Assembly: GCF_011801125.1 (NCBI RefSeq)
Contig: NZ_CP046171.1
Coordinates: 1-64,000 of the forward strand
DNA from: Nocardia brasiliensis
GTDB lineage: Bacteria; Actinomycetota; Actinomycetes; Mycobacteriales; Mycobacteriaceae
Length of the DNA stretch: 64,000 bases
Direction: 5' to 3'
Below, piece after piece: positions 1-64,000 of the stretch. The notes beneath the pieces are model-generated. The model made no database searches and had not been told where the DNA came from. It saw only the letters and a list, made by a program, of their open reading frames with translations. A program made the translations under genes and the position numbers. Position 1 is the first letter of the stretch; every line of letters begins with the position of its first letter.

Positions 1-1983
1 ATGGACGACGAGCAGAACGTGTTGGCCACGGTGTGGCCCGAGGTTGTTGCCGAGCTGACCACCGGCTCACCGGACGGCGCCATCCCGCCGGTGACCCGTG
101 CCCAGCAGGCCTGGCTGAAACTGGTCAAGCCGCTGACCGTGGCGCAGGGCTTCGCGCTGCTCTCGGTGCCTTCCTCGCTGGCCCAGGAGGCCATCGAACG
201 CGATCTGCGCGAACCGATCCTGCGCTCCCTCGCTCGCCGCCTCGGTCCCCAGGTAGAAGGCCTCGGCGTGCGCATCGCCGCGCCGACGACGCCGAGCACC
301 GACCGTTCGAGCAACAACCCCCGCCACGCCAGGATGACGAGCAGGCCGGAACGGAGCAGGGACAACGGTTCGCTCGACAACGGCCACCGGGACAACGGCT
401 CCCGCGAGAACGGGCATCCACAGCCGGGCTACCCCGGCACCGAGTACCAGGGCCGCGACGACTACCCGGCGCCCCGCTACGCCCAATCCAACGATTACGG
501 CTCCGAATACCAGGGCAACGCCGAGTACACCGACACCGACTACGCGCCGGAGTATCCGTCCGCTGGCGAGTACGACCGGCCGGACTATCCCCGGGACGAG
601 TACCAGGGCCAGGGCGACTACCCGGCACCGGCCGAATTGCCCCAGTCCCGGCGCGAACCCGCGCCCGCCCCGCGCCGGGAGCCGGGCCTGCCGCCGCGGC
701 GCGAATCCATCCCGCCGGGCCAGGAATCGTTGTTCACCCCCGACCCCGGCCCCGCCACGATGCGCGGACCGGTCCGGGCGCCGGTGCGCGAGGCCGCGCC
801 CGCCGAGGATCCCGGTCTGGCGGCCGCGCACGAGTCGGTGCGCGAGTCCGAGGCCACCCGCGCCGAGCCCGACGACGAGCCCGTGGTCAACGTGCGCAAC
901 TCCTGGCCGACCTACTTCACCAAGTCCCAGGAGACCTCCGCGCCCGCCACCTCCTCGGCCAGCCTCAACGCGAAATACACCTTCGAGACGTTCGTCATCG
1001 GCGCGTCGAATCGCTTCGCGCACGCCGCGGCGGTCGCCATCGCCGAGGCGCCCGCCCGCGCTTACAACCCGCTGTTCGTCTGGGGCGCTTCAGGTTTGGG
1101 CAAGACGCATCTACTACACGCGGCGGGCCACTATGCCCAGCGGCTCTTTCCCGGCATGCGGGTGAAGTACGTCTCGACCGAAGAGTTCACCAACGACTTC
1201 ATCAACAGCCTGCGCGACGACCGCAAGGTGGCCTTCAAGCGCCGCTACCGCGAGACCGACATCCTGCTGGTCGACGACATCCAGTTCATCGAGGGCAAGG
1301 AAGGCATCCAGGAGGAGTTCTTCCACACCTTCAATACCCTGCACAACGCCAACAAGCAGATCGTCGTCTCCTCAGACCGGCCGCCCAAGCAGCTGGCCAC
1401 GCTGGAGGAACGGCTGCGGACCCGGTTCGAGTGGGGCCTGATCACCGATGTGCAGCCGCCCGAGCTGGAGACGCGCATCGCCATCCTGCGCAAGAAGGCC
1501 AGGATGGACCGGCTCGACGTGCCGCACGATGTGCTGGAACTCATCGCCAGCCGGGTCGAACGCAACATCCGTGAGCTGGAGGGCGCGCTCATCCGCGTGA
1601 CCGCTTTCGCCTCGCTCAACGGTCAGCCGCTGGACCTGCCGCTGGCCGAGGTGGTGCTACGCGACCTGATGCCGGACACCACGGCACTCGAGATCAGCGC
1701 GGCCACGATCATGGCGGTCACCGCGGAGTACTTCAACACCACGCTCGAGGAGCTGACCGGGCCGGGCAAGGCACGTCCGCTCGCGCAGGCCCGCCAGATC
1801 GCCATGTACCTGTGCCGTGAGTTGACCGACCTCTCGCTGCCGAAGATCGGCCAGGCGTTCGGCCGCGACCACACCACGGTGATGTACGCGGAGAAGAAGG
1901 TCCGCAAGGAGATGACCGAGCGCCGCCGCGTCTACGACCACGTGCAGGAGCTGACCGCGCGGATCAAACAACGCTCCCGCTGA
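1..1983 (+). CDS. dnaA: Chromosomal replication initiator DnaA
   Basis: ATP-dependent initiator that binds DnaA boxes, melts oriC and recruits the replicative helicase. Domain I occupies about residues 1-95. A very long linker (about 96-320) precedes the AAA+ domain with Walker A GASGLGKT (362-369) and Walker B LLVDDIQF (422-429). The C-terminal HTH carries the DnaA signature GRDHTTV (621-627). At 660 residues it is about 150 longer than mycobacterial DnaA as I recall it; the excess lies in the linker, which is rich in Tyr, Gly, Pro, Asp and Arg with recurring EYQG and DYP units. The window begins exactly on its ATG. A T-tailed hairpin follows the stop, then the origin and dnaN. Confidence 0.99.
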
Positions 1984-2035
1984 ACTATCCCCAGGCCGAT
2001 CCAGCCAACCGGCCCGCTGCGTTCTACTAACACCT

Positions 2036-2070
2036 GTGCACCGTCCCTGACCAGGGGCGGTGCACTTTTT
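2036..2070 (+). terminator. dnaA rho-independent terminator
   Basis: GTGCACCG (2036-2043) pairs with CGGTGCAC (2058-2065), directly followed by five T (2066-2070). It lies 52 bp after the dnaA stop and isolates dnaA transcription from the origin. Confidence 0.85.
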
Positions 2071-2074
2071 GCCC

Positions 2075-2117
2075 TGTGGATTCCTCGAGGAATCCTTGTG
2101 GAGTCCTCGAGGAATCC
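2075..2117. repeat. oriC 21-bp unit, tandem pair 1
   Basis: Two copies, 2075-2095 and 2097-2117, of a unit made of TGTGGA, then T or G, then TCCTCGAGGAATCC. They start 22 bp apart, about two helical turns. The core is a perfect palindrome around CTCGAG, and the left end is the TGTGGA half of a DnaA box. Confidence 0.85.
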
Positions 2118-2249
2118 ACCGGTTTGTGCACCGATCCACTAACAGGTGTGGGGATGGCGGTCGCGGCGTCCGCTAACAGGGTTCGGTCCACAGTTTCCCC
2201 AACCGATCTTGCACACAGGGGCTGACCAGCCAGGAGGCCCGTACGGGGT

Positions 2250-2292
2250 TGTGGATTCCTCGAGGAGTCCATGTGGAGTCCTCGAGGAATCC
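2250..2292. repeat. oriC 21-bp unit, tandem pair 2
   Basis: Copies 3 (2250-2270) and 4 (2272-2292) of the same unit, again with 22-bp spacing. Copy 3 ends GGAGTCC instead of GGAATCC. Copy 4 runs straight into another CTCGAG and the DnaA box TTGTCCACG (2298-2306). Further isolated CTCGAG sites lie at 2352, 2363 and 2417. Confidence 0.85.
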
Positions 2293-2483
2293 TCGAGTTG
2301 TCCACGCGTCGGTACACACGTGTGAACAACTCGGTGAATTCGGTGGAACAACTCGAGGAGCACTCGAGGATGAATGTGGGACAACTTCGGAACTCCACAG
2401 ACGCCGCTCGTTCATCCTCGAGACACTCCCCGGTCATCCCCATGGCACCACGCCCACTGACCAGCGAATACGGCGTCAGTACA

Positions 2484-2530
2484 CAGATTCCACAGTGCCT
2501 ACTACTACTTCAGTTCTTCTTCTAGAAGAA
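2484..2530 (+). other. Predicted origin unwinding element (DnaA-trio region)
   Basis: A weak DnaA box (GATTCCACA) and a short GC patch are followed by top-strand CTACTACTACTT (2499-2510). Its complement reads 3'-GAT GAT GAT GAA, matching the DnaA-trio pattern described in Bacillus. Next come an A/T-rich stretch and the palindrome TTCTTCTAGAAGAA (2517-2530). The order box, GC patch, trios, A/T-rich DNA is that of the known basal unwinding system; function here is inferred. Confidence 0.55.
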
Positions 2531-2982
2531 CTCTCTTGAAAACAGGCTGTGTGGAAAGTCGGTTGGGGAGCTGCGGTTCGCGAGCGCTCTCGTCCCCAGG
2601 CAAGGAGAAGCCGCGAACCGATTCGTGGACAGTCCTACCCGCACCCACCGACAGGTTCCGGAATCAACGGACCAGAGGACCGGTTTCGCGAGCGCACCGC
2701 GGCCGCACCGAAACAGCGGTCCGCGCATTACCGGTGAAACCGGCTTTCTCGCGGCGCTATTCAGGTCCTGGCGCAACACTCGGATACGGGACTAGCGGGT
2801 CGGACTAGGCCACAGGCGCGGTCGCGGGTACGGTTTGGTGTCGGTCGCCTGTGCCACACTTTTGATGGCGGCCGATCCAGCACCCTTCGCGAACGCACGC
2901 TGATCGAGCCGCCAGGCTTGGAGGGACCAATGTCCGGCCACTGCACAACAGCTCACGGAACTGGGAGAGGACTGATCGGGCG

Positions 2983-4158
2983 ATGGAGCTTGCAAGCATG
3001 AAGTTTCGGGTCGCCCGTGAGGACTTCGCGGAATCCGTTGCCTGGGTGGCACGTAGCCTCCCGTCCCGGCCGCCGGTCCCGGTGCTCGGTGGTGTGTTGC
3101 TCGTCGCCGACGACAGTGGGCTCACCGTCTCCGGCTTCGACTACGAGGTCTCCGCACAGATGCGTGTCTCGGCCGAGGTCGCCGGTCCCGGTGAGGTCCT
3201 GGTCTCCGGCAGGCTGCTCGCCGACATCACCAAGGCCCTGTCGAACAAGCCGGTCGACGTCTCCGTCGACGGCACCCGCGTGCTGATCTCCTGTGGCAGT
3301 GCGAAGTTCTCGCTGCCGACCATGCCGGTCGAGGACTATCCCCAGCTGCCCGAGGTGCCGCAGCAGACCGGCGAGCTCCCGGTGGACGTCTTCGCCAGCG
3401 CGGTGGGCCAGGTGGCCGTCGCCGCGGGCCGGGACGACACCCTCCCCATGCTCACCGGCATCCGCGTCGAGATCGAGGGCGACAAGGTGGTGCTCGCGGC
3501 CACCGACCGCTTCCGCCTCGCCGTGCGCCACATCGAGTGGAAGCCGGCCAACGCCGATATCGAGACCGCGGTGCTCATCCCGGCCAGGACGCTGTCGGAG
3601 GCCGCCAAGACGCTCGGTGCGTCCGATGCCCCGGTCCAGCTGTCGCTGGGCACCGGTACCGGCTCGGACGGCCTGCTCGGCATCGTGAACGCGGGCAGGC
3701 GCACCACCACGCGGCTGCTCGACGCCGAATTCCCCAAGTTCCGTCAGCTGCTGCCGAAGGAACACACCTCGATCGCGACCCTGCAGGTGTCCGTGCTGAC
3801 CGAGGCGATCAAGCGTGTCGCCCTGGTCGCCGAGCGCGGGGCACAGGTGCGCCTGGAGTTCTCCACAGAGGGTCTGCAACTGTCCGCCGGTGGTGACGAC
3901 GCGGGCCGCGCCGAGGAATGGCTCGAGGCCGACTTCCGCGGCGAATCGCTGACCATCGCGTTCAACCCGGGCTACCTCATCGACGGTCTGTCCGCGCTGC
4001 ACGCCGATCGCGTGACCTTTGGGTTCACCACCCCCAGCCGCCCCGCGGTGCTGCTGCCCGCCTCGGACGAGGAGCCGCAGGCCCTCGATTCGGGTGCGTT
4101 CGCGGCGCTGGACAGCCCCTACATCTACCTGTTGATGCCGGTCCGGCTGCCGGGCTGA
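2983..4158 (+). CDS. dnaN: DNA polymerase III sliding clamp (beta subunit)
   Basis: Ring-shaped processivity clamp that tethers DNA polymerase III and other repair factors to DNA. The 391 residues align along their full length with mycobacterial DnaN as I recall it, including FDYEVSA, PMVEDYP-like [50 protein letters not shown] and the C-terminal [10 protein letters not shown]. The ATG at 2983 has GGGAGAGGA about 9 bp upstream; a second in-frame ATG at 2998 (MKFRVARED) is an alternative start. It sits downstream of oriC in the standard position, with recF next after 288 bp. Confidence 0.98.
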
Positions 4159-4330
4159 GCACAGGTGCGTGTTCGCGAACCCGGTTCGGTCGTCACCCGC
4201 GGTACGCGCCCGTTCCGTCACGAGCCGCGGCTGTCGTTCGATAGCAGCCGTCGGCCGTCGTCCCCAGACGGGGTCGAACCGATAGCGCGGCCGCGGGATT
4301 CGGCGGTCCGAAGGTGTGCGATGACACATT

Positions 4331-4361
4331 TCATCCACAGGCGGGCGCACCGCTGTGGATG
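4331..4361. promoter_or_regulatory. Inverted DnaA-box-like pair upstream of recF
   Basis: TCATCCACA (4331-4339, one mismatch from TTATCCACA) faces CTGTGGAT (4353-4360). The ATCCACAG/CTGTGGAT arms are perfect 8-bp inverted repeats with a 12-bp spacer. They lie 86 bp before the recF start, so DnaA control of recF is possible. Confidence 0.45.
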
Positions 4362-4446
4362 GCCAGCTAATCCCTCGGTACCTGCGCGGACGCGCCGCGC
4401 GCCGGTCGAATCCGCCGAACTCGTGCAGGCAGGAGCCAGATAGCGG

Positions 4447-5628
4447 ATGTTCGTTCGAGCGCTGTCCCTGCGTGACTTCCGTTCCTGGCATCATGCTGAA
4501 CTCGAATTATCCCCAGGCCGAACGGTTTTCTTGGGATCGAACGGCAACGGCAAGACGAACCTGATCGAGGCGATCGGTTACCTGGCCACCCTCGGGTCGC
4601 ATCGGGTGTCCGCCGACGCGCCGATGATCCGGATCGGCACCGAGCGGGCCAGGATCGGCGCGTCGGTCGTCAACACCGGCCGGGAACTGCGGATCGACGT
4701 CGAGCTGAATCAGGGCAGCGCCAACCGCGCCCAGATCAACCGTTCGCCGGTCCGGCGCACCCGCGAGATCCTCGGCATCCTGCAGACCGTCCTGTTCGCG
4801 CCAGAGGATCTGGCCCTGGTTCGTGGCGACCCCGGCGAGCGGCGCCGGTTCATGGACGAGTTGTGCACAACCCGGCTGCCCAGGCTGGCCGCGGTCCGCA
4901 GCGATTACGACCGCGTGCTGCGGCAGCGCTCCGCCCTGTTGAAATCCGCTGGGCGCCAAGCCAGATCGAAGGCTGACCTGGGCACCCTCGACGTGTGGGA
5001 CGGGCACCTGGCCACCCATGCCTCGGTGCTGCTGGCCCACCGGCTGCAGCTGGTGCACGAGCTGTATCCACATCTCGCGACGTCCTACGCCTCGATCGCA
5101 CCCGAATCCCGGCCTGCCACAATCGGTTACCGCAGCGCCACGCTGCCGCCCGAATTCCTCGATCCCGCAAGGGAACCCCAGCCCGACGACACCGAGGCGC
5201 TGGAGGCCGTCATGCTGCGCGAACTCGCGGCAGCGCGGCCGAAGGAGCTGGAACGCGGTGTGTGCCTGGTCGGTCCGCATCGTGACGAGCTCGACCTGAA
5301 CCTCGGCGCCGCGCCCGCCAAGGGCTTCGCCAGCCACGGCGAGTCCTGGTCTTTCGCGCTGGCGCTTCGGCTCGCCGCGTTCGAGCTGTTGCGCGCCAAC
5401 GGATCCGAGCCGGTCCTGTTGCTCGACGACGTGTTCGCCGAGCTCGATCGGCGCAGGCGCACCGCACTGGCCGCGGTCGCGGCCGGCGCGGAGCAGGTGT
5501 TGATCACCGCCGCCGTGCCGGAGGACGTGCCTGCCGAGCTCGCCGCCGAGCCGCTGCGGGTGGAGACCAGCGGCGGACCGGACGGACGCACCTCGCAGAT
5601 CGGCGCGCCCGTCACACCCCCGCAGTGA
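4447..5628 (+). CDS. recF: Recombination/replication repair protein RecF
   Basis: SMC-like ATPase that with RecO and RecR loads RecA onto gapped DNA at stalled forks. The P-loop GSNGNGKT is at residues 30-37. The C-terminal part has the ABC-type Walker B and D-loop in [13 protein letters not shown], preceded by a signature-like segment ([15 protein letters not shown]). The length, 393, is normal for the family. ATG at 4447 gives the conserved N-terminus [14 protein letters not shown]. Neighbours dnaN and dciA lie on the same strand, as in other Mycobacteriales. No gnd gene is present between dnaN and recF. Confidence 0.97.
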
Positions 5629-5692
5629 CAAGCGCTTTCGCGTCCCGACGGACCCGCACAGGCAAACACATTCGAATTTCTGCACAGGTTTT

Positions 5693-5707
5693 CCTGTTAT
5701 CAACAGG
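5693..5707. repeat. Palindrome with DnaA-box-like half sites between recF and dciA
   Basis: CCTGTT-ATC-AACAGG is a perfect 6-bp inverted repeat. Its right part contains TTATCAACA, one mismatch from the DnaA box TTATCCACA, and CCTGTGGAG follows at 5710. It may be a DnaA-bound regulatory site for dciA. Confidence 0.35.
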
Positions 5708-5829
5708 TTCCTGTGGAGAACGCGCCGAGTGGAACGTCCGTGCTGGTGCGGCGCACCTCGGCGCACGGTGGTCGTCGGTGCCCTGTCGTACAGTGACTCA
5801 GGCCGTGACCGACCAGAGCGTGAGGAGCC

Positions 5830-6396
5830 GTGGTGACCGATCAACCGCAGCCGGGCGCCGAGCCGGCGGGACCGCAGCCGGAGTTGCGCGGTATAGACCT
5901 GGCCAGGCGCGCGCTCGAGGAGGCCCGCGCGGCCGCGAAAGCGAGTGGCAAGTCCGTCGGACAGGGACGTTCCTCGCCGCAGCGTCGGCTCCGGTCCGGC
6001 CCACGGCGCCGATCCGGCTGGTCGGGGGCAGGCCCTGATTCGCGTGATCCACAGACCTTCGCGTCGCTGACCGGCGCGCTGGCCAAAAGCCGTGGCTGGT
6101 CGGCCAAGGTGGCCGAGGGCATGGTGTTCGGTCGCTGGGCGGGCGTGGTCGGTGAGGACATCGCCGCGCACGCCACCCCGATCACCCTCAAGGACAACGT
6201 GCTGAGCATCGCCGCGGAATCGACCGCATGGGCAACCCAGCTGCGCATGCTGCAGAGTCAGATCCTGGCGAAGATCAACGCCGCGGTCGGACCCGGCGTG
6301 GTGACCTCGCTGAAGATCACCGGCCCCGCGGCGCCCAGCTGGCGCAAGGGTGAGCGCCACATCAAGGGCCGCGGACCGCGCGATACCTACGGATAG
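5830..6396 (+). CDS. dciA: DciA family (DUF721) helicase-operator protein
   Basis: DciA proteins load or activate the replicative helicase DnaB in the many bacteria that lack DnaC/DnaI. The conserved DUF721 core spans about residues 70-160, with [28 protein letters not shown] and [18 protein letters not shown] as hallmark segments. The first 70 residues are Pro/Arg/Ser rich and look disordered, as in the mycobacterial homologue (Rv0004). At 188 residues the length matches. The start is GTG at 5830; GTG at 5833 is an equally good alternative. It sits between recF and gyrB, the usual place. Confidence 0.9.
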
Positions 6397-6404
6397 GTCG
6401 TCGC

Positions 6405-6418
6405 GTTCCACGTGAAAC
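6405..6418. promoter_or_regulatory. parS-like centromere site
   Basis: GTTCCACGTGAAAC matches the bacterial parS core GTTTCACGTGAAAC at 13 of 14 positions and lies 9 bp after the dciA stop, 4 kb from oriC. ParB would bind here for chromosome segregation. Function is inferred from sequence and location. Confidence 0.7.
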
Positions 6419-9000
<2,582 letters not shown>

Positions 9001-9070
9001 GCCGGTGCGTTTGCCCGCCGGGTGCACACCCGCGCGGCCCCGCGACCGCACCGCCCGCTAAGGAGACTTG

Positions 9071-11593
<2,523 letters not shown>

Positions 11594-11632
11594 ACCAACA
11601 GCGGCGGCAACGAACGGATCTAAGGATTCCCA

Positions 11633-12826
11633 TTGACCACTCCGAATCAGCCGAATGACGAGCGGCACCAGACGAACGGTGTGACCGAGCGGATCGCACC
11701 GTCCCCGATCCCGCCGCGGCCGATCCCGAGGCCGGTCTCCTCGGCGGAGAACGGGCAGCCGGGCGGCGGGCAGTCGAACGGCGGCCAACAGGGTGGTGCG
11801 CAGTCCGCGGGCAGCCAGCAGGGCGGGCAACCGCACGGTGGCCAGCCCGCCGGTGCGCGTCCGGGCGGGCCGCAAGCGGGTGCTCAGCCGGGTGGTGCGC
11901 CGCAGGGCGGACAGCCCCGTGAAATGCCGGACCAGCAAAGCGATTTCGCGAACAAGCAGGCCGGCGCCGAGCAGGTGCCCGGTCAAGGCGGCCAAGAAGG
12001 GTTCGACCAGACTGTCCGCATGAACAACTCAGAGTCCGGTGCGTCCCAGGCCGGGGATCAAGCCGGCGGCAACGGCGGTGGCCAATCGTCGTTCCAGGAA
12101 GGTTGGTCGCAACTCCCGCAGCGGGAGCCGCAGTCCAACCTGTACCGGCCCGGCCAGGCACCGGTGACCGGTCGTCCGAGCGGGTCCGGTTCCGGTGGGG
12201 GAGGGGGTCTCGGTGGCGGGGTCACCAACGCCCGCACCACCGCGGACCTCGCCGCCAAGGCGGCCCGCAAGGAAGCGGCGATGGTGAAGTCCGTCGGCAT
12301 CGACGGACCCACCCGCAGCATCGCGCGCCCCGAACTGATCAAGGACATGCCCGACCTGTCCGAGATCCGGCACCCGCTGCCGCCGTCGGCGCCCGAGACC
12401 ACCGGTCCGCAGACTCCGATCTCGCCCGCGGTGCCGGTCGCGGTCGCCGCGGCCGTCGCCACCGGTGAGCCGCTGCGCGCCACCGTGCAGATCCGGCGCA
12501 TCGATCCGTGGTCGACGCTGAAGATCTCGCTCGTTATCAGCGTGGCCATGTTCTTTGTGTGGATGCTCGCGGTCGGTCTGCTCTACATCGTGCTCGAGGG
12601 CATGGGCGTGTGGGAGCGGCTGAACAACACCTTCACCGACATGGTGTCCCAAGACAGCGGGTCGGTCGGCCTCATCGACGCGGGCACCGTCTTCGGCTAC
12701 GCCGGCGTCATCGGCCTGATCAACGTCGTGCTGTTCACCGCGCTCGGCACCGTGGGCACGTTCATCTACAACCAGTGCTGCGACCTCGTCGGCGGCATCC
12801 AGGTAACCCTGGCCGACCCCGACTAG
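11633..12826 (+). CDS. DUF3566 membrane protein (Rv0007-like)
   Basis: Membrane protein found downstream of gyrA in Mycobacteriales; function not established. The start is TTG 11633, with AAGGAT at 11622 as ribosome binding site. The first 180 residues are Gly/Gln/Pro/Ser rich with GGQ-type repeats and probably disordered in the cytoplasm. The C-terminal DUF3566 domain begins near [19 protein letters not shown] and has two membrane segments (about residues 298-325 and 350-378) separated by a loop. At 397 residues it is longer than the mycobacterial protein because of the low-complexity tail. A strong terminator follows. Confidence 0.85.
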
Positions 12827-12841
12827 AACCGGCTCTGCCAG

Positions 12842-12880
12842 ACGGCCGGTGCCGCCCCTGACCCGGGCAGCACCGGCCGT
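12842..12880 (+). terminator. Terminator after the gyrA-DUF3566 block
   Basis: ACGGCCGGTGC (12842-12852) pairs with GCACCGGCCGT (12870-12880), an 11-bp stem followed by a T-rich tail TCTTGTT. Confidence 0.8.
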
Positions 12881-12946
12881 TCTTGTTCGTCGCCACCTTG
12901 TCCCAGCACCACCGACAATCGTTCCGCAGCCGCTCTACCAGCCGTT

Positions 12947-12976
12947 TTGGATGCGGTGGTCGGTGTTGTGTACTCT
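12947..12976 (+). promoter_or_regulatory. Original chromosomal tRNA-Ile promoter, now cut off from its gene
   Basis: TTGGAT (12947-12952), 18-bp spacer, TACTCT (12971-12976), ending 38 bp before the truncated tRNA-Ile. The 17-mer TCTACCAGCCGTTTTGG (12934-12950) overlapping the -35 recurs at the same distance from the intact tRNA-Ile at 23741-23757. Confidence 0.6.
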
Positions 12977-13014
12977 CTACACGTTGTCGCGAACTACGCG
13001 CCACAACAACATAA

Positions 13015-13055
13015 GGGCCTATAGCTCAGGCGGTTAGAGCGCTTCGCTGATAACG
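13015..13055 (+). pseudogene. Truncated tRNA-Ile (5' half) at attL
   Basis: The first 41 nt of tRNA-Ile(GAU), identical to 23822-23862 of the intact gene, stop inside the 3' anticodon stem. After 13055 the sequence diverges into the mobile element. With two more A at 13013-13014 this forms the 43-bp direct duplication that marks the left junction. Confidence 0.93.
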
Positions 13056-13273
13056 CGGTTTCGCGACCAGCGGTAGTCCTAAACAGCCCCGCTGAGCTGC
13101 ACAGACATCCAAACGAGTACTAACGCGTGACAGGCGTTCCCAAGCCTCTCGCTGCTTTTCTGCTGCCTCGATCCCGAAGCGGATAGATCGCCTATCCGCC
13201 GCTTTGGCATGTCTGGTGACTTCCCTTCCCCCTGCTTCCTCGTACTGGCCGTCTCCTACAGTCGGTCGGGCCT

Positions 13274-13304
13274 GTCAACCCCGGAGAGCGGAGCGTGGGT
13301 TGAC
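13274..13304. repeat. Inverted repeat near the left end of the element
   Basis: GTCAACCC (13274-13281) and GGGTTGAC (13297-13304) are perfect 8-bp arms with a 15-bp spacer. A second pair, GCGGATAG (13179-13186) and CTATCCGC (13192-13199), lies 90 bp to the left. They could be integrase, Rep or regulator sites; nothing decides between these. Confidence 0.4.
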
Positions 13305-13382
13305 TGGTTCGGGCGGCTGTTCAGGACAATTGGGCCATGAGGAGGCAGGACCTCCACCGCGGGTGCCTCGACGTGACGAGAA

Positions 13383-13398
13383 GGGGGCCGAAGCCCCC
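13383..13398 (-). terminator. Hairpin behind the small zinc-finger gene
   Basis: GGGGGC-CGAA-GCCCCC lies 6 bp past the stop codon of the leftward gene at 13405. No T tract, as often in actinobacteria. Confidence 0.55.
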
Positions 13399-13404
13399 AG
13401 CCGG

Positions 13405-13569
13405 TCAGCTGTAGTCGTCGGCGGCGGATTCGCGTGCGGCCCAGTAGGCGGCGAGGCAGGGGCCGCAGACGTGGTCGTGCTCGTCGCCGGGGACGTAGAT
13501 CGGGAGGGTGCCGATGGCGGGGTTCGGGCAGTTGGGGGTGGTGCAGGCGAGGGTGCTGGTGGCGGTCAT
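13405..13569 (-). CDS. Small zinc-finger-like protein
   Basis: A 54-residue protein of unknown function. The start is ATG at 13569, supported by GGAGAGGA about 9 bp upstream; the frame remains open further upstream but without a better site. Two cysteine pairs (CTTPNC near residues 9-14 and CGPC near 35-38, flanking a His-rich HDHV segment) suggest a single zinc-binding fold. It is the only gene at the left end of the element transcribed toward attL, and its promoter region is one arm of a large inverted repeat. Confidence 0.6.
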   Translation of the reverse strand: MTATSTLACTTPNCPNPAIGTLPIYVPGDEHDHVCGPCLAAYWAARESAADDYS

Positions 13570-13575
13570 GGTGGG

Positions 13576-13819
13576 GGTTCCTCTCCGGTCGGTGTCGGTG
13601 GATCTGGGCTCGCCCGGACCAGGCCGGTCCCACCCCGGCAAAGGCTCGACGGCGCACGGGAGGTCCCGCGGCTCATCAGGCTATGAACTCGCGCGATCGG
13701 GTTATGGATAGTCCGCCGCGGGGCCTCCCGTGCGTTGTCGACACGTCTTGGCCTTTGCCGGGGTGGGTCCGGTCTGGTACGCCATCGGCAGATTCATCGG
13801 CGCCGTCCGGAGAGGAACC
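13576..13819. repeat. Large imperfect inverted repeat covering a duplicated promoter/leader region
   Basis: Arm 1 (13576-13672) and arm 2 (13715-13819) are about 100 bp each and read as diverged inverted copies around a 42-bp spacer. Shared blocks include GGTTCCTCTCCGG, CCCACCCCGGCAAAGG and GCACGGGAGG. Each arm ends in a ribosome-binding-site-like GGAGAGGAACC pointing outward: arm 1 toward the zinc-finger gene at 13569, arm 2 toward a GTG-started 18-codon frame at 13823. The structure could fold as a long hairpin or serve as a divergent promoter. Confidence 0.7.
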
Positions 13820-14360
13820 CTGGTGACCACTGCTGGCCCTGGACCGGATCTCCCCCGGCTGCTCGAACACCGTTGGTGACCACAGCCAGTCACCCCGTGC
13901 GTCGACTGGCCGATTCGTGCTCGGCTGCGGAGGTAGGTCGGGTACGGCTCACGGCGTGCTCAGCACTTACCCGGTCATGCCCGAAGTGACCAAGAGTGTC
14001 GTGGAGTGGCAGTTGTGAACGTGAGCGCGGTGCCGACGTGCCGACGCGCCCGCCTGCCGTAGCTTGCGGAGGCCGGCGGTCGCGCGGCGCGGCGCGGCGG
14101 TAGCCGCGCGGGCGGCGCGCAGCGCCGCTCTTGATCCTCAATGGCGGAATTCGGCAGCAACCGATGTACGTGCGGTGCGTGCCGTGGTGACCGGAACATC
14201 CTGCCCGATCGGTTCCGGAGCAGACATCGTCGGTGTCTCGGGTCGGAAGTGGCTGCGTTCCAACGGTTCCGGTCGGCGGGCTGACGTAGGGTGGTGACAC
14301 CTCGTTCCGAGGGGCGGTGGACATGGTCCACACACCGCGCCCAGGAAGGAGGTGGTGGGG
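13820..14360. other. Gene-poor segment of the element
   Basis: No protein gene of normal size is convincing here. GTG 13823 opens an 18-codon frame behind a good ribosome binding site, possibly a leader peptide. The middle (about 14060-14150) is extremely GC-rich with alternating GCGCGGC runs. The element's rolling-circle origin or transfer site could lie here, but I see no diagnostic motif. Confidence 0.35.
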
Positions 14361-14477
14361 ATGGCGAAACATCGCCGGGCAAAGAGCAACGCCCCGGTCG
14401 ACTACGGCATGCTGATTGCGGTTGCTGCCGTGGTCGCCGGGGCGCTCGTAGTGGTCCGCCGAGTGCGGGCTAGCTAA
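14361..14477 (+). CDS. Small single-pass membrane protein
   Basis: 38 residues: a basic N-terminus (MAKHRRAKS), one hydrophobic segment (about residues 16-32), and a basic tail ending RRVRAS, so the topology would be membrane-spanning with both ends charged. ATG 14361 has AAGGAGG about 9 bp upstream, which is the main support. A terminator-type hairpin follows. Function unknown; small membrane proteins are frequent in spread regions of such elements. Confidence 0.5.
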   Translation: MAKHRRAKSNAPVDYGMLIAVAAVVAGALVVVRRVRAS

Positions 14478-14485
14478 CCCACCAG

Positions 14486-14516
14486 GTGGGGCCGTCTGGG
14501 AAAGAGGCGGTCCCAC
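14486..14516. terminator. Hairpin between convergent genes
   Basis: GTGGGGCCG (14486-14494) pairs with CGGTCCCAC (14508-14516), 9 bp with one G-T pair. It separates the small membrane protein gene from the convergent glycosyltransferase gene. Confidence 0.5.
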
Positions 14517-14552
14517 CGCTCGACATCACTTGCGTGACACTTGGATTGTACC

Positions 14553-15311
14553 TCAATGTGTGGAACCGGTGAAGCTTTGCATTAGAGCTGCCGCGCGTTC
14601 ATTGATAAGGCTCATTCGTGCTTGCCATTCCTCGGCATGAGTATGGTGCTGCTGAGCTGTTTCCTGTCCCTCCCATTTGCGGTACAGAAGTCCGACTTCG
14701 CTATCAAAGAATCCTGTGGAAAGCAGGCTGGCTGCGATAAGCATTCCCGTGTCGTCGGAACCTGGCACGCCCATCCATCCGCCTATGGCAGTTACTAGCT
14801 GGCGTCTAATGCAAATTGTTGTTGGATGGACCGGAAGGCGGAAATTGTTTTCCCGCCAGTATTTGAGCACTGTGCCTGGGAGGAGGAGGCCGTGCGCTGG
14901 GTCGCCGTCGAATCCAACCTTCGACCCGTCTGGCAGGAGGTCAAGCAGCCGGGAAGTTGTCCAGGCTACCTCAGTACTGTCGGATGTGAGGTGTTCGATG
15001 TCTCGGAGGAGTACGCCCGGCGTCAGGATGTCGTCGGCATCGAGATTCTTGATGAGTTCCCCACGGGAATTTGCAAGGGCCATATTTCGAGTTAGGGCAA
15101 CTCCTCCACGTCGACCTGTTCGGAATACGATTCGATCGTCAACGCCGCGAAGTATCTCTTGCGGCACTCCAGAGTTGCCGTCTTCTTGTAGTACCCATTC
15201 CCACCTCCAGCCTGGAGGAAGCTCCTGCGATATTACAGATTCACATGCGGCTTTAAGATGATCGGGATCGGGATTGTAAACCGGAGTAATGATTGAAATC
15301 AGGCGATCCAT
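14553..15311 (-). CDS. Family 2 (GT-A) glycosyltransferase, element cargo
   Basis: Predicted to move a sugar from a nucleotide donor to an unknown acceptor. The 252-residue protein has the GT2 start ISIITPVYNPD, then a metal-binding DxD-type NLDADD near residue 95, and no membrane segment. The start ATG 15311 lies one base after the stop of the GntR gene, with AAAGGTGGG in front, so the two are translationally coupled. Codon use is clearly richer in A/T-ending codons than the rest of the window, which points to recent acquisition. No other polysaccharide gene is nearby, so the substrate is open. Confidence 0.8.
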   Translation of the reverse strand: MDRLISIITPVYNPDPDHLKAACESVISQELPPGWRWEWVLQEDGNSGVPQEILRGVDDRIVFRTGRRGGVALTRNMALANSRGELIKNLDADDILTPGVLLRDIEHLTSDSTEVAWTTSRLLDLLPDGSKVGFDGDPAHGLLLPGTVLKYWRENNFRLPVHPTTICIRRQLVTAIGGWMGVPGSDDTGMLIAASLLSTGFFDSEVGLLYRKWEGQETAQQHHTHAEEWQARMSLINERAAALMQSFTGSTH

Positions 15312-15312
15312 A

Positions 15313-16107
15313 TTACTTGGCCCACCTTTCGAGTGGAGTTTCATACACAAGTTCGGTCCGATCGCCAGGCAAGGTCACATAGGCAACATCTACCACCCGA
15401 CCGGTTGTGTCAAGAACGGTCTTATGGATGAGAAAGACGGGTACGCCCGGTCCGACGTCGAGTAGCTGCGCTTCCATCGGGGTAGGGGGCCTTGTGGTGA
15501 CGGCTTCGATGACGCGGTCGACTTCGATTCCGACAGTGCTCAGCTGATGCATTGTGCCGCCGGGCCATGGTTCGTTGGACGCGTCCAGAAGTTGTGGATT
15601 CGCGGCTACCAAGTCATAGACCAGATACGAGCGGGCGAGGTTGAACGGGGCAGCCTCGGTCTTGGACCGAGTGCGGAACTCACGTTGCACCAACTTCGCA
15701 CCGACAGGGATACCGAACTGGCTAGCGAGGTCCTCGGTGGCGTTGACAATGGCGTACTTGGCTTCGAAGTCTAGATCTGCCACGTCAAGTCCGGTGTCCC
15801 GTTCGGTCAGGCCTGTGGCGGCTCGTACCGCCTCCGGCTCATGTACTCGGGCTTTGTCGAAGTGGTTGTTGGCGTTGCTGCGACGGACTTTCTGGCGTGG
15901 AGGTCGGACGTAGACACCTAGACCCTGACGGGAGTCGATCAGCCCTTCGCTGCGCAGGACGTCAAGTGCTTGCCGAACCGTCGGCATGCTGACCTTGTAT
16001 CGCTCGGCGAGAGTTGCGCTGGTTGGCAACTGCGAACCACCCGGCAGTTCCCCAGACTGGATGGCTTGCCGCAGGTCATCGGCAAGTCGCTCGTATTTCA
16101 GTGCCAT
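15313..16107 (-). CDS. GntR/HutC-type transcriptional regulator
   Basis: 264 residues with an N-terminal winged HTH (YERLADDLRQAIQSGELPGGSQLPTS... spanning about 4-70, with the GntR pattern LAERYKVSMPTVRQAL) and a C-terminal UTRA ligand-binding domain (about 100-255). In pSAM2 the GntR protein KorSA represses the replication activator gene pra; this gene is likewise divergent from a pra-like gene, so the same role is likely. It is co-transcribed with the glycosyltransferase. Operator candidates lie in the 113-bp divergent region. Confidence 0.88.
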   Translation of the reverse strand: MALKYERLADDLRQAIQSGELPGGSQLPTSATLAERYKVSMPTVRQALDVLRSEGLIDSRQGLGVYVRPPRQKVRRSNANNHFDKARVHEPEAVRAATGLTERDTGLDVADLDFEAKYAIVNATEDLASQFGIPVGAKLVQREFRTRSKTEAAPFNLARSYLVYDLVAANPQLLDASNEPWPGGTMHQLSTVGIEVDRVIEAVTTRPPTPMEAQLLDVGPGVPVFLIHKTVLDTTGRVVDVAYVTLPGDRTELVYETPLERWAK

Positions 16108-16128
16108 GGCTTCAGCCTATTCCTCACG

Positions 16129-16184
16129 TTGTCTTGACAAGTAGGGACCCGCCGTCCATCCTAGTTGTACGGTTAACAAGACAA
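16129..16184. promoter_or_regulatory. Candidate GntR operators between korSA-like and pra-like genes
   Basis: TTGTCTTGACAA (16129-16140) is a TTGTC/GACAA inverted repeat. The octamer TTGTCTTG recurs in inverted orientation at 16177-16184 (CAAGACAA). GGTTAAC occurs twice (16171 and 16187) around the second copy. Binding by the GntR protein would repress both divergent promoters. Confidence 0.55.
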
Positions 16185-16220
16185 CCGGTTAACAGGATCG
16201 ATTATTCCGAAGGAGTAGCA

Positions 16221-16694
16221 ATGGCGATCAAGAGGGGTCACAAGTTCGAGATTCCGTTCAGGACGGCGTTTCCGCAGGGTCTGGTGCTGTTGGGCGAGGT
16301 CTCGCAGGTGACGAAGTACAACCCGAATCCGAACGCGACGCCGGAGCCGATGTTCGATTACGACCCGAAGACGGGTGAGGGTTCGGGGTTGCCGTTGTGG
16401 AAGGCGACGGTGACTGACCCGCATGAGGACAAGGCGAAGCGGGCGTCGTTCGAGGTCATTTTCGTGGCTCAGGTGCAGCCGGTTCCGGCTACCGAGGAGA
16501 TCGTGCCTGGTACCGGGATGCGGATGATCGAGCTGGAGGGCGTGACCGCTGAGCCGAAGGTGATGGGTCAGGGGGAGTTCAAGTACCAGGGCTACACCTT
16601 CCGGGCAACTGGCATCAAGGGTGATACCTCCGGTGCCAAGCAGGCCCCGAATGATCCGGGTGCTTCGCGTCCGTCCGGCGCTAAGGCGGCGTGA
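16221..16694 (+). CDS. Pra-like activator of replication, integration and excision
   Basis: Pra of pSAM2 switches on rep, xis and int. This 157-residue protein has the pattern I associate with that family: AFPQGLVLLGEVSQV near the start, a GLPLWKATVTDP motif in the middle, FVAQVQPVPA, then ELEGVTAEPKV and a YTFRATGIK end. ATG 16221 is preceded by GAAGGAG at a spacing of about 6. It is the first gene of the rightward operon, opposite the GntR gene, and its stop overlaps the next start (TGATG). Confidence 0.7.
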   Translation: MAIKRGHKFEIPFRTAFPQGLVLLGEVSQVTKYNPNPNATPEPMFDYDPKTGEGSGLPLWKATVTDPHEDKAKRASFEVIFVAQVQPVPATEEIVPGTGMRMIELEGVTAEPKVMGQGEFKYQGYTFRATGIKGDTSGAKQAPNDPGASRPSGAKAA

Positions 16695-17521
16695 TGAAGA
16701 CGGCAGGCCAGCAGTCGGCGGGGATGCGGTGGGCGCGCTGGTCTGCCGTGGTCATCATCGTGGTTATCGGGGCGGCTGCGTTCGTGCTGAGCTTCGCTGC
16801 GTTGCGTGATCTGGCGATTCTGGCCAACACTCCGAAGCGGTGGGCGTGGCTGTTCCCGGTGATCGTGGACGGCACGATCATTCAGGCGACCGTGGGTGCG
16901 TTGGTGCTGGCGAAGTCACGGGAACGTGGGTGGTTTCTGTGGGTGCTGGGTATCGGTGCTGCGGTCTCGATCGCGGGTAACTCGCTTCATGCGGTCGCGG
17001 CCGGCCGAATCCTGCCGTGGTGGGCTGCGGCGTTGGTGGCGGCGATCGCTCCGATTTCGCTGCTGGTCGACACGCACGGGTTGGCGGTGTTGTTCCGTGC
17101 CGTGCAACAGGATTCGGCTGCTGAGCCGGTCTCTGCGCCGGTTCCGGCGTCTGATCCTGTGCCGGACAAGCCCGCGGCTACTGCTTCGGTTCCCGCGCCG
17201 GTTCCTGCTCGCCGGAAGAAGGCGTCGACGCGTCGCGATCCGGGCAAGGTCGCTGAGGCGGTGGCGTTGCACGCGGCGGGTAAGTCGTATGCCGAAATCG
17301 GTCGGACGCTGGGCGTTTCGGCTCCGACGGCGCGTAAGTACGCGACCTCGGCCCCGAAGCCTGCCCCTGTCGCTGCCCCGCAACCGGTGAGTGCTGCGGT
17401 CCCGGCTGCGACACCTGTTCCTGTTTCCGCGCCTGTGGTGGCCGGTGTGCGGCCGGTGCCGGTGCGTTCCATTCATCCCGTGCGGCCGGTGCAACAAGCG
17501 CTGCCGATCACGGTTTCCTAG
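16694..17521 (+). CDS. DUF2637 membrane protein (SpdB-like)
   Basis: 275 residues. The N-terminal half has four predicted membrane helices (about 15-38, 48-70, 75-97 and 105-128), the DUF2637 layout of plasmid-spread proteins. The C-terminal half is a Pro/Ala/Val-rich region around an HTH-like segment (about 180-215, AAGKSYAEIGRTLGVSAPTA). It is thought to help spread of the element within the recipient mycelium. I use ATG 16694, which overlaps the pra stop; GTG 16691 is the alternative. The fusion of a membrane part to an HTH is common in this family. Confidence 0.78.
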   Translation: MKTAGQQSAGMRWARWSAVVIIVVIGAAAFVLSFAALRDLAILANTPKRWAWLFPVIVDGTIIQATVGALVLAKSRERGWFLWVLGIGAAVSIAGNSLHAVAAGRILPWWAAALVAAIAPISLLVDTHGLAVLFRAVQQDSAAEPVSAPVPASDPVPDKPAATASVPAPVPARRKKASTRRDPGKVAEAVALHAAGKSYAEIGRTLGVSAPTARKYATSAPKPAPVAAPQPVSAAVPAATPVPVSAPVVAGVRPVPVRSIHPVRPVQQALPITVS

Positions 17522-17538
17522 GCAAGGAGTTGGTTTCG

Positions 17539-17832
17539 ATGGCTGAGAACAACGGTGCGGTGGTGTCGCTGGCGTTGAGGCAGCGGTGGACGGCCGGGAT
17601 CGTGTTGCTCGTTGGTGTGGTGGCGTTTCCGCTGGCGTTGTTGCTGACGGTGGGTCGTGAACCGGGCGGGACGGTGGCCACGGTCGCTCCTCGCGCGGAT
17701 GGGTGCGTGATGTTCTGCGAAGACGTCCCGCAGGCATCGTTTCGCGAGAGCAATTGCGCTGAGGCACCTTCGGGAATCAGCTTCATGCCGGAGGACTGTG
17801 CGCCCCTGACGGGCAAGGGGTGGTCACGATGA
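17539..17832 (+). CDS. Small membrane protein of the transfer region
   Basis: 97 residues with one strong membrane helix (about 20-42) and a C-terminal part holding four cysteines (GCVMFC, SNC and EDC), likely outside the cell and disulfide-bonded. ATG 17539 has AAGGAG at a spacing of 10; TTG 17530 is possible. The stop overlaps the start of the translocase gene (ATGA), so they are coupled. Function unknown; it may be a partner of the transfer pore. Confidence 0.65.
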   Translation: MAENNGAVVSLALRQRWTAGIVLLVGVVAFPLALLLTVGREPGGTVATVAPRADGCVMFCEDVPQASFRESNCAEAPSGISFMPEDCAPLTGKGWSR

Positions 17833-19154
17833 GCGGGATTCTCGGAACTCTTGCCGTGGGTGGCTCGGTGGTGGCGCCTGCGGGGCTGATCTGGCTGGCT
17901 CGCCGGGACCTGCCCGGTACGAAGAAGCCGAAGCCGCAGACGGTCGCGCAGATCGTGGACGATGCCGCACCTGAGTTGCGTACCGCTGTCTCGATCCTGG
18001 CTGATCCGCTGCAAACCAACCTGATGTTGGCCGCGCTGGGTCTCGGTTCGGCCGAGGGTGGTTTTCCCAAGCTCGAACGCTACGACTACACCCGCTACGG
18101 GATTCAGGTTGACCTGGTGATGCTCGGCGGTCAGTCGCTGGCGGACTGGTCCAAGGACGAGAAGTTGCAGCAGTTCGCCACGTATTTGGCGGTGCCGAAG
18201 GTGACAGCGTCGTCGCCCGCTCCGTCGTGGGTTCGTCTCCAGGTGAGGGCGTTTGACACTCTCGTCTCCCCGGCAACGAGGCCGGAGGTGATCCCCAATG
18301 GTGTGGATCTGGAGGCGGTCCCGGTCGGTGTTACCGAGGACGGCGACATGTGGCGGTTGCGGGTGCTCTACGCACACATCCTGATCGCTGGTGCGATGGG
18401 TTCGGGCAAGGGCAGCGTGTTGTGGTCGCTGCTGGCCGGTGTGGGTCCGGCGATCAAGGCCGGGCTGGTGGATGTGCGTCTGGGTGATCCGAAGGGCGGG
18501 GCGGAGTTCGGGCGTGGTGAGGACCGGTTGTTCACCCGTTTCTGTGTCGACGGTGCCTCGATCCTGGGCATGCTCGATGAAGCGGTCAAGGAGATGGACG
18601 AGCGGGCGGTGCGGATGCGCCGGGCTGGTCTGCGCAAGCTCGTTCCCACTATCGATGAACCGTTGATCCTGATCATCATCGATGAAGCTGCGGCTTTGTC
18701 GTCGTATGCGACCCGTGAGGAGCAGGAGGAGTTCCGGCGCTTGACCGGGCTGCTGCTGTCGAAAGGCCGCGCGGTCGCGGTGTCGGTGGTGGCGGCGTTG
18801 CAGGACCCGTCGAAAGAGACGATGCCCAACCGGCAACTGTTCCCGGTCCGGATCGGGCTGCGCCTGGACGAGCCGACACAGAACGCGATGGTCCACGGTC
18901 AGGGTGCCCGGGATCGGGGTGCGCGCTGTGACGAGATCAGCGAACACACACCCGGTGTCGGTTACGTCGGCCAGGACGGCACACGCGGGTTCGTGCGAGT
19001 GCGGGCGTTCTGGGTCGACGACGACGCAGCCGATGCCATTGTCGAGGCGTTCTCTCCGGCTCCGGTGATCACCGGTCCCACTGAGGATTACAGCGGGTTC
19101 GACCCTGATGACCTCGGCGACGAGGACGGCGATGCTGCGGGGGTGGCGGCGTGA
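17829..19154 (+). CDS. FtsK/SpoIIIE-type DNA translocase, conjugal transfer (TraSA-like)
   Basis: Hexameric ATPase expected to pump double-stranded element DNA into the recipient. The 441-residue protein has one N-terminal membrane segment, a pre-motor domain with MLGGQSLADW (98-107), then Walker A AGAMGSGKG (187-195) and Walker B LILIIIDEA (279-287). ATG 17829 overlaps the previous stop, and the next gene overlaps its stop (GTGA). pSAM2 and relatives transfer with a single TraB/TraSA-type motor, so this gene alone would be enough for DNA transport. Confidence 0.88.
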   Translation: MSGILGTLAVGGSVVAPAGLIWLARRDLPGTKKPKPQTVAQIVDDAAPELRTAVSILADPLQTNLMLAALGLGSAEGGFPKLERYDYTRYGIQVDLVMLGGQSLADWSKDEKLQQFATYLAVPKVTASSPAPSWVRLQVRAFDTLVSPATRPEVIPNGVDLEAVPVGVTEDGDMWRLRVLYAHILIAGAMGSGKGSVLWSLLAGVGPAIKAGLVDVRLGDPKGGAEFGRGEDRLFTRFCVDGASILGMLDEAVKEMDERAVRMRRAGLRKLVPTIDEPLILIIIDEAAALSSYATREEQEEFRRLTGLLLSKGRAVAVSVVAALQDPSKETMPNRQLFPVRIGLRLDEPTQNAMVHGQGARDRGARCDEISEHTPGVGYVGQDGTRGFVRVRAFWVDDDAADAIVEAFSPAPVITGPTEDYSGFDPDDLGDEDGDAAGVAA

Positions 19155-19477
19155 AACGAGGATTCGTGACCGAGACACACGTGGTCATCTACTGCGACAG
19201 CTGCGGTGACATCTATACCGAAAACACTGGTGAATCAATCTGTTTCGACTCCACTTCCCAGGCGGTGTCGTATCTGCAACACCGTGGCGCGGGTGTGGGC
19301 TGGGTTTATGACGGTGACCGGGTGTGGTGTGACGGCTGCACCGCGGCTGATCACTGCGACCGCAACGGCCACCAGTTCCCTGAGCACTGGCAGACCACGC
19401 GGCGGCTGCTCGGTGTTTCCACTCGTTCGCGCACCTGCATCGTGTGCGGCATCGCTGAAATCGAGGCTCTGTCATGA
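19151..19477 (+). CDS. Zinc-ribbon-like small protein
   Basis: 108 residues with three cysteine pairs: CDSC near 15-18, CDGC near 60-63 and CIVC near 97-100, plus several His residues, suggesting one or two zinc sites. No known family recognised. The GTG start overlaps the stop of the translocase gene and its own stop overlaps the next start (ATGA). Position in the transfer operon suggests a transfer or regulatory accessory. Confidence 0.6.
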   Translation: MKRGFVTETHVVIYCDSCGDIYTENTGESICFDSTSQAVSYLQHRGAGVGWVYDGDRVWCDGCTAADHCDRNGHQFPEHWQTTRRLLGVSTRSRTCIVCGIAEIEALS

Positions 19478-19617
19478 CCATTCACTACTTCGATGAGACC
19501 GACGCATTCGATCGTGACGAGCGCGACGCGGTGATCTGCTTGCAGTCGGTGCGCCAGCTCGTCGACGACAACTCGGTGCTGGCCTGGGATGAGCACAGTG
19601 CGGGGTGGGCGGCATGA
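19474..19617 (+). CDS. Small acidic hypothetical protein
   Basis: 47 residues, acidic (many Asp/Glu), predicted helical in the second half (DAVICLQSVRQLVDDN). It is supported by ATGA overlaps at both ends, keeping the operon gap-free. Function unknown. Confidence 0.55.
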   Translation: MTIHYFDETDAFDRDERDAVICLQSVRQLVDDNSVLAWDEHSAGWAA

Positions 19618-19847
19618 GGGGCCGCGAGTGGGGCCTGCTGGTCGGCGGGCAGGTACACGCGCTGGTCAAGGCCCGCAATATCACCGACGCCACCATGTAC
19701 GCCTGCAACCAGACGGCCCGTCGGCGCGCGAAAGCCGTTGTCGTGTACCGGGATTCAGAATCCATCGGGTGGCGGCGCTGGATCGATGACAAACCCGTCG
19801 CCTCCCAGCTCTCGTTCGATCTCACCGGAAAGGAGGCCCGTCGATGA
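19614..19847 (+). CDS. Small basic hypothetical protein
   Basis: 77 residues, basic, with a beta-rich start (EWGLLVGGQVHALVK) and a central RRRAKAVVVYRDSE segment; it could bind nucleic acid. ATG 19614 overlaps the upstream stop and its TGA overlaps the next ATG. No family recognised. Confidence 0.6.
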   Translation: MRGREWGLLVGGQVHALVKARNITDATMYACNQTARRRAKAVVVYRDSESIGWRRWIDDKPVASQLSFDLTGKEARR

Positions 19848-20473
19848 CCACGAAAACGACAGTGACCGACAAGTCCCCGGCCGAAGACCTAATGGAGGCG
19901 TTCGGGCTGCTGGTCTGGCACATCGTCAAAGCCGTGGCCGTGATCGCGTGGTGGGCGCTGCTGTTCCCGATGATCTCGGTGCCCCTCGGTGGGGCTGTCG
20001 CGGCCGGTGTTTTGCTGGGCTGGCCTTACGGGTTCGCGCTGGTCGGGGTGTTCATCGCGGGGATGGTGGCGTGGCGACTACGGAGTCCACGAACCTTCGA
20101 GCGGTGGATCACCGGGCGGGCACGGACCCGGTTCCTGGCGTGGCGGCGCTACCGGCTGGGCTGGAGCGGGCGACTGACGGCTTGCAAGCTCACCGTGGCG
20201 CACGGGACCGGGCTGCTGGTTCCCCGGCGGGTCTCGGTCGCGGTCGGCGCTGCTGTCGATGTGGTGCGGGTGCGGATGCTGCAAGGCCAGTGCCCCGCTG
20301 ATTGGGAATCACGCGCTGACAACCTCGCTCACACCTTCGGCGCCACCGACTGCCGAGTCCGCATCGCCGGTCCCGGCCTGGTCGAACTCCGGTTCCGACG
20401 CGCTGATGCCCTGGCCGATCCGTTCGAGCTGCCCCCCATCGACGGCGGGCGCTTCTGCAAGGAGACGATCTGA
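19844..20473 (+). CDS. Membrane protein with a motorless FtsK/TraB-like pre-motor domain
   Basis: 209 residues with two membrane helices (about 22-45 and 48-75), a basic linker, and a soluble domain (about 110-195). The soluble part contains MLQGQCPADW (145-154), the same pattern as MLGGQSLADW in the translocase at 17829, followed in both by a helix and a strand ending in RxxDxL. So it looks like the N-terminal half of a TraB-type translocase without ATPase. It may form a membrane collar for the motor. Start and stop overlap its neighbours. Confidence 0.6.
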   Translation: MTTKTTVTDKSPAEDLMEAFGLLVWHIVKAVAVIAWWALLFPMISVPLGGAVAAGVLLGWPYGFALVGVFIAGMVAWRLRSPRTFERWITGRARTRFLAWRRYRLGWSGRLTACKLTVAHGTGLLVPRRVSVAVGAAVDVVRVRMLQGQCPADWESRADNLAHTFGATDCRVRIAGPGLVELRFRRADALADPFELPPIDGGRFCKETI

Positions 20474-22164
20474 TGAACACCCCCAACACCGAGAGTGCGA
20501 AGGCGGGAGGGACTGCGGCCCAGCGCCGTGCCCTACCCAACCTGTTCGAGGTCGCTCAAGCTGCGGCTGATCAGTACATGGTGTGCAAGCGTCCGATCGC
20601 CATGCGCGTGGAGGACCCCAAGACCGGGACCGTCACCTACGAGGGTTCCCCGTGTAAGTCCACCATCGAGTCGGTGTGCCCGGCCTGCGCGAAAGCCAAC
20701 CGGCTGCTGCGGATCGCTCAGTGCCGCGAAGGATGGCACGCCAGTCACGAACTGGTGCCCGACAAGACCGATGCGACGGCGCGTCAGGTCGAGTTGCTGA
20801 CCGAACGCGCCGATCTGGTCACCCAATACCGTGCTGCGGTGGCCGAGGCGGCCGAAGACCTCGCCGAGTCCCTGCGTGAGGTGATCCGGGCCTTGGATGA
20901 GGATCTGCGGGAAACCGGCCTGCGTGGTCGTCTCCCGGCCCTGGACGCCACCATCAAGGATCGGCGTAAGCGTTCCACCAGGCGGCGTCAGGACGTGCCG
21001 GACCTGCCTCGTAAGAAGGTGTCGAAATCGACTGTGGGACAGGTCTTCGCGGGCAAGCATCAGCCCTCGATGTTCGTCACGCTCACCATGCCGAGCCGGG
21101 GCCGCATCCGTCGTGACGGTGCCCTCGACGCCACGGGGCTGCCGTGTTCGGATGGGTCGCCGCTCGACATGGACAGCTACGACTACACCGGTGCCGCACG
21201 CGACATCGTGTTCTTCTCCAAGCTGGTCGACCGCTGGATTCAGAACCTGCGCCGTGCGGTCGGGCGGGACGTGCAGTACTTCGCCACGGTGGAACCGCAG
21301 AAACGCGGGGCACCGCACCTGCACATCCTGATCCGTGGCGCGATCTCTCGCGAGCTGCTGAAGCTTGTCACCGCGGCTACCTACCACCAGGTGTGGTGGC
21401 CTCACTTCGGGCCGGAGAACCGCGTCTACGGCGGCCCGCATCAGCCGGTCTGGGATCACAAGCGCGCCACCTTCATCGACCCCGGCACCGGTCAGCCGTT
21501 GACCTACTGGGACGACGCCCTGGACACCCTCGATCAGGTCGATGACCTCGAACCCGCGTACGTGGTGCGGTTCGGTTCCCAGATGGACCGCAAGCAGATC
21601 AAGGGCGTGGTGCCGGAAAAGGCCGGCCGGACCATCGGCTACGTCACCAAGTACCTGACCAAATCCATCTCGGAGATCGTGGAAGCCCAGACCGACCGCG
21701 CAGCCGAACACTACGACCGGCTTCACGCCGAACTCCAGAACACGCCCTGCTCGCCTCGGTGTGCGGTGTGGCTCGAATACGGCATCGTCCCCCAAGGGGT
21801 CAGCGACAAGACCGTCCCTGGCCGTTGCCGTGGCAAAGCGCACCGTCGAGACACCCTCGGCTTGCCCGGTCGTCGTGTGCTGGTCTCACGCCGCTGGTCG
21901 GGCAAGACCCTCATCGACCACAAGCAAGACCGCGTGGATTTTGTTCGGCAACTGCTCGCCGACGCCGGTATCCACAAGCCCGACACCAGCCATTACAAGG
22001 TGACCCCGGTCGAGCCCGGCGACAAATCCCGGCCGTTGCGTGAGCACCTGATCATGGGCTCGATCTCCCGACGGAATACCTGGCGCGCGGAGCTGGTCAA
22101 AGCCCAGTTCGCGGCAGGCCCACCACAGACCCCAGAAACTTCGGCAACTCGGCAAGCGGCGTGA
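20473..22164 (+). CDS. RepSA-like rolling-circle replication initiator
   Basis: 563 residues. A cysteine-rich N-terminal section (CPAC at 69-72, further Cys at 38, 61 and 84) is followed by the HUH endonuclease: motif 1 FVTLTMP (201-207), motif 2 with HLH (282-284) after TVEPQKRGAP, and motif 3 GYVTKYLTK with Tyr390 and Tyr394 as nucleophile candidates. The protein would nick the element's double-stranded origin and start rolling-circle replication after excision. ATG 20473 overlaps the stop of the preceding gene; xis follows after 18 bp. Confidence 0.9.
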   Translation: MNTPNTESAKAGGTAAQRRALPNLFEVAQAAADQYMVCKRPIAMRVEDPKTGTVTYEGSPCKSTIESVCPACAKANRLLRIAQCREGWHASHELVPDKTDATARQVELLTERADLVTQYRAAVAEAAEDLAESLREVIRALDEDLRETGLRGRLPALDATIKDRRKRSTRRRQDVPDLPRKKVSKSTVGQVFAGKHQPSMFVTLTMPSRGRIRRDGALDATGLPCSDGSPLDMDSYDYTGAARDIVFFSKLVDRWIQNLRRAVGRDVQYFATVEPQKRGAPHLHILIRGAISRELLKLVTAATYHQVWWPHFGPENRVYGGPHQPVWDHKRATFIDPGTGQPLTYWDDALDTLDQVDDLEPAYVVRFGSQMDRKQIKGVVPEKAGRTIGYVTKYLTKSISEIVEAQTDRAAEHYDRLHAELQNTPCSPRCAVWLEYGIVPQGVSDKTVPGRCRGKAHRRDTLGLPGRRVLVSRRWSGKTLIDHKQDRVDFVRQLLADAGIHKPDTSHYKVTPVEPGDKSRPLREHLIMGSISRRNTWRAELVKAQFAAGPPQTPETSATRQAA

Positions 22165-22182
22165 ATACGGAAGGAGAAGGGG

Positions 22183-22380
22183 ATGCGACTAGGTCAGGCT
22201 CAGCGAGCGACGTACACGGTGCAAGAGGTGGCAGACCTGTTGGGGATGTCGCGCAACAACGCCTATCGGGCGATCAACGATGGTGAGGTCCCGGCCAAAC
22301 GGGTGGGTCGTCGGTGGGTCGTTCCGCGCAAGACCTTCGATACCTGGCTTGAAGACTGCACATTGCCGGAGGTGGCATAA
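22183..22380 (+). CDS. xis: Excisionase (Xis), MerR-like HTH
   Basis: 65 residues with a winged-helix DNA-binding fold of the HTH_17 type (TVQEVADLLGMSRNNAYRAINDGEVPAKRVGRRWVVP in two parts, with the wing GRRWVVP). It directs the integrase toward excision. A GAAGGAGAAGG ribosome binding site precedes ATG 22183. It lies 2 bp upstream of int, the order found in pSAM2. Confidence 0.88.
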   Translation: MRLGQAQRATYTVQEVADLLGMSRNNAYRAINDGEVPAKRVGRRWVVPRKTFDTWLEDCTLPEVA

Positions 22381-22382
22381 CC

Positions 22383-23624
22383 ATGGGATTTATCGACAAG
22401 ACCGAAGCGGGGAAGTGGAAAGCGTTCTGGCGCGAGCCTTCCGGCGTGCAACGGTCCAAGACCTTCGGCACCGAGCGCGAAGCCAAGTCGTTTCTCGCTC
22501 AGGTCGAGGTCGCCAAGTCCACCGGTACCTACGTCTCACCGCATGCCGGGCGTACCCGCTTCGGTGAGCACGCCCAGGCATGGATGAAGACTTGGAACCA
22601 TGAACGCACGACGACCGGGCGTGATGAGTCGATCATGCGTACCCATGTGCTGGCCCAGTGGTCGGACTGGCAGCTGGGCAAGGTCGATCATCTTTCGGTG
22701 CAGCAGTGGATCACCGAATTGTCGTCGCGGCGTTCCCCGGCCACGGTTGCCGAGTGCAAGCGGCTGATGTCGGGGGTGATGCGTTCCGCGGTTCGTAATC
22801 GGTTGATCGGGGTCGATCCCACCGAGGGCGTGAAGGTGCCGCGTCGCCGCAAGACCGACAAGGACGAAGCGCGGATTCTGACCCGTGATGAAGTTCGGCA
22901 ACAGCTGCTGCCCGCTATCGTCCCGCAACGGCACCGGGCCATGGTCGCGCTGACCGCATTCGCCGGACTGCGCTGGGGTGAGGTCGCCGGACTGTGCGAA
23001 GACGCGGTAGATCTCGATCGGGGATTGGTGCGTGTGATCCGCACCGTGACCGAGGTCGGCGGGCATACCGAGTTCAAGCCATTCCCCAAGTCTGCGGCGG
23101 GTCGGCGCACCATTCCGCTCCCGGCCTGGGTCGTGACCGAGCTGCGCGGATTCATGGCCGAACACCCTCGTGGCGACCGAGGCTTGATCTTCGCCAACGA
23201 GGCAGGCGCACCCCTGCGGCGAGGACTGTTCCGGGCTCGGATCTGGCGTCCGGCATTGGTGCGCGCGGGTCTTCTCGGTGAGGTCTGCGAGGTCGGCGAC
23301 GGCTACGAGGCGGTCTGGATGGATGAGGATGGCTCGGTGGCCTCGGAAGTGTTCGGCAAGTACGAACAGGCGGTCAAACACGTGGCCGCGAACGAAGCTG
23401 GCGGGCTGCGGTTCCATGATCTGCGCGACTGCTACGGGACCTGGCTTGCCGACGAAGGGGTCGAACCCCACAAGATCGCCAAAGTGATGGGGCACGAGAA
23501 GATGACCACCACCATGGCCTTCTACATTCGCCGCCAGGACGACTACGACGCGGTGAGAGGTGCCCTCGGTGACGACGAGGACGGCGACGACGGAACCGCA
23601 TCCATCGGAGCCGTAGTCGGCTGA
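22383..23624 (+). CDS. int: Tyrosine recombinase (integrase) of the element
   Basis: Catalyses integration into and excision from tRNA-Ile. An N-terminal AP2-like arm-binding domain (about 10-42, GKWKAFWREPSG...) is followed by the SAM-like core-binding domain (about 60-150) and the catalytic domain. Active-site residues visible are Arg197 (GLRWGE), His345 and Arg348 (HDLR), His371 (GHEKM) and Tyr381. Unusual: residues 299-341 form an inserted module between Arg197 and HDLR that resembles the N-terminal arm domain and recurs at the C-terminus of the prophage integrase at 46138. A strong terminator and attR follow. Confidence 0.95.
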   Translation: MGFIDKTEAGKWKAFWREPSGVQRSKTFGTEREAKSFLAQVEVAKSTGTYVSPHAGRTRFGEHAQAWMKTWNHERTTTGRDESIMRTHVLAQWSDWQLGKVDHLSVQQWITELSSRRSPATVAECKRLMSGVMRSAVRNRLIGVDPTEGVKVPRRRKTDKDEARILTRDEVRQQLLPAIVPQRHRAMVALTAFAGLRWGEVAGLCEDAVDLDRGLVRVIRTVTEVGGHTEFKPFPKSAAGRRTIPLPAWVVTELRGFMAEHPRGDRGLIFANEAGAPLRRGLFRARIWRPALVRAGLLGEVCEVGDGYEAVWMDEDGSVASEVFGKYEQAVKHVAANEAGGLRFHDLRDCYGTWLADEGVEPHKIAKVMGHEKMTTTMAFYIRRQDDYDAVRGALGDDEDGDDGTASIGAVVG

Positions 23625-23654
23625 TGCTGCCTTTTCGCTGCCTACGAGCAACTG

Positions 23655-23707
23655 ACGGAGCGTCCGGACCGGTGATCAGAACCCATCGATCACCTCGGGC
23701 GCTCCGT
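23655..23707 (+). terminator. Terminator after int
   Basis: ACGGAGCG (23655-23662) pairs with CGCTCCGT (23700-23707), with a nested stem GGTGATC/GATCACC (23671-23677, 23688-23694), followed by TTCTC. It shields the tRNA promoter from the element operon. Confidence 0.8.
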
Positions 23708-23753
23708 TTCTCGTACGTGCACCCTGACGCGTGCGGTGCTTCTACCAGCCGTT

Positions 23754-23782
23754 TTGGTGCACCGCAGCGGGATCTGTACGAT
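23754..23782 (+). promoter_or_regulatory. Element-borne promoter for the reconstituted tRNA-Ile
   Basis: TTGGTG (23754-23759), 17-bp spacer, TACGAT (23777-23782), placing the start of transcription about 33 nt before the tRNA. The 17-mer TCTACCAGCCGTTTTGG (23741-23757) and its 65-bp distance to the tRNA are the same as at the original chromosomal promoter, while the rest differs. Confidence 0.65.
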
Positions 23783-23819
23783 ACTTCAAGGCAGTCACGA
23801 CAAGGGCTGTTCAAACGAC

Positions 23820-23862
23820 AAGGGCCTATAGCTCAGGCGGTTAGAGCGCTTCGCTGATAACG
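23820..23862. other. attR, right copy of the 43-bp core
   Basis: Identical to 13013-13055. It comprises two A plus the first 41 nt of tRNA-Ile and ends within the 3' anticodon stem. The crossover must lie inside this segment. Confidence 0.9.
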
Positions 23863-23895
23863 AAGAGGTCGGAGGTTCAAGTCCTCCTAGGCCCA
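23822..23895 (+). tRNA. tRNA-Ile (GAU)
   Basis: Complete cloverleaf: acceptor GGGCCTA/TAGGCCC, D arm, anticodon stem CTTCG/CGAAG around loop CTGATAA (GAU), T arm GGAGG/CCTCC, discriminator A at 23895. The CCA end is not fully encoded. The 5' 41 nt come from the mobile element, the rest from the chromosome. Confidence 0.97.
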
Positions 23896-23908
23896 CCCTT
23901 TCATTTCA

Positions 23909-23935
23909 GGCCCGTGCTCTCGACGAGCATGGGCC
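23909..23935 (+). terminator. tRNA-Ile terminator
   Basis: GGCCCGTGCTC pairs with GAGCATGGGCC (one G-T), then TTGTTCGTTT. Confidence 0.75.
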
Positions 23936-24037
23936 TTGTTCGTTTCGTGGGCTGGTGAGGGTCTGTTTTGACCGTGCCGACGGCGGGAAGGTACCGTTGC
24001 GGGGTCGATCGGCGTGGTGTGCGGCGAGCGATGATTT

Positions 24038-24110
24038 GGGGCCTTAGCTCAATTGGCAGAGCACTGCCTTTGCAAGGCAGGGGTTAGGGGTTCGATTCCC
24101 CTAGGCTCCA
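24038..24110 (+). tRNA. tRNA-Ala (UGC)
   Basis: Acceptor GGGGCCT/AGGCTCC with one G-T pair, anticodon stem CTGCC/GGCAG around TTTGCAA (UGC), T arm GGGG...CCCC, discriminator A. It is the usual neighbour of tRNA-Ile downstream of gyrA in this order. Confidence 0.97.
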
Positions 24111-24129
24111 CAGCGAAATATGCGGATGC

Positions 24130-24155
24130 GGGGCAAGGTTGGTGAACCTTGCCCC
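24130..24155 (+). terminator. tRNA-Ala terminator
   Basis: GGGGCAAGGTT (24130-24140), loop GGTG, AACCTTGCCCC (24145-24155): an 11-bp perfect stem followed by a weakly T-rich tail. Confidence 0.75.
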
Positions 24156-24301
24156 GATTGCTTTCTCCTGCTGACTAGGCGTCGTCCGTCGGCAAGCCCG
24201 GTGACCGGATGTAGCGGTGATCTGTTGTGGCCGAAGCGAAGTCGGGGTCGCGGTGGCTGGGATCTGGTCGCGTGCCCGCGGCGCACAGTAGGGTGGGGAG
24301 C

Positions 24302-24409
24302 ATGAAGATTCTGGTTGTCGCGGGTGCTGTGATCGCTGTTCTGGTCGGGATTTCGAAGCTGCGCAAGCGCGGCGACGCGGACATGTGGCACGAGGTCACC
24401 ACCCGCTGA
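24302..24409 (+). CDS. Small membrane protein, DLW-39-like
   Basis: 35 residues: one membrane helix (about 3-17, LVVAGAVIAVLVG), then basic KLRKR and a D-x-x-D-M-W motif. Actinobacteria carry a conserved family of about 39 residues named for its D-L-W motif near this tRNA cluster; this looks like a member with Met for Leu. The assignment rests on memory of that family and on position. A purine-rich stretch precedes the ATG. Function unknown. Confidence 0.6.
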   Translation: MKILVVAGAVIAVLVGISKLRKRGDADMWHEVTTR

Positions 24410-24460
24410 CCTCCGCTCGACCTCTCGAACATCAGTTCGACTCGAGGTAGGGTCTGGGCC

Positions 24461-24631
24461 GTGCCACACCTTTCGCGCCGGGATCGGGCCAGGATCAACC
24501 TCGAACAGGTTCGTGAACAGCTGCTCGATGCGGCAGCCTTCGGGAAGAAGCTGCCGCCCGAGCAGCTCGAGCACGCGGCGGGAAAGATCGCCGAGGGCCT
24601 GCGCGTCTACCTCGAGCTGACGCGGGACTAG
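24461..24631 (+). CDS. Small helical hypothetical protein
   Basis: 56 residues from GTG 24461, predicted almost entirely helical (RINLEQVREQLL, PEQLEHAAGKIAEGLRVYLEL). Sequence composition fits a real actinobacterial gene, but the ribosome binding site is weak. Its stop overlaps the convergent gene end by 4 bp. No family recognised. Confidence 0.45.
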   Translation: MPHLSRRDRARINLEQVREQLLDAAAFGKKLPPEQLEHAAGKIAEGLRVYLELTRD

Positions 24632-25824
24632 GGTTCGACCGCGGCAGCCGCCAGCCGGGCACGGACCTCGGCGTCGGGCCAGTGCCGGATCTCGTAGCGA
24701 GGCGGCGTCAGGTCCGGTATGGGGGTGAGCCCGACGATATCGACAACCGCCGCGAATGGGACGGTGAACAGGACGGACTTCTCGCCCTGCTCGTCGACGC
24801 AGAACATCACGTAATCGGCTTCCGGCAGGAAGTACTCGACGCCTTCGCCCCAGATGGTGACGGTGTAGGGACCGCTGTCGGCGCCGATGTACATGACCGA
24901 CCCCACGAACGCGCCGTCGATTTCGCCATCGCGGGTCTGCAGCGCGAGGTGCGTGTCGAGCTGCTCGGTCAGGGCGCTGCCCTGCGCCTCGTATTCGGTC
25001 AGCGCCAAACCGCAGCGGGCGCGCTGCACGAAGGGAAGGTGCTGGTGCCTGGGGGACTGGTCGAGCGGGATCACGGCGCCCGCGTCGTCGACCGTGTAGC
25101 CCTGCGGTGAGATCTGCCGGGCCGCCTCACGGTATTGCTGCTCGACGTATTCGAAGAGGGGGCCGAGATCGTCGCCGTCCGGGGCGATGATCAATCGGTC
25201 CACCTCGGGTACGAAGGCGATCGGGCGCTGGGTGCCGTCGCCGCAACCGGCGAGCCAGCCCGGGATCAGCGGCCATGAGGTGCAGTAGCCGTCACCGTCG
25301 TCGTCGAAGAACAGCACGCCGGGTTCCTTGAATCCACCGGAACCGACCAGCGCCGTGAGGTTTTCGCGCGCGGCGGCGAACACCTCTGCGGCGTCGACGC
25401 CCCATTGCTCGATGGTCCGCTCGTTGACGATGGAGCGCGAGCTCGGCAGGTCGACCGCGACGAGTTCGTTCAGGAACGGCAGGGCGGGGCGGGTGATCGG
25501 GCGCGGGTCGTCGGCGTCGGTGCTCCCGATGCCGAAGGTTTCCGAGCGCAGGATGGGCCGCAATGACGAACGCACCTGCGGCCAGCCGGGAAGGGCCGGT
25601 GCTTCGCTTCTGCTGCTGAGGAAGCGGGTGATCCGGGCGGTGCGTTCGTCCGCGGGCAGGTCGTTGGCTTCCCGGAAGATGTTGCCGAGGAACAGCTTCC
25701 ACCCGCTGGTCAGGCGAATGACGAATTCCTGCGGGTCGTATTCGGCCCCTACTTCGCCCTCGGCGGTCAGCTGCTGCAAGACGAGCGCCGCGAACTGGTC
25801 GGCATCGCTCCCGATATTCTCCAC
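24628..25824 (-). CDS. DUF1444-like hypothetical protein
   Basis: 398 residues, soluble, acidic. The middle segment (PFLNELVAVDLPSSRS, then ERTIEQWGVDAAEVFAAARENL) resembles the DUF1444 (YtpQ-like) pattern of a short-lived-sounding pair: a strand followed by a W-G-V helix. The start is GTG 25824. No catalytic motif visible. It is transcribed leftward, as is the DUF1275 gene upstream, 52 bp apart, but they need not be an operon. Function unknown. Confidence 0.6.
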   Translation of the reverse strand: MENIGSDADQFAALVLQQLTAEGEVGAEYDPQEFVIRLTSGWKLFLGNIFREANDLPADERTARITRFLSSRSEAPALPGWPQVRSSLRPILRSETFGIGSTDADDPRPITRPALPFLNELVAVDLPSSRSIVNERTIEQWGVDAAEVFAAARENLTALVGSGGFKEPGVLFFDDDGDGYCTSWPLIPGWLAGCGDGTQRPIAFVPEVDRLIIAPDGDDLGPLFEYVEQQYREAARQISPQGYTVDDAGAVIPLDQSPRHQHLPFVQRARCGLALTEYEAQGSALTEQLDTHLALQTRDGEIDGAFVGSVMYIGADSGPYTVTIWGEGVEYFLPEADYVMFCVDEQGEKSVLFTVPFAAVVDIVGLTPIPDLTPPRYEIRHWPDAEVRARLAAAAVEP

Positions 25825-25876
25825 GCGGCCACCATAACCGCGGCGCGCGAGCGGTCGCAGGGGAAAACCACGGGGG

Positions 25877-26581
25877 TCAATCGTGGGAGAGCGGGCCGTG
25901 CCGATCGAGGTGCAGGTAGGTGTAGCCGGTCACGATCAGGCACACGGCGGTCGCCGTGATCAACATCGCCCAGCCCGCGACGAGCATGCTGAGCAGGCCA
26001 CCGAGCAGCGCGCCGAGCGAAAAGCTCAGATAGAGCAGGAAGTAGCCGAGCCAGTCCGCGTAGTCACCGCCGCTGATGTGGCGCTCGATGCCCTGGGCCA
26101 GCTTCACCAGCGTTCCGGTGACGTAGCTCAGCGGCACCGATACCTCGCCGTCCTTCACGAACGAGGTGTTGAGCGCGCCGACACCGAAGGCGACGAACAG
26201 GATCGGCACGAAGTCGATGTCGGGCGCGTTCTGGATGCGGGCCAGGTCGATGATCGAGGCGACGGCCAAGCTGAGGGTGGTCAGCAGCGTCGGACCGTGC
26301 GGATGCCCGGACCAATAGTGCCGCCGGCACCAGGAGGCGACCACCACGCCGCCGACGAACGAACCCAGCAGCCCGAGGGCCGCCATCGCCGTGTCCTTCT
26401 GGTCGTGGAAGTGCCCGAGGATGGCGCGCTCGGTATTGCCGGTCATGAACGTGACGAAGTAGCCCGCGGTGTGCATGAACGCCGCGGCGCCGATCAAACC
26501 GGCCAGTGCGGCCAGCACCCAGGACAATCTCGCCTCGTTGTCGAACAGTGCCCGCTTACGCGCTTCGTCAGGTCCAGGCAC
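25877..26581 (-). CDS. DUF1275 (YoaK-like) membrane protein
   Basis: 234 residues with about six membrane helices. Family hallmarks are AAAFMHTAGYFVTFMTGNTER near the N-terminus, GLLGSFVGGVV and the FGVGALNTSF/SYVTGTLVKLAQ region. The GTG start at 26581 is preceded by AAGGAG at 8 bp. The family is widespread and its transport substrate is unknown. Single gene, no obvious partner. Confidence 0.85.
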   Translation of the reverse strand: MPGPDEARKRALFDNEARLSWVLAALAGLIGAAAFMHTAGYFVTFMTGNTERAILGHFHDQKDTAMAALGLLGSFVGGVVVASWCRRHYWSGHPHGPTLLTTLSLAVASIIDLARIQNAPDIDFVPILFVAFGVGALNTSFVKDGEVSVPLSYVTGTLVKLAQGIERHISGGDYADWLGYFLLYLSFSLGALLGGLLSMLVAGWAMLITATAVCLIVTGYTYLHLDRHGPLSHD

Positions 26582-26825
26582 AGCTCAGACTCCTTTTGGC
26601 GGCGGATGTTTCTCCTCAGTGATACCTGCTGCGCCTCGGCGCGGACACCTGCGGCGCGGTGAGTTGCCCGACGATTACCCGCCGGTGTGACAGGCGGCAC
26701 GCGAGATCGGAGGGCAGGAGTCTCGCAACGACTAGCCCGTGGCCGCGGGTGGGCACCAGAGCCGGTCGAGCGGGCCGCCAGTCGAACCGAGGCAAGAAGT
26801 CCACCCCTGCCGTTACCGTGCACAG

Positions 26826-27755
26826 GTGGATTCCGTGCTCGATTTCCTGCTGACCGAACCCCTGCCCACCGCCCCGCTCGACGATGTCGGTGCGGCCTGG
26901 ACCCGGCATCGGGTGGCGGCGAATCGTTTCGCCAAGCCGGTCGATATCGCGCTGGCCGGCGGGTTCGGCGCCGACCGGCTCGGCTACGCGTTCCTGTCCG
27001 GCTATCAGGAGGCGGTGCGCACGCTGATTCCCGACCTGGCCTCCGACGAGCTGGTCGCGCTGTGCGCGACGGAGTCCGGTGGCGGGCATCCGGCGGCGAT
27101 CGAGACGACGGTGACCGAAGTGGACGGCGAAACCCGGCTCAATGGCACGAAAACCTTTGCGACGCTGGGCATGTTGGCCCATCGGTTGGTGGTGATCGCC
27201 AGTGTCGGCGCCGACCTGGATGGCCGGAATCGTTTGCGCGCCACCGTGGTCGAGCTGCCGCAGCCGGGTGTGCGGGTGACGAGCCTGCCCGCGACCCCGT
27301 TCGCGCCGGAGATCCCGCACGCGACGGTGAACCTGACCGATGCCGTGGCCACGGTGCTACCGGGTGACGGCTACCTCGACTACCTCAAGCCGTTTCGCAC
27401 CATCGAGGACATCCACGTGCTCGCGGCTGCGCTCGGCTGGCTGGTGCGGGTGGCGCGGGCCGCCGGGTGGCCGCGGCCGGTACTCGAACGACTGCTGGCC
27501 GGCGTCGCGGCGGTGCGCGGGCTGGACATCGATGCGCCCGGATCGCCCGGTGTGCATATCGCCCTCGGGGCCGTGTTCGAGTACCTGCGGTGCTTGGTGG
27601 ACGAACTCGATTCCCGGTGGGAGTCGGCGGATTCGCTGACTCGGGAGCGCTGGGCGCGGGATCGTCCGCTGCTCGCGGTCGCCGGACGGGTGCGCGAGCA
27701 GCGGCTGGCAACGGCCTGGCGATCGGTGCTGTCGGCGGTCGAGCGGCCGAGCTGA
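26826..27755 (+). CDS. Acyl-CoA dehydrogenase-like protein (short)
   Basis: 309 residues, shorter than the roughly 380 of classic acyl-CoA dehydrogenases. It keeps the flavin-fold middle domain (ALCATESGGGHPAAIETTVTE, LNGTKTFATLGMLAHRLVVIASVG) but the C-terminal helical domain is reduced and the catalytic Glu region is not recognisable. The start is GTG 26826 (VDSVLDFLL); the frame is open further upstream without a better site. Enzyme activity is uncertain. A pair of strong hairpins follows. Confidence 0.7.
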   Translation: MDSVLDFLLTEPLPTAPLDDVGAAWTRHRVAANRFAKPVDIALAGGFGADRLGYAFLSGYQEAVRTLIPDLASDELVALCATESGGGHPAAIETTVTEVDGETRLNGTKTFATLGMLAHRLVVIASVGADLDGRNRLRATVVELPQPGVRVTSLPATPFAPEIPHATVNLTDAVATVLPGDGYLDYLKPFRTIEDIHVLAAALGWLVRVARAAGWPRPVLERLLAGVAAVRGLDIDAPGSPGVHIALGAVFEYLRCLVDELDSRWESADSLTRERWARDRPLLAVAGRVREQRLATAWRSVLSAVERPS

Positions 27756-27774
27756 CCTGCTCCAGAAATGGGGA

Positions 27775-27843
27775 GCGGGCCTCGGCGAAGGGGGGGAGTT
27801 AGCCGAGGCCCGCGTAAGGTCGGCCCGGGGGGGAGGGGCCGAC
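27775..27843 (+). terminator. Tandem hairpins with G-rich loops
   Basis: First stem GCGGGCCTCGGC/GCCGAGGCCCGC (27775-27786, 27802-27813), 12 bp with no mismatch, loop containing seven G. Second stem GTCGGCCC/GGGCCGAC (27819-27826, 27836-27843), with a loop again of G-run type. They follow the dehydrogenase-like gene by 20 bp. Confidence 0.75.
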
Positions 27844-28682
27844 GTGAATGATCCTACGCGATGATTCGCGATTGTGTGTGCGTGGGGAGCGCCACTTTCT
27901 GAAGTTTTTCCTGGCGCGTGATCTTTCCCGGAGTCGGGGCTCGTTTCCGCGACGGAATCCACTCGGGCATACCTGACGCGGAGGTGGCCTGGTGTTTGCC
28001 AAATCCGCTGTTCCCCAGGTCGATACCCTTGTTCCCGGTAAAGCGGTCCGGCAATAGCCGTCCCGGCCAGAACATGCCGACCGGTCTCTGTGTGTCGCGC
28101 ATCGCTGTCGAATTGGGTGGGTTCGCCGTGTTCGAGCAACGCCGGTGTCGCGTGTCGGTGCCGGACGGCGTGTTCGTCGGCCGTGGGCCGGTGCGACCGC
28201 GGTGTCGCCTCGTCGGGCATGGGCCGGTGGATGTTCTACTCGCCCGGTCGGTTTGGTGTCGCCGCACGTCGGGTCGAGTAGCGCCCGGTGGTGATTCGGG
28301 TAGTGCGCTACGCACGACTGCGCGGGGGCTCCGGCGTGACCATATAACCGGTCGCACTTCGATCCGGCACCCCCGAGCACCGCCTGGATCGAGGTGCGGC
28401 CTTCGTTTGTCTCGGCGATGCGCACGAAGGGGGCTGTGCGCCCGGCCAAGAACTCCGTACTCTGTAGAGAGAAGGATGGTTTCCGGTTTCGGGTAATCGC
28501 GCGCGACGGCAGGCGGCTTTTCTCGCGACTCGGGCACCGAACAAATCGGATGAACTTGTCGGTGGGTCGCGCAATACTGACACGAGAATCGGCCAGCGAC
28601 CCGATCACGCGAATTGGCCGACGTCGGATCTACCGGCGTCGCGCAAATACATCCTATGAAATCCACTGATCCCAGGAGAGTC
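27844..28682. other. Gene-free interval upstream of the ABC exporter
   Basis: About 840 bp in which no frame on either strand shows coding-like composition or a family I recognise. GC content looks lower than in the flanks. It should carry the promoter of the ABC operon. It could be the remains of a lost gene. Confidence 0.45.
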
Positions 28683-29681
28683 ATGCCCGACGCAATAGTC
28701 GCCGAGGGGCTGGTCAAACGATACGGCCGGCTGGTCGCGCTCGACGGCCTCGACCTCACCGTCCCCGAGGGGACCGTCACCGCGCTGCTCGGACCGAACG
28801 GCGCAGGTAAGACCACCACCGTCCGGGTGCTCAGCACGCTGCTGATACCGGACGCGGGCCGGGCCACCGTCGCGGGTATCGACGTACTCGCGCAACCACG
28901 TGCCCTGCGCTCGAAGATCGGCGCGTCGGGGCAATACGCGGCCGTCGACGAATATCTGACCGGCTTCGAGAATTTGGAAATGGTCGGGCGGCTCTATCAC
29001 ATGGGTGTGCAGCGCAGTAAGGAACGCGCGCGCGAACTACTCGACCGTTTTCGGCTCAGCGACGCCGCGGACCGCCCGGTGAAAGGCTATTCCGGCGGCA
29101 TGCGCAGGCGCCTCGATCTGGCGGGCGCGCTGGTGGCCAACCCACCGGTGCTGTTCCTCGACGAGCCGACCACCGGCCTCGATCCCCGGGCCCGGCTCGA
29201 CCTGTGGGATGTCATCGAGGAGCTGGTGGCGGGCGGCACCACGCTGCTGCTCACCACGCAGTACATGGACGAGGCGGACCGGCTTGCCGATGCCATCGCG
29301 GTGATCGACCACGGAAAAGTCATCGCGCGCGGTACCGCCGACGAGCTCAAAACCATGGTCGGCGGCGACCGGATCGAGCTGACGGTCGATCACGTGGACA
29401 ACCTCGAGGTCGCCTCGCAGGTGCTGAAAGGCTTGGCGGACGGGGAGATTCACGTCGAGCCGGGGCTGCGGCGGATCACCGTGCCGGTGTCCGACGGTTC
29501 CCAGGCGTTGGTCGCCGCGATCAACCGGCTGGCCGAGAACGACGTGAAGTTGCACGACGTCGGCCTGCGTCGTCCCTCGCTCGACGACGTGTTCCTCGCC
29601 CTCACCGGGCACGAAGCCGAAGAACTCGTCAACGGCGACCGCACGGGCGAGCTGGAAACCACGGAAGGAAAGTCCCGATGA
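28683..29681 (+). CDS. ABC exporter ATPase (DrrA-type)
   Basis: 332 residues, ATP-binding subunit of a two-gene drug/lipid exporter. Walker A GPNGAGKT (37-44), signature GYSGGMRRRLDLAGAL, Walker B VLFLDEPTTGLDP, and the DrrA-type C-terminal extension (about 225-320, ending RRPSLDDVFLALTGH). AGGAGAG precedes ATG 28683. Its stop overlaps the permease start (ATGA), so the two are coupled. Relatives pump anthracyclines or cell-envelope lipids; the substrate here is unknown. Confidence 0.92.
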   Translation: MPDAIVAEGLVKRYGRLVALDGLDLTVPEGTVTALLGPNGAGKTTTVRVLSTLLIPDAGRATVAGIDVLAQPRALRSKIGASGQYAAVDEYLTGFENLEMVGRLYHMGVQRSKERARELLDRFRLSDAADRPVKGYSGGMRRRLDLAGALVANPPVLFLDEPTTGLDPRARLDLWDVIEELVAGGTTLLLTTQYMDEADRLADAIAVIDHGKVIARGTADELKTMVGGDRIELTVDHVDNLEVASQVLKGLADGEIHVEPGLRRITVPVSDGSQALVAAINRLAENDVKLHDVGLRRPSLDDVFLALTGHEAEELVNGDRTGELETTEGKSR

Positions 29682-30526
29682 CCGCGGCGATTCCGGTCCT
29701 CGACCGGTCCTCGATCAGCGCGAAGCTGGCCATTGTCACCAGCGATAGCCTGACCATTGCCAAGCGCGGCGTTATCAAGATCAAACGAGTGCCCGACGTT
29801 TTGATCTTCTCGACGCTGTCGCCGATCATGTTCGTGCTGTTGTTCGCCTATATTTTCGGCGCGGCGATCGACGTGCCCGGCATGTCGGGCGGCTACCGGG
29901 AATTCCTGATCGCGGGCATTTTCGCGCAGACGGTGGTCTTCGGCGCGTCCTTCACCGGCGCCGCACTGGCCGAGGACATGCAGAAGGGCATCATCGATCG
30001 GTTCCGATCCCTGCCCATGGCTCCCTCGGCCGTACTGATCGGGCGCACCCTCAGCGACGTGGTGATCAACGTGGTCAGCCTGACCGTGATGTCACTGACC
30101 GGACTGGTGGTCGGCTGGCGGATTCGCGGTTCGTTCCTGGACGCGGTCCTGGCCTACGCGCTGTTGCTGCTGTTCGCCTACGCGGTGTCCTGGATCATGG
30201 CGGTGGTCGGGCTGTTGGTGCGCACGCCCGAGGTGTTCAACAACGCCAGCTTCATGGTGGTCTTCCCGCTGACCTTCATCGGCAACACCTTCGTGCCGAG
30301 CGAGAAGCTGCCGTCGGTGCTGCGCGTGGTCGCCGAGTGGAATCCGGTGTCCGCGTTGACCCAGGCGACGCGCGATCTGTTCGGCAACACCAGCCCACTG
30401 GCGCCCACCCCGGCGGCGTGGTCGCTGCGGCATCCGGTCGCGACCACGCTGGTATGGGTGGTGGTGATCATGGTGGTGTTCGTGCCGTTGGCGATCCGGC
30501 AGTACAAGAAGACCGTCAGCCGCTGA
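29678..30526 (+). CDS. ABC-2 type exporter permease (DrrB-type)
   Basis: 282 residues with six predicted membrane helices and an N-terminal cytoplasmic stretch. The family motifs are AEDMQKGIIDRFRSLPMAPSA after helix 2 and NTFVPSEKLPSVLRVVAEWNPVSA near the end. ATG 29678 overlaps the ATPase stop. It forms the membrane channel for the exporter. The gene stops exactly next to the convergent cwsA-like gene. Confidence 0.92.
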   Translation: MTAAIPVLDRSSISAKLAIVTSDSLTIAKRGVIKIKRVPDVLIFSTLSPIMFVLLFAYIFGAAIDVPGMSGGYREFLIAGIFAQTVVFGASFTGAALAEDMQKGIIDRFRSLPMAPSAVLIGRTLSDVVINVVSLTVMSLTGLVVGWRIRGSFLDAVLAYALLLLFAYAVSWIMAVVGLLVRTPEVFNNASFMVVFPLTFIGNTFVPSEKLPSVLRVVAEWNPVSALTQATRDLFGNTSPLAPTPAAWSLRHPVATTLVWVVVIMVVFVPLAIRQYKKTVSR

Positions 30527-30739
30527 TCAACGCCCGTTCTCCGCGCCGGCGCCCGCGACGGGGGTCGGCGCGGAGCCGTTGCGGGAGTAGCCGATCCGCG
30601 GCGGCTCCGGTGCGGGCGCCGGCGGTTGCGGCCGCCTGCCGCGGATCAGCAAGGCCACGGCGCCCGCCAGTGCGACGACCGCCGCGCCGAGCAGCCGGTA
30701 CCGAGTACGTGCGGATACATGCAGGCGCCCCAAGGTCAT
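30527..30739 (-). CDS. CwsA-like small membrane protein, shortened
   Basis: 70 residues with one membrane helix (YRLLGAAVVALAGAVALLI) followed by a basic RGRR and a Pro-rich tail (PQPPAPAPEPP). In Mycobacterium the cell-shape protein CwsA (about 145 residues) lies here, leftward, next to ppiA, and ends in the same helix-basic-Pro layout. This protein matches only that C-terminal part; the N-terminal helical half is absent. Identity as CwsA is inferred from position and layout. Confidence 0.5.
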   Translation of the reverse strand: MTLGRLHVSARTRYRLLGAAVVALAGAVALLIRGRRPQPPAPAPEPPRIGYSRNGSAPTPVAGAGAENGR

Positions 30740-30866
30740 TCGCCCATGCTGGCACAACCGCGTGGTTCATGCAGTATCTCCAGCTCAGCGGTTTGTCGCG
30801 GGTCGAAACGAGCGACTCCGGCCGCCGCGTCGCGGGATCGGCGCGGCGGGACCGTAGCATTGCGGC

Positions 30867-31394
30867 GTGACCTCACCGAATCAGACTGCTGTGGCGACGC
30901 TGCACACGAACCGCGGCGATATCAAGATCTCGCTCTTCGGTAACCACGCGCCCAAGACGGTCCGCAACTTCATCGGCCTTGCCGACGGCTCGGCCGACTA
31001 CTCCGCCGCGAACGCGAGCGGTGGCAGCAGCGGGCCGTTCTACGACGGCTCCGTCTTCCACCGGGTGATAGCCGGGTTCATGATTCAGGGCGGCGACCCG
31101 ACCGGCACCGGCCGCGGCGGGCCGGGCTACGAGTTCGGCGACGAATTCCACCCGGAGCTGCGTTTCGATCGCGGCTACCTGCTGGCGATGGCCAACGCCG
31201 GACCGGCGACCAACGGTTCGCAGTTCTTCATCACCGTCGGCCCGCAGTCGCACCTCAACCGCAAGCACACGATCTTCGGTGAGGTCCTCGATCCGGACTC
31301 GCGCAAGGTGATCGACGCGATCGCAACGACGCCGACCGATCGCAACGACCGTCCACTGGAACCCGTGGAAATCACCAAGATCACGATCGAATGA
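30867..31394 (+). CDS. ppiA: Peptidyl-prolyl cis-trans isomerase A (cyclophilin)
   Basis: Cyclophilin that speeds proline isomerisation in folding proteins. 175 residues without signal peptide, so cytoplasmic. Active-site segments FHRVIAGFMIQGGDPTGTGRGGPGY and NGSQFFIT are conserved, with the fold-closing HTIFGEV. The start is GTG 30867. In this lineage it always lies between the gyrA-tRNA region and the PH/crgA genes, as here. The rhomboid gene starts 4 bp after its stop, suggesting co-transcription. Confidence 0.95.
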   Translation: MTSPNQTAVATLHTNRGDIKISLFGNHAPKTVRNFIGLADGSADYSAANASGGSSGPFYDGSVFHRVIAGFMIQGGDPTGTGRGGPGYEFGDEFHPELRFDRGYLLAMANAGPATNGSQFFITVGPQSHLNRKHTIFGEVLDPDSRKVIDAIATTPTDRNDRPLEPVEITKITIE

Positions 31395-31398
31395 GATT

Positions 31399-32265
31399 AT
31401 GACCGTTCAGCCGCCCGCACCCACGTGCGTCCGTCACCCGAATCGTCCGACCGGTCTGGCGTGCACACGCTGCGGACGGCCGTCCTGCCCGGAATGCCTG
31501 CGTCCGGCGTCGGTCGGCCAGCACTGCGTCGACTGCTTGCGCCAGGGCCAGCGTGATGTGGCCCCGGTGCGCACCGTCGCGGGCGCGCCGGCGCCGCGCG
31601 CCTCGCTACCGTTCGTCACCTACGCGCTGATCGCGATCAACGTCGCGGTCTTCGCGGTGACGGCGGCCCAGTCCCAGAGCCTGGTGGACAACCAGGTCTC
31701 GCGACTGTTCGTGCGCTGGGTGCTGTATCCGCCCGCGGTCGCCGACGGTCAGTGGTGGCGGGTGCTGGGGTCGGGCTTCCTGCACTACGGCCCGATTCAT
31801 CTGCTGCTCAACATGTTCGCGCTGTATGTGATCGGCCGGGATGCCGAGCTGGTGCTCGGCAGGCTGCGCTATCTCTCGGTCTATCTGGTGTCGCTGCTCG
31901 GCGGTGGTGCCGCGGTCATGGTGTTCGCCCAGGACAGCGCCACCGCGGGGGCATCGGGCGCGGTGTACGGCCTGTTCGGCGCGATCACCGTCATCCTGAT
32001 CCGGCTGCGGCAGAACCCGAACCAGATGCTGATCCTGATCGCCATCAACGTGTTCATCAGCTTCTCGCTGCCCGGTATCTCGCTGTGGGGTCACCTGGGC
32101 GGGCTGGCGGCGGGCACGCTGGCGACGCTCGGCATTCTGTTCCTGCCGGGTTGGCTGCGGGCGAAGTCTCCGCAGGCGGCGCGCCTGATCGGCTGGGCGG
32201 CGGTGGCCGTGGTCGCGCTGGTCTCGGTCGCGGTCACCGGTGCGACGGCGATGTCGCTGACCTGA
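31399..32265 (+). CDS. Rhomboid intramembrane serine protease with N-terminal zinc finger
   Basis: 288 residues. The N-terminus is a B-box-like zinc-binding segment with cysteines at 10, 22, 25, 30, 33, 43 and 46. Six membrane helices follow with the rhomboid signatures: the HxxxN-type GPIHLLLNMFALY, catalytic Ser186 in GASG and His232 in WGHLGG. It cleaves membrane proteins within the bilayer; targets unknown. It starts 4 bp after ppiA and ends before a convergent terminator. Confidence 0.92.
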   Translation: MTVQPPAPTCVRHPNRPTGLACTRCGRPSCPECLRPASVGQHCVDCLRQGQRDVAPVRTVAGAPAPRASLPFVTYALIAINVAVFAVTAAQSQSLVDNQVSRLFVRWVLYPPAVADGQWWRVLGSGFLHYGPIHLLLNMFALYVIGRDAELVLGRLRYLSVYLVSLLGGGAAVMVFAQDSATAGASGAVYGLFGAITVILIRLRQNPNQMLILIAINVFISFSLPGISLWGHLGGLAAGTLATLGILFLPGWLRAKSPQAARLIGWAAVAVVALVSVAVTGATAMSLT

Positions 32266-32276
32266 CCGGGGTTACG

Positions 32277-32290
32277 GCTTCACGTGAAAC
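32277..32290. promoter_or_regulatory. Second parS-like site
   Basis: GCTTCACGTGAAAC, 13 of 14 positions of the parS core GTTTCACGTGAAAC and extended by CA on the right. It lies in the convergent gap after the rhomboid gene, 32 kb from dnaA. Confidence 0.65.
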
Positions 32291-32292
32291 AC

Positions 32293-32331
32293 GGCCGGGT
32301 CGCTCGGCGCCGGTGCGCGAGCGACCCGGCC
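32293..32331. terminator. Bidirectional terminator between rhomboid and PH-domain genes
   Basis: GGCCGGGTCGCTCG (32293-32306) pairs perfectly with CGAGCGACCCGGCC (32318-32331), a 14-bp stem with an 11-nt loop between convergent genes. Confidence 0.75.
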
Positions 32332-32342
32332 GGGCACGCGCG

Positions 32343-32825
32343 TCAGCGTGTCGTATTGCCCCGCAAGCCGAGTGCGCGGACCAGGGCGGCGTGCACCTCG
32401 TCGGGGCGGGTGCCCAGATCCCAGCGCCCGAAGATGAGCAGGCGCTCGGTGTCGTCGTGGTTGACGTCGATCTCCAGCATCGGCATCTTGCGGCCGAGGC
32501 GGCGGTAGTCGACGACGCGCGCCCGGATGATCTGCTCACGGGTGTAGCCGGTGGGACCGAACAGCGTGCGGACCACCATTCGCGGCTGCGGGCCCGGCGC
32601 CACGCTGAGTCGTGGGCGCTGCCGGAAGCCGAGCCCGGCCAGGCCGAGCAGACCGGCCGCGGCGAGGCCGATGAGCAATCGGGCAGGCGCGTCGCCGGCG
32701 AAGATCGTGGCCACGGCCAGCAGCACGCCGCCGCCCGTTACCGCGACGAGCGCGGAGGTCGGCGTGGTCCAGGCCAGCTGCGGTGAGTTGTCACCAGGCC
32801 GTTGAGCAGGAGATTCAGACGTCAC
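32343..32825 (-). CDS. PH-domain membrane protein (Rv0010c-like)
   Basis: 160 residues: two membrane helices (about 22-45 and 48-68) followed by a bacterial PH domain (about 70-155, RPRLSVAPGPQPRMVVRTLFGPTGY then LLIFGRWDLGTRPDEVHAALV). Its place beside crgA and leftward orientation match Rv0010c of M. tuberculosis. The function is unknown. The gap upstream has DnaA boxes. Confidence 0.85.
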   Translation of the reverse strand: MTSESPAQRPGDNSPQLAWTTPTSALVAVTGGGVLLAVATIFAGDAPARLLIGLAAAGLLGLAGLGFRQRPRLSVAPGPQPRMVVRTLFGPTGYTREQIIRARVVDYRRLGRKMPMLEIDVNHDDTERLLIFGRWDLGTRPDEVHAALVRALGLRGNTTR

Positions 32826-32852
32826 GGGCCACTTTCCCCAGTGCTGCTCGAG

Positions 32853-32873
32853 TTGTCCACAGGTTCATCCACA
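32853..32873. promoter_or_regulatory. Two DnaA boxes between the PH-domain gene and crgA
   Basis: TTGTCCACA (32853-32861) is a consensus box; TCATCCACA (32865-32873) differs at one position. Same orientation, 12-bp period. They may titrate DnaA or control the PH-domain gene, whose start is 28 bp away. Confidence 0.6.
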
Positions 32874-32900
32874 GGTGTGTATGAATGACACGTCTGTAAT

Positions 32901-32946
32901 CCAGATGTGGTGTCCGCGTCACCTTCGAACACCCAGATGTGGTGTC
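32901..32946. repeat. Direct repeat at the end of crgA
   Basis: CCAGATGTGGTGTC occurs at 32901-32914 and 32933-32946, starts 32 bp apart; the right copy overlaps the crgA stop codon. Probably a small local duplication. Confidence 0.6.
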
Positions 32947-33208
32947 AACGCCACCGCATGGTCATGATCAGACCGACGACCATGAGGCCGAATCCGATCA
33001 GGAAGTTCCACGCGTTCAGGTCGGCCATCCAGCCGATGTGATCGGCGGCGATGTAGTAGACGAGCAGCCAGACCAGCCCGGCGAGCATGAAACCGAGCAT
33101 GATGGTCACGTACCAGACCGGTGAGGGTCCGGCCTTGACCTTCACCGGAGTCCGGCTGGCGGGGTTGATCGTGTAGTCGGTCTTCTTGCGGACCTTCGAC
33201 TTCGGCAT
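32945..33208 (-). CDS. crgA: Cell division protein CrgA
   Basis: Small septum-site membrane protein that recruits FtsI and other divisome members. 87 residues, basic N-terminus MPKSKVRKK, two membrane helices (about 31-52 and 66-84) with the conserved [10 protein letters not shown] and [11 protein letters not shown]. The position beside the PH-domain gene and trpG is the standard one in Mycobacteriales. Confidence 0.95.
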
Positions 33209-33386
33209 GACGTCCTCGTGTTCGGCGTTCAGGTCGGTACCGGCGGGCTAACGCGGTGTGCCGAGTGGTTTGCCGAGCTCGCTCGCCGCTGTGGACAAGG
33301 CTCTGGCTGCCCTCCGGTGTGCCTCTAGGCTATCCCAACTGGTATTGGATGCGACGTGGTGTCATGCGGGGACGTAATCTCAGAGC

Positions 33387-34031
33387 ATGCGTGTTCTGGT
33401 CGTCGACAATTACGACAGCTTCGTGTTCAACCTGGTCCAATACCTCGGACAGTTGGGTGCCGAGGCCATCGTGTGGCGCAACGACGACCCGAAGCTGGCC
33501 GATGCCGACGCGGTGGTCGCCCAGTTCGACGGGATCCTGATCAGTCCGGGACCCGGTACCCCCGATCGTGCGGGCGCCAGCATCGAGCTGGTGCGCGCCT
33601 GCGCCCGGCACGCGGTCCCGCTGCTCGGCGTGTGCCTCGGGCATCAGGCGATCGGGGAGGCGTTCGGCGCGACCGTGACCCGCGCCCCGGAACTGCTGCA
33701 CGGCAAGACCAGTTCGGTGTTCCATGTGGGCGCGGGCGTGCTGGCCGGGCTGCCCGATCCGTTCACCGCGACCCGCTACCACTCGCTCACCGTGCTGGAG
33801 GAGACCCTGCCCGCGGCGATCGAGGTGCTCGGCCGCACCGAGAGCGGCATCGTGATGGCGATGCGGCACCGCACCCTGCCGATTCAGGGCGTGCAGTTCC
33901 ATCCCGAATCGGTGCTGACCCAGGGCGGGCACCGGATGCTGGCCAACTGGCTCGGCGTTTGTGGTGAACGTCCCGCCGAGGGGCTGGTCGAAATGCTCGA
34001 GGCGGAGGTCGCCGCGCTGGTGCTGCAGTGA
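33387..34031 (+). CDS. trpG: Glutamine amidotransferase TrpG/PabA
   Basis: Class I glutamine amidotransferase subunit that supplies ammonia for anthranilate or 4-amino-4-deoxychorismate synthesis. 214 residues; nucleophile Cys83 in GVCLGHQ, and His172 and Glu174 in FHPES complete the triad; ISPGPGTP is the oxyanion loop. The partner synthase is not in the window, so trpG and pabA roles cannot be told apart. Its stop overlaps the start of the RibD-like gene (GTGA), an unusual coupling. Confidence 0.9.
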   Translation: MRVLVVDNYDSFVFNLVQYLGQLGAEAIVWRNDDPKLADADAVVAQFDGILISPGPGTPDRAGASIELVRACARHAVPLLGVCLGHQAIGEAFGATVTRAPELLHGKTSSVFHVGAGVLAGLPDPFTATRYHSLTVLEETLPAAIEVLGRTESGIVMAMRHRTLPIQGVQFHPESVLTQGGHRMLANWLGVCGERPAEGLVEMLEAEVAALVLQ

Positions 34032-35158
34032 CTCGTCCCCATGTGCTGTTGTCCGTCGCGGTGAGCGTCGACGGCTACATCGATGACGCGAGCCCAGACC
34101 GCCTGCGCCTGTCCGGGCCCGCCGATTTCGACCGAGTCGATCAGGTGCGCGCGGAGTCCGACGCGATTCTGATCGGCGCGCACACGCTGCGCCGGGACAA
34201 CCCGCGGCTGCTGGTGGACAGCGCCGCGCGCCGAGCCGCCCGGGTCGCGGCGGGCAAGCCCGAGTATCCGGTGAAGATCACGGTCACCGCGAGCGGCGAC
34301 CTCGATCCCGGGCTGCGGTTCTGGCGGCACGGCGGTGACAAGCTCGTCTACACCACCGATGCGGGCGCGGCGCGGATCGGGGAACGCCTGTCCGGGTTGG
34401 CCGAGGTCCGCTCGCTCGGCGCCGAACTCGACTTCGGCGCACTGCTCGACGACCTCGGCCACCGCGGCATCGCCCGCCTCATGGTCGAGGGCGGCACCCG
34501 CATCCACACCGCGTTCCTGGCCGCCGATCTGGCCGACGAACTGCACCTCGCGATCGCTCCCCTCCTGGTAGGCGATCCCGAGGCGCCCCGATTCCTCGAT
34601 CCGGCAGCGTTTCCCGGCGCGCCGCACCGCAGGATGCGCCTGGTCGAGGTCGACCAGGTCGGCGATGTGGCGGTGCTGCGTTATCGCCCGAAGTCGAGCC
34701 CGCTCCCGGCGGAGCAGGACGACCGCTTTCTGCGGCGGGCGATCGAGCTGGCGCGGCAGTGCCCGCCGAGCACCACCGCCTTCTCCGTCGGAGCGGTGAT
34801 CGTCGCCGACGGTGTGGAGATCGCGACCGGCTACTCGCGCGAAACCGACGACAAGGTGCACGCCGAGGAGTCGGCGCTGAACAAGCTCGATCCGGACGAT
34901 CCCCGGCTGGCCGCCGCCACGATCTACACCACGCTGGAACCGTGTTCGCAGCGCGGCACCGCGACCCGGCTGCCGTGCACCGATCGGATCCTGCGGGCGG
35001 GCATTCCCCGGGTGGTGCTGGCCTGGCGCGAACCGCCGACGTTCGTGACCAACTGTGTCGGCGTGGAAAAGCTCCGCACGCACGGGGTCGAGGTGGTCGA
35101 GCTGAGCGAGCTTGCGCAGGAGGCGATGTCGATGAACCGCCACCTGGACCTGAACTAA
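34028..35158 (+). CDS. RibD-like bifunctional protein with reversed domain order
   Basis: 376 residues. Residues 1-225 form a RibD_C/dihydrofolate-reductase-like domain (PHVLLSVAVSVDGYID, ILIGAHTLRRDNP, MVEGGTRIHTAFL). Residues 230-370 form a cytidine-deaminase-type zinc domain with HAE (278-280), PC (305-306) and PC (316-317). Classic RibD has the deaminase first. The deaminase loop reads LEPCSQRGTATRLPC rather than the usual PCxHxGRTPPC, so substrate may differ. The GTG start overlaps the trpG stop. It could act in riboflavin synthesis or on another pyrimidine; undecided. Confidence 0.82.
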   Translation: MTRPHVLLSVAVSVDGYIDDASPDRLRLSGPADFDRVDQVRAESDAILIGAHTLRRDNPRLLVDSAARRAARVAAGKPEYPVKITVTASGDLDPGLRFWRHGGDKLVYTTDAGAARIGERLSGLAEVRSLGAELDFGALLDDLGHRGIARLMVEGGTRIHTAFLAADLADELHLAIAPLLVGDPEAPRFLDPAAFPGAPHRRMRLVEVDQVGDVAVLRYRPKSSPLPAEQDDRFLRRAIELARQCPPSTTAFSVGAVIVADGVEIATGYSRETDDKVHAEESALNKLDPDDPRLAAATIYTTLEPCSQRGTATRLPCTDRILRAGIPRVVLAWREPPTFVTNCVGVEKLRTHGVEVVELSELAQEAMSMNRHLDLN

Positions 35159-35574
35159 GGCCGCCCGTAGACCGCGGTGACGAACTCGCCGAGCTGATTG
35201 TCGTCGAGGTGACGGGCTAGATCGGCCTCGCTGATCATGCCGACCAGCCGTTTGTTCTCGATCACCGGCATCCGTTTGATCCGGTGGCTTTCCATCTCGT
35301 CGAGCACCACTTCGATGTCGGCGTCGGCGGCCACCCAACGTGGCGTCGCGGCGCAGAGCTCGGCCGCGCGAGTGGTGGCGGGCGAGCGACCCTGCGCGAT
35401 GCACTTCACGACGATGTCGCGGTCGGTGATGATCCCGCACATCCGGTCGCTGTCGTCGGCGATGACCAGCGACCCGACGCCGAGTTCGGCCATAACGCGG
35501 GCGGCCTTTCCGACGGTTTCGTCCTTGGCGATCCACTGCGCGCCGGGCTTCATGATGTCCCTTGCGGTCGTCAT
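35155..35574 (-). CDS. CBS-domain pair protein
   Basis: 139 residues made of two CBS domains (about 8-62 and 72-128) with MKPGAQWIAKDETVGKAARVM, GIITDRDIVVK and GMISEADLARHL as conserved parts. Such proteins bind adenine nucleotides and regulate partners. ATG 35574 has GAGGAGGAAC as ribosome binding site; the frame is open further upstream. It overlaps the convergent RibD-like gene by 4 bp. Partner unknown. Confidence 0.88.
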   Translation of the reverse strand: MTTARDIMKPGAQWIAKDETVGKAARVMAELGVGSLVIADDSDRMCGIITDRDIVVKCIAQGRSPATTRAAELCAATPRWVAADADIEVVLDEMESHRIKRMPVIENKRLVGMISEADLARHLDDNQLGEFVTAVYGRP

Positions 35575-35698
35575 CGGTTCCTCCTCGCTGCTCAGCACTG
35601 CTGATTCGGACGGAGCACATGATTCGGACAGAGCACAGCCAATTCTGCCGCCGAACACACCGACTGGTCGGTGCTTTGCGCCAACTGCCGAAAACAGA

Positions 35699-35724
35699 AC
35701 GAGCGGGCCCGAAGGCCCGCTCGT
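35699..35724 (-). terminator. Terminator of the pknB operon
   Basis: ACGAGCGGGCC-CGAA-GGCCCGCTCGT; read leftward it is followed by TTCTGTTTTCGG. It ends the seven-gene fhaA-to-pknB cluster. Confidence 0.85.
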
Positions 35725-35748
35725 CGACGTGGACTGGATATCAGGCGA

Positions 35749-37653
35749 CTACGGCGGCCCGAGCACGCCGACGCCGACCTGCACCGCACCGCTCTTCGGG
35801 ATCGAACTGCCCGCGGCAGGCGCCTGGGTGATGATGCGGCCGACGCTACCCGCGTCGAACGTGCCCTGCGGCGACTGGCTGATCTGGCTCTGCGTGCCGG
35901 TCCAGCCCTCCGCGCGCAGTTTGTCGACCGCCTGGCCGACGGTGAGTCCGGTCAGCGACGGCATCTTGATCTGATCGCTGGACACCTGGACGACGATCGT
36001 CGAGCCCTTCTCGACCGTCGAACCGCCGGACGGGCTGGTCGCGAGCACCTCGCCGACCGGGCGGGTGGAGGGCACCTTCTCGATCGTGATCTTGAAACCG
36101 GCACTGTCCACCAGGTTGGGCCGAGCGACCTCGATGTCCTGACCGACAACGTTCGGCACCCGGGTGGTTTCCGGGCCGGACCCGAGCGTCACGACGATCG
36201 CCTGGTCGATGTCCACCCGCGAGCCCGCCGACGGTTCCTGCGCGATGACCTTGTCCTTCTCCTGCGTGCTCGACGGCTTGCGCGGCACGTTCGGATCCAG
36301 TTGCAGGTCGCTCTTGCGCAGTTCGGCCTCGGCCTCGGCCTGGGTCAGGCCGTCGAGCTTGGGCACCTGCACCTGGGCGGGACCGGTGGACACCTGCACG
36401 GTGATGGTGCTGCCCTTGTCGGCCCGCGAACCGCCGAGCGGCTGGGTCGCGATGACATTGCCGGTCGCCACCTTGCTGTCGGGCTTGGGGAAGCTCGCGA
36501 CGGCGAAGCCGGCCTTCTGCAACGCGTCGATCGCCTGCTGCGAGGACTTGCCGGCGACATCGGGCACCGTCACCTGATCCGGCTTGCTGCCGGGGCCGAT
36601 CAGGACCCAGAACAGGGTGAACGCGACGGCCACCGCGGCAGCGGCGGCGATCGTGAGATAGACCGTGCGGCGCGGGCCGCCCGGATCCACCGACGCCTGC
36701 TCGGAGGTGTCGTCGTTGCGCTCGACGGTGCGGTAGCTGCGCGGCGCGGGCTCGTTGTTGCCGAAAACGGTGGTGCGGTCTTCGTCGGTCATCACCATCG
36801 GTGCGCTGGGCTTCTGCCCGCCGAGCACCCGGATCAGGTCCGCGCGCATCTCGGCCGCGCTCTGATAGCGGTTGGCCGGGTTCTTGCTCATCGCCTTGAG
36901 GATCACCGAGTCGAGCTCGCGCGGCACCCCGGGATGCACGTGCGAGGGCAGCCGCGGGTCCTCCCGGACATGCTGGTAGGCCACCGCGACGGGCGAGTCA
37001 CCGGTGAAAGGCGGCTCACCGGTGAGGATTTCGAACAGCACGCAGCCGACGGAGTACACGTCCGAGCGCGCGTCGACGGTCTCGCCGCGCGCCTGCTCGG
37101 GGGAAAGATATTGCGCGGTACCGATCACCGCGGCGGTCTGGGTCATCGGGTTGGAGCTGTCGGCGATCGCCCTGGCGATGCCGAAGTCCATCACCTTCAC
37201 CGCGCCCGCCCGGTTGATCATGATGTTGGCCGGCTTCATGTCGCGGTGCACGATGCCGGCCTTGTGGCTGAAATCCAGTGCGGCACAGACGTCGGCGATG
37301 ACCTCCATGGCCCGGCGTGGCGGCAGCGGACCCTTGCCGCGCACGATGTCACGCAGCGTCTCGCCGTCGACGTACTCCATCACGATGTACGGCAGCGGGC
37401 CGTCGTCGACCTTGGCCTCGCCGGTGTCGTACACCGCGACGATGGCCGGATGGTTCAGCGCGGCGGCGTTCTGGGCCTCCCGCTTGAACCGCAGGTAGAA
37501 GGTGGGGTCGCGAGCCAGGTCGGCGCGCAGCACCTTGATCGCGACATCACGGCTGAGCCGTAGATCGCGTGCCTTGTGTACTTCGGACATACCGCCGAAC
37601 CCGATGATCTCGCCCAGCTCGTAGCGGGAGGAGAGATTCTTCGGGGTCGTCAT
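35749..37653 (-). CDS. pknB: Ser/Thr protein kinase PknB
   Basis: Receptor-type kinase that senses muropeptides or lipid II and controls growth and division. 634 residues: kinase domain with glycine loop GFGGMSEV, Lys40, catalytic Asp138 in [11 protein letters not shown] 156-158 and activation-loop Thr171 and Thr173, the numbering of M. tuberculosis PknB. One membrane helix (about 329-353) precedes four PASTA domains outside the cell. Its ATG overlaps the pknA stop. It phosphorylates FhaA/FhaB-type and cell-wall targets and is reversed by PstP, all encoded in the same operon. Confidence 0.97.
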
Positions 37654-39170
37654 GGTTGTCCTTGCGAAGAAGTAGCGGGCGCGCTGAAGGAGCCAGAGGG
37701 GCCTCGGGCTCCGGGAATCTCCGGAAACGGTATGTCGATCGTCGGCACCCGCGGCCGGGTCGTGCTCGGCGCGGTTGTCGTCGGTTTACTGCTGGTGGAC
37801 GGCGTCGTCGTGGTCGGTGTCGGGGTGGTGGTGGTCGGCTCGGGCGTGGTGGTCGGCGGTTCCGTGGTGGTGGTCCGTTCGACCGTGGTCGGCGGCGGCG
37901 GAAGCGGCTTCGGCGTCGTCGTGCTGGTCACCGGCGGCGGTGGCGGCGGCTTCGGCGCGGGGACCGAGGTCGTGGTCGGCGCCGGATTCTTGGTCGGGTT
38001 GGTGTCACCGCCGAACATCAGGTAGCCGACGGTGGCGACGAGCAGCACACCGGCGGCGACACCGGCCGCGGTCCACTTCTGCGTCGAGGTGAAGCCCTTG
38101 TTCCGGTCCGGCGGCACCTGGTTGCCGCCGGTGCCGGGGTTGAGCATGGTCGCGGGCGCCGCGCCGGTGGCGTGGCCCGATTGGCCAAGCGCGCCGCCGG
38201 CGGGCGTTGAGTAGCGCACCGTCGCGCCATCGAAATCCGCAGGGGCGGAAGGCAATACGACGGTCGGGCCGGGCGGCAGCACCCGGGTGGCACCGGTCAG
38301 CGGCGTCCCCGCCGCACCGGCACGCGGCGGGGGTGGCCTGCGACCCGCGCGCACGGCGGCCACGGCGTCGGCGAACTCGCCGCCGCTGGCGTAGCGCAGG
38401 TTCGGGTCCTTGCCCATGGTGATCTCGATCAGCTCGCGCACGTTGCCGGGCAGATCGCCCGGCATCGGCGGCGGCGCCTCACGCACGTGCTTCATCGCGA
38501 CGGTGATCGCGCCGTCGCCGCTGAACGGCCGGGTGCCCGCGAGCGCCTCGTAGCCGACGACGCCGAGGGAGTACACGTCGCTGGCGGCGGTCGCGTCCTC
38601 GCCGACCGCCTGCTCCGGCGCGATGTACTGGGCGGTGCCCATCACCATGCCGGTCTTGGTCACCGGCGAGGCGTCGACGGCCTTGGCGATGCCGAAGTCG
38701 GTGATCTTCACCTGACCGGTCGGCGTCACCAGGATGTTGCCCGGCTTCACGTCGCGGTGCACCACCCCGGCCCGGTGCGCCACGTCCAGCGCGCGCCCGG
38801 TCTGCTCGAGCATGTCCAGGCCCTGGCCGACCGAGAGCCTGCCGAGCCGGTTCAGCACCGTGTTCAGCGGTTCGCCCTGCACCAATTCCATGACCAGGTA
38901 GGCGGTTTCACTGCCCTGCGGGTCGGTGGTCTCGCCGTAGTCGTAGATCCCCGCGATCCCGGGGTGGTTCAGCTGGGCGGTGGTCTTGGCCTCGGTGCGG
39001 AACCGATGCCGGAACGTCGGGTCGGCGGAGAACTCCGACTTGAGCACCTTGACCGCCACCCGGCGATCGAGCCGGGTGTCCAGCGCCTCCCAGACCTGGC
39101 CCATGCCGCCGGTCGCGATCAGCCGTTGCAGCCGATAGCGGTTGGCGATCATCGCACCGTTGTTCAGCAT
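37650..39170 (-). CDS. pknA: Ser/Thr protein kinase PknA
   Basis: 506 residues: kinase domain with Lys41, Asp140 in HRDVKPGN and DFGIA, a Pro-rich juxtamembrane part, one membrane helix (about 378-400) and a Thr/Pro-rich extracellular tail without PASTA domains, dense in TTT and PPP runs. ATG 39170 ([14 protein letters not shown]) is chosen because the kinase fold starts right after; the frame is open 66 bp upstream. It controls cell shape together with PknB. Overlaps pknB by 4 bp (ATGA); pbpA lies 31 bp upstream. Confidence 0.95.
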
Positions 39171-39201
39171 CCCCGTACCTTCACTCGCACATCCATCTCG
39201 T

Positions 39202-40668
39202 TCAGCCCCCTCGCAGACCGGCGTCCAGCACCGCACGCGCGACCGGCGCGGCCACCGAGCCGCCCGTCGCGGCCAGCGCCCGGTCGCCGCCGTTCTCCAC
39301 GACCACCGCGATGGCGATCTTCGGATTCTGGGCGGGCGCGAAGGCGATGTACCAGGCGTGCGGTGGGGTTTTGCGTGGATCGCTGCCGTGCTCGGCGGTG
39401 CCGGTCTTGGAAGCGATCTGATAGCGGGACTTGTTACCTCCGGCGGTGTTGCTTTCCGAGGCGATCATCAGATTCGTCAGCGAAGACGCTACCTGTGCGC
39501 TGACCGCTTGGCCGACCGAGACCGGCTTGGTTTTCGACAACTCACTGAGGTCAGGTCCCTGCAGTTGGTCGACCAGGTACGGCTGCATCCGAACTCCGCC
39601 GTTGGCCACGGTCGCGGCGATCACCGCGTTGTCCAACGGGGTCAGTGCCACGTCGCGCTGCCCGATGCTGCTCTGCGCCAGCGCGGCGTTGTCCGAGATG
39701 GGGCCGACGGTGCCCTCGGCGACCGGGATCGGGATGTCGCGGTGCGTGCCGATGCCGAAGGCGGCGGCCTCGTCCTTGAGATTCGCGGCGCCCACCTTGA
39801 CGCCCAGTTCGGCGAAGGCGGTGTTGCAGGAGAGCCGGAACGCGTCATACAGCGAGGCGGTCGGGCCGGGGCCGCAGTTGGTCCCGTTGTAGTTCTCCAG
39901 CGTGGTGCTGGTGCCGGGCAACGTGATGTTCGGCGCCGCGGTGAACTGGTCCTCCGGGGTCGCGATGTTGTTCGCCAGCGCCGCGGCGGTGACCACGACC
40001 TTGAACGTGGAGCCGGGCGGATAGGTCTGCGAGACAGCGCGATTCAACATCGGCTGGCGCTCGTCGGCGCTGAGTTCCTCCCATGCCTTCGTCCCGCTCG
40101 CGCCGTCGTGCCCGGACAGCAGGTTCGGGTCGTAGCTCGGCGTGGACACCATGGTGAGGATCTTGCCGGTGCTCGGCTCGATGGCGACCACCGAGCCGGT
40201 GTAGCCCTTGCTGGTCAGCTGGTCGTAGGCGACCTGCTGCATGGCCGGGTCGAGGGTGGTGATCACGTTGCCGCCGCGCGGGTCGCGCCCGGACACCATG
40301 TCGACCAGCCGCTGCCCGAACAAGTGACTGTCCGAACCGTTGAGCACCGAGTCCTCGGCCCGCTCCAGTCCGGTGGTCTTGTACTGGATCGAGTAGAAGC
40401 CGGTGACCGGGGCGTAGGCCTCCGGCGAGGTCGGGTACGTGCGCAGGTACTTGTAGCGGTCGTCGGTGGCCACCGAGTTGGCCAGCACCGTGCCGCCCGC
40501 GGAGATCTGCCCGCGCTGGCGCGAGTACTCGTCGAGCAGCACCCGGTTGTTGCGCGGGTCGGTGCGCAGATCGTCGGCCTTGATCACCTGGACGTAGGTG
40601 GCGTTCAACAGCAGCGCCACGATCATCACCATCACGGCGATCGCGACTCGGCGTAGGGGAGTGTTCAT
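39202..40668 (-). CDS. pbpA: Penicillin-binding protein A (class B transpeptidase)
   Basis: Peptidoglycan D,D-transpeptidase anchored by one N-terminal helix (about 8-28). 488 residues with active-site Ser220 in STFK (220-223), SCN (280-282) and KTGT (421-424). PbpA works with RodA in septal or lateral wall synthesis. Its ATG overlaps the rodA stop by 4 bp, keeping the polymerase and transpeptidase coupled. Confidence 0.97.
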
Positions 40669-42155
40669 GTCGCAGGCCCCGCTTCCGGTCGGCCGCCGTC
40701 CGGCTTGCGCAGCAACTCGGTCGTCGCGTCCGCGATCGGCGCGGCGGGCACGCTCTTACGGGCGGGCGCGGGTGCGCGCGCCGCGTCGGAAACCTTGATC
40801 AGCAACGCGAGCAGCGCGTAGTTGGCCAGCAGCGAGGAACCGCCGTAGGACATGAACGGCGTGGTGAGACCGGTCAGCGGAATCAGCTTGGTGACGCCGC
40901 CGACGACCACGAACAGCTGGATCGCGATGGTGAACGCCAGCCCGGCCGCGAGCAGCTTGCCGAAACTGTCCCGCACGGCGAGCGCGGTGCGCAGGCCGCG
41001 CACGATGAACACCAGGAAGAGCACCAGCACCGCGGTGAGCCCGATCAGGCCGAGTTCCTCGCCGATGGTGGTGATGATGAAGTCGGTCTTGGCGAAGGGC
41101 ACCTGGTTGGGCCTGCCGCTCCCGAGGCCGGTGCCCGCCAGGCCGCCGGTGGCCAGGCCGAACAGCGACTGCGAGATCTGGTAGCCGGTGTTGTTGTAGT
41201 CGTCGAACGGGTGCAACCAGGTCTGCGTGCGCACCTGGACGTGCCCGAAGGTCTGATAGGCGAACACGAAACCGAGCCCGAGCAGCGCGCCGCCGATGAT
41301 CAGCCAGCCCACCCGCTCGGTGGCGATGTAGAGCATCACCAGCACGGTGCCGAAGATCAGCAGCGAGGTGCCGAGGTCCTTCTCGAAGACGAGCACGCCG
41401 ACGCAGACGATCCAGACCACCACGATCGGGCCGAGGTCGCGCCCGCGCGGGAACTCCATGCCGAGCAGATGCCGCCCGGCCGCGGTGAACAGGTCGCGCT
41501 TGGCCACCAGTACCGAGGCGAAGAAGATGATCAGCAGGATCTTCGCGAACTCGGCGGGCTGAATGTTGAAGCCCGGCACCTTGATCCAGTTCTTGGAGCC
41601 GTTGATCTCGGAGAACCGGCTCGGCAGCAGCGCGGGCATGGCCAGCGCGATGAGCCCGACCAGGCCGAGGGTGTAGCTGTAGCGCGCCAGCGTGCGGTAG
41701 TCCCGCAACGCGATCAGCAGCACAACGAATACCACCATGCCCAGCCCGGTCCACAGGATCTGCTTGTTCGCGTCGGGGGAGGGCAGCGACCACGAGTTGT
41801 AGATCGCGGTCTGTTGATCGGCCAGGTCGAGCCGGTGGATCAGCACCAGGCCGAGCCCGTTGAGCAGCGCGACGATCGGCAGCAACAGCGGGTCGGCGAA
41901 CGGGGCGAAGCGCCGCACCGCGAGGTGGGCCACGCCGAACAAACCGAGATAGGCGGCACCGTATTTGGCGATATCCCAGGTGAGCGACTGCTCCTGACTC
42001 GCCTCGACCAGGAACAACGCGGCCGTGGTGATCACTGCCGCGCCCGCGAGCAGCAGCAATTCGACATTGCGTCGAGTGCTCGGCGGGGGCGCGGGAGCGA
42101 AGCCGCCGGGAGGACTGGGAAAAGCCCCAGCGGACGGCGGTGCCGGTGCGGACAT
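40665..42155 (-). CDS. rodA: SEDS peptidoglycan polymerase RodA
   Basis: 496 residues, about twelve membrane helices, glycosyltransferase of the SEDS family that pairs with PbpA. Conserved parts are GSKNWIKVPGFNIQPAEFAK, the RTQTWLHPFDD loop and PLTGLTTPFMSYGGSS. ATG 42155 overlaps the pstP stop (TGATG), so I prefer it over the long upstream-open frame. The first 35 residues are Pro-rich and cytoplasmic. Confidence 0.96.
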   Translation of the reverse strand: MSAPAPPSAGAFPSPPGGFAPAPPPSTRRNVELLLLAGAAVITTAALFLVEASQEQSLTWDIAKYGAAYLGLFGVAHLAVRRFAPFADPLLLPIVALLNGLGLVLIHRLDLADQQTAIYNSWSLPSPDANKQILWTGLGMVVFVVLLIALRDYRTLARYSYTLGLVGLIALAMPALLPSRFSEINGSKNWIKVPGFNIQPAEFAKILLIIFFASVLVAKRDLFTAAGRHLLGMEFPRGRDLGPIVVVWIVCVGVLVFEKDLGTSLLIFGTVLVMLYIATERVGWLIIGGALLGLGFVFAYQTFGHVQVRTQTWLHPFDDYNNTGYQISQSLFGLATGGLAGTGLGSGRPNQVPFAKTDFIITTIGEELGLIGLTAVLVLFLVFIVRGLRTALAVRDSFGKLLAAGLAFTIAIQLFVVVGGVTKLIPLTGLTTPFMSYGGSSLLANYALLALLIKVSDAARAPAPARKSVPAAPIADATTELLRKPDGGRPEAGPAT

Positions 42156-43639
42156 CAGTCCGTCACCCGGCAGTTCTCCCCCGCGATCTGGGGGTTCGAC
42201 GGCGGAACCGGGGCCTCCGACTTGGTCGGGGTGGGGGTGGTGGAGCCCTTGGGATCGCCGGGGCCCGGCGCGGGCTCGGCGGTGGTGGTGGGGGCGCTGC
42301 TGGTGGCGGGCGGCAACGGCGGCTGCGGCTCGGCCGGCTGCGGCAGCACACCCGGCTGCGGCACCGACTCCTTCACCGGGCAGGGCGGCAGCAACTCGCC
42401 CTGCGCGATGGAGCGCATCTGCTCCTTGGCCCGGTCCAGTGACCCGGGCGGCAGCCCGCGGTCGACCTGTTCCCGTCCGGTCTGCTTGAGATCGGTGACC
42501 TTCAGCTGCTTGCACGCCGATGGTAGATCGGCGCCCGGATTCACCAGCGACAGCTCACCGGTCTTGGTGACGCAGCCGACCAGGTTCACGTCGTGGATGG
42601 AGTAACCGAGTACCGAACCGGGTAACCCGCGCAGAATGACCACCGAGCCGTTGTCGGCCCCGACGTAGTAGTTGCTGCGAATCATCTTGTAGCCGACCAG
42701 CAAGCCGACGCTGACCGCGACGACCAGCGCCACCGCGAGCATGATCCAGCGCAGCCGGTGCGACTTGCCCTTGGTCTCCGGCTCGGGAGCGGCCGCCGCC
42801 CGGCGCGGGGCGGCGCGCGGCGGCCGCATCGCCGCCGCCCGGCCCGCCGCGGTATTCGGCGGCGGTGTGTCCTCGTCCACCCCGGACGCCGCACCGGCGA
42901 CGATCGGATGGCTCTGGCCGTAGTCGAGATCGATCACATCGGCGACGACCACCGTGACGTTGTCCGGGCCGCCGCTGCGCAACGCGAGCTCGATGAGGCG
43001 GTCGGCGCATTCGTCGGTGGAACCCTCCCGCATGGTGTTCGCGATGGTCTCATCGCTCACCACATCGGAGAGCCCGTCGGAGCACAGCAGGTAGCGATCG
43101 CCCGCGCGCGCCTCCCGCATGATCAGCGTCGGCTCGATCTCGTTGCCGGTGAGCGCGCGCATGATCAACGAGCGCTGTGGATGGGTGTGTGCCTGTTCGG
43201 GGGTGATCCGGCCCTCGTCGACCAGCGACTGCACGAACGTGTCGTCCCTGGTGATCTGGGCGAGTTCGCCGCCGCGCAGCAGATAGGCGCGGGAGTCACC
43301 GATATGGACCAGGCCCAACTTCTTGCCCGCGAACAGGATCGCGGTGAGCGTGGTGCCCATCCCGTCGAGTTCGGGCTCCTCCTCGACCTGATCGGCGATC
43401 GCGGCATTGCCCTCCCGCGTCGCCGCGTCGAGCTTGCCGAGCAGGTCGTCGCCGGGCTCGTCGTCGTCCAGATGCGCCAGCGCGGCGATCATCAGCTGCG
43501 AGGCCACCTCGCCCGCGGCGTGGCCGCCCATGCCGTCGGCGAGCGCGAGCAGCCGTGCGCCCGCGTAGACGGAGTCTTCGTTGTTGCCTCGGACGAGACC
43601 GCGGTCGCTGCGCGCTGCGTAGCGGAGAACGAGTGTCAC
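42155..43639 (-). CDS. pstP: PP2C-type Ser/Thr phosphatase PstP
   Basis: Removes phosphates from PknA, PknB and their substrates. 494 residues: PP2C domain with metal-binding Asp in RGNNEDSVY, ALADGMGGHAAGE, DSRAYLLR and CSDGLSD/GGPDNVT; then a linker, a membrane helix (about 300-322) and an extracellular domain ending in a Pro-rich tail. The GTG start at 43639 overlaps the fhaB stop (GTGA). Mn-dependent catalysis is known for the family. Confidence 0.96.
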   Translation of the reverse strand: MTLVLRYAARSDRGLVRGNNEDSVYAGARLLALADGMGGHAAGEVASQLMIAALAHLDDDEPGDDLLGKLDAATREGNAAIADQVEEEPELDGMGTTLTAILFAGKKLGLVHIGDSRAYLLRGGELAQITRDDTFVQSLVDEGRITPEQAHTHPQRSLIMRALTGNEIEPTLIMREARAGDRYLLCSDGLSDVVSDETIANTMREGSTDECADRLIELALRSGGPDNVTVVVADVIDLDYGQSHPIVAGAASGVDEDTPPPNTAAGRAAAMRPPRAAPRRAAAAPEPETKGKSHRLRWIMLAVALVVAVSVGLLVGYKMIRSNYYVGADNGSVVILRGLPGSVLGYSIHDVNLVGCVTKTGELSLVNPGADLPSACKQLKVTDLKQTGREQVDRGLPPGSLDRAKEQMRSIAQGELLPPCPVKESVPQPGVLPQPAEPQPPLPPATSSAPTTTAEPAPGPGDPKGSTTPTPTKSEAPVPPSNPQIAGENCRVTD

Positions 43640-44103
43640 GATCGCAGCTCGATCACTGTTTTGCCGACACGGACGGGGGTGCCGAGCGGAACCCGCACGG
43701 CAGTGGTGACTTTCGCGCGATCGAGATAGGTGCCGTTCGTCGAACCGAGATCTTCGACGTACCAATCGTCGCCGCGGGGAGACAGTCGCGCATGTCTGGT
43801 CGAAGCGTAGTCATCGGTGAGCACCAGCGTGGAATCGTCCGCACGCCCGATCAGCACCGGTTGGGTGCCTAGCGAGATGCGGGTGCCGGCGAGTGAACCT
43901 TGAGTCACCACAAGAAATTTGGCGCCCTTCTGGCCCCGGCTGAAGGAGGGCAGCACCGCGGAACCGCGTGCGGCCCTGGGCTGGATCCGAATGCCGGATG
44001 CCGCGTAGATGTCGCTGCGCAAGGTGCGCAGCACCGCCCACACGAACAACCACAACAGCAGTAGGAACCCCGCACGGGTCAGTTGCAGGATCAGTCCCTG
44101 CAC
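43636..44103 (-). CDS. fhaB: FHA-domain protein FhaB (FipA)
   Basis: 155 residues, as in M. tuberculosis. An N-terminal membrane helix (about 9-25) is followed by an FHA domain with PVLIGRADDSTLVLTDDYAS, RHARL and the pThr-binding GSTNGTYLD. It binds phosphorylated PknA/PknB targets and helps septal assembly under stress. The start is GTG 44103 (encoding VQGLILQLTRAGF), which matches the known N-terminus; longer frames upstream are not supported. Confidence 0.95.
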   Translation of the reverse strand: MQGLILQLTRAGFLLLLWLFVWAVLRTLRSDIYAASGIRIQPRAARGSAVLPSFSRGQKGAKFLVVTQGSLAGTRISLGTQPVLIGRADDSTLVLTDDYASTRHARLSPRGDDWYVEDLGSTNGTYLDRAKVTTAVRVPLGTPVRVGKTVIELRS

Positions 44104-44308
44104 GGCGCTCCACCTCCTGTTCGACCGTGTATGTCGGTGCCGTAGGTGCGGTTCGACCACCCCCACCAGCATGCTGGTCTTGCCGACCCCGGTATCCGGT
44201 GCCGTGCGTGTGTTGGCAGCATCATAGGGCCGAAGGTCGATTTCGATCACGATACGACCGACGAATCCCTGATGGCCAAGTCGTGACCGGCATCGCGAGC
44301 TTACGGGA

Positions 44309-45712
44309 TCAGACGATACGGATCAGGATCTCGGAGTGCCCGGCGCGGATGACATCACCGTCGGCGAGCTGCCAGTCCTGCACGGGGGAACCGTTGACGA
44401 GGGTGCCGTTGGTGGATCCCAGATCCGAGAGCATCGCGGTCGCGCCGTCCCAGCGAACCTCGATGTGCCTGCGCGAGACACCAGTGTCGGGCAGCCGGAA
44501 GTGTGCGTCCTGGCCGCGGCCGATGATGTTGCTGCCCTCCCGTAGCTGGTACGTGCGGCCGCTGCCGTCGTCGAGCTGCAGGGTCGCGGAGTAGCCCGAA
44601 CCGGCCTGCGGCGCGGCGCCGTACGCCGGCGCGGCCGCGTAGCCCGGCTGCTGGCCGTAGCCCGGCTGCTGCGAGTACGCCTGGCCGTAACCGCCCTGGT
44701 CATCCTGACCGTAGGCGGCCGGCTCCGCGTAAGCCTGATCGCCGTAACCCGGCTCGGCGTAGCCCTGCTGGCCGTAACCCGGCTGGGCGTAGCCCTGACC
44801 TTGCTGGCCGTAGGCCGGATCGGCGTAGGCCTGATCGCCATAGCCTTGCTGGCCGTAACCCGGCTGACCGTAACCGGGTTCCTGGTAGCCCTGTTGGCCG
44901 TAGCCGGGCTCCTGGTAACCCGGCTGGCCGTAACCCGGCTCCTGGTAACCCGGCTGGCCGTAGGCGCGATCGGCATAGCCCTGCTGCTGGCCGTAGCCCG
45001 GCTCCTGATAGCCCGGCTGACCGTAGGCCTGACCGCCCTGCTGGTAGTCGTAGCCGTTCTGGTAGTCGCCATACCCCTGCTGCGCGTCCGGCGCCTGATA
45101 GTCGGCCGAACCATAGGGTGCCCCGCCACGACCGTAATCCTCGCGGTACGCGCCGTTCTGCGGACCGCCGCGACCGGCAGGCGGTGGGGCGTACCCGCGG
45201 TTGCGTGGATCGGACTCCGCGGGCTCACGGCTCGGGTCGTAGCCTGAGTTCTGCGTCATGGGGCCAGCTCCTGGTTGCGGGTTTTCAGGTCGTTGTGGCG
45301 GGGGTTCGGGGCTGTGAGCTGGTGTAGCTCGGCGACCGATGTCCGGGTCGACCCGGCCGCTTGCCCTGAACTGTCCGGTGTGCAGCGTAGGTGATGCCTC
45401 GAAAGCCACGTGTACTTCGCCGTAGGTCTGCCACCCTTGCTCGCGGATGTAATCCTGCAGATGCTTGGCGAACGCGCGGGTCGTGAGGTCGTGATCGGCA
45501 TCCAGTTGCTGATGATCTGAGGAATTGATGGTGATCACATAGCTGTTGGGCGCCAACAGATGTCCGCCGCCGAGCTCCTGGACATGATCGGCCGCCTCCT
45601 GTTGCAGGGCCGCCTCCACCTCCTGTGGCACGACATTGCCGCCGAACACCCGAGCGAACACATCACCGACGGCACCCTGCAGGCGACGCTCGAACCGTGA
45701 AACGATGCCCAT
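44309..45712 (-). CDS. fhaA: FHA-domain protein FhaA with long Tyr/Gly/Gln linker
   Basis: 467 residues. The N-terminal DUF3662 domain (about 1-125, [25 protein letters not shown]) is joined to a C-terminal FHA domain (about 372-467, [31 protein letters not shown]) by a linker rich in Tyr, Gly and Gln with repeats such as [10 protein letters not shown] and [10 protein letters not shown]. FhaA binds phospho-PknB and regulates the lipid II flippase MviN. ATG 45712. It is the first gene of the cluster; 205 bp separate it from fhaB. Confidence 0.95.
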
Positions 45713-45939
45713 CTCGGCCTCCCTTCGGTGAGCGTCAGTTCTTCGGATCCGTAACAACGACACGCGGATATGGCGTGTCGTGTATCGAGCACGTTCATTG
45801 CATGATATCCACGATCGTCCACACCTGTAACTCTTGGCGCGGCCAGCGGGTTCCCTGGCTTGTCGAGCCCCCGCGTCACGGGCCCACAGACGCGATTTCG
45901 TGTCTGCGCGCACCGCGTGATACTGTCTCGGAGTCGCTC

Positions 45940-46022
45940 GGGCGAGTGGCGGAATGGCAGACGCGCTGGCTTCAGGTGCCAGTGTCCTTCGGGACGTGGG
46001 GGTTCAAGTCCCCCTTCGCCCA
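45940..46022 (+). tRNA. tRNA-Leu (CAG)
   Basis: Acceptor GGGCGAG/TTCGCCC (one G-T), anticodon stem CTGGC/GCCAG around TTCAGGT (CAG), long variable arm TGTCCTTCGGGACG, T arm GGGGG/CCCCC, discriminator A at 46022 with CCA encoded at 46023-46025. A -10-like TACTGT lies at 45921. Its 3' end is the likely phage attachment site. Confidence 0.96.
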
Positions 46023-46137
46023 CCACATAAGCGCAGGTCAGGGCTGAGATCGATGATCTTGGCCCTGTCTGCGTACACACTCCGGTACACAACGGATCTG
46101 AGGGGATTCGGCGTCGCGACCGCGAAGGAACGCGACC

Positions 46138-47616
46138 ATGGCTGCACGCCGCACCCGAATCGCCCCTACTCCACAGGGGCCGACCCCCACCCCGCACACC
46201 AGCGCCGCGGGTATCACCACTTGGAAAGTGCGCTACCGCATTCCGCGCGGCGGCCGGACCGTCGCGACCTCCCGGACGTTCGAGAACCTCACTCGCGCCG
46301 CGTGGTTCGCCCGCCTGCTGGTCAATCCCGGCCCGGCCGAGGCCGAGGCGATCCTCGAGGCGATGCTCGCCGCCGAGGCCGCGGGCATCCACTTCGTGCT
46401 ACTGCGGGACCATCTGCACAGCTACGTCGACGGCCTGACCGGTATCGAGGCAGAGACCCGCCGCAAGTACCGGCGATTCATCGATCGCGACATCGTGCCG
46501 TTCTTCGGTCACGCCCTGCCCGTCGACGCGCTCACCCCGGCCATGGACGCCGCGTGGGTCGTCCACCTCGAACAAGAAATCGGCAACAGCGCCAAGACCA
46601 TTCACAACAAGCACGGGTTCCTGTGCGCGGCGATGGGTGCCGCCGCGCGCCAGCGCCCGACATCGCTGATCGCCTACAACCCGTGCAGCGACACGACCTT
46701 GCCGCCGGTCTACCCGGCCGCGCTGGACGCGTTCAACGACGAGGAGTATGAGTTCCTCGAACATCTGCTCGCCCCGTTCTGGCGGCCGATGTTCGAGTTC
46801 GCCACCATGTCGATGGCCCGGCCCGGTGAGTACGGCGCGCTGCGCGTCGGCGACATCGACCCCGACACCGGCGCGGTCACCATCGAACGCGCATGGAAGT
46901 GGGCCAACGGCAAATTGAAGATCGGCAAACCGAAATCCGTGCGGGGCACCCGGACCACCTATGTGCCCCTCGAGACCGTCGGCCGCCTCGATCTGGATCG
47001 CCCGTTGACCGAGCCTCTGTTCCTCACGCCCAATGGCAAGGAAGTCACCGCGGTCCGGTTCTACCAGCAGGGCTGGGCACCAGCCATCGCGCGGTTGCTC
47101 GCGCTCCGCAACGGCGACCGGAGCCTGTTCACCGGCCGCGCCGGGTGGGAGGGCGAGTCGTTCGATGTGCTGCTCGCCCGCTACGGCCATCTCATCGAGC
47201 GCATGATGCTCAAGCGGCTCACGCCCTACTGCACCCGCCACACCGGCATCTCGTGGCGACTCCAAGACGGCGAGCCCATCTGGGTGGTGTCCCGCGACGC
47301 CGGGCACGAATCCATCGTGACCACCGATAAGCGCTATGGGCACATCTCCGCGGCGGCAAGCGCTGCCGCCGCACAGACCGTCGCAGGCCGGTTGCCCCGG
47401 CTACGCGCTGAGCTCGTCGACCTCGAGCAGGCGCGCCGCCGCCGCATGGTCCGTCTCGGCGAACTCGGCGAGGTCTGCGCCGTCGCAGGAGGGTTCGAGG
47501 CAATCTGGATGAACGCCGAGGGGGAGGTGCAATCGGCTGTCTTCGCCGACTATGCCGCTGCCGTCGACCACGTCGCCCAGAACGAGGCAGGCGACCGGCT
47601 CGCCGTGGCCGCCTGA
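46138..47616 (+). CDS. Prophage tyrosine integrase
   Basis: 492 residues. An N-terminal arm-type segment (TTWKVRYRIPRGGRT... about 27-62) is followed by a core-binding domain (about 90-195) and the catalytic domain. Visible active-site residues are Arg228 (MARPGEY), Arg367-His368 in YCTRHTG (the usual HxLR His is Tyr), His390 (GHES) and Tyr400. Residues 444-486 at the C-terminus form a module that matches residues 299-341 of the AICE integrase in 25 of 43 positions. ATG 46138 follows tRNA-Leu. Confidence 0.92.
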   Translation: MAARRTRIAPTPQGPTPTPHTSAAGITTWKVRYRIPRGGRTVATSRTFENLTRAAWFARLLVNPGPAEAEAILEAMLAAEAAGIHFVLLRDHLHSYVDGLTGIEAETRRKYRRFIDRDIVPFFGHALPVDALTPAMDAAWVVHLEQEIGNSAKTIHNKHGFLCAAMGAAARQRPTSLIAYNPCSDTTLPPVYPAALDAFNDEEYEFLEHLLAPFWRPMFEFATMSMARPGEYGALRVGDIDPDTGAVTIERAWKWANGKLKIGKPKSVRGTRTTYVPLETVGRLDLDRPLTEPLFLTPNGKEVTAVRFYQQGWAPAIARLLALRNGDRSLFTGRAGWEGESFDVLLARYGHLIERMMLKRLTPYCTRHTGISWRLQDGEPIWVVSRDAGHESIVTTDKRYGHISAAASAAAAQTVAGRLPRLRAELVDLEQARRRRMVRLGELGEVCAVAGGFEAIWMNAEGEVQSAVFADYAAAVDHVAQNEAGDRLAVAA

Positions 47617-47655
47617 ATTGAATTTCCTTACACCGGTGAAACGAAACGAAACCCG

Positions 47656-48489
47656 ATGACTGCCAACAAGGTATGCCCGTTCCCCCTCACCGCCGATCGT
47701 GCGTGCGGCCGGACCGTCGTCCAACGGTCCGGCCCCGGCCGCCCCCGCATCTACTGCGATGACCCGAAACACAATGCCGTCGCCCGTCTGCGCGCGGACG
47801 AACGGTTCCGTGCTCGCGCGCAGCACGGCGACGCCGAAACGGCACGACCGGTCACCGAGCGAGTCTCGGCGCTCGGTGCCGCCCTCGACCGCCTCGGCAA
47901 CCTCAAGGCTGAGCTGCGAGCCGAGCTGACTGACGCCGAAGAACTCGCCGCTGATCTCACCGATCTCGACCTCGTCGCCACGGAGTTGCGCGCCGTCGAG
48001 GCCGCTGCGGAGGCACGTGTCGCGCAGGCTCGTGCGGCCCAGGCCGCCGCTGAGCACGACGCAGCGCTCGCGCGCCGAGAACGCGACGCGGCCCACGAGC
48101 TGACCGAGATCGCACTAGATGCGGCCGAGGAGGCGATTGCGACGCGCGACGCCTCGGCCGAGACCGTGATCAGGATTCGGCAAGACTGTGATCAGCAGAT
48201 CGCCCGCGTGACCGCGGTCGACGACGCAGCCCTCATCCGAGCGAACGCCGAACGCGAGCGACTGCGCGTCGTCGCCGATACCGCGTTAAATGAGCTGCGT
48301 GAGGAACTTTCGGCACAGCACGACGTCGTCGCTGTGCTGCGTGCCGAGCACGCCGCCGAACTCGCCACACTGCGGACAGAGCATCATCGGATTGTCGCGA
48401 CCCTGACCACACACGCCGGGCTACCGGCACACGGCTGGCACCGGCGACGGCCGGGCTACAGGCGAACAGGCCGCCTAGCCCGACGCTAG
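47656..48489 (+). CDS. Coiled-coil protein with N-terminal Cys motif
   Basis: 277 residues. The first 40 residues have Cys7, Cys17 and Cys34 in a CPFPLT...ACGRTV...YCDDPKH layout like a zinc-binding head. Residues about 70-250 are an Ala/Glu/Arg-rich long coiled coil (ELRAVEAAAEARVAQARAAQ and similar). Proteins of this shape (KfrA-like) occur on actinobacterial plasmids and phages and bind DNA as rods. Role unknown; 40 bp after int. Confidence 0.65.
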   Translation: MTANKVCPFPLTADRACGRTVVQRSGPGRPRIYCDDPKHNAVARLRADERFRARAQHGDAETARPVTERVSALGAALDRLGNLKAELRAELTDAEELAADLTDLDLVATELRAVEAAAEARVAQARAAQAAAEHDAALARRERDAAHELTEIALDAAEEAIATRDASAETVIRIRQDCDQQIARVTAVDDAALIRANAERERLRVVADTALNELREELSAQHDVVAVLRAEHAAELATLRTEHHRIVATLTTHAGLPAHGWHRRRPGYRRTGRLARR

Positions 48490-48543
48490 GTGATTTCCTC
48501 CGAAACGTTGACGCTTCGGACGCACGGCTGTCAGGCTCGACCC

Positions 48544-49557
48544 ATGGGGACGGAGTGGTTGTTAATCGAGTGCATCAGGGAAACGCCCACGGTAATGGCG
48601 GTGGGGCGCAAACCGTTGCCACTCAAGGATATTGACGCGGTACTGCGGGGTCCGCGGCGTAGTGCGGCCCGCCGCGCGGTCGCGCAGGTACGTGAGACGG
48701 GAGAGCGGTTCGAGGAGCGCTCCGAGACCAAGGGCGAGCACATCGTCGCCGAGCCGATCAAGAACGTCTTCGGCATGGTGCACGGCGTGCGGTTGTGGAT
48801 CGGTGATCTCACCGAAGAGATCCCGGCGCCCAGCCGTAGCGGTGCCTGGGATTGGGACGAGGAGAAAATCACTACGTTGGCGACTGAGGAGATGCACGAC
48901 ATCTACGCGGTTCCCCGTGCGCAACGGCTCCCCGAGGTCGCGCGGATAAGCGGGTTGCGCCATGTCACCACCGCTGACGACAAATCCGCGGCGTTGGCGG
49001 CCTCGCTGTCCGCGGAGCTGCTCAACGATATGACTAAGACCTTCCAGACGACATGGCAGATCAAGCGCGACGACAACGTCCTGCGCGACATCAATTTCGT
49101 GGCACGTGGGGCGTACGTGGGCGGCGTGCCGTTCCTACACGGCATTACGCACGACATCACCCCCGGCGGCGTCGACGACAACGCGGTCGTGCCGCCGCTG
49201 ACCTACGCCGAGGCGCTGATCGAGGGCGAGCTGCGCGGCAACGAGGAATGGCCGATTCTGGTAGACCTGCGCTCGCTCACCGGGTTCGAGTGGTTGCGTG
49301 AGCCAATGCCCGAGGTCGCCTGGGAGCGCACCGGCATTTCGAGCCGCGACCCTGCGCTGCACCCCGACGACATACCGGCCGCCCGCGACATCGCTCGCCG
49401 GTGCCGGCGTGACGGGCATTCCGGCGGCACGGTGCGGGTCCGCCGGATCGATGGCAGTTGGATGAGTGTCGATCTGACCGCGAAACTTGTGCTCCTGACC
49501 AGAGAATCGGAGACGAGTGCGGCACTGGTGAAGTTGCGGCGACCGCCCGCAGTGTGA
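48544..49557 (+). CDS. Rv3651-like PAS-associated protein
   Basis: 337 residues. The start MGTEWLLIECIRETPTVMAVGRK, the VHGVRLWIGD segment and GAWDWD resemble the Rv3651 family (DUF5593/DUF5628), whose structure has a PAS domain flanked by related domains. This is recalled, not searched. I prefer ATG 48544; a TTGACG-18-CAGGCT promoter (48508-48537) would make it leaderless. GTG 48490 is an alternative. It lies between int and the immunity region, so it is probably a lysogenic cargo gene with a sensory role. Confidence 0.6.
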   Translation: MGTEWLLIECIRETPTVMAVGRKPLPLKDIDAVLRGPRRSAARRAVAQVRETGERFEERSETKGEHIVAEPIKNVFGMVHGVRLWIGDLTEEIPAPSRSGAWDWDEEKITTLATEEMHDIYAVPRAQRLPEVARISGLRHVTTADDKSAALAASLSAELLNDMTKTFQTTWQIKRDDNVLRDINFVARGAYVGGVPFLHGITHDITPGGVDDNAVVPPLTYAEALIEGELRGNEEWPILVDLRSLTGFEWLREPMPEVAWERTGISSRDPALHPDDIPAARDIARRCRRDGHSGGTVRVRRIDGSWMSVDLTAKLVLLTRESETSAALVKLRRPPAV

Positions 49558-49591
49558 GAACCCACGAGAATTCCCGAACTTTCTTCCGTTC

Positions 49592-49613
49592 AAACCTGAT
49601 TCGTACTAGGTTT
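49592..49613. repeat. Inverted repeat in the gap after the PAS-type gene
   Basis: AAACCT (49592-49597) and AGGTTT (49608-49613) with a 10-bp spacer, the same geometry as the repressor operator at 50568. The rest of the gap (49558-49773) shows no gene. Confidence 0.4.
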
Positions 49614-49773
49614 CGATGTGAAGCGTTGTCCTGTCATCTCGGCCTCGACTTCCCGCGGTATCTGCTGTTGCCGATTCATGCCCTTACGGGGGGCGCAGAG
49701 GCGGGGAGTGGCCTTGGGGAATGTTCGACTATCGCGTCGCCGGTCCGGCGGCGTCCTCGGTGGGTGATACCGA

Positions 49774-50130
49774 GTGACGGGATCGGCTGCGGCACCGGCA
49801 GAAGGCCATTACGGCCGGGACGTGCCGCTGGAACTGGGAATGGCCGCGCTGCGGCACTACGAAGCGCTGCGCGAGATGGGGATCGTCTTCGCTGACCCCT
49901 TCGGTGAGATCGAGATAGACCACGCGCGCGCTCGCGTGGAAATAGGGTCGCTGCTGGTGCGGGACGATGGTGTGCTCGAGGTTGTGCCGTGTCGGGGACT
50001 CACGGTCATGCAGCGCATTGAGCTGGCCTATCAGGCGCAACGGGCGCGCTATCTCGGCCCGCAGGAATGCGACGGATGGCAATACGTCGACGAAATAGGT
50101 TGGCTGGTGGCGGTTTTCGAGCCGCTATGA
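49774..50130 (+). CDS. Hypothetical prophage protein
   Basis: 118 residues from GTG 49774, no recognised family. A helical start (LELGMAALRHYEALREMGIV) is followed by a beta-rich middle and a C-terminal WQYVDEIGWLVAVFEPL. It ends overlapping the convergent repressor gene by 6 bp. In this position, next to an immunity repressor, it could modulate lysogeny or exclusion; no evidence beyond place. Confidence 0.55.
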   Translation: MTGSAAAPAEGHYGRDVPLELGMAALRHYEALREMGIVFADPFGEIEIDHARARVEIGSLLVRDDGVLEVVPCRGLTVMQRIELAYQAQRARYLGPQECDGWQYVDEIGWLVAVFEPL

Positions 50131-50514
50131 CGACTGGCGCGGCGTAGCGGCGCGCTGTTTGAGTTCGCGGACCCGCGCGGCCGAGGACCGGCCGGTGCGG
50201 GTGCCGCGGCTGGTGACGAGGGGGCCGACCGGTTCGGCGTCCGCAGGCTCATCGATGGCTTTGGCAGCGGCCTCGACACCCCGCTGTATCAGCGCAGCGA
50301 ACGAAAGCCCCAGTGCGGCGGCCACTGCTTCGATGTCGTTGAGATTCAAGGGGCTTTCGCCACGGATGCGGCTGCCTAGATAGGTCGGCTTGAGTCCGGA
50401 GGCTGCGGCGAGGTCCTTGAGCGTCAACCCATTCTGGCGTCCCATTTCGGCGCGGATCTCGCCCGCCAGCGCCCGCGAGTGGGGGCCAGCGGGGCCTATG
50501 GCGGCTCTACCCAT
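50125..50514 (-). CDS. Candidate prophage repressor (XRE-type HTH)
   Basis: 129 residues. The N-terminal half is an XRE-like HTH (EIRAEMGRQNGLTLKDLAAASGLKPTYLGSRIRG, read in parts), followed by an Ala-rich helix and a basic C-terminus (GTRTGRSSAARVRELKQRA). It is divergent from a Cro-like gene, the classic immunity arrangement. The -10-like element TAGATT ends 6 bp before ATG 50514, so its mRNA may lack a leader. No peptidase domain is present, so induction would not be by self-cleavage. Confidence 0.75.
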   Translation of the reverse strand: MGRAAIGPAGPHSRALAGEIRAEMGRQNGLTLKDLAAASGLKPTYLGSRIRGESPLNLNDIEAVAAALGLSFAALIQRGVEAAAKAIDEPADAEPVGPLVTSRGTRTGRSSAARVRELKQRAATPRQSS

Positions 50515-50520
50515 GCTTGC

Positions 50521-50601
50521 AATCTACCAAATAGGCCCCATGGTCGCTAATAGAACCTCTAGGTCTTATTTACGTTGCACAAATCGTAAATACGGTTTAA
50601 T
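50521..50601. promoter_or_regulatory. Divergent repressor/cro promoter-operator region
   Basis: ATTTACG (50568-50574) and CGTAAAT (50585-50591) form a perfect inverted repeat with a 10-bp spacer. TTGCAC (50575-50580) sits inside it and TTTAAT (50596-50601) follows, 9 bp before GTG 50611. For the repressor, AATCTA (50521-50526; TAGATT on the minus strand) is 6 bp before its ATG. The interval is A/T-rich compared with all of the prophage. Confidence 0.65.
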
Positions 50602-50610
50602 GTCCCAAGT

Positions 50611-50856
50611 GTGACCCGCTGCAACAGGCCCTCGCTGCTCCTCATCGGTGAGATCCGGGCCGAGATGGCCCGCCAGCGCAAGACCACCACCGCCCTGGCA
50701 GAGGTGATAGGCCGCTCGCAATCGACTGCCAGCAACCGACTTTCGGGTATCCAGCCGTTCACTGTCGACGAGCTGATCCAGGTCTGCGAATGGCTCGGAG
50801 TATCGGTGCTCGACCTCGACGCCGAAGCCGAACGCCACAGCAGGAGGGTGTCGTGA
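50611..50856 (+). CDS. Cro-like XRE-family regulator
   Basis: 81 residues from GTG 50611, which is probably the first transcribed codon. A compact XRE HTH: LIGEIRAEMARQRKTTTALAEVIGRSQSTASNRLSG with the recognition helix QSTASNRL, then TVDELIQVCEWLGVSVLDL. The EIRAEM start is shared with the divergent repressor, suggesting a common origin. Its stop overlaps the next gene (GTGA). Confidence 0.75.
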   Translation: MTRCNRPSLLLIGEIRAEMARQRKTTTALAEVIGRSQSTASNRLSGIQPFTVDELIQVCEWLGVSVLDLDAEAERHSRRVS

Positions 50857-51146
50857 ACACGCCACCGGAGACCGAGACATTCGGCCTCGACTACGTCGTC
50901 GAACGCACCGGCGTTCCTTCTGAGCGCTGGATTCGCATCCGGCTCAACGACAAACGTCTGCGCGGCCGTCGTGCGGGCCGTCAATGGCGCATGACCGAGG
51001 GCGATATCGCCTACCTCGTCCAGTTCATGGCCAACGAGACCCAGCCGCCGCCACAGCCCATGCCGTCACAGCCTGTGGCCGCGCCGACCAATTCGACCGG
51101 ATTGACCGCCGGATCTCGCAGACGGCGCGAGCGCCGTACCCACTGA
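50853..51146 (+). CDS. MerR/HTH_17-like DNA-binding protein
   Basis: 97 residues; the GTG start overlaps the cro-like stop. A helix-turn-helix core (DYVVERTGVPSERWIRIRL...RRAGRQWRMTEGDIAYLVQFM) resembles excisionase-type HTH proteins, with a Pro-rich then Arg-rich tail. As no other excisionase candidate is seen in the left part of the prophage, it could be Xis, or an early regulator. Confidence 0.6.
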   Translation: MNTPPETETFGLDYVVERTGVPSERWIRIRLNDKRLRGRRAGRQWRMTEGDIAYLVQFMANETQPPPQPMPSQPVAAPTNSTGLTAGSRRRRERRTH

Positions 51147-51275
51147 ACCCCTCGGCGCGGTGCACCAGACGCCGACACCGCGCCGGGAATGCGGAACCCG
51201 AAGGCACGACCGGCAGATGAACCCCTCACATCTGGCCTCGGGTTTCGCGTCCGCTCTGAATTGGAGGACCACACG

Positions 51276-51581
51276 ATGACCGGGAATACATCACTCGAAC
51301 GCATCCCGTGCAGCTACGCCGACGGCTCGCCAGTGCCCGAGATCGAGGCCGACATGATCATGCGAGCGTTCGGGTTCTCGAGTGCAAGGGAAGCCGAGCG
51401 CATCATCAGCAGTGGCACCCGCCGTCGCCGCGAGCGTCAAGAACAGGCCGCAACCCCGCGCTTCGAGCCCGATTTGCAATGGGACCAGGCACACGTGATC
51501 CTCTCCGAACTCGGAAAGCTCACCGGCCACCCAACGGCTGACGCCCGTCGGATCACCCGCTACCTGGCAACGCGCAGGTGA
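51276..51581 (+). CDS. Small prophage protein
   Basis: 101 residues; ATG 51276 is preceded by TTGGAGGACC. The sequence starts with MTGNTSLERIPCSY and has an HTH-like segment (EIEADMIMRAFGFSSAREAERII), followed by basic RRRRERQ and a helical end. Possible DNA-binding early protein. It overlaps the next short frame by 4 bp. Confidence 0.55.
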   Translation: MTGNTSLERIPCSYADGSPVPEIEADMIMRAFGFSSAREAERIISSGTRRRRERQEQAATPRFEPDLQWDQAHVILSELGKLTGHPTADARRITRYLATRR

Positions 51582-51661
51582 ACACCCCGCCGCATATCAG
51601 CACGTTCGTGCTCTCGTCGGTCGCCGGACCGCGCTACGTCATCGAGGCGGTAACCCCGTGA
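51578..51661 (+). CDS. 27-residue overlapping small ORF
   Basis: The GTG start overlaps the previous stop and its TGA overlaps the next GTG, so the frame exactly bridges two genes. The peptide begins MNTPPHISTFVLSSVAG. It may be a real micro-protein or only a coupling device that brings ribosomes to the nuclease gene. Confidence 0.4.
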   Translation: MNTPPHISTFVLSSVAGPRYVIEAVTP

Positions 51662-52476
51662 CGACCTTCAAACCCTCGGTCCGTCGCAAGACCGCCGGAC
51701 GCAATCACTATTACGTCGACGGCAACGGCACCCGAATGCCCGGTGTGACAACGATTCTCGGCAACGGCTTGCCGAAGAAGGCGCTCATCAACTGGGCAGC
51801 GAACGCTACCGCCGACGCTGCGGTAAACGGGTGGGACGAGCTGGCCGAGCTCCCGGTCGCGACCCGGCTCGACCGCCTAAAGAGGGCTCGATACAACGAC
51901 CGTGACGCCGCGGCTAAGCGCGGCACTGACGTACATGGGCTCGCCGAGCAGCTCGTCAAGGGCGAGCGAGTGACCGTGCCCGAGGAACTGCGCGGCCACG
52001 TGGAGGCGTACGTGCGGTTCCTCGATGACTGGGACGTCGAGCTGGTCCTCGTCGAGTTCGTCGTCGCGAGCTATCGGTACGGCTACGCCGGTACCTGTGA
52101 CCTCATCGCCGATCTGACGATGCCCGACGGCCGGGTCGTGCGCTGGCTGCTCGATATCAAGACGACCCGGTCGGGCGTGTACGGCGAGACCGCGCTACAG
52201 CTCGCCGCCTACCGGTACGCCGACGTTTATCTCACCGCCGACGGCACCGAAGAACCGTTGCCAGTGGTCGAGCGAACGGGCGTTGTGCACGTCCGGGCCG
52301 ACGGTTACTCCCTCGTCCCGGTCACCGCAGGCGAGCAGCAGCTCACCGTTTTTCGATACGTGCAGCAGGTCGCCCGGTTCGACGAAGAATCGCGCGGCTT
52401 GATCGGCGACGAGCTCACTCCGCCACACCCCGATGGCGAAATCGCCCGCGTCATCTACGAGCGGAGCGGCCAGTGA
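51658..52476 (+). CDS. RecB/Cas4-like PD-(D/E)XK nuclease
   Basis: 272 residues. The nuclease core reads YAGTCDLIADL (Asp), WLLDIKTTRSGVYGETALQLAAYRYA (the DxK motif plus the QxxxY motif of the RecB/Cas4 group). No cysteine cluster for a 4Fe-4S site is obvious. Phages pair such 5'-3' exonucleases with an annealing protein; here the RecT-like gene follows by 79 bp. The GTG start overlaps the small ORF upstream. Confidence 0.8.
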   Translation: MTTFKPSVRRKTAGRNHYYVDGNGTRMPGVTTILGNGLPKKALINWAANATADAAVNGWDELAELPVATRLDRLKRARYNDRDAAAKRGTDVHGLAEQLVKGERVTVPEELRGHVEAYVRFLDDWDVELVLVEFVVASYRYGYAGTCDLIADLTMPDGRVVRWLLDIKTTRSGVYGETALQLAAYRYADVYLTADGTEEPLPVVERTGVVHVRADGYSLVPVTAGEQQLTVFRYVQQVARFDEESRGLIGDELTPPHPDGEIARVIYERSGQ

Positions 52477-52555
52477 CCGCTGTGCGTTTCGGGCGACGGG
52501 CTCGCTTCGACCGCGATTCCGAGGTCCGCAGCATCTCAACGAAAGGCCACTACCT

Positions 52556-53536
52556 GTGAACGCGATTCAGCCGTACCAATTCGGCGAGGCAACCGCCGTA
52601 CAGCTCACCGAGACCACGACACAGACCCGCGGCGATCGATCGCGGGAATGGCTCGCGCTGTTCTTCGAGACGGCCAAGGCCGCCGAGATTCTCGCCTCCA
52701 CAGATTTCGTGCCAACGAGCATGAAGGGCAAGCCCGCGCAGGTCGCCGCAGCGATGATGAAGGGGTACGAGTTGGATATCGACCCGCTCGACGCGCTCGG
52801 CAACATCTTCAGTGCTCACGGCCGGGTCGGCTTCTACGCCGAGTTCATGCGCCGCCGCATCTTCCAAGCCGGGCACGAAATTCGGTTCGTCGAGACCAAC
52901 GACACTCGGGCCCTGGTCGAGGGGCGTCGCCGCGGTGAGGAGGAGTGGACGCGGGTCGTGTTCACCGCGCAGCAAGCCAAGAACGCCAAAATCGATCTTG
53001 GCGGGTACCCCGAGGACAAGCTCGTCGCCCGTGCGACATCCCGCTTGTGCAAGCGGATGTTCCCCGAGGTGCTCTCAGGCGCGGCTATCGCCGAAGACCT
53101 GATGGATGAGCCCGCGCAGGTGACATCGGTGCGCGTGGTATCCGACGTCGCCGAGGACCTGCCCAAGCCCGGCACCATGCAGCGTAAGCGCCGTACCCGC
53201 CGGACCACCGCCGAAGGTCCCGCGGCGCCCGCGGCTGAGACCGTGACCGCCGACGCCCCGCCGCTGCCCGGAGATGAGCCCGCTACGGAACCGAGGAGCA
53301 CGACGGCGCAGCAGCAGAAGCTCGCGATCCTGCTCGACCAGACCGGGGTGACGGACCGCGACGGCAAGCTCGCATACCTCGGCGAGCAGTTCGGGCGCCC
53401 GTTCGCAAGCTCGAAAGAACTCACTCGGCGGGAGGCGTCCGAACTTATCGACTACCTCGAGTCGCCGATAGAGCCGGACAGCGTAGCCGAGGCCACCGAC
53501 GACTGCGCTTTGCCGCCCGTGGCCGGCGAGCAGTGA
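52556..53536 (+). CDS. RecT-like single-strand annealing protein
   Basis: 326 residues from GTG 52556. The N-terminal 190 residues resemble RecT-type phage recombinases: AAAMMKGYELDIDPLDALGNIFSAHGRVGFYAEFM, then ARATSRLCKRMFPEVLSGAAIAEDL. A Pro/Ala-rich linker leads to a C-terminal helical domain (about 275-320, QQQKLAILLDQTGVTDRDGKLAYLGEQ) often seen attached to such proteins. Works with the upstream nuclease in recombination and genome circularisation. Confidence 0.78.
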   Translation: MNAIQPYQFGEATAVQLTETTTQTRGDRSREWLALFFETAKAAEILASTDFVPTSMKGKPAQVAAAMMKGYELDIDPLDALGNIFSAHGRVGFYAEFMRRRIFQAGHEIRFVETNDTRALVEGRRRGEEEWTRVVFTAQQAKNAKIDLGGYPEDKLVARATSRLCKRMFPEVLSGAAIAEDLMDEPAQVTSVRVVSDVAEDLPKPGTMQRKRRTRRTTAEGPAAPAAETVTADAPPLPGDEPATEPRSTTAQQQKLAILLDQTGVTDRDGKLAYLGEQFGRPFASSKELTRREASELIDYLESPIEPDSVAEATDDCALPPVAGEQ

Positions 53537-53609
53537 AACAGCTGCGGCCCAGCGGGCGACCGCCGGGCCGCCACACAACCGCAACCGCGACCGTTGAAGG
53601 GAGGCCGAG

Positions 53610-54495
53610 ATGCGAATCCGGTCCATTCGTCCCGAGTTCTGGCGCTCAGATGACATCGACGCGCTCACCTGGGACGAGCGGCTGGTGTTCATCGGCCTGT
53701 GGTCGTACGTCGACGACAACGGCGTCGGCGTCGACAAGCTCTCGGCCATCTGCGGAGATCTGTTCGCCGCAGACCTCGAAACGGACCCTCGCGAGACGTT
53801 CGCGAGGGTTGAAACGGCACTCTCGACGCTGTTCGCAACAGGCCTGATTCAGCGGTACATCGTCGACGGCCGGGCCTACCTGTTCATCACCACCTGGGAG
53901 ACGCACCAACGGGTCGACCGGCCCGGCAAAGCCCGCTATCCGCTGCCGACCTGCGATAACGCCGTAATTCGTGAGCCCGTCGCGACACCCTCGCGAGAGT
54001 TCCGCGACGCCCCGTCGACTGGAGAAGGGGAGAAGGGGAGAAGGGGATACACGTCCCCCCGTTCTCGACGTAACTCACGACCGCGCGAGCGCGCGCGAGC
54101 CGGGGGGAGTGGTCGCGCTGCGACCGTCGCACAGCGCACAGGTCGCCGCCCGGCTCAACGCGACCGCACGCAGCGCACCGGCGCACGCGATCGCGGTCGC
54201 ATTCAGCGAGGCGCTGTCGGTGCCGCTCGAGGGCGGCGTGCTCGCCAAGGTCGGCGTCGAAATCGACTCGTGCCTCGCTGCCGGTATCCCGCCGCCCGCC
54301 ATCGCCGAGGGCCTCAAGGCGTGGACCGAGTCGGACTCGTGGAGTCCCACGCAGATACCGAATTTCGTCCACAAGGCCGCCAACGCCCGCGGCAAACGCG
54401 GCCGATCCAAACCCACCGAGCGCGCCGTCGACGCGATGGCCGCAGCCGAGGAACTGCTACGGGAGGTGAGAACCCTTGGAGATCGCAGCGAGTGA
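53610..54495 (+). pseudogene. Phage replication-type protein, frame split at a 3 x 8-bp repeat
   Basis: ATG 53610 opens MRIRSIRPEFWRSDDID..., a start typical of phage replication/helix-turn-helix proteins, and runs in frame to a GGAGAAGG repeat at 54021-54044. After the repeat the coding signal continues in a different frame (GDTRPPVLDV... to TLGDRSE, stop 54493-54495). The original frame then gives only Arg-rich shadow sequence. One extra repeat unit would fuse both parts into a 297-residue protein. It is either phase-off, broken, or a repeat miscount in the assembly. GTG 53971 could start the second part alone. Confidence 0.7.
54021..54044. repeat. Short tandem repeat, three GGAGAAGG units
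   Basis: Three perfect 8-bp copies in the coding region of the split replication gene. Because 8 is not a multiple of 3, each gain or loss changes the frame. Confidence 0.9.
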
Positions 54496-54997
54496 CCGCA
54501 GCATTCGCGCCGCCGCCGCGGCGTGGTCGCGGGCACGCATCTACGACGACAAGCTCGGCGACCCCGACAAGGCCCGGCTCGCAGCGTGGGCCGAGAGCAT
54601 CGAACGGTGGAAGCTCGACGCGCCCGACCTGCTCGAGGGCGTCATTCGCTACTACGAGGCCGAGACCGAGGGACGCACGATCGGTGTCGGCGACCTGCTG
54701 CATCACGGCCGTGAGGCCCGTCGTCAGCGCGCAGAGCGCGAGACCGCCGCCGAGGTGCACGCCGCCGTCACCGCGGCGCTACCCGCATCCAGCTCGGGTC
54801 TGCCACTCCGGGCTGCTGGCGATCCGGTATGGGCTGCATACGACGTCAACGACGCCATACAGCGCCTGTGTCCGCGCTGCCGCGCCGACCCGAACTGTGC
54901 GTGCGTCACCGAGCGTGGTGCCCCGCAGAAAATGCCATGCCTCGCACGCCTGAACAACGGTGCAGCACCCGCCAGGTTCGGCACCGCCCCGCACTAG
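54476..54997 (+). CDS. Prophage protein with C-terminal zinc motif
   Basis: 173 residues. TTG 54476 is supported by GGGAGGTGAG about 7 bp upstream; it overlaps the end of the split gene. A helical N-terminal part (SIRAAAAAWSRARIYDDKLGDPDK) leads to a Cys cluster CPRCRADPNCAC...MPC (about 130-152) that fits zinc binding. Similar layouts occur in phages of Nocardia relatives; function not known to me. It may assist replication given its neighbour. Confidence 0.6.
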   Translation: MEIAASDRSIRAAAAAWSRARIYDDKLGDPDKARLAAWAESIERWKLDAPDLLEGVIRYYEAETEGRTIGVGDLLHHGREARRQRAERETAAEVHAAVTAALPASSSGLPLRAAGDPVWAAYDVNDAIQRLCPRCRADPNCACVTERGAPQKMPCLARLNNGAAPARFGTAPH

Positions 54998-55023
54998 ATC
55001 ACTCGCAGAGAGACAGAGGAACG

Positions 55024-55233
55024 ATGATCCGGACATTCGAGTTTCACCGCGACCAGGACGTGACCGGCTACAACGGCACTGGCGTTGTCGCCGACGGCGT
55101 CACGTTCGCCGACGGCGTGACGGTCGTGCACTGGCGCGGCCAGCGTCGGTCTACGGTCGTATGGCCATCGGTCGAGGACGCCATCGCCGTGCACGGCCAC
55201 GACGGCGCGACCCGTCTCGTCTGGGGCGCATGA
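55024..55233 (+). CDS. Small beta-rich prophage protein
   Basis: 69 residues from ATG 55024 (AGAGGAACG in front). It contains a GVVADGVTFADGVTVVHWRG core, a small beta-barrel-like pattern, and a WPSVEDAIAVHGHDG helix. A type of small protein common in actinophages. Overlaps the next start (ATGA). Confidence 0.65.
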   Translation: MIRTFEFHRDQDVTGYNGTGVVADGVTFADGVTVVHWRGQRRSTVVWPSVEDAIAVHGHDGATRLVWGA

Positions 55234-55829
55234 TGGATGTGACGCCCTGCCGACTCGGCCCGACCCGCGCTGGTGTGCTCTTCGGCCGGTCCCGTGTCCG
55301 CGCCGACTGCGCCTGCGGAATAACGATCAGCGCATGGGGCGCCGCGCAGTTGCGCGAGCTGTACGCCCGGCACCTCACGATCCCTAGGCCGCCCGCCGAG
55401 GTGCTCGCCAAGGACTCCCCGACTGTCGCCGACGTGCGCCTGTGGCCCGATTTCTTCATCAGCGGTCCCGGCCGCGCCGTTGCCTCATGCACGCATTGCC
55501 CGCACGACTACTACCTGACCGACTCGTGCCCAGGATGCGACGCCGACGCCGAGGCCGACCGCGCACCGGCCGACTTCGTGACCGTGCCGTTCGAGACAGT
55601 GCTTGCCGTCTTTCTCGACGGATTCGGCACCGGCGCCGCGTCCGCGCTCGGCAAAATCAAGCCCGACGCAGCGGGCGCGCTCATCGACCAGGCCGCCGGG
55701 GCGCTCGTCGACCGGGTGAAGGTTGACCCGCTGGCCGTGGAGCAGCTGCGCGAGCACGTCCGCAAGCGGCTGCACGGAGAGGTCGACAACCGCACGACCG
55801 AGGTTCGCGTGTGGGGTGATGCGACATGA
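55230..55829 (+). CDS. Zinc-binding prophage protein
   Basis: 199 residues; ATG 55230 overlaps the upstream stop (a second ATG follows directly). Cysteines in ADCACG, CTHC and CPGCDAD suggest a zinc ribbon in the middle. The C-terminal half (about 120-190) is helical. No family recognised. Confidence 0.6.
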   Translation: MMDVTPCRLGPTRAGVLFGRSRVRADCACGITISAWGAAQLRELYARHLTIPRPPAEVLAKDSPTVADVRLWPDFFISGPGRAVASCTHCPHDYYLTDSCPGCDADAEADRAPADFVTVPFETVLAVFLDGFGTGAASALGKIKPDAAGALIDQAAGALVDRVKVDPLAVEQLREHVRKRLHGEVDNRTTEVRVWGDAT

Positions 55830-55884
55830 TCCCCTCGCGCGCCAGCGCTCAGGCCGCTGGCGGCCGACCTGAGGAGGTTTAGCA

Positions 55885-56082
55885 ATGGCATGGTTCGAGA
55901 CCTACGAGCGTGACGTACTCGGCGCCCCCGGCGTTCCATGGCCGACTAAGCCGCGCACCGCCCCAAGCCCCGAGCCGCCCGCGCCACTCGAGGCGACCGC
56001 TGCCCCTGAGATGCGCGGGGAAGGCCTGCCCGGGCTGCTGCTCGCTGCTGTCCGATCTGTTGTCGGGGTGGTGTGCCGGTGA
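55885..56082 (+). CDS. Small prophage protein
   Basis: 65 residues from ATG 55885 with GAGGAGGTTTAGCA upstream, an excellent ribosome binding site. MAWFETYERDVLGAPGVPWP, then a Pro-rich middle and a hydrophobic C-terminus (LLLAAVRSVVGVV). Its stop overlaps the next start (GTGA). Confidence 0.55.
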   Translation: MAWFETYERDVLGAPGVPWPTKPRTAPSPEPPAPLEATAAPEMRGEGLPGLLLAAVRSVVGVVCR

Positions 56083-57008
56083 CCGGCACCCCGTGCGCTG
56101 AGTGCGAGCGCCCAGTCGGCGACGGACTCCCGCTGTGTCAGACGTGCGCCGATGGCGTCGTGACTGAGCTGCGTGAGGTGCCGAGCCTGCTCGCCGAGCT
56201 GGCGATTACCCGCGCTGGTCTCGGACGGCTCGGCCCACAAGTGGCGGCGGGGCGCTCGGCTGAGACACCGCTACCTATCCGAGCGACCAACCGCGGTGTG
56301 ACCATGCAGGGTGACCGCGCAGTGTCACGGCTCGAGGTCGCCATACTCGGCTGGACTCGTGTCCTCGCCGAGGATTTGCGCGTCACCCCGTACGTTGGCG
56401 GTCCAGCGCTGATCGAGCTCGCGCGCCAGCGCCGCGGAGATCACTCCGGGCGTGATCCTGGCGCCTTGCCGACGACTTCACCGAGCCAACTCGAGCAGGC
56501 CGCGATGTGGCTTTCCGGGCACCGCCACGAAATCCGTGCGCACGAGGCAGCGCACGAATTGCTCGTCGAGGTGTCTGGTGCGCTCGCGTCGATTCGCTAC
56601 CTCGTCGACCGGCCCGTCGAGCGCCGGTACCTGGGGCCGTGTCCGGCACTGCTCGGCGATGGGAGTGAGTGCCGGTGGGAGCTACGCGCCCAGCTCGGCG
56701 CGAGCTGGGTCCGGTGCGACCGATGCCGCGCACAACACGATATCGCTGAAATCCTCGACACGGTCCGCGCGGCGGCCGAGGACCTGCTCTACAGCCTCGC
56801 TGATCTGGTCCGCGTGACCGAGAGCATCGGGGCGGCGGTGCCGAAAACGACACTGTACCGATGGGTGCGCGACCGTCGCCTACGGTCGCGTGCATGGCAG
56901 AGCGGTGACCGGATCACCGATCACCCGATCGACGCGAGCTCAGTGCAGGTCTACCGGCTCGGTGATGTACTGGCACTGGCGCGGCGCGGCGGTAAGACGG
57001 CAGCATGA
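56079..57008 (+). CDS. Prophage protein with zinc finger and HTH
   Basis: 309 residues; the GTG start overlaps the upstream stop. N-terminal zinc finger CAECERPVGDGLPLCQTC, a second Cys group CPALLGDGSEC...CDRC (about 190-216), and a C-terminal HTH-like region (AVPKTTLYRWVRDRRLRSRAW) of the type used by MerR or phage DNA-binding proteins. Possibly a late or replication regulator; unproven. Confidence 0.65.
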   Translation: MTGTPCAECERPVGDGLPLCQTCADGVVTELREVPSLLAELAITRAGLGRLGPQVAAGRSAETPLPIRATNRGVTMQGDRAVSRLEVAILGWTRVLAEDLRVTPYVGGPALIELARQRRGDHSGRDPGALPTTSPSQLEQAAMWLSGHRHEIRAHEAAHELLVEVSGALASIRYLVDRPVERRYLGPCPALLGDGSECRWELRAQLGASWVRCDRCRAQHDIAEILDTVRAAAEDLLYSLADLVRVTESIGAAVPKTTLYRWVRDRRLRSRAWQSGDRITDHPIDASSVQVYRLGDVLALARRGGKTAA

Positions 57009-57042
57009 CCAAACAGTCGATTACCAGCGCGAAAGGGTACCG

Positions 57043-57315
57043 ATGACTGATTATCTGGATTTCAACCGGCCAGCTCGAACCTACGCCGTCCGTGCCGATG
57101 GCCGCGCCGAGCTGCGTGTCATCGCAACAGTCGGCGACCAGGCGCACGCGGTCACGCCCTGGCACACCGCCGCCGATCCGATGATTCTCTCGGCCGCCGA
57201 AATCGGCCGAGACTGCGACATGCCTGCGGGTGAGGTGATCGGCCGCGACCTGACCGCGCTCGGCGACGCCGAGGCGCTGCGGAATTTCCAGCTCGTCGAC
57301 GATCCGCGGCTTTAG
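57043..57315 (+). CDS. Small prophage protein
   Basis: 90 residues from ATG 57043 after GAAAGGGTACC. Beta-rich (YAVRADGRAELRVIATVGDQAHAV), ending in a helix (LRNFQLVDDPRL). It overlaps the convergent gene by 4 bp. Unknown role. Confidence 0.55.
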   Translation: MTDYLDFNRPARTYAVRADGRAELRVIATVGDQAHAVTPWHTAADPMILSAAEIGRDCDMPAGEVIGRDLTALGDAEALRNFQLVDDPRL

Positions 57316-57713
57316 GAGCGGTTGTAGCGTCGTCGTCCGGCGTAGGCGGCGGCGACCTTCGCGCGCCGCCACCGCTTCACCCCGCCGGTAGTGTCGTCGG
57401 GCGCGCCGAGATCGATTCGACCGCGTGAGAGGTCCGAACGCACGGTCGACGGCGACACCCTGGCGTACTCGGCGATCTGCGCCACCGTCAGCAGGTCCTC
57501 GGAGTCCTCATCCGCAGGCTGCTCGCGTACGAAGTGGCCACGCACCGCCTCATCGACCGCGGCGGCGTCGTACTCGTTCCATCGCCCGCGCTTGCCGACT
57601 GCCGGTGGCCATTTGGCGTGTGTCATCCACCCTTTCTGAATCGTGTTCAGCGCGCGGCCGTAGCGTTCGGCGATTTCGGGGGCTATCAACCGTTGTGGAT
57701 CCCTGGCTATCAT
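57312..57713 (-). CDS. HTH protein on the opposite strand
   Basis: 133 residues with two HTH-like segments: PEIAERYGRALNTIQKGW near the N-terminus and LTVAQIAEYARVSPSTVRSDLSRG in the middle, followed by a basic tail RRYNRS. One of the few leftward genes in the prophage, so likely regulatory. A start at the ATG 57713 gives MIARDPQRLIAPEIAERYG. Confidence 0.65.
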   Translation of the reverse strand: MIARDPQRLIAPEIAERYGRALNTIQKGWMTHAKWPPAVGKRGRWNEYDAAAVDEAVRGHFVREQPADEDSEDLLTVAQIAEYARVSPSTVRSDLSRGRIDLGAPDDTTGGVKRWRRAKVAAAYAGRRRYNRS

Positions 57714-57810
57714 GGATTCCGGCCCCTCTCGAGGTTTGGTCGATTGCTGGACGGCGGGGTTCCGACTTGGAGGCTCTGCCTCGCTCCGCCGCCCGCCAGC
57801 TTCAAACGGG

Positions 57811-57839
57811 GCGAGCCCCGGTCAGTGACCGGGGCTCGC
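57811..57839. terminator. Strong hairpin terminator
   Basis: GCGAGCCCCGGTCA (57811-57824) pairs with TGACCGGGGCTCGC (57826-57839), followed on the plus strand by TTTCTG. It lies between two leftward genes, so read leftward it would end the transcript of the gene at 57846. Confidence 0.7.
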
Positions 57840-57845
57840 TTTCTG

Positions 57846-58250
57846 CTATTCCATATCATCCTCCGTGAGCTTGATGTCTCCGTCGAGAAGGCCTTGTGCG
57901 AGGTCGAGAAGATCCTCGGTGTGCTTGGTAGAGAGCACAGCCCCCTCGGCGGCCCACAGCTCTTCGTGCTCGCTTGCCAGCGCCGCGAGACCGATTCCGG
58001 ACATCCAGCTCAGCAGCGCTATGCGGAGCGTGGATCGCACGAACTCATCCATGGGCAGATCAGAGAGCACCGTGCGAGCCACATTCACGCTCTCGACCAA
58101 CTCGGCGGGCGTCATGCCCGGCTCATACGGCAGCAGCTGAATCGGCAGTTCCAGCCGCAACAGCGCCTTGGTCGCCCGCATGTAGGCGTTGATCGAGCGC
58201 ACCTGGAACTTCATGAGCGTCGCGGCGAGCTCGAATTCATTGGCTTCCAT
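57846..58250 (-). CDS. Helical hypothetical prophage protein
   Basis: 134 residues from ATG 58250 (AAAGGGAAAC upstream), mostly helical, acidic at the end (LLDGDIKLTEDDME). Leftward like the HTH gene, so perhaps expressed in the lysogen. No family recognised. Confidence 0.55.
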   Translation of the reverse strand: MEANEFELAATLMKFQVRSINAYMRATKALLRLELPIQLLPYEPGMTPAELVESVNVARTVLSDLPMDEFVRSTLRIALLSWMSGIGLAALASEHEELWAAEGAVLSTKHTEDLLDLAQGLLDGDIKLTEDDME

Positions 58251-58414
58251 GATGTTTCCCTTTCTTGGGTTTGGTTGTGATTGCTGCCGGTCGGGTCCGA
58301 CCCCGACCAACGAGTATTAGATTACATCACTAGAGTATTGAATTGCAACACCTTCTTGGTCGTGAATATCTGTAGACACGTCTACGATCCGCAAATGGAA
58401 CGGCAAGCGATAGC
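58251..58414. promoter_or_regulatory. A/T-rich divergent promoter region
   Basis: The only clearly A/T-rich stretch in this part of the prophage (about 58305-58400). It separates a leftward and a rightward gene and holds the inverted repeat GTAGAC-AC-GTCTAC (58372-58385), a candidate operator. Confidence 0.45.
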
Positions 58415-58783
58415 ATGACCATCGTGGAATTCATCGAGGCTCGGCTCGCCGAGCTCGAGGGCGACGCCGAGCGCGCCCGCAGCAAGGCGGCCGGGCCGGG
58501 CGGCGACGGCGTGCTGTGGGTCGTCACCGGCATGGACAACGCCGTGGGCGTGTTCTACGACCCAGCCCGCGAGCTGCGTACTGTGGCAGCGATTCGTACG
58601 CTCATCACCGGGCATGAGCCGACCAGATTCGGTGACGAACAGGTGGACTCGTGTGCCGTGTGCTCGCACGACATCGCCGATGGATTCCACTTCGAGCCAT
58701 GGCCGTGCGGACCAGTGCGCACCGTAGCGTCGATCTGGTCCGACCACCCTGACTACCGCGAAGTACGGGCCGCCACGCCCTGA
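58415..58783 (+). CDS. DUF6221-like protein
   Basis: 122 residues. The pattern VEFIEARLAELEGDAERAR at the start, ARELRTVAAIRTLI in the middle and VRTVASIWSDHPDYRE at the end is that of the DUF6221 proteins common in actinophages and Streptomyces. Two Cys (CAVC) occur in between. Function unknown; identification from memory. Confidence 0.65.
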   Translation: MTIVEFIEARLAELEGDAERARSKAAGPGGDGVLWVVTGMDNAVGVFYDPARELRTVAAIRTLITGHEPTRFGDEQVDSCAVCSHDIADGFHFEPWPCGPVRTVASIWSDHPDYREVRAATP

Positions 58784-58949
58784 GCGAGCCCCGCAAGATC
58801 GAAAACTTCTTGACCTGCTGCTATTGTGGGTGGCACTCGAAACCGGTACTGACGACCCGACCCGAAATGTCGGCGACAGTGCCGGTTTTCGCATGTCATG
58901 GGCCATTTCCGGCCGCCTCGCAACCTCCGCTCACCCCGAGGAGTTCGCC

Positions 58950-59039
58950 ATGTCGACACTGTCCGCCGCCGCCTCGCTCGTCCCGTGGGAACTGCTCGGC
59001 CGAATCGCGCTTGCCGTGTTCCGCGAGATCGTCCGATGA
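58950..59039 (+). CDS. Micro-protein 1 of an overlapping chain
   Basis: 29 residues (MSTLSAAASLVPWELLGRIA...), amphipathic or membrane-associated helix. CGAGGAG precedes ATG 58950. Its TGA overlaps the next ATG. Confidence 0.45.
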   Translation: MSTLSAAASLVPWELLGRIALAVFREIVR

Positions 59040-59146
59040 ACTTGCTCGACGTGCTCGGGCTGCTGCTCGGGTGTCTGCGCACCTCGGCGCCGCGCACCCT
59101 CGAGCAGCCGCTCTACGCCGCGCTGTACGGTTCCTGGCCGGTCTAA
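59036..59146 (+). CDS. Micro-protein 2 of an overlapping chain
   Basis: 36 residues starting MNLLDVLGLLLGCLRTS, hydrophobic N-terminus. ATGA overlap upstream, TAATG overlap downstream. Confidence 0.45.
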   Translation: MNLLDVLGLLLGCLRTSAPRTLEQPLYAALYGSWPV

Positions 59147-59229
59147 TGCCCGCCTGGCTCGACGCCGTGCTGCTGTTCGCCGCCCGGTGGCTTGCCGACC
59201 GCGCCGGACTCGGACGGCGTCGACCATGA
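59146..59229 (+). CDS. Micro-protein 3 of an overlapping chain
   Basis: 27 residues (MPAWLDAVLLFAARWLADRA...), amphipathic helix with a basic end GRRRP. Its TGA overlaps the ATG of the HNH gene. Confidence 0.45.
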   Translation: MPAWLDAVLLFAARWLADRAGLGRRRP

Positions 59230-59528
59230 GCCGCAAGCGCACCACCACGCAGAAGGGGCTCGGGTGGGCACACCAGCAACGCCGCCGGGCTCTGCTCGAG
59301 ACGCTGCGCGACGGCGAGATGTGTGGGTGGTGTGGTCTACCCATGTACCGCGTGCAGGCGCTCGCGGCCGATCACAGTCACGCCCGAGCCCACGGGGGCA
59401 AGGTTGCTGACCGCCTGCTGCATGACGTGTGCAACAAGGAACGCGGCGACGGCTCGCGCGATCACCTGCGACCGGCCGTCACTCGCGCACACGGCGGCCA
59501 CGCCGCGAACGCCCTCGACTGGGGCTGA
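59226..59528 (+). CDS. HNH endonuclease
   Basis: 100 residues with CGWCGLPM (zinc), AADHSHARAHGG (the first His pair) and LLHDVCNKERGDG (the Asn/His end), an HNH nuclease of the type encoded just before the terminases and required for packaging cleavage in many phages. ATG 59226 overlaps the previous stop. A terminator follows before the small terminase. Confidence 0.88.
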   Translation: MSRKRTTTQKGLGWAHQQRRRALLETLRDGEMCGWCGLPMYRVQALAADHSHARAHGGKVADRLLHDVCNKERGDGSRDHLRPAVTRAHGGHAANALDWG

Positions 59529-59562
59529 CGTGGGCACCCCCTCCTAATCATCGGACCCCCGG

Positions 59563-59590
59563 GGCCTGACTCGTCCGCGGCAGTCAGGCC
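59563..59590 (+). terminator. Terminator between HNH and small terminase genes
   Basis: GGCCTGACT (59563-59571) pairs with AGTCAGGCC (59582-59590), then GTTTCTCTCT. It separates the early from the packaging genes. Confidence 0.75.
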
Positions 59591-59647
59591 GTTTCTCTCT
59601 CCCCCGGGTGAGCGCGGGGGCCGGACGGGCAGGGGGTAGGTAGCACC

Positions 59648-60031
59648 GTGGACGCTCCCGCGCCCGATCTGCGGCCCGATTCCCTCGGCGAGCGAGGTTT
59701 GGCGCTCTGGTCAGCCCTGATGGCGGGCCGGGGGCAAGATGCGGCTCGCGCCGTGCTCGCCGGGGAGGCCGCCCGCCTGGCCGACCGCCTCGACGGGCTA
59801 GATCGGTTACTTTCTGGCAAACATGATGGGTTGGCTCAGTTGTCGACCCGCAAATCGGATGGGGCCGTGGTTTTGGTCGTCGACTCGGCCGTGAGCGAGG
59901 CGAGGCAGGCCACGACCGCTCTCCGGCAGTTGATCTACCAGCTAACCGCCGAATCCGGCGCTAAACCGGCAGGAGGCACGCTTGCTGACGAGCTGGCCGC
60001 GCGCCGGGCTGGTCGGGACACAGGAACCTAG
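59648..60031 (+). CDS. Small terminase subunit (TerS)
   Basis: 127 residues from GTG 59648, helical, with the family-like RGLALWSALMAGR start and central coiled-coil helices (ARLADRLDGLDRLL; SAVSEARQATTALRQLIYQL). It recognises phage DNA for packaging. It lies directly before and overlaps the large terminase by 50 bp. Assignment rests largely on position and size. Confidence 0.72.
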   Translation: MDAPAPDLRPDSLGERGLALWSALMAGRGQDAARAVLAGEAARLADRLDGLDRLLSGKHDGLAQLSTRKSDGAVVLVVDSAVSEARQATTALRQLIYQLTAESGAKPAGGTLADELAARRAGRDTGT

Positions 60032-61523
60032 GGTCGCGCACCGCCCTACGACCGCAGTCGACTACAGCGCGGCCGAGGAGGCGTTCGACCTCGTCGACAT
60101 CGCCGGGCGGCGCCTACCGCCGTGGCAATCGGGCGCGGTCCGCGACGGCACCGCCCGGCGCGCCGATGGGAAGTGGTCGGCATTCGAGGTCTGCCTGCTC
60201 GCGAGCAGGCAGAACGGCAAGAACGGCGTACTCGAGGCCGTGGTGCTGTGGTGGATGATCCACGAGCCCGGCGTGCAGATTCTCTACACCGCACACGAGT
60301 TCAAGACCGCGCTCAAGACCATGGTCAAGCTCATGGCGTTGTTCAACGCCTCGCCGCTGCTACAGCGCGAGCTCATGCCCAAGCAGCCGCGGCAGGGCAA
60401 CGGCCGCGAGAGCATCACGCTCCAGAACGGCTCGTGCATCTACTTCGCGACCAGGACGGCGCAGGGCGGGCGCGGCGGATCGTACGACCGGCTCATCATC
60501 GACGAAGCAATGATCTGCTCGCCCGAGGCTCGGGCCGCGCTCATGCCGCTACTGACCACTGCGGCCAATCCGCAGGTCTGGTACCTCGGGTCGGCGGCCG
60601 ACGCGGACAGTCAAGCCACCTGCGGCGCGTGGGCGTCGCTGCGACGGCGCGCGCTCGACAAGGTCGGCAAGCGGTTGCTTTGGCTCGAGTGGTCGGCGCC
60701 CGAGCTGCCCGACGGCGCGACGGCCGAGGAGCGCGCAGCGTGGCGGATGGACCGGCGCAACTGGGCCGCGGCTAACCCGTCGTGCGGCTACCTGTTCGAC
60801 GAGGAGTTCATCGAGGACGAGGTCGCCAGCTTTGCCGACCAGCTCGATAAGTGGGAAATCGAGCGCCTGTCGTCGGGCAAGTGGCCCCGCCCTGCCGAGG
60901 CGCGTGAGCGCGTCATCCCGGCTGGGACGTGGGAGGACATGACCGAACTCGACGTGCGAGTGCAGGGACCGATCGCGCTCGCGCTGGACATGACGGGCGA
61001 TCTCTCGACGGTCGCGCTCGGCGCGGCCACCCGCACCGTCGAGGGCAAGCTGCGCCTCGAGCTGGGGCACCACGGCCCGGCTCAGGGCATCGTCGAGCGC
61101 GTCGCGCAGCTCGTCGCCCGGTGGGACCCGTGCGCGGTCGTGATCAACAGCAGCAGCCCGGCACGGCATCTCGCGCCGAAGCTGCTCGCGGTCGGGATCG
61201 AGGTCGAGACGAGCAACGGGTCGCAGGCGGCCGACGCCGCGGTCGGCCTGGTTGCCGATTCGCTCGACGGGCTGCTGTCACATGCCGGCGACCCTCGCCT
61301 CGCCGATGCGGTGCGCGACGCGAAGACCAAGCCGCTCGCGGGCGGCAAGTTCGGGTGGGACTACCTCGAGGGTGATGTGACCCGCATACAGGCGATCTCG
61401 CTCGCTCGGTGGGGACTGCTCGAGTTCGGACTCACGCCGAGCACCCCACCCCAGATGCCCACGCAGGACGACAGCGACCCGCACACCGAGCAGCAAGACG
61501 AGCTCATGGCTATGGGGTTCTAG
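59982..61523 (+). CDS. Large terminase subunit (TerL)
   Basis: 513 residues; packaging ATPase and nuclease. Walker A-like SRQNGKNG (75-82) and Walker B LIIDEA (171-176) mark the ATPase; the C-terminal nuclease starts near LALDMTGDLSTVALG. TTG 59982 is chosen because AGGAGG lies 6 bp upstream, although this overlaps terS by 50 bp; the conserved part starts near residue 27. The A motif SRQNGKNG departs from GxxxxGKT, which is usual in this TerL group. Confidence 0.92.
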   Translation: MLTSWPRAGLVGTQEPRVAHRPTTAVDYSAAEEAFDLVDIAGRRLPPWQSGAVRDGTARRADGKWSAFEVCLLASRQNGKNGVLEAVVLWWMIHEPGVQILYTAHEFKTALKTMVKLMALFNASPLLQRELMPKQPRQGNGRESITLQNGSCIYFATRTAQGGRGGSYDRLIIDEAMICSPEARAALMPLLTTAANPQVWYLGSAADADSQATCGAWASLRRRALDKVGKRLLWLEWSAPELPDGATAEERAAWRMDRRNWAAANPSCGYLFDEEFIEDEVASFADQLDKWEIERLSSGKWPRPAEARERVIPAGTWEDMTELDVRVQGPIALALDMTGDLSTVALGAATRTVEGKLRLELGHHGPAQGIVERVAQLVARWDPCAVVINSSSPARHLAPKLLAVGIEVETSNGSQAADAAVGLVADSLDGLLSHAGDPRLADAVRDAKTKPLAGGKFGWDYLEGDVTRIQAISLARWGLLEFGLTPSTPPQMPTQDDSDPHTEQQDELMAMGF

Positions 61524-61536
61524 GAGGTGGGACAGC

Positions 61537-62877
61537 GTGGCTAAGGCCAAGCAGATGCCGACACAGGCCGAAATCGGCTATGCCACAGAGTCTTTCGATG
61601 ACACGGGCGGAATGTTCTGGCAGACGGCCGAGGATACGCCCGAGCTCATCTGGCCCGAGTCCGCGCGCGTGTATCGGAGGATGGAACGGCAAGACGCCCA
61701 GATCACCTCGGTTATGCGCGCGGTGCGCCTGCCGATCCGGCGGACGAGCTGGCGCGTCGATCCGGACGGCGCCCGGCCCGAGGTGACTGAGCACATTGCC
61801 GCCGACCTCGGCCTGCCGATCGTCGGACAGGCGCCGGTGCCGAGGCGACGGCGCGGCCGGTTCTCGTGGGGCGAGCATCTCGCCTCGGCGCTGTTGTGCC
61901 TGCGCTACGGTCACCAGTTCTTCGAGCCGCTCTGGTCGGTCGACGAGGTGACCGGCCTGTACCACCTGCGCAAGCTGGGACAGCGCTTGTCCGAGTCCAT
62001 TTCGGGTATCGAGGTCGACCGCGACGGCGGGCTCGTCGCGATCGAGCAGTACGGCATGAGCACCCGTGGTGGCCCCGTGCGTATCCCGGTCGAGCGGCTC
62101 GTCGCCTACGTCGTCGACCGTGAGGGCGGCGACTGGACCGGGCAAAGTCTGTTGCGTCCGGCGTACAAGCACTGGCTCGTGCGCGACCGGCTGCTGCGCG
62201 TGCAGGCGCAGACGATCGAGCGAAACGGTATGGGCGTGCCCGTCTACGAGGGCGGCCCGGCCGATGATCAGCAGCAGCTCGAGGCGGGCAAGAAGATCGC
62301 CCAGAGCTACAAGTCGGGCATCGCGTCGGGCGCGGCGACGCCGTATCAGGCCCGCCTACGGCTCGCCGGTGTCGAGGGCAACCTGCCCGATGCGCAACCG
62401 GCCATCGACTACCACGATGCGCAGATCGGCCGCTCGGTGCTGGCGCACTTCCTCAACCTCGGAAACTCAACGGGCAGTTGGGCACTCGGCACGACGTTCG
62501 CCGATTTCTTCGTGATGAGTTTGCAGACCGTCGCCGAGATGGTCCGCGACACCGCGCAGGCGCACATCGTCGAGGACTTGGTCGATGCCAATTGGGGGCC
62601 GGATGAACCGGCGCCGCGGTTGGTGTTCGACGAGATCGGCAGTCGGAAGGACAGCACGGCGGCGGCCCTCGAGATTCTCGTGCGCGCCGGGATTCTCACG
62701 CCAGACGAGGCGATCGAGCAGGCCGCTCGGCAGGACTACGGCCTACCGATCCGCGAGGCCGTCGAGGACGCCGAGCCCGCCGAACCCACCGCCGCCCCCG
62801 CCCTCGCGCCCGCCGCGCATCGCGCGATCCGCCCGGCGGCCCGCATCGAGCCGAATGGAGCACTGACGCTGTGGTGA
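61537..62877 (+). CDS. Portal protein (DUF935/Mu gp29-like)
   Basis: 446 residues, dodecameric ring at the capsid vertex through which DNA enters. Segments RQDAQITSVMRAVRLPIRRTSW, YGHQFFEPLW, VAYVVDREGGDWTGQSLLRPAYKHWLVRD and FGLxxGNSTGSWALG-like LNLGNSTGSWALGTTFADFF are of the portal type. The start is GTG 61537. Its stop overlaps the protease start (GTGA). Confidence 0.88.
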   Translation: MAKAKQMPTQAEIGYATESFDDTGGMFWQTAEDTPELIWPESARVYRRMERQDAQITSVMRAVRLPIRRTSWRVDPDGARPEVTEHIAADLGLPIVGQAPVPRRRRGRFSWGEHLASALLCLRYGHQFFEPLWSVDEVTGLYHLRKLGQRLSESISGIEVDRDGGLVAIEQYGMSTRGGPVRIPVERLVAYVVDREGGDWTGQSLLRPAYKHWLVRDRLLRVQAQTIERNGMGVPVYEGGPADDQQQLEAGKKIAQSYKSGIASGAATPYQARLRLAGVEGNLPDAQPAIDYHDAQIGRSVLAHFLNLGNSTGSWALGTTFADFFVMSLQTVAEMVRDTAQAHIVEDLVDANWGPDEPAPRLVFDEIGSRKDSTAAALEILVRAGILTPDEAIEQAARQDYGLPIREAVEDAEPAEPTAAPALAPAAHRAIRPAARIEPNGALTLW

Positions 62878-64000
62878 ACAAGAGGGGCGCAAAGCCCGAC
62901 CCGTGGTACCGAATCAAGGCGCTCGACACCAGTTCGGCCGAGGTGCTGATCTACGACGAGATTGATCCGTATTGGGGCGTCTCGGCCGCGACGTTCGCGA
63001 AGGACCTCGCGCAGATCGATGCCGACGCGATCACCGTTCGGATCAACAGCCCCGGCGGCGACGTGTACGAGGGGCTCGCGATCCTCAATACGCTCCGCGG
63101 CCACCGCGCCCGCGTGACGACCGTCATCGACGGGATTGCCGCCAGCGCAGCGAGTTTCATCGCCATGGCCGGTGCCGAGGTAGTGATCTGCCGCAACGCC
63201 GAGATCATGATCCACGACGCCCGGATGTGGGCGGGCGGCAACGCCGACGAGATGCGAAAGCACGTCGAGACCCTCGACCGCACCTCGGACAACATCGCCT
63301 CGATCTACGCCGAAAAGGCCGGCGGGACGGCCGAGGAATGGCGCGAGCTCATGCGCGCCGAGACGTGGTTCTCAGCGGCCGAGGCCGTCGCCGCCGGGCT
63401 CGCCGACCGCGTCGAGGTCGCGCAGGTCGAGCCCGAGCTCGTCGCCCGATTCGACCTGTCGACGTTCAACTACGCCGGGCGTGATCGCGCGCCCGCACCC
63501 CGTACCCCCTCTGCCACCGAGGCCGAGGCCAACCCGGAAGGAACGCGAATGACTGCTCTCGCCGCCATCGCGAAGCGCCTCGGCCTGGCCGAGAACGCAG
63601 ACGACGCCGCCGTTACCGCGGCACTCGACAAGGCGCTCGGCCGACCGGCCGACGCGATCACCCCCGTACAGCTCCCGTTCAACGACAACGACATTCAGTT
63701 CTTGCGGGCGCTCGTCGCGTCCGGGCCTGAGCTGCTCGCCACCGCCACCACGGCCGTGAGCGACGGCGTCTCGCCCGATGTCGCCGCCATCGCGCAGCCG
63801 ATCGTCGACAGCTTTCAGGAGGCGATCGACACCGCGAACGAGGCGCTTGAGGTGTGGGGGCAGAACTCGACGCCCGAGCCCGAACCGGCGCCCGCGACCG
63901 ACCAGGCACCGGGCGCCCCGGCAAACAGCCTCGGCGAGCTGCCCGCCGGTGTCGTCGCGGTTGAGGCCGCGGTGCTCGCCGAGCTGCGCACCAAGGCGGC
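62874..64000 (+). CDS. ClpP-type prohead protease with scaffold-like C-terminal part (incomplete)
   Basis: Open from GTG 62874 to the window edge (375 codons seen). Residues about 20-185 are a ClpP/S14 serine protease: INSPGGDVYEGLAI, nucleophile candidate Ser91 in GIAAS, His114 in IMIHDA. A linker rich in Pro/Ala is followed by a second part from residue 226 (MTALAAIAKRLGLAEN...) that is acidic and helical, like scaffold proteins. An internal ATG with its own ribosome binding site lies there. It matures the capsid; the major capsid gene should follow outside the window. Confidence 0.87.
   Translation, partial: MNKRGAKPDPWYRIKALDTSSAEVLIYDEIDPYWGVSAATFAKDLAQIDADAITVRINSPGGDVYEGLAILNTLRGHRARVTTVIDGIAASAASFIAMAGAEVVICRNAEIMIHDARMWAGGNADEMRKHVETLDRTSDNIASIYAEKAGGTAEEWRELMRAETWFSAAEAVAAGLADRVEVAQVEPELVARFDLSTFNYAGRDRAPAPRTPSATEAEANPEGTRMTALAAIAKRLGLAENADDAAVTAALDKALGRPADAITPVQLPFNDNDIQFLRALVASGPELLATATTAVSDGVSPDVAAIAQPIVDSFQEAIDTANEALEVWGQNSTPEPEPAPATDQAPGAPANSLGELPAGVVAVEAAVLAELRTKA
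63536..63551 (+). promoter_or_regulatory. Internal ribosome binding site and ATG in the protease gene
   Basis: GGAAGGAA (63536-63543), 5-bp spacer, ATG 63549 in the same frame. It sits exactly at the border of the protease and scaffold-like parts, so a separate scaffold protein may be made. Confidence 0.6.

Follow-up and report, generated by a model that had tools for sequence, protein, structure and literature searches.

Two tyrosine recombinases encoded in the 64-kb stretch of Nocardia brasiliensis DNA analyzed here (the window) share a module that, judging from profile comparisons, is very probably a second, displaced copy of the arm-binding (AB) domain. In integrase A, encoded by an AICE, the copy lies within the catalytic domain just before the HxxR box. 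In integrase B, encoded by a prophage, it forms the C-terminal tail. The genome is a single contig of 7.95 Mb.

The explanation that we favor would run in four steps; taken as a whole, we hold it to be rather probable. In a family of actinobacterial AICE-type integrases, an AB domain was very probably copied into the loop that separates the W.PAL..AGL helix from the HxxR box, where it has remained. It kept its framework residues and lost the conserved basic ones, moderately across the whole family and strongly in Nocardia-type members (by 'Nocardia-type' we mean the 20 inserts most similar to that of A; the named ones come from Nocardia or Nocardiaceae). These two steps are read from the sequences, the third from the sequences and, moderately, from trees: a lineage of Nocardia prophage integrases would have gained the altered copy, along with a few residues of A's catalytic domain, at the C-terminus, where it follows an RRRR linker. 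Finally, the copy would no longer bind arm DNA and would instead act as a regulatory protein-contact module tuning synapsis and direction. Its partner would most likely be the basic AB domain, a neighboring protomer or the excisionase. Provided that both attachment points are on the exterior of the catalytic domain, either may serve this purpose: one would act in cis and the other, through the tail, possibly in trans. An internal AB copy in many actinobacterial genera, together with the prophage tails, would show that this regulatory domain has been duplicated, has taken on a new use and has passed between conjugative elements and phages, and the module would offer a handle on the regulation of tyrosine integrases beyond arm-site binding.

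The two integrases and the shared module

Integrase A is a tyrosine recombinase according to its Phage_integrase domain and catalytic residues (Table 1). H345, D346, L347 and R348 are invariant in an alignment of 78 rows, and Y381 is at least 90% conserved. The HDLR motif is what we take to be box II (HxxR), and H345, R348 and Y381 are presumably the catalytic residues. The element codes for RepSA, an FtsK-type protein, a GntR-UTRA regulator and an Xis-like HTH_17 protein, which identifies it as a pSAM2-type AICE. It occupies ~10.8 kb between two exact 43-bp repeats (13013-23862). Among the matches listed, the closest named relatives of integrase A are from Nocardia. The AICE sits at the 5' part of its tRNA gene, unlike most AICEs: the relevant passages of one survey place the vast majority of tyrosine-recombinase AICEs at the 3' end of a tRNA gene (PMC3218068). 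An exact 11-bp direct repeat is present in two copies (23797 and 23815; span 23797-23825), 18 bp apart, at the edge of the att core. No third exact match of this repeat was found elsewhere in the 64-kb window.

Integrase B is likewise a tyrosine recombinase, as indicated by its integrase profile match and catalytic residues. Its match to PF00589 (6.9e-5, 23.1 bits) lies under the Pfam cut-off. R228, R367 and Y400, which we assume to be the catalytic residues, are invariant in 60 rows. The box-II histidine is replaced by tyrosine in B's family, giving YxxR for HxxR (Y364 at least 90% conserved, R367 invariant in the same 60 rows); the histidine is present in the two distant outgroup proteins. 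Terminase large subunit, portal, RecT-like and exonuclease genes lie downstream of integrase B, and these structural and packaging genes together with the 25-bp att repeats identify the element as the prophage of a temperate phage. Its annotation covers the part inside the window; the distal att copy (chromosome 87529-87553) is ~41.5 kb away, beyond the window. About 240 bp inside the distal att there are two adjacent 22-bp direct repeats, 95% identical (L285:3268-3311, chromosome ~87267-87310), possibly arm or repressor sites. The second gene past integrase B encodes an Rv3651-like PAS protein (48490-49557; PF18007, 5e-17), and in the genus genome L083 an ORF with a C-terminus similar to this protein lies downstream of a tailed integrase.

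Table 1. Coordinates of the two integrases, their module copies and associated features in the window
Feature	Position	Strand	Evidence
FtsK/SpoIIIE-type transfer protein of the AICE	17820..19154	+	PF01580, 2.4e-10
RepSA replication initiator of the AICE	20473..22164	+	PF20199, 6.4e-98
Excisionase-like HTH_17 gene, 65 aa, directly 5' of integrase A	22183..22380	+	PF12728, 1.8e-16
Integrase A, 413 aa, tyrosine recombinase of pSAM2-like AICE	22383..23624	+	Phage_integrase PF00589, 7.5e-15
AB1, N-terminal arm-binding domain of integrase A	22386..22508	+	Module profile match, E 7.4e-4 (own genome)
AB2, module within the catalytic domain of A, residues 293-341, immediately 5' of the HxxR box	23259..23405	+	Alignment and profile; homolog of AB1
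HDLR of A, residues 345-348 (HxxR, taken as box II)	23415..23426	+	Sequence
AICE att repeat, distal copy, 43 bp, exact	13013..13055	+	Repeat search
AICE att repeat, copy in the 5' part of tRNA-Ile (23822-23897)	23820..23862	+	Repeat search
Prophage att repeat at the 3' end of tRNA-Leu (45940-46025), 25 bp	45999..46023	+	Exact copy at 87529-87553
Integrase B, 492 aa, prophage tyrosine recombinase	46138..47616	+	PHROG 1 integrase, 3.6e-41, residues 25-428
RRRR linker preceding the tail module of B	47434..47445	+	Of 43 tailed relatives, 31 have RRRR and 36 have RRR or more
Tail module of B, residues 438-486	47449..47595	+	Alignment and profile

The initial annotation of the window had matched residues 299-341 of A (23277-23405) to residues 444-486 of B (47467-47595) with 25 identities in 43 positions. 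The coordinates, the residue numbers and the count are all exact, and the annotation was also right to place the module within A's catalytic domain and at the C-terminal end of B. The Smith-Waterman score of A against B is 153 and that of shuffled A peaks at 62 in 500 trials, which rules out a chance likeness. The common unit is longer than 43 residues. Six more residues belong to it at the front, so that it opens with VR.G.LG and comes to 49 columns (293-341 in A, 438-486 in B); in neither protein does it stand at the N-terminal position of arm-binding domains. At the DNA level, the 43-residue stretches are identical in 85 of 129 bases, or 35, 30 and 20 of 43 at the first, second and third codon positions. 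The third codon positions rule out recent DNA copying or gene conversion between the two genes, and the overall pattern points to an old, protein-type likeness. The two integrases had also been described as unrelated. This was too strong, since without the module they still score 72 along the tyrosine-recombinase core and thus are distant relatives with a weakly alignable core.

Homology to the arm-binding domain and distribution of the module

A resemblance of the module to the N-terminal domain of A had been proposed on the basis of 9 identities in 33 positions, and it turned out to reflect real homology. A profile built from 23 modules (both inserts and tails) matches AB1 in a one-genome search (see Table 1), and it also matches the N-termini of A-type integrases in three other genomes (9e-5 to 1e-3). 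Across 150 genomes of the genus, this profile finds 24 places in 17 genomes, comprising inserts, tails and the N-terminal arm domains of A-type integrases. The relationship holds in both directions. A profile of 120 inserts matches the N-terminus in all 96 insert-masked proteins of at least 385 aa (in 95 with E below 1e-3), and each of the 120 inserts is matched in turn by the N-terminal profile at E<=1, these E-values referring to small search sets that include A. Direct comparison of the insert and N-terminal profiles with hhalign gives a probability of 96-97% over 42-43 columns. As a sliding control, the insert profile was compared with 45 segments of the family alignment: it scores only at AB1 or at the insert, the 29 others reaching no more than 2.2%.

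The N-termini themselves can be linked to a known family, as 14 of 18 from A's family match PF14657 (Arm-DNA-bind_4) at E<=1, the best at 2.4e-6; A's own N-terminus gives 0.012, under the cut-off. A direct Pfam scan of 22 inserts alone matched an arm family in none of the 22 cases. No AB domain was found in PDB and Pfam searches with the module itself or in a PDB search with the AB1 profile. Identification of the module with a known Pfam, PHROGs or PDB entry was rejected, because no match reached the cut-off or made sense. PF26003, shown for many relatives of A, is presumably not the insert either, being absent from all 19 listed proteins shorter than 350 aa, all of which carry the insert.

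By these comparisons the module would fold like an AB domain, with three strands and one helix. It is similar in length and framework to the IntTn916-type AB domain (PF14657; the N-terminal domain of Tn916 Int), to which it is homologous via AB1. However, the module copy is acidic, and instead of an N-terminal position it occupies an internal one in the catalytic domain or a C-terminal one. The passages of PMC8138268 that deal with complex recombinases describe an N-terminal AB domain in all six of their six subgroups. Like the beta insertion of IntTn916/Tn1549 and the insertion of integron integrases, the module is a family-specific addition to the catalytic fold. The beta insertion is placed between catalytic strands 2 and 3, whereas the module lies directly before HxxR and has 48-50 residues, and in those passages neither insertion is described as an AB copy (PMC8138268). 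The RitA recombinases, with two core-binding domains, resemble A in having a repeated accessory domain; according to the same part of the source, it is the CB domain that is repeated there, and in series (PMC8138268), whereas in A it is the AB domain, displaced and altered in charge. A search of the open-access literature by title and abstract start returned no description of an internal or C-terminal arm domain.

How general is the insert in A's family? Region 290-345 of A, a query that favors the insert, retrieved 187 proteins. All of the best 120 (A among them) have a piece of 48-50 residues between VRAGLLG and the HxxR box, counting the seven residues of VRAGLLG. We also performed an insert-neutral search, using A residues 1-290 against 246 genomes of the class. 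Matches were present in 114 of them, and 30 loci were taken; with L059 and two plasmid integrases, this gave 33 loci. By profile, the insert is present in 11 of the 33 loci and absent from 22. The insert-free loci include L097 and L098, which are 46 and 48% identical to A residues 1-290, the other 20 being more distant. The spacing between the alignment end and HxxR agrees with this division: it is 12-22 residues in 18 of the 22 insert-free loci and 54-55 in 10 of the 11 insert-bearing ones, the eleventh (L092) being frame-broken near HxxR. One insert-free locus, L081, has a different long loop (62) at the place of the insert. L097, L098 and L100, with a deviating HxxR motif, were judged by eye.

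The initial annotation had also considered that the module might simply belong to the catalytic fold, at one position in all family members. The single place stands, as the position is fixed within A's family. An ordinary part of the fold is ruled out, as the module is missing from 22 of 33 relatives outside that selection. In a tree of 62 rows computed with the insert removed, the 43 insert-bearing rows fall on one side of a branch, albeit a weakly supported one (42), and L097 and L098 stand beside insert-bearing rows within a group of 45 with support of 100. The simplest reading would be a single gain of the insert in A's family, loss in L097 and L098 being a possible alternative. A scan with one genome per species found the insert in 77 of 80 relatives (80 kept of 95); both search peptides flank the insert, so that this figure reflects spread and not frequency. 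Insert-bearing genera include Nocardia, Pseudonocardia, Actinomycetospora, Amycolatopsis, Micromonospora, Jiangella, Kribbella, Salinispora and others.

A search with integrase B gave 72 proteins at E<=1e-10 among the best 8000 candidates by shared words. The tail is present in 43 of them, and 23 stop close to where the tail would begin, the tail-less sister clade ending at about residue 429 of B; of the others, 4 are truncated or frame-broken and 2 are distant outgroup proteins. All named members among the matches listed are from Nocardia. We constructed a tree without the tail from 60 rows (B and 59 of the 72); the 13 that we chose to drop were fragments, near-copies and a handful of others, P0141 among them. 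In this tree 38 tailed rows form one clade (99/97) beside 19 tail-less rows (98/99). One tailed protein, P0171, is basal on a long branch, and the tail therefore needs two changes on the tree. Among viral relatives of B, 6 of 80 (the best 80 of 106) are tailed, on contigs of 27-50 kb. A scan of viral contigs with one degenerate module peptide returned these six tailed contigs and no other.

Charge of the module and its putative role

In the joint alignment, AB1, the inserts and the tails have the framework columns in common (an aromatic residue at 18, A20, W22, G27, F34, A40 and A45). The basic positions are a different matter. In the N-termini, K/R occupies columns 19, 23, 32 and 38 in 92-100% of sequences and column 37 in 88%, whereas in the same five columns it is found in only 6-37% of inserts and 0-27% of tails. 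The mean net charge goes from +5.0 in N-termini (n=96) to -2.6 in inserts (n=120) and -8.3 in tails (n=44, range -11 to -6). The inserts are not uniform: the 22 top-ranked, most A-like ones average -6.2 and the remainder -1.8. A's insert and B's tail, the two copies in the window, carry -8 each.

The initial annotation had suggested that the module is an extra DNA-binding arm. Loss of the near-fixed K/R columns with retention of the W/A/W/G/F/A framework makes this a disfavored reading: the conserved basic AB residues would be those that contact DNA, and their loss speaks against DNA binding by the module's usual face. The case is much weaker outside the Nocardia-type members. Some inserts there retain K/R, including arginines, and those outside the 22 most A-like are mildly acidic, so that loss of DNA binding may be a trait of the Nocardia type only.

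An active arm, which would recognize a second class of arm sites or lengthen the core-site footprint, thus appears unlikely as an account of the module. It would agree with the homology to the arm domain, the RRRR linker next to the tail, the arginines kept in some inserts outside the Nocardia type, and the short direct repeats near both att sites (the 11-bp pair and the 22-bp pair in the distal prophage end). However, the repeats are explicable by AB1 or a repressor and have no tie to the module, and in addition to the lost K/R columns and the charge of both window copies, the module is more acidic than almost all other parts of the same proteins. In the 43 tailed B proteins the core has a charge of ~+1 per 44 residues; segments of it that are as acidic as the tail make up a median fraction of 0.000 and at most 0.064. 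For segments as acidic as the insert the median fraction is 0.064, and it is 0.0 in A itself.

It is improbable, in our judgement, that the module is a tolerated folded spacer with no specific partner, persisting since precise removal is rare. A loop position in A's family and the extreme end in B would be natural places for such a spacer, and integrases that lack the module occur in B's sister clade and among A's relatives. The pN/pS values bear on it from both sides. The value for the tail, 0.56, exceeds that of the catalytic box (0.375) and nearly equals that of the core (0.545), as estimated from 45 pairs of 10 sequences with high, perhaps saturated, pS. This suggests constraint on the tail about equal to that on the core and less than that on the catalytic box. 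A spacer would also have to account for the residues fixed at 100% across 44 tails (E8, W22, F34, H43 and E48) and for a charge that stays between -11 and -6 in all of them.

A protein-contact role, to which we would give somewhat better than even chances, is compatible with these features. A copy whose framework is intact but whose basic residues are gone would be suited to dock on, or act as a decoy for, the AB domain, Xis or a neighboring protomer. As far as the relevant passages of PMC8138268 go, association with Xis was found for no recombinases other than those containing AB, and the two were suggested to cooperate; we count this association, together with the Xis-like gene preceding the gene of integrase A, in favor of a contact role. 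AB domains are held to be the regulatory part that gives phage and ICE recombinases their directionality; the same source describes these domains as N-terminal (PMC8138268). A more specific version, which we put forward tentatively and with some doubt, is that the acidic AB copy would be a 'pseudo-arm'. By imitating arm DNA, it would occupy either the excisionase or a basic arm domain, whether that of its own integrase or that of a neighboring one, and would work as a built-in brake or direction switch that is portable between element families and has two attachment places.

Probable transfer between the two integrase families

It had been suggested that the module may be mobile, and the evidence does point to a move between integrase families. 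Most tails open with RRR(R)-x-VR.G.LGE. The corresponding VRAGLLG of A closes a helix of the catalytic domain and has a counterpart in insert-free relatives (..AGL.., e.g. ..RRAGLDGLTPHDLRH); because this helix end is also seen where the insert is absent, the tails carry a piece of A's catalytic domain. The trees add moderate evidence on direction. In a FastTree of 258 modules, the N-termini form one group (100) and the tails another (97). When this tree is rooted at the N-termini, the tails fall within the 20 most A-like inserts (support 92; 96 with three more), the nearest inserts being those of A, P0004, P0010 and P0018, followed by P0007. The 258-module tree gave long-branch warnings, and the module trees, being based on 44-50 columns, are weakly resolved. 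In a second tree, of 163 modules, the tails are again grouped (98), with a support of only 23 for the branch joining them to Nocardia-type inserts. Since the tails both keep residues of A's catalytic domain and nest within A-like inserts, the transfer probably ran from A's family to B's.

Besides the 24 places in the genus genomes, the genome searches found 9 places in 301 family and 26 places in 296 class genomes. All these places are A-type inserts, N-termini of A-type integrases or their near kin, B tails, or broken pieces. No module in any other context was found among the phages and plasmids searched. That A and B each acquired the module from a third, unseen source is very improbable: the support for the exact branching is moderate, and the genome searches scored the best 23 or 46 candidates per genome, which other contexts could escape, but the tails hold residues of A's catalytic helix and no other context appeared in the 150 genus, 301 family and 296 class genomes, viral contigs, phages and plasmids.

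There was also an opportunity for transfer from A to B. Of eight A-type genes or relics from the search of genus genomes, five lie beside tRNA-Ile(GAT) and three beside tRNA-Pro. Tailed B genes with flanks (11) are found beside tRNA-Ala(TGC) in five cases and tRNA-Leu in four; for the other two no tRNA was found. The tRNA-Ala gene is directly 3' of tRNA-Ile in the window and in L009, L010 and L012. In L083 (7001-11858), ~2 kb separates an A-type integrase that bears the insert and lies at tRNA-Ile from a tailed one of B type at tRNA-Ala.

Apparently broken remnants were seen in L043, L045, L047, L048 and L049. They derive from A-type integrases or, in L047, from a tail-like piece, and the A-type ones adjoin tRNA-Ile or tRNA-Pro.
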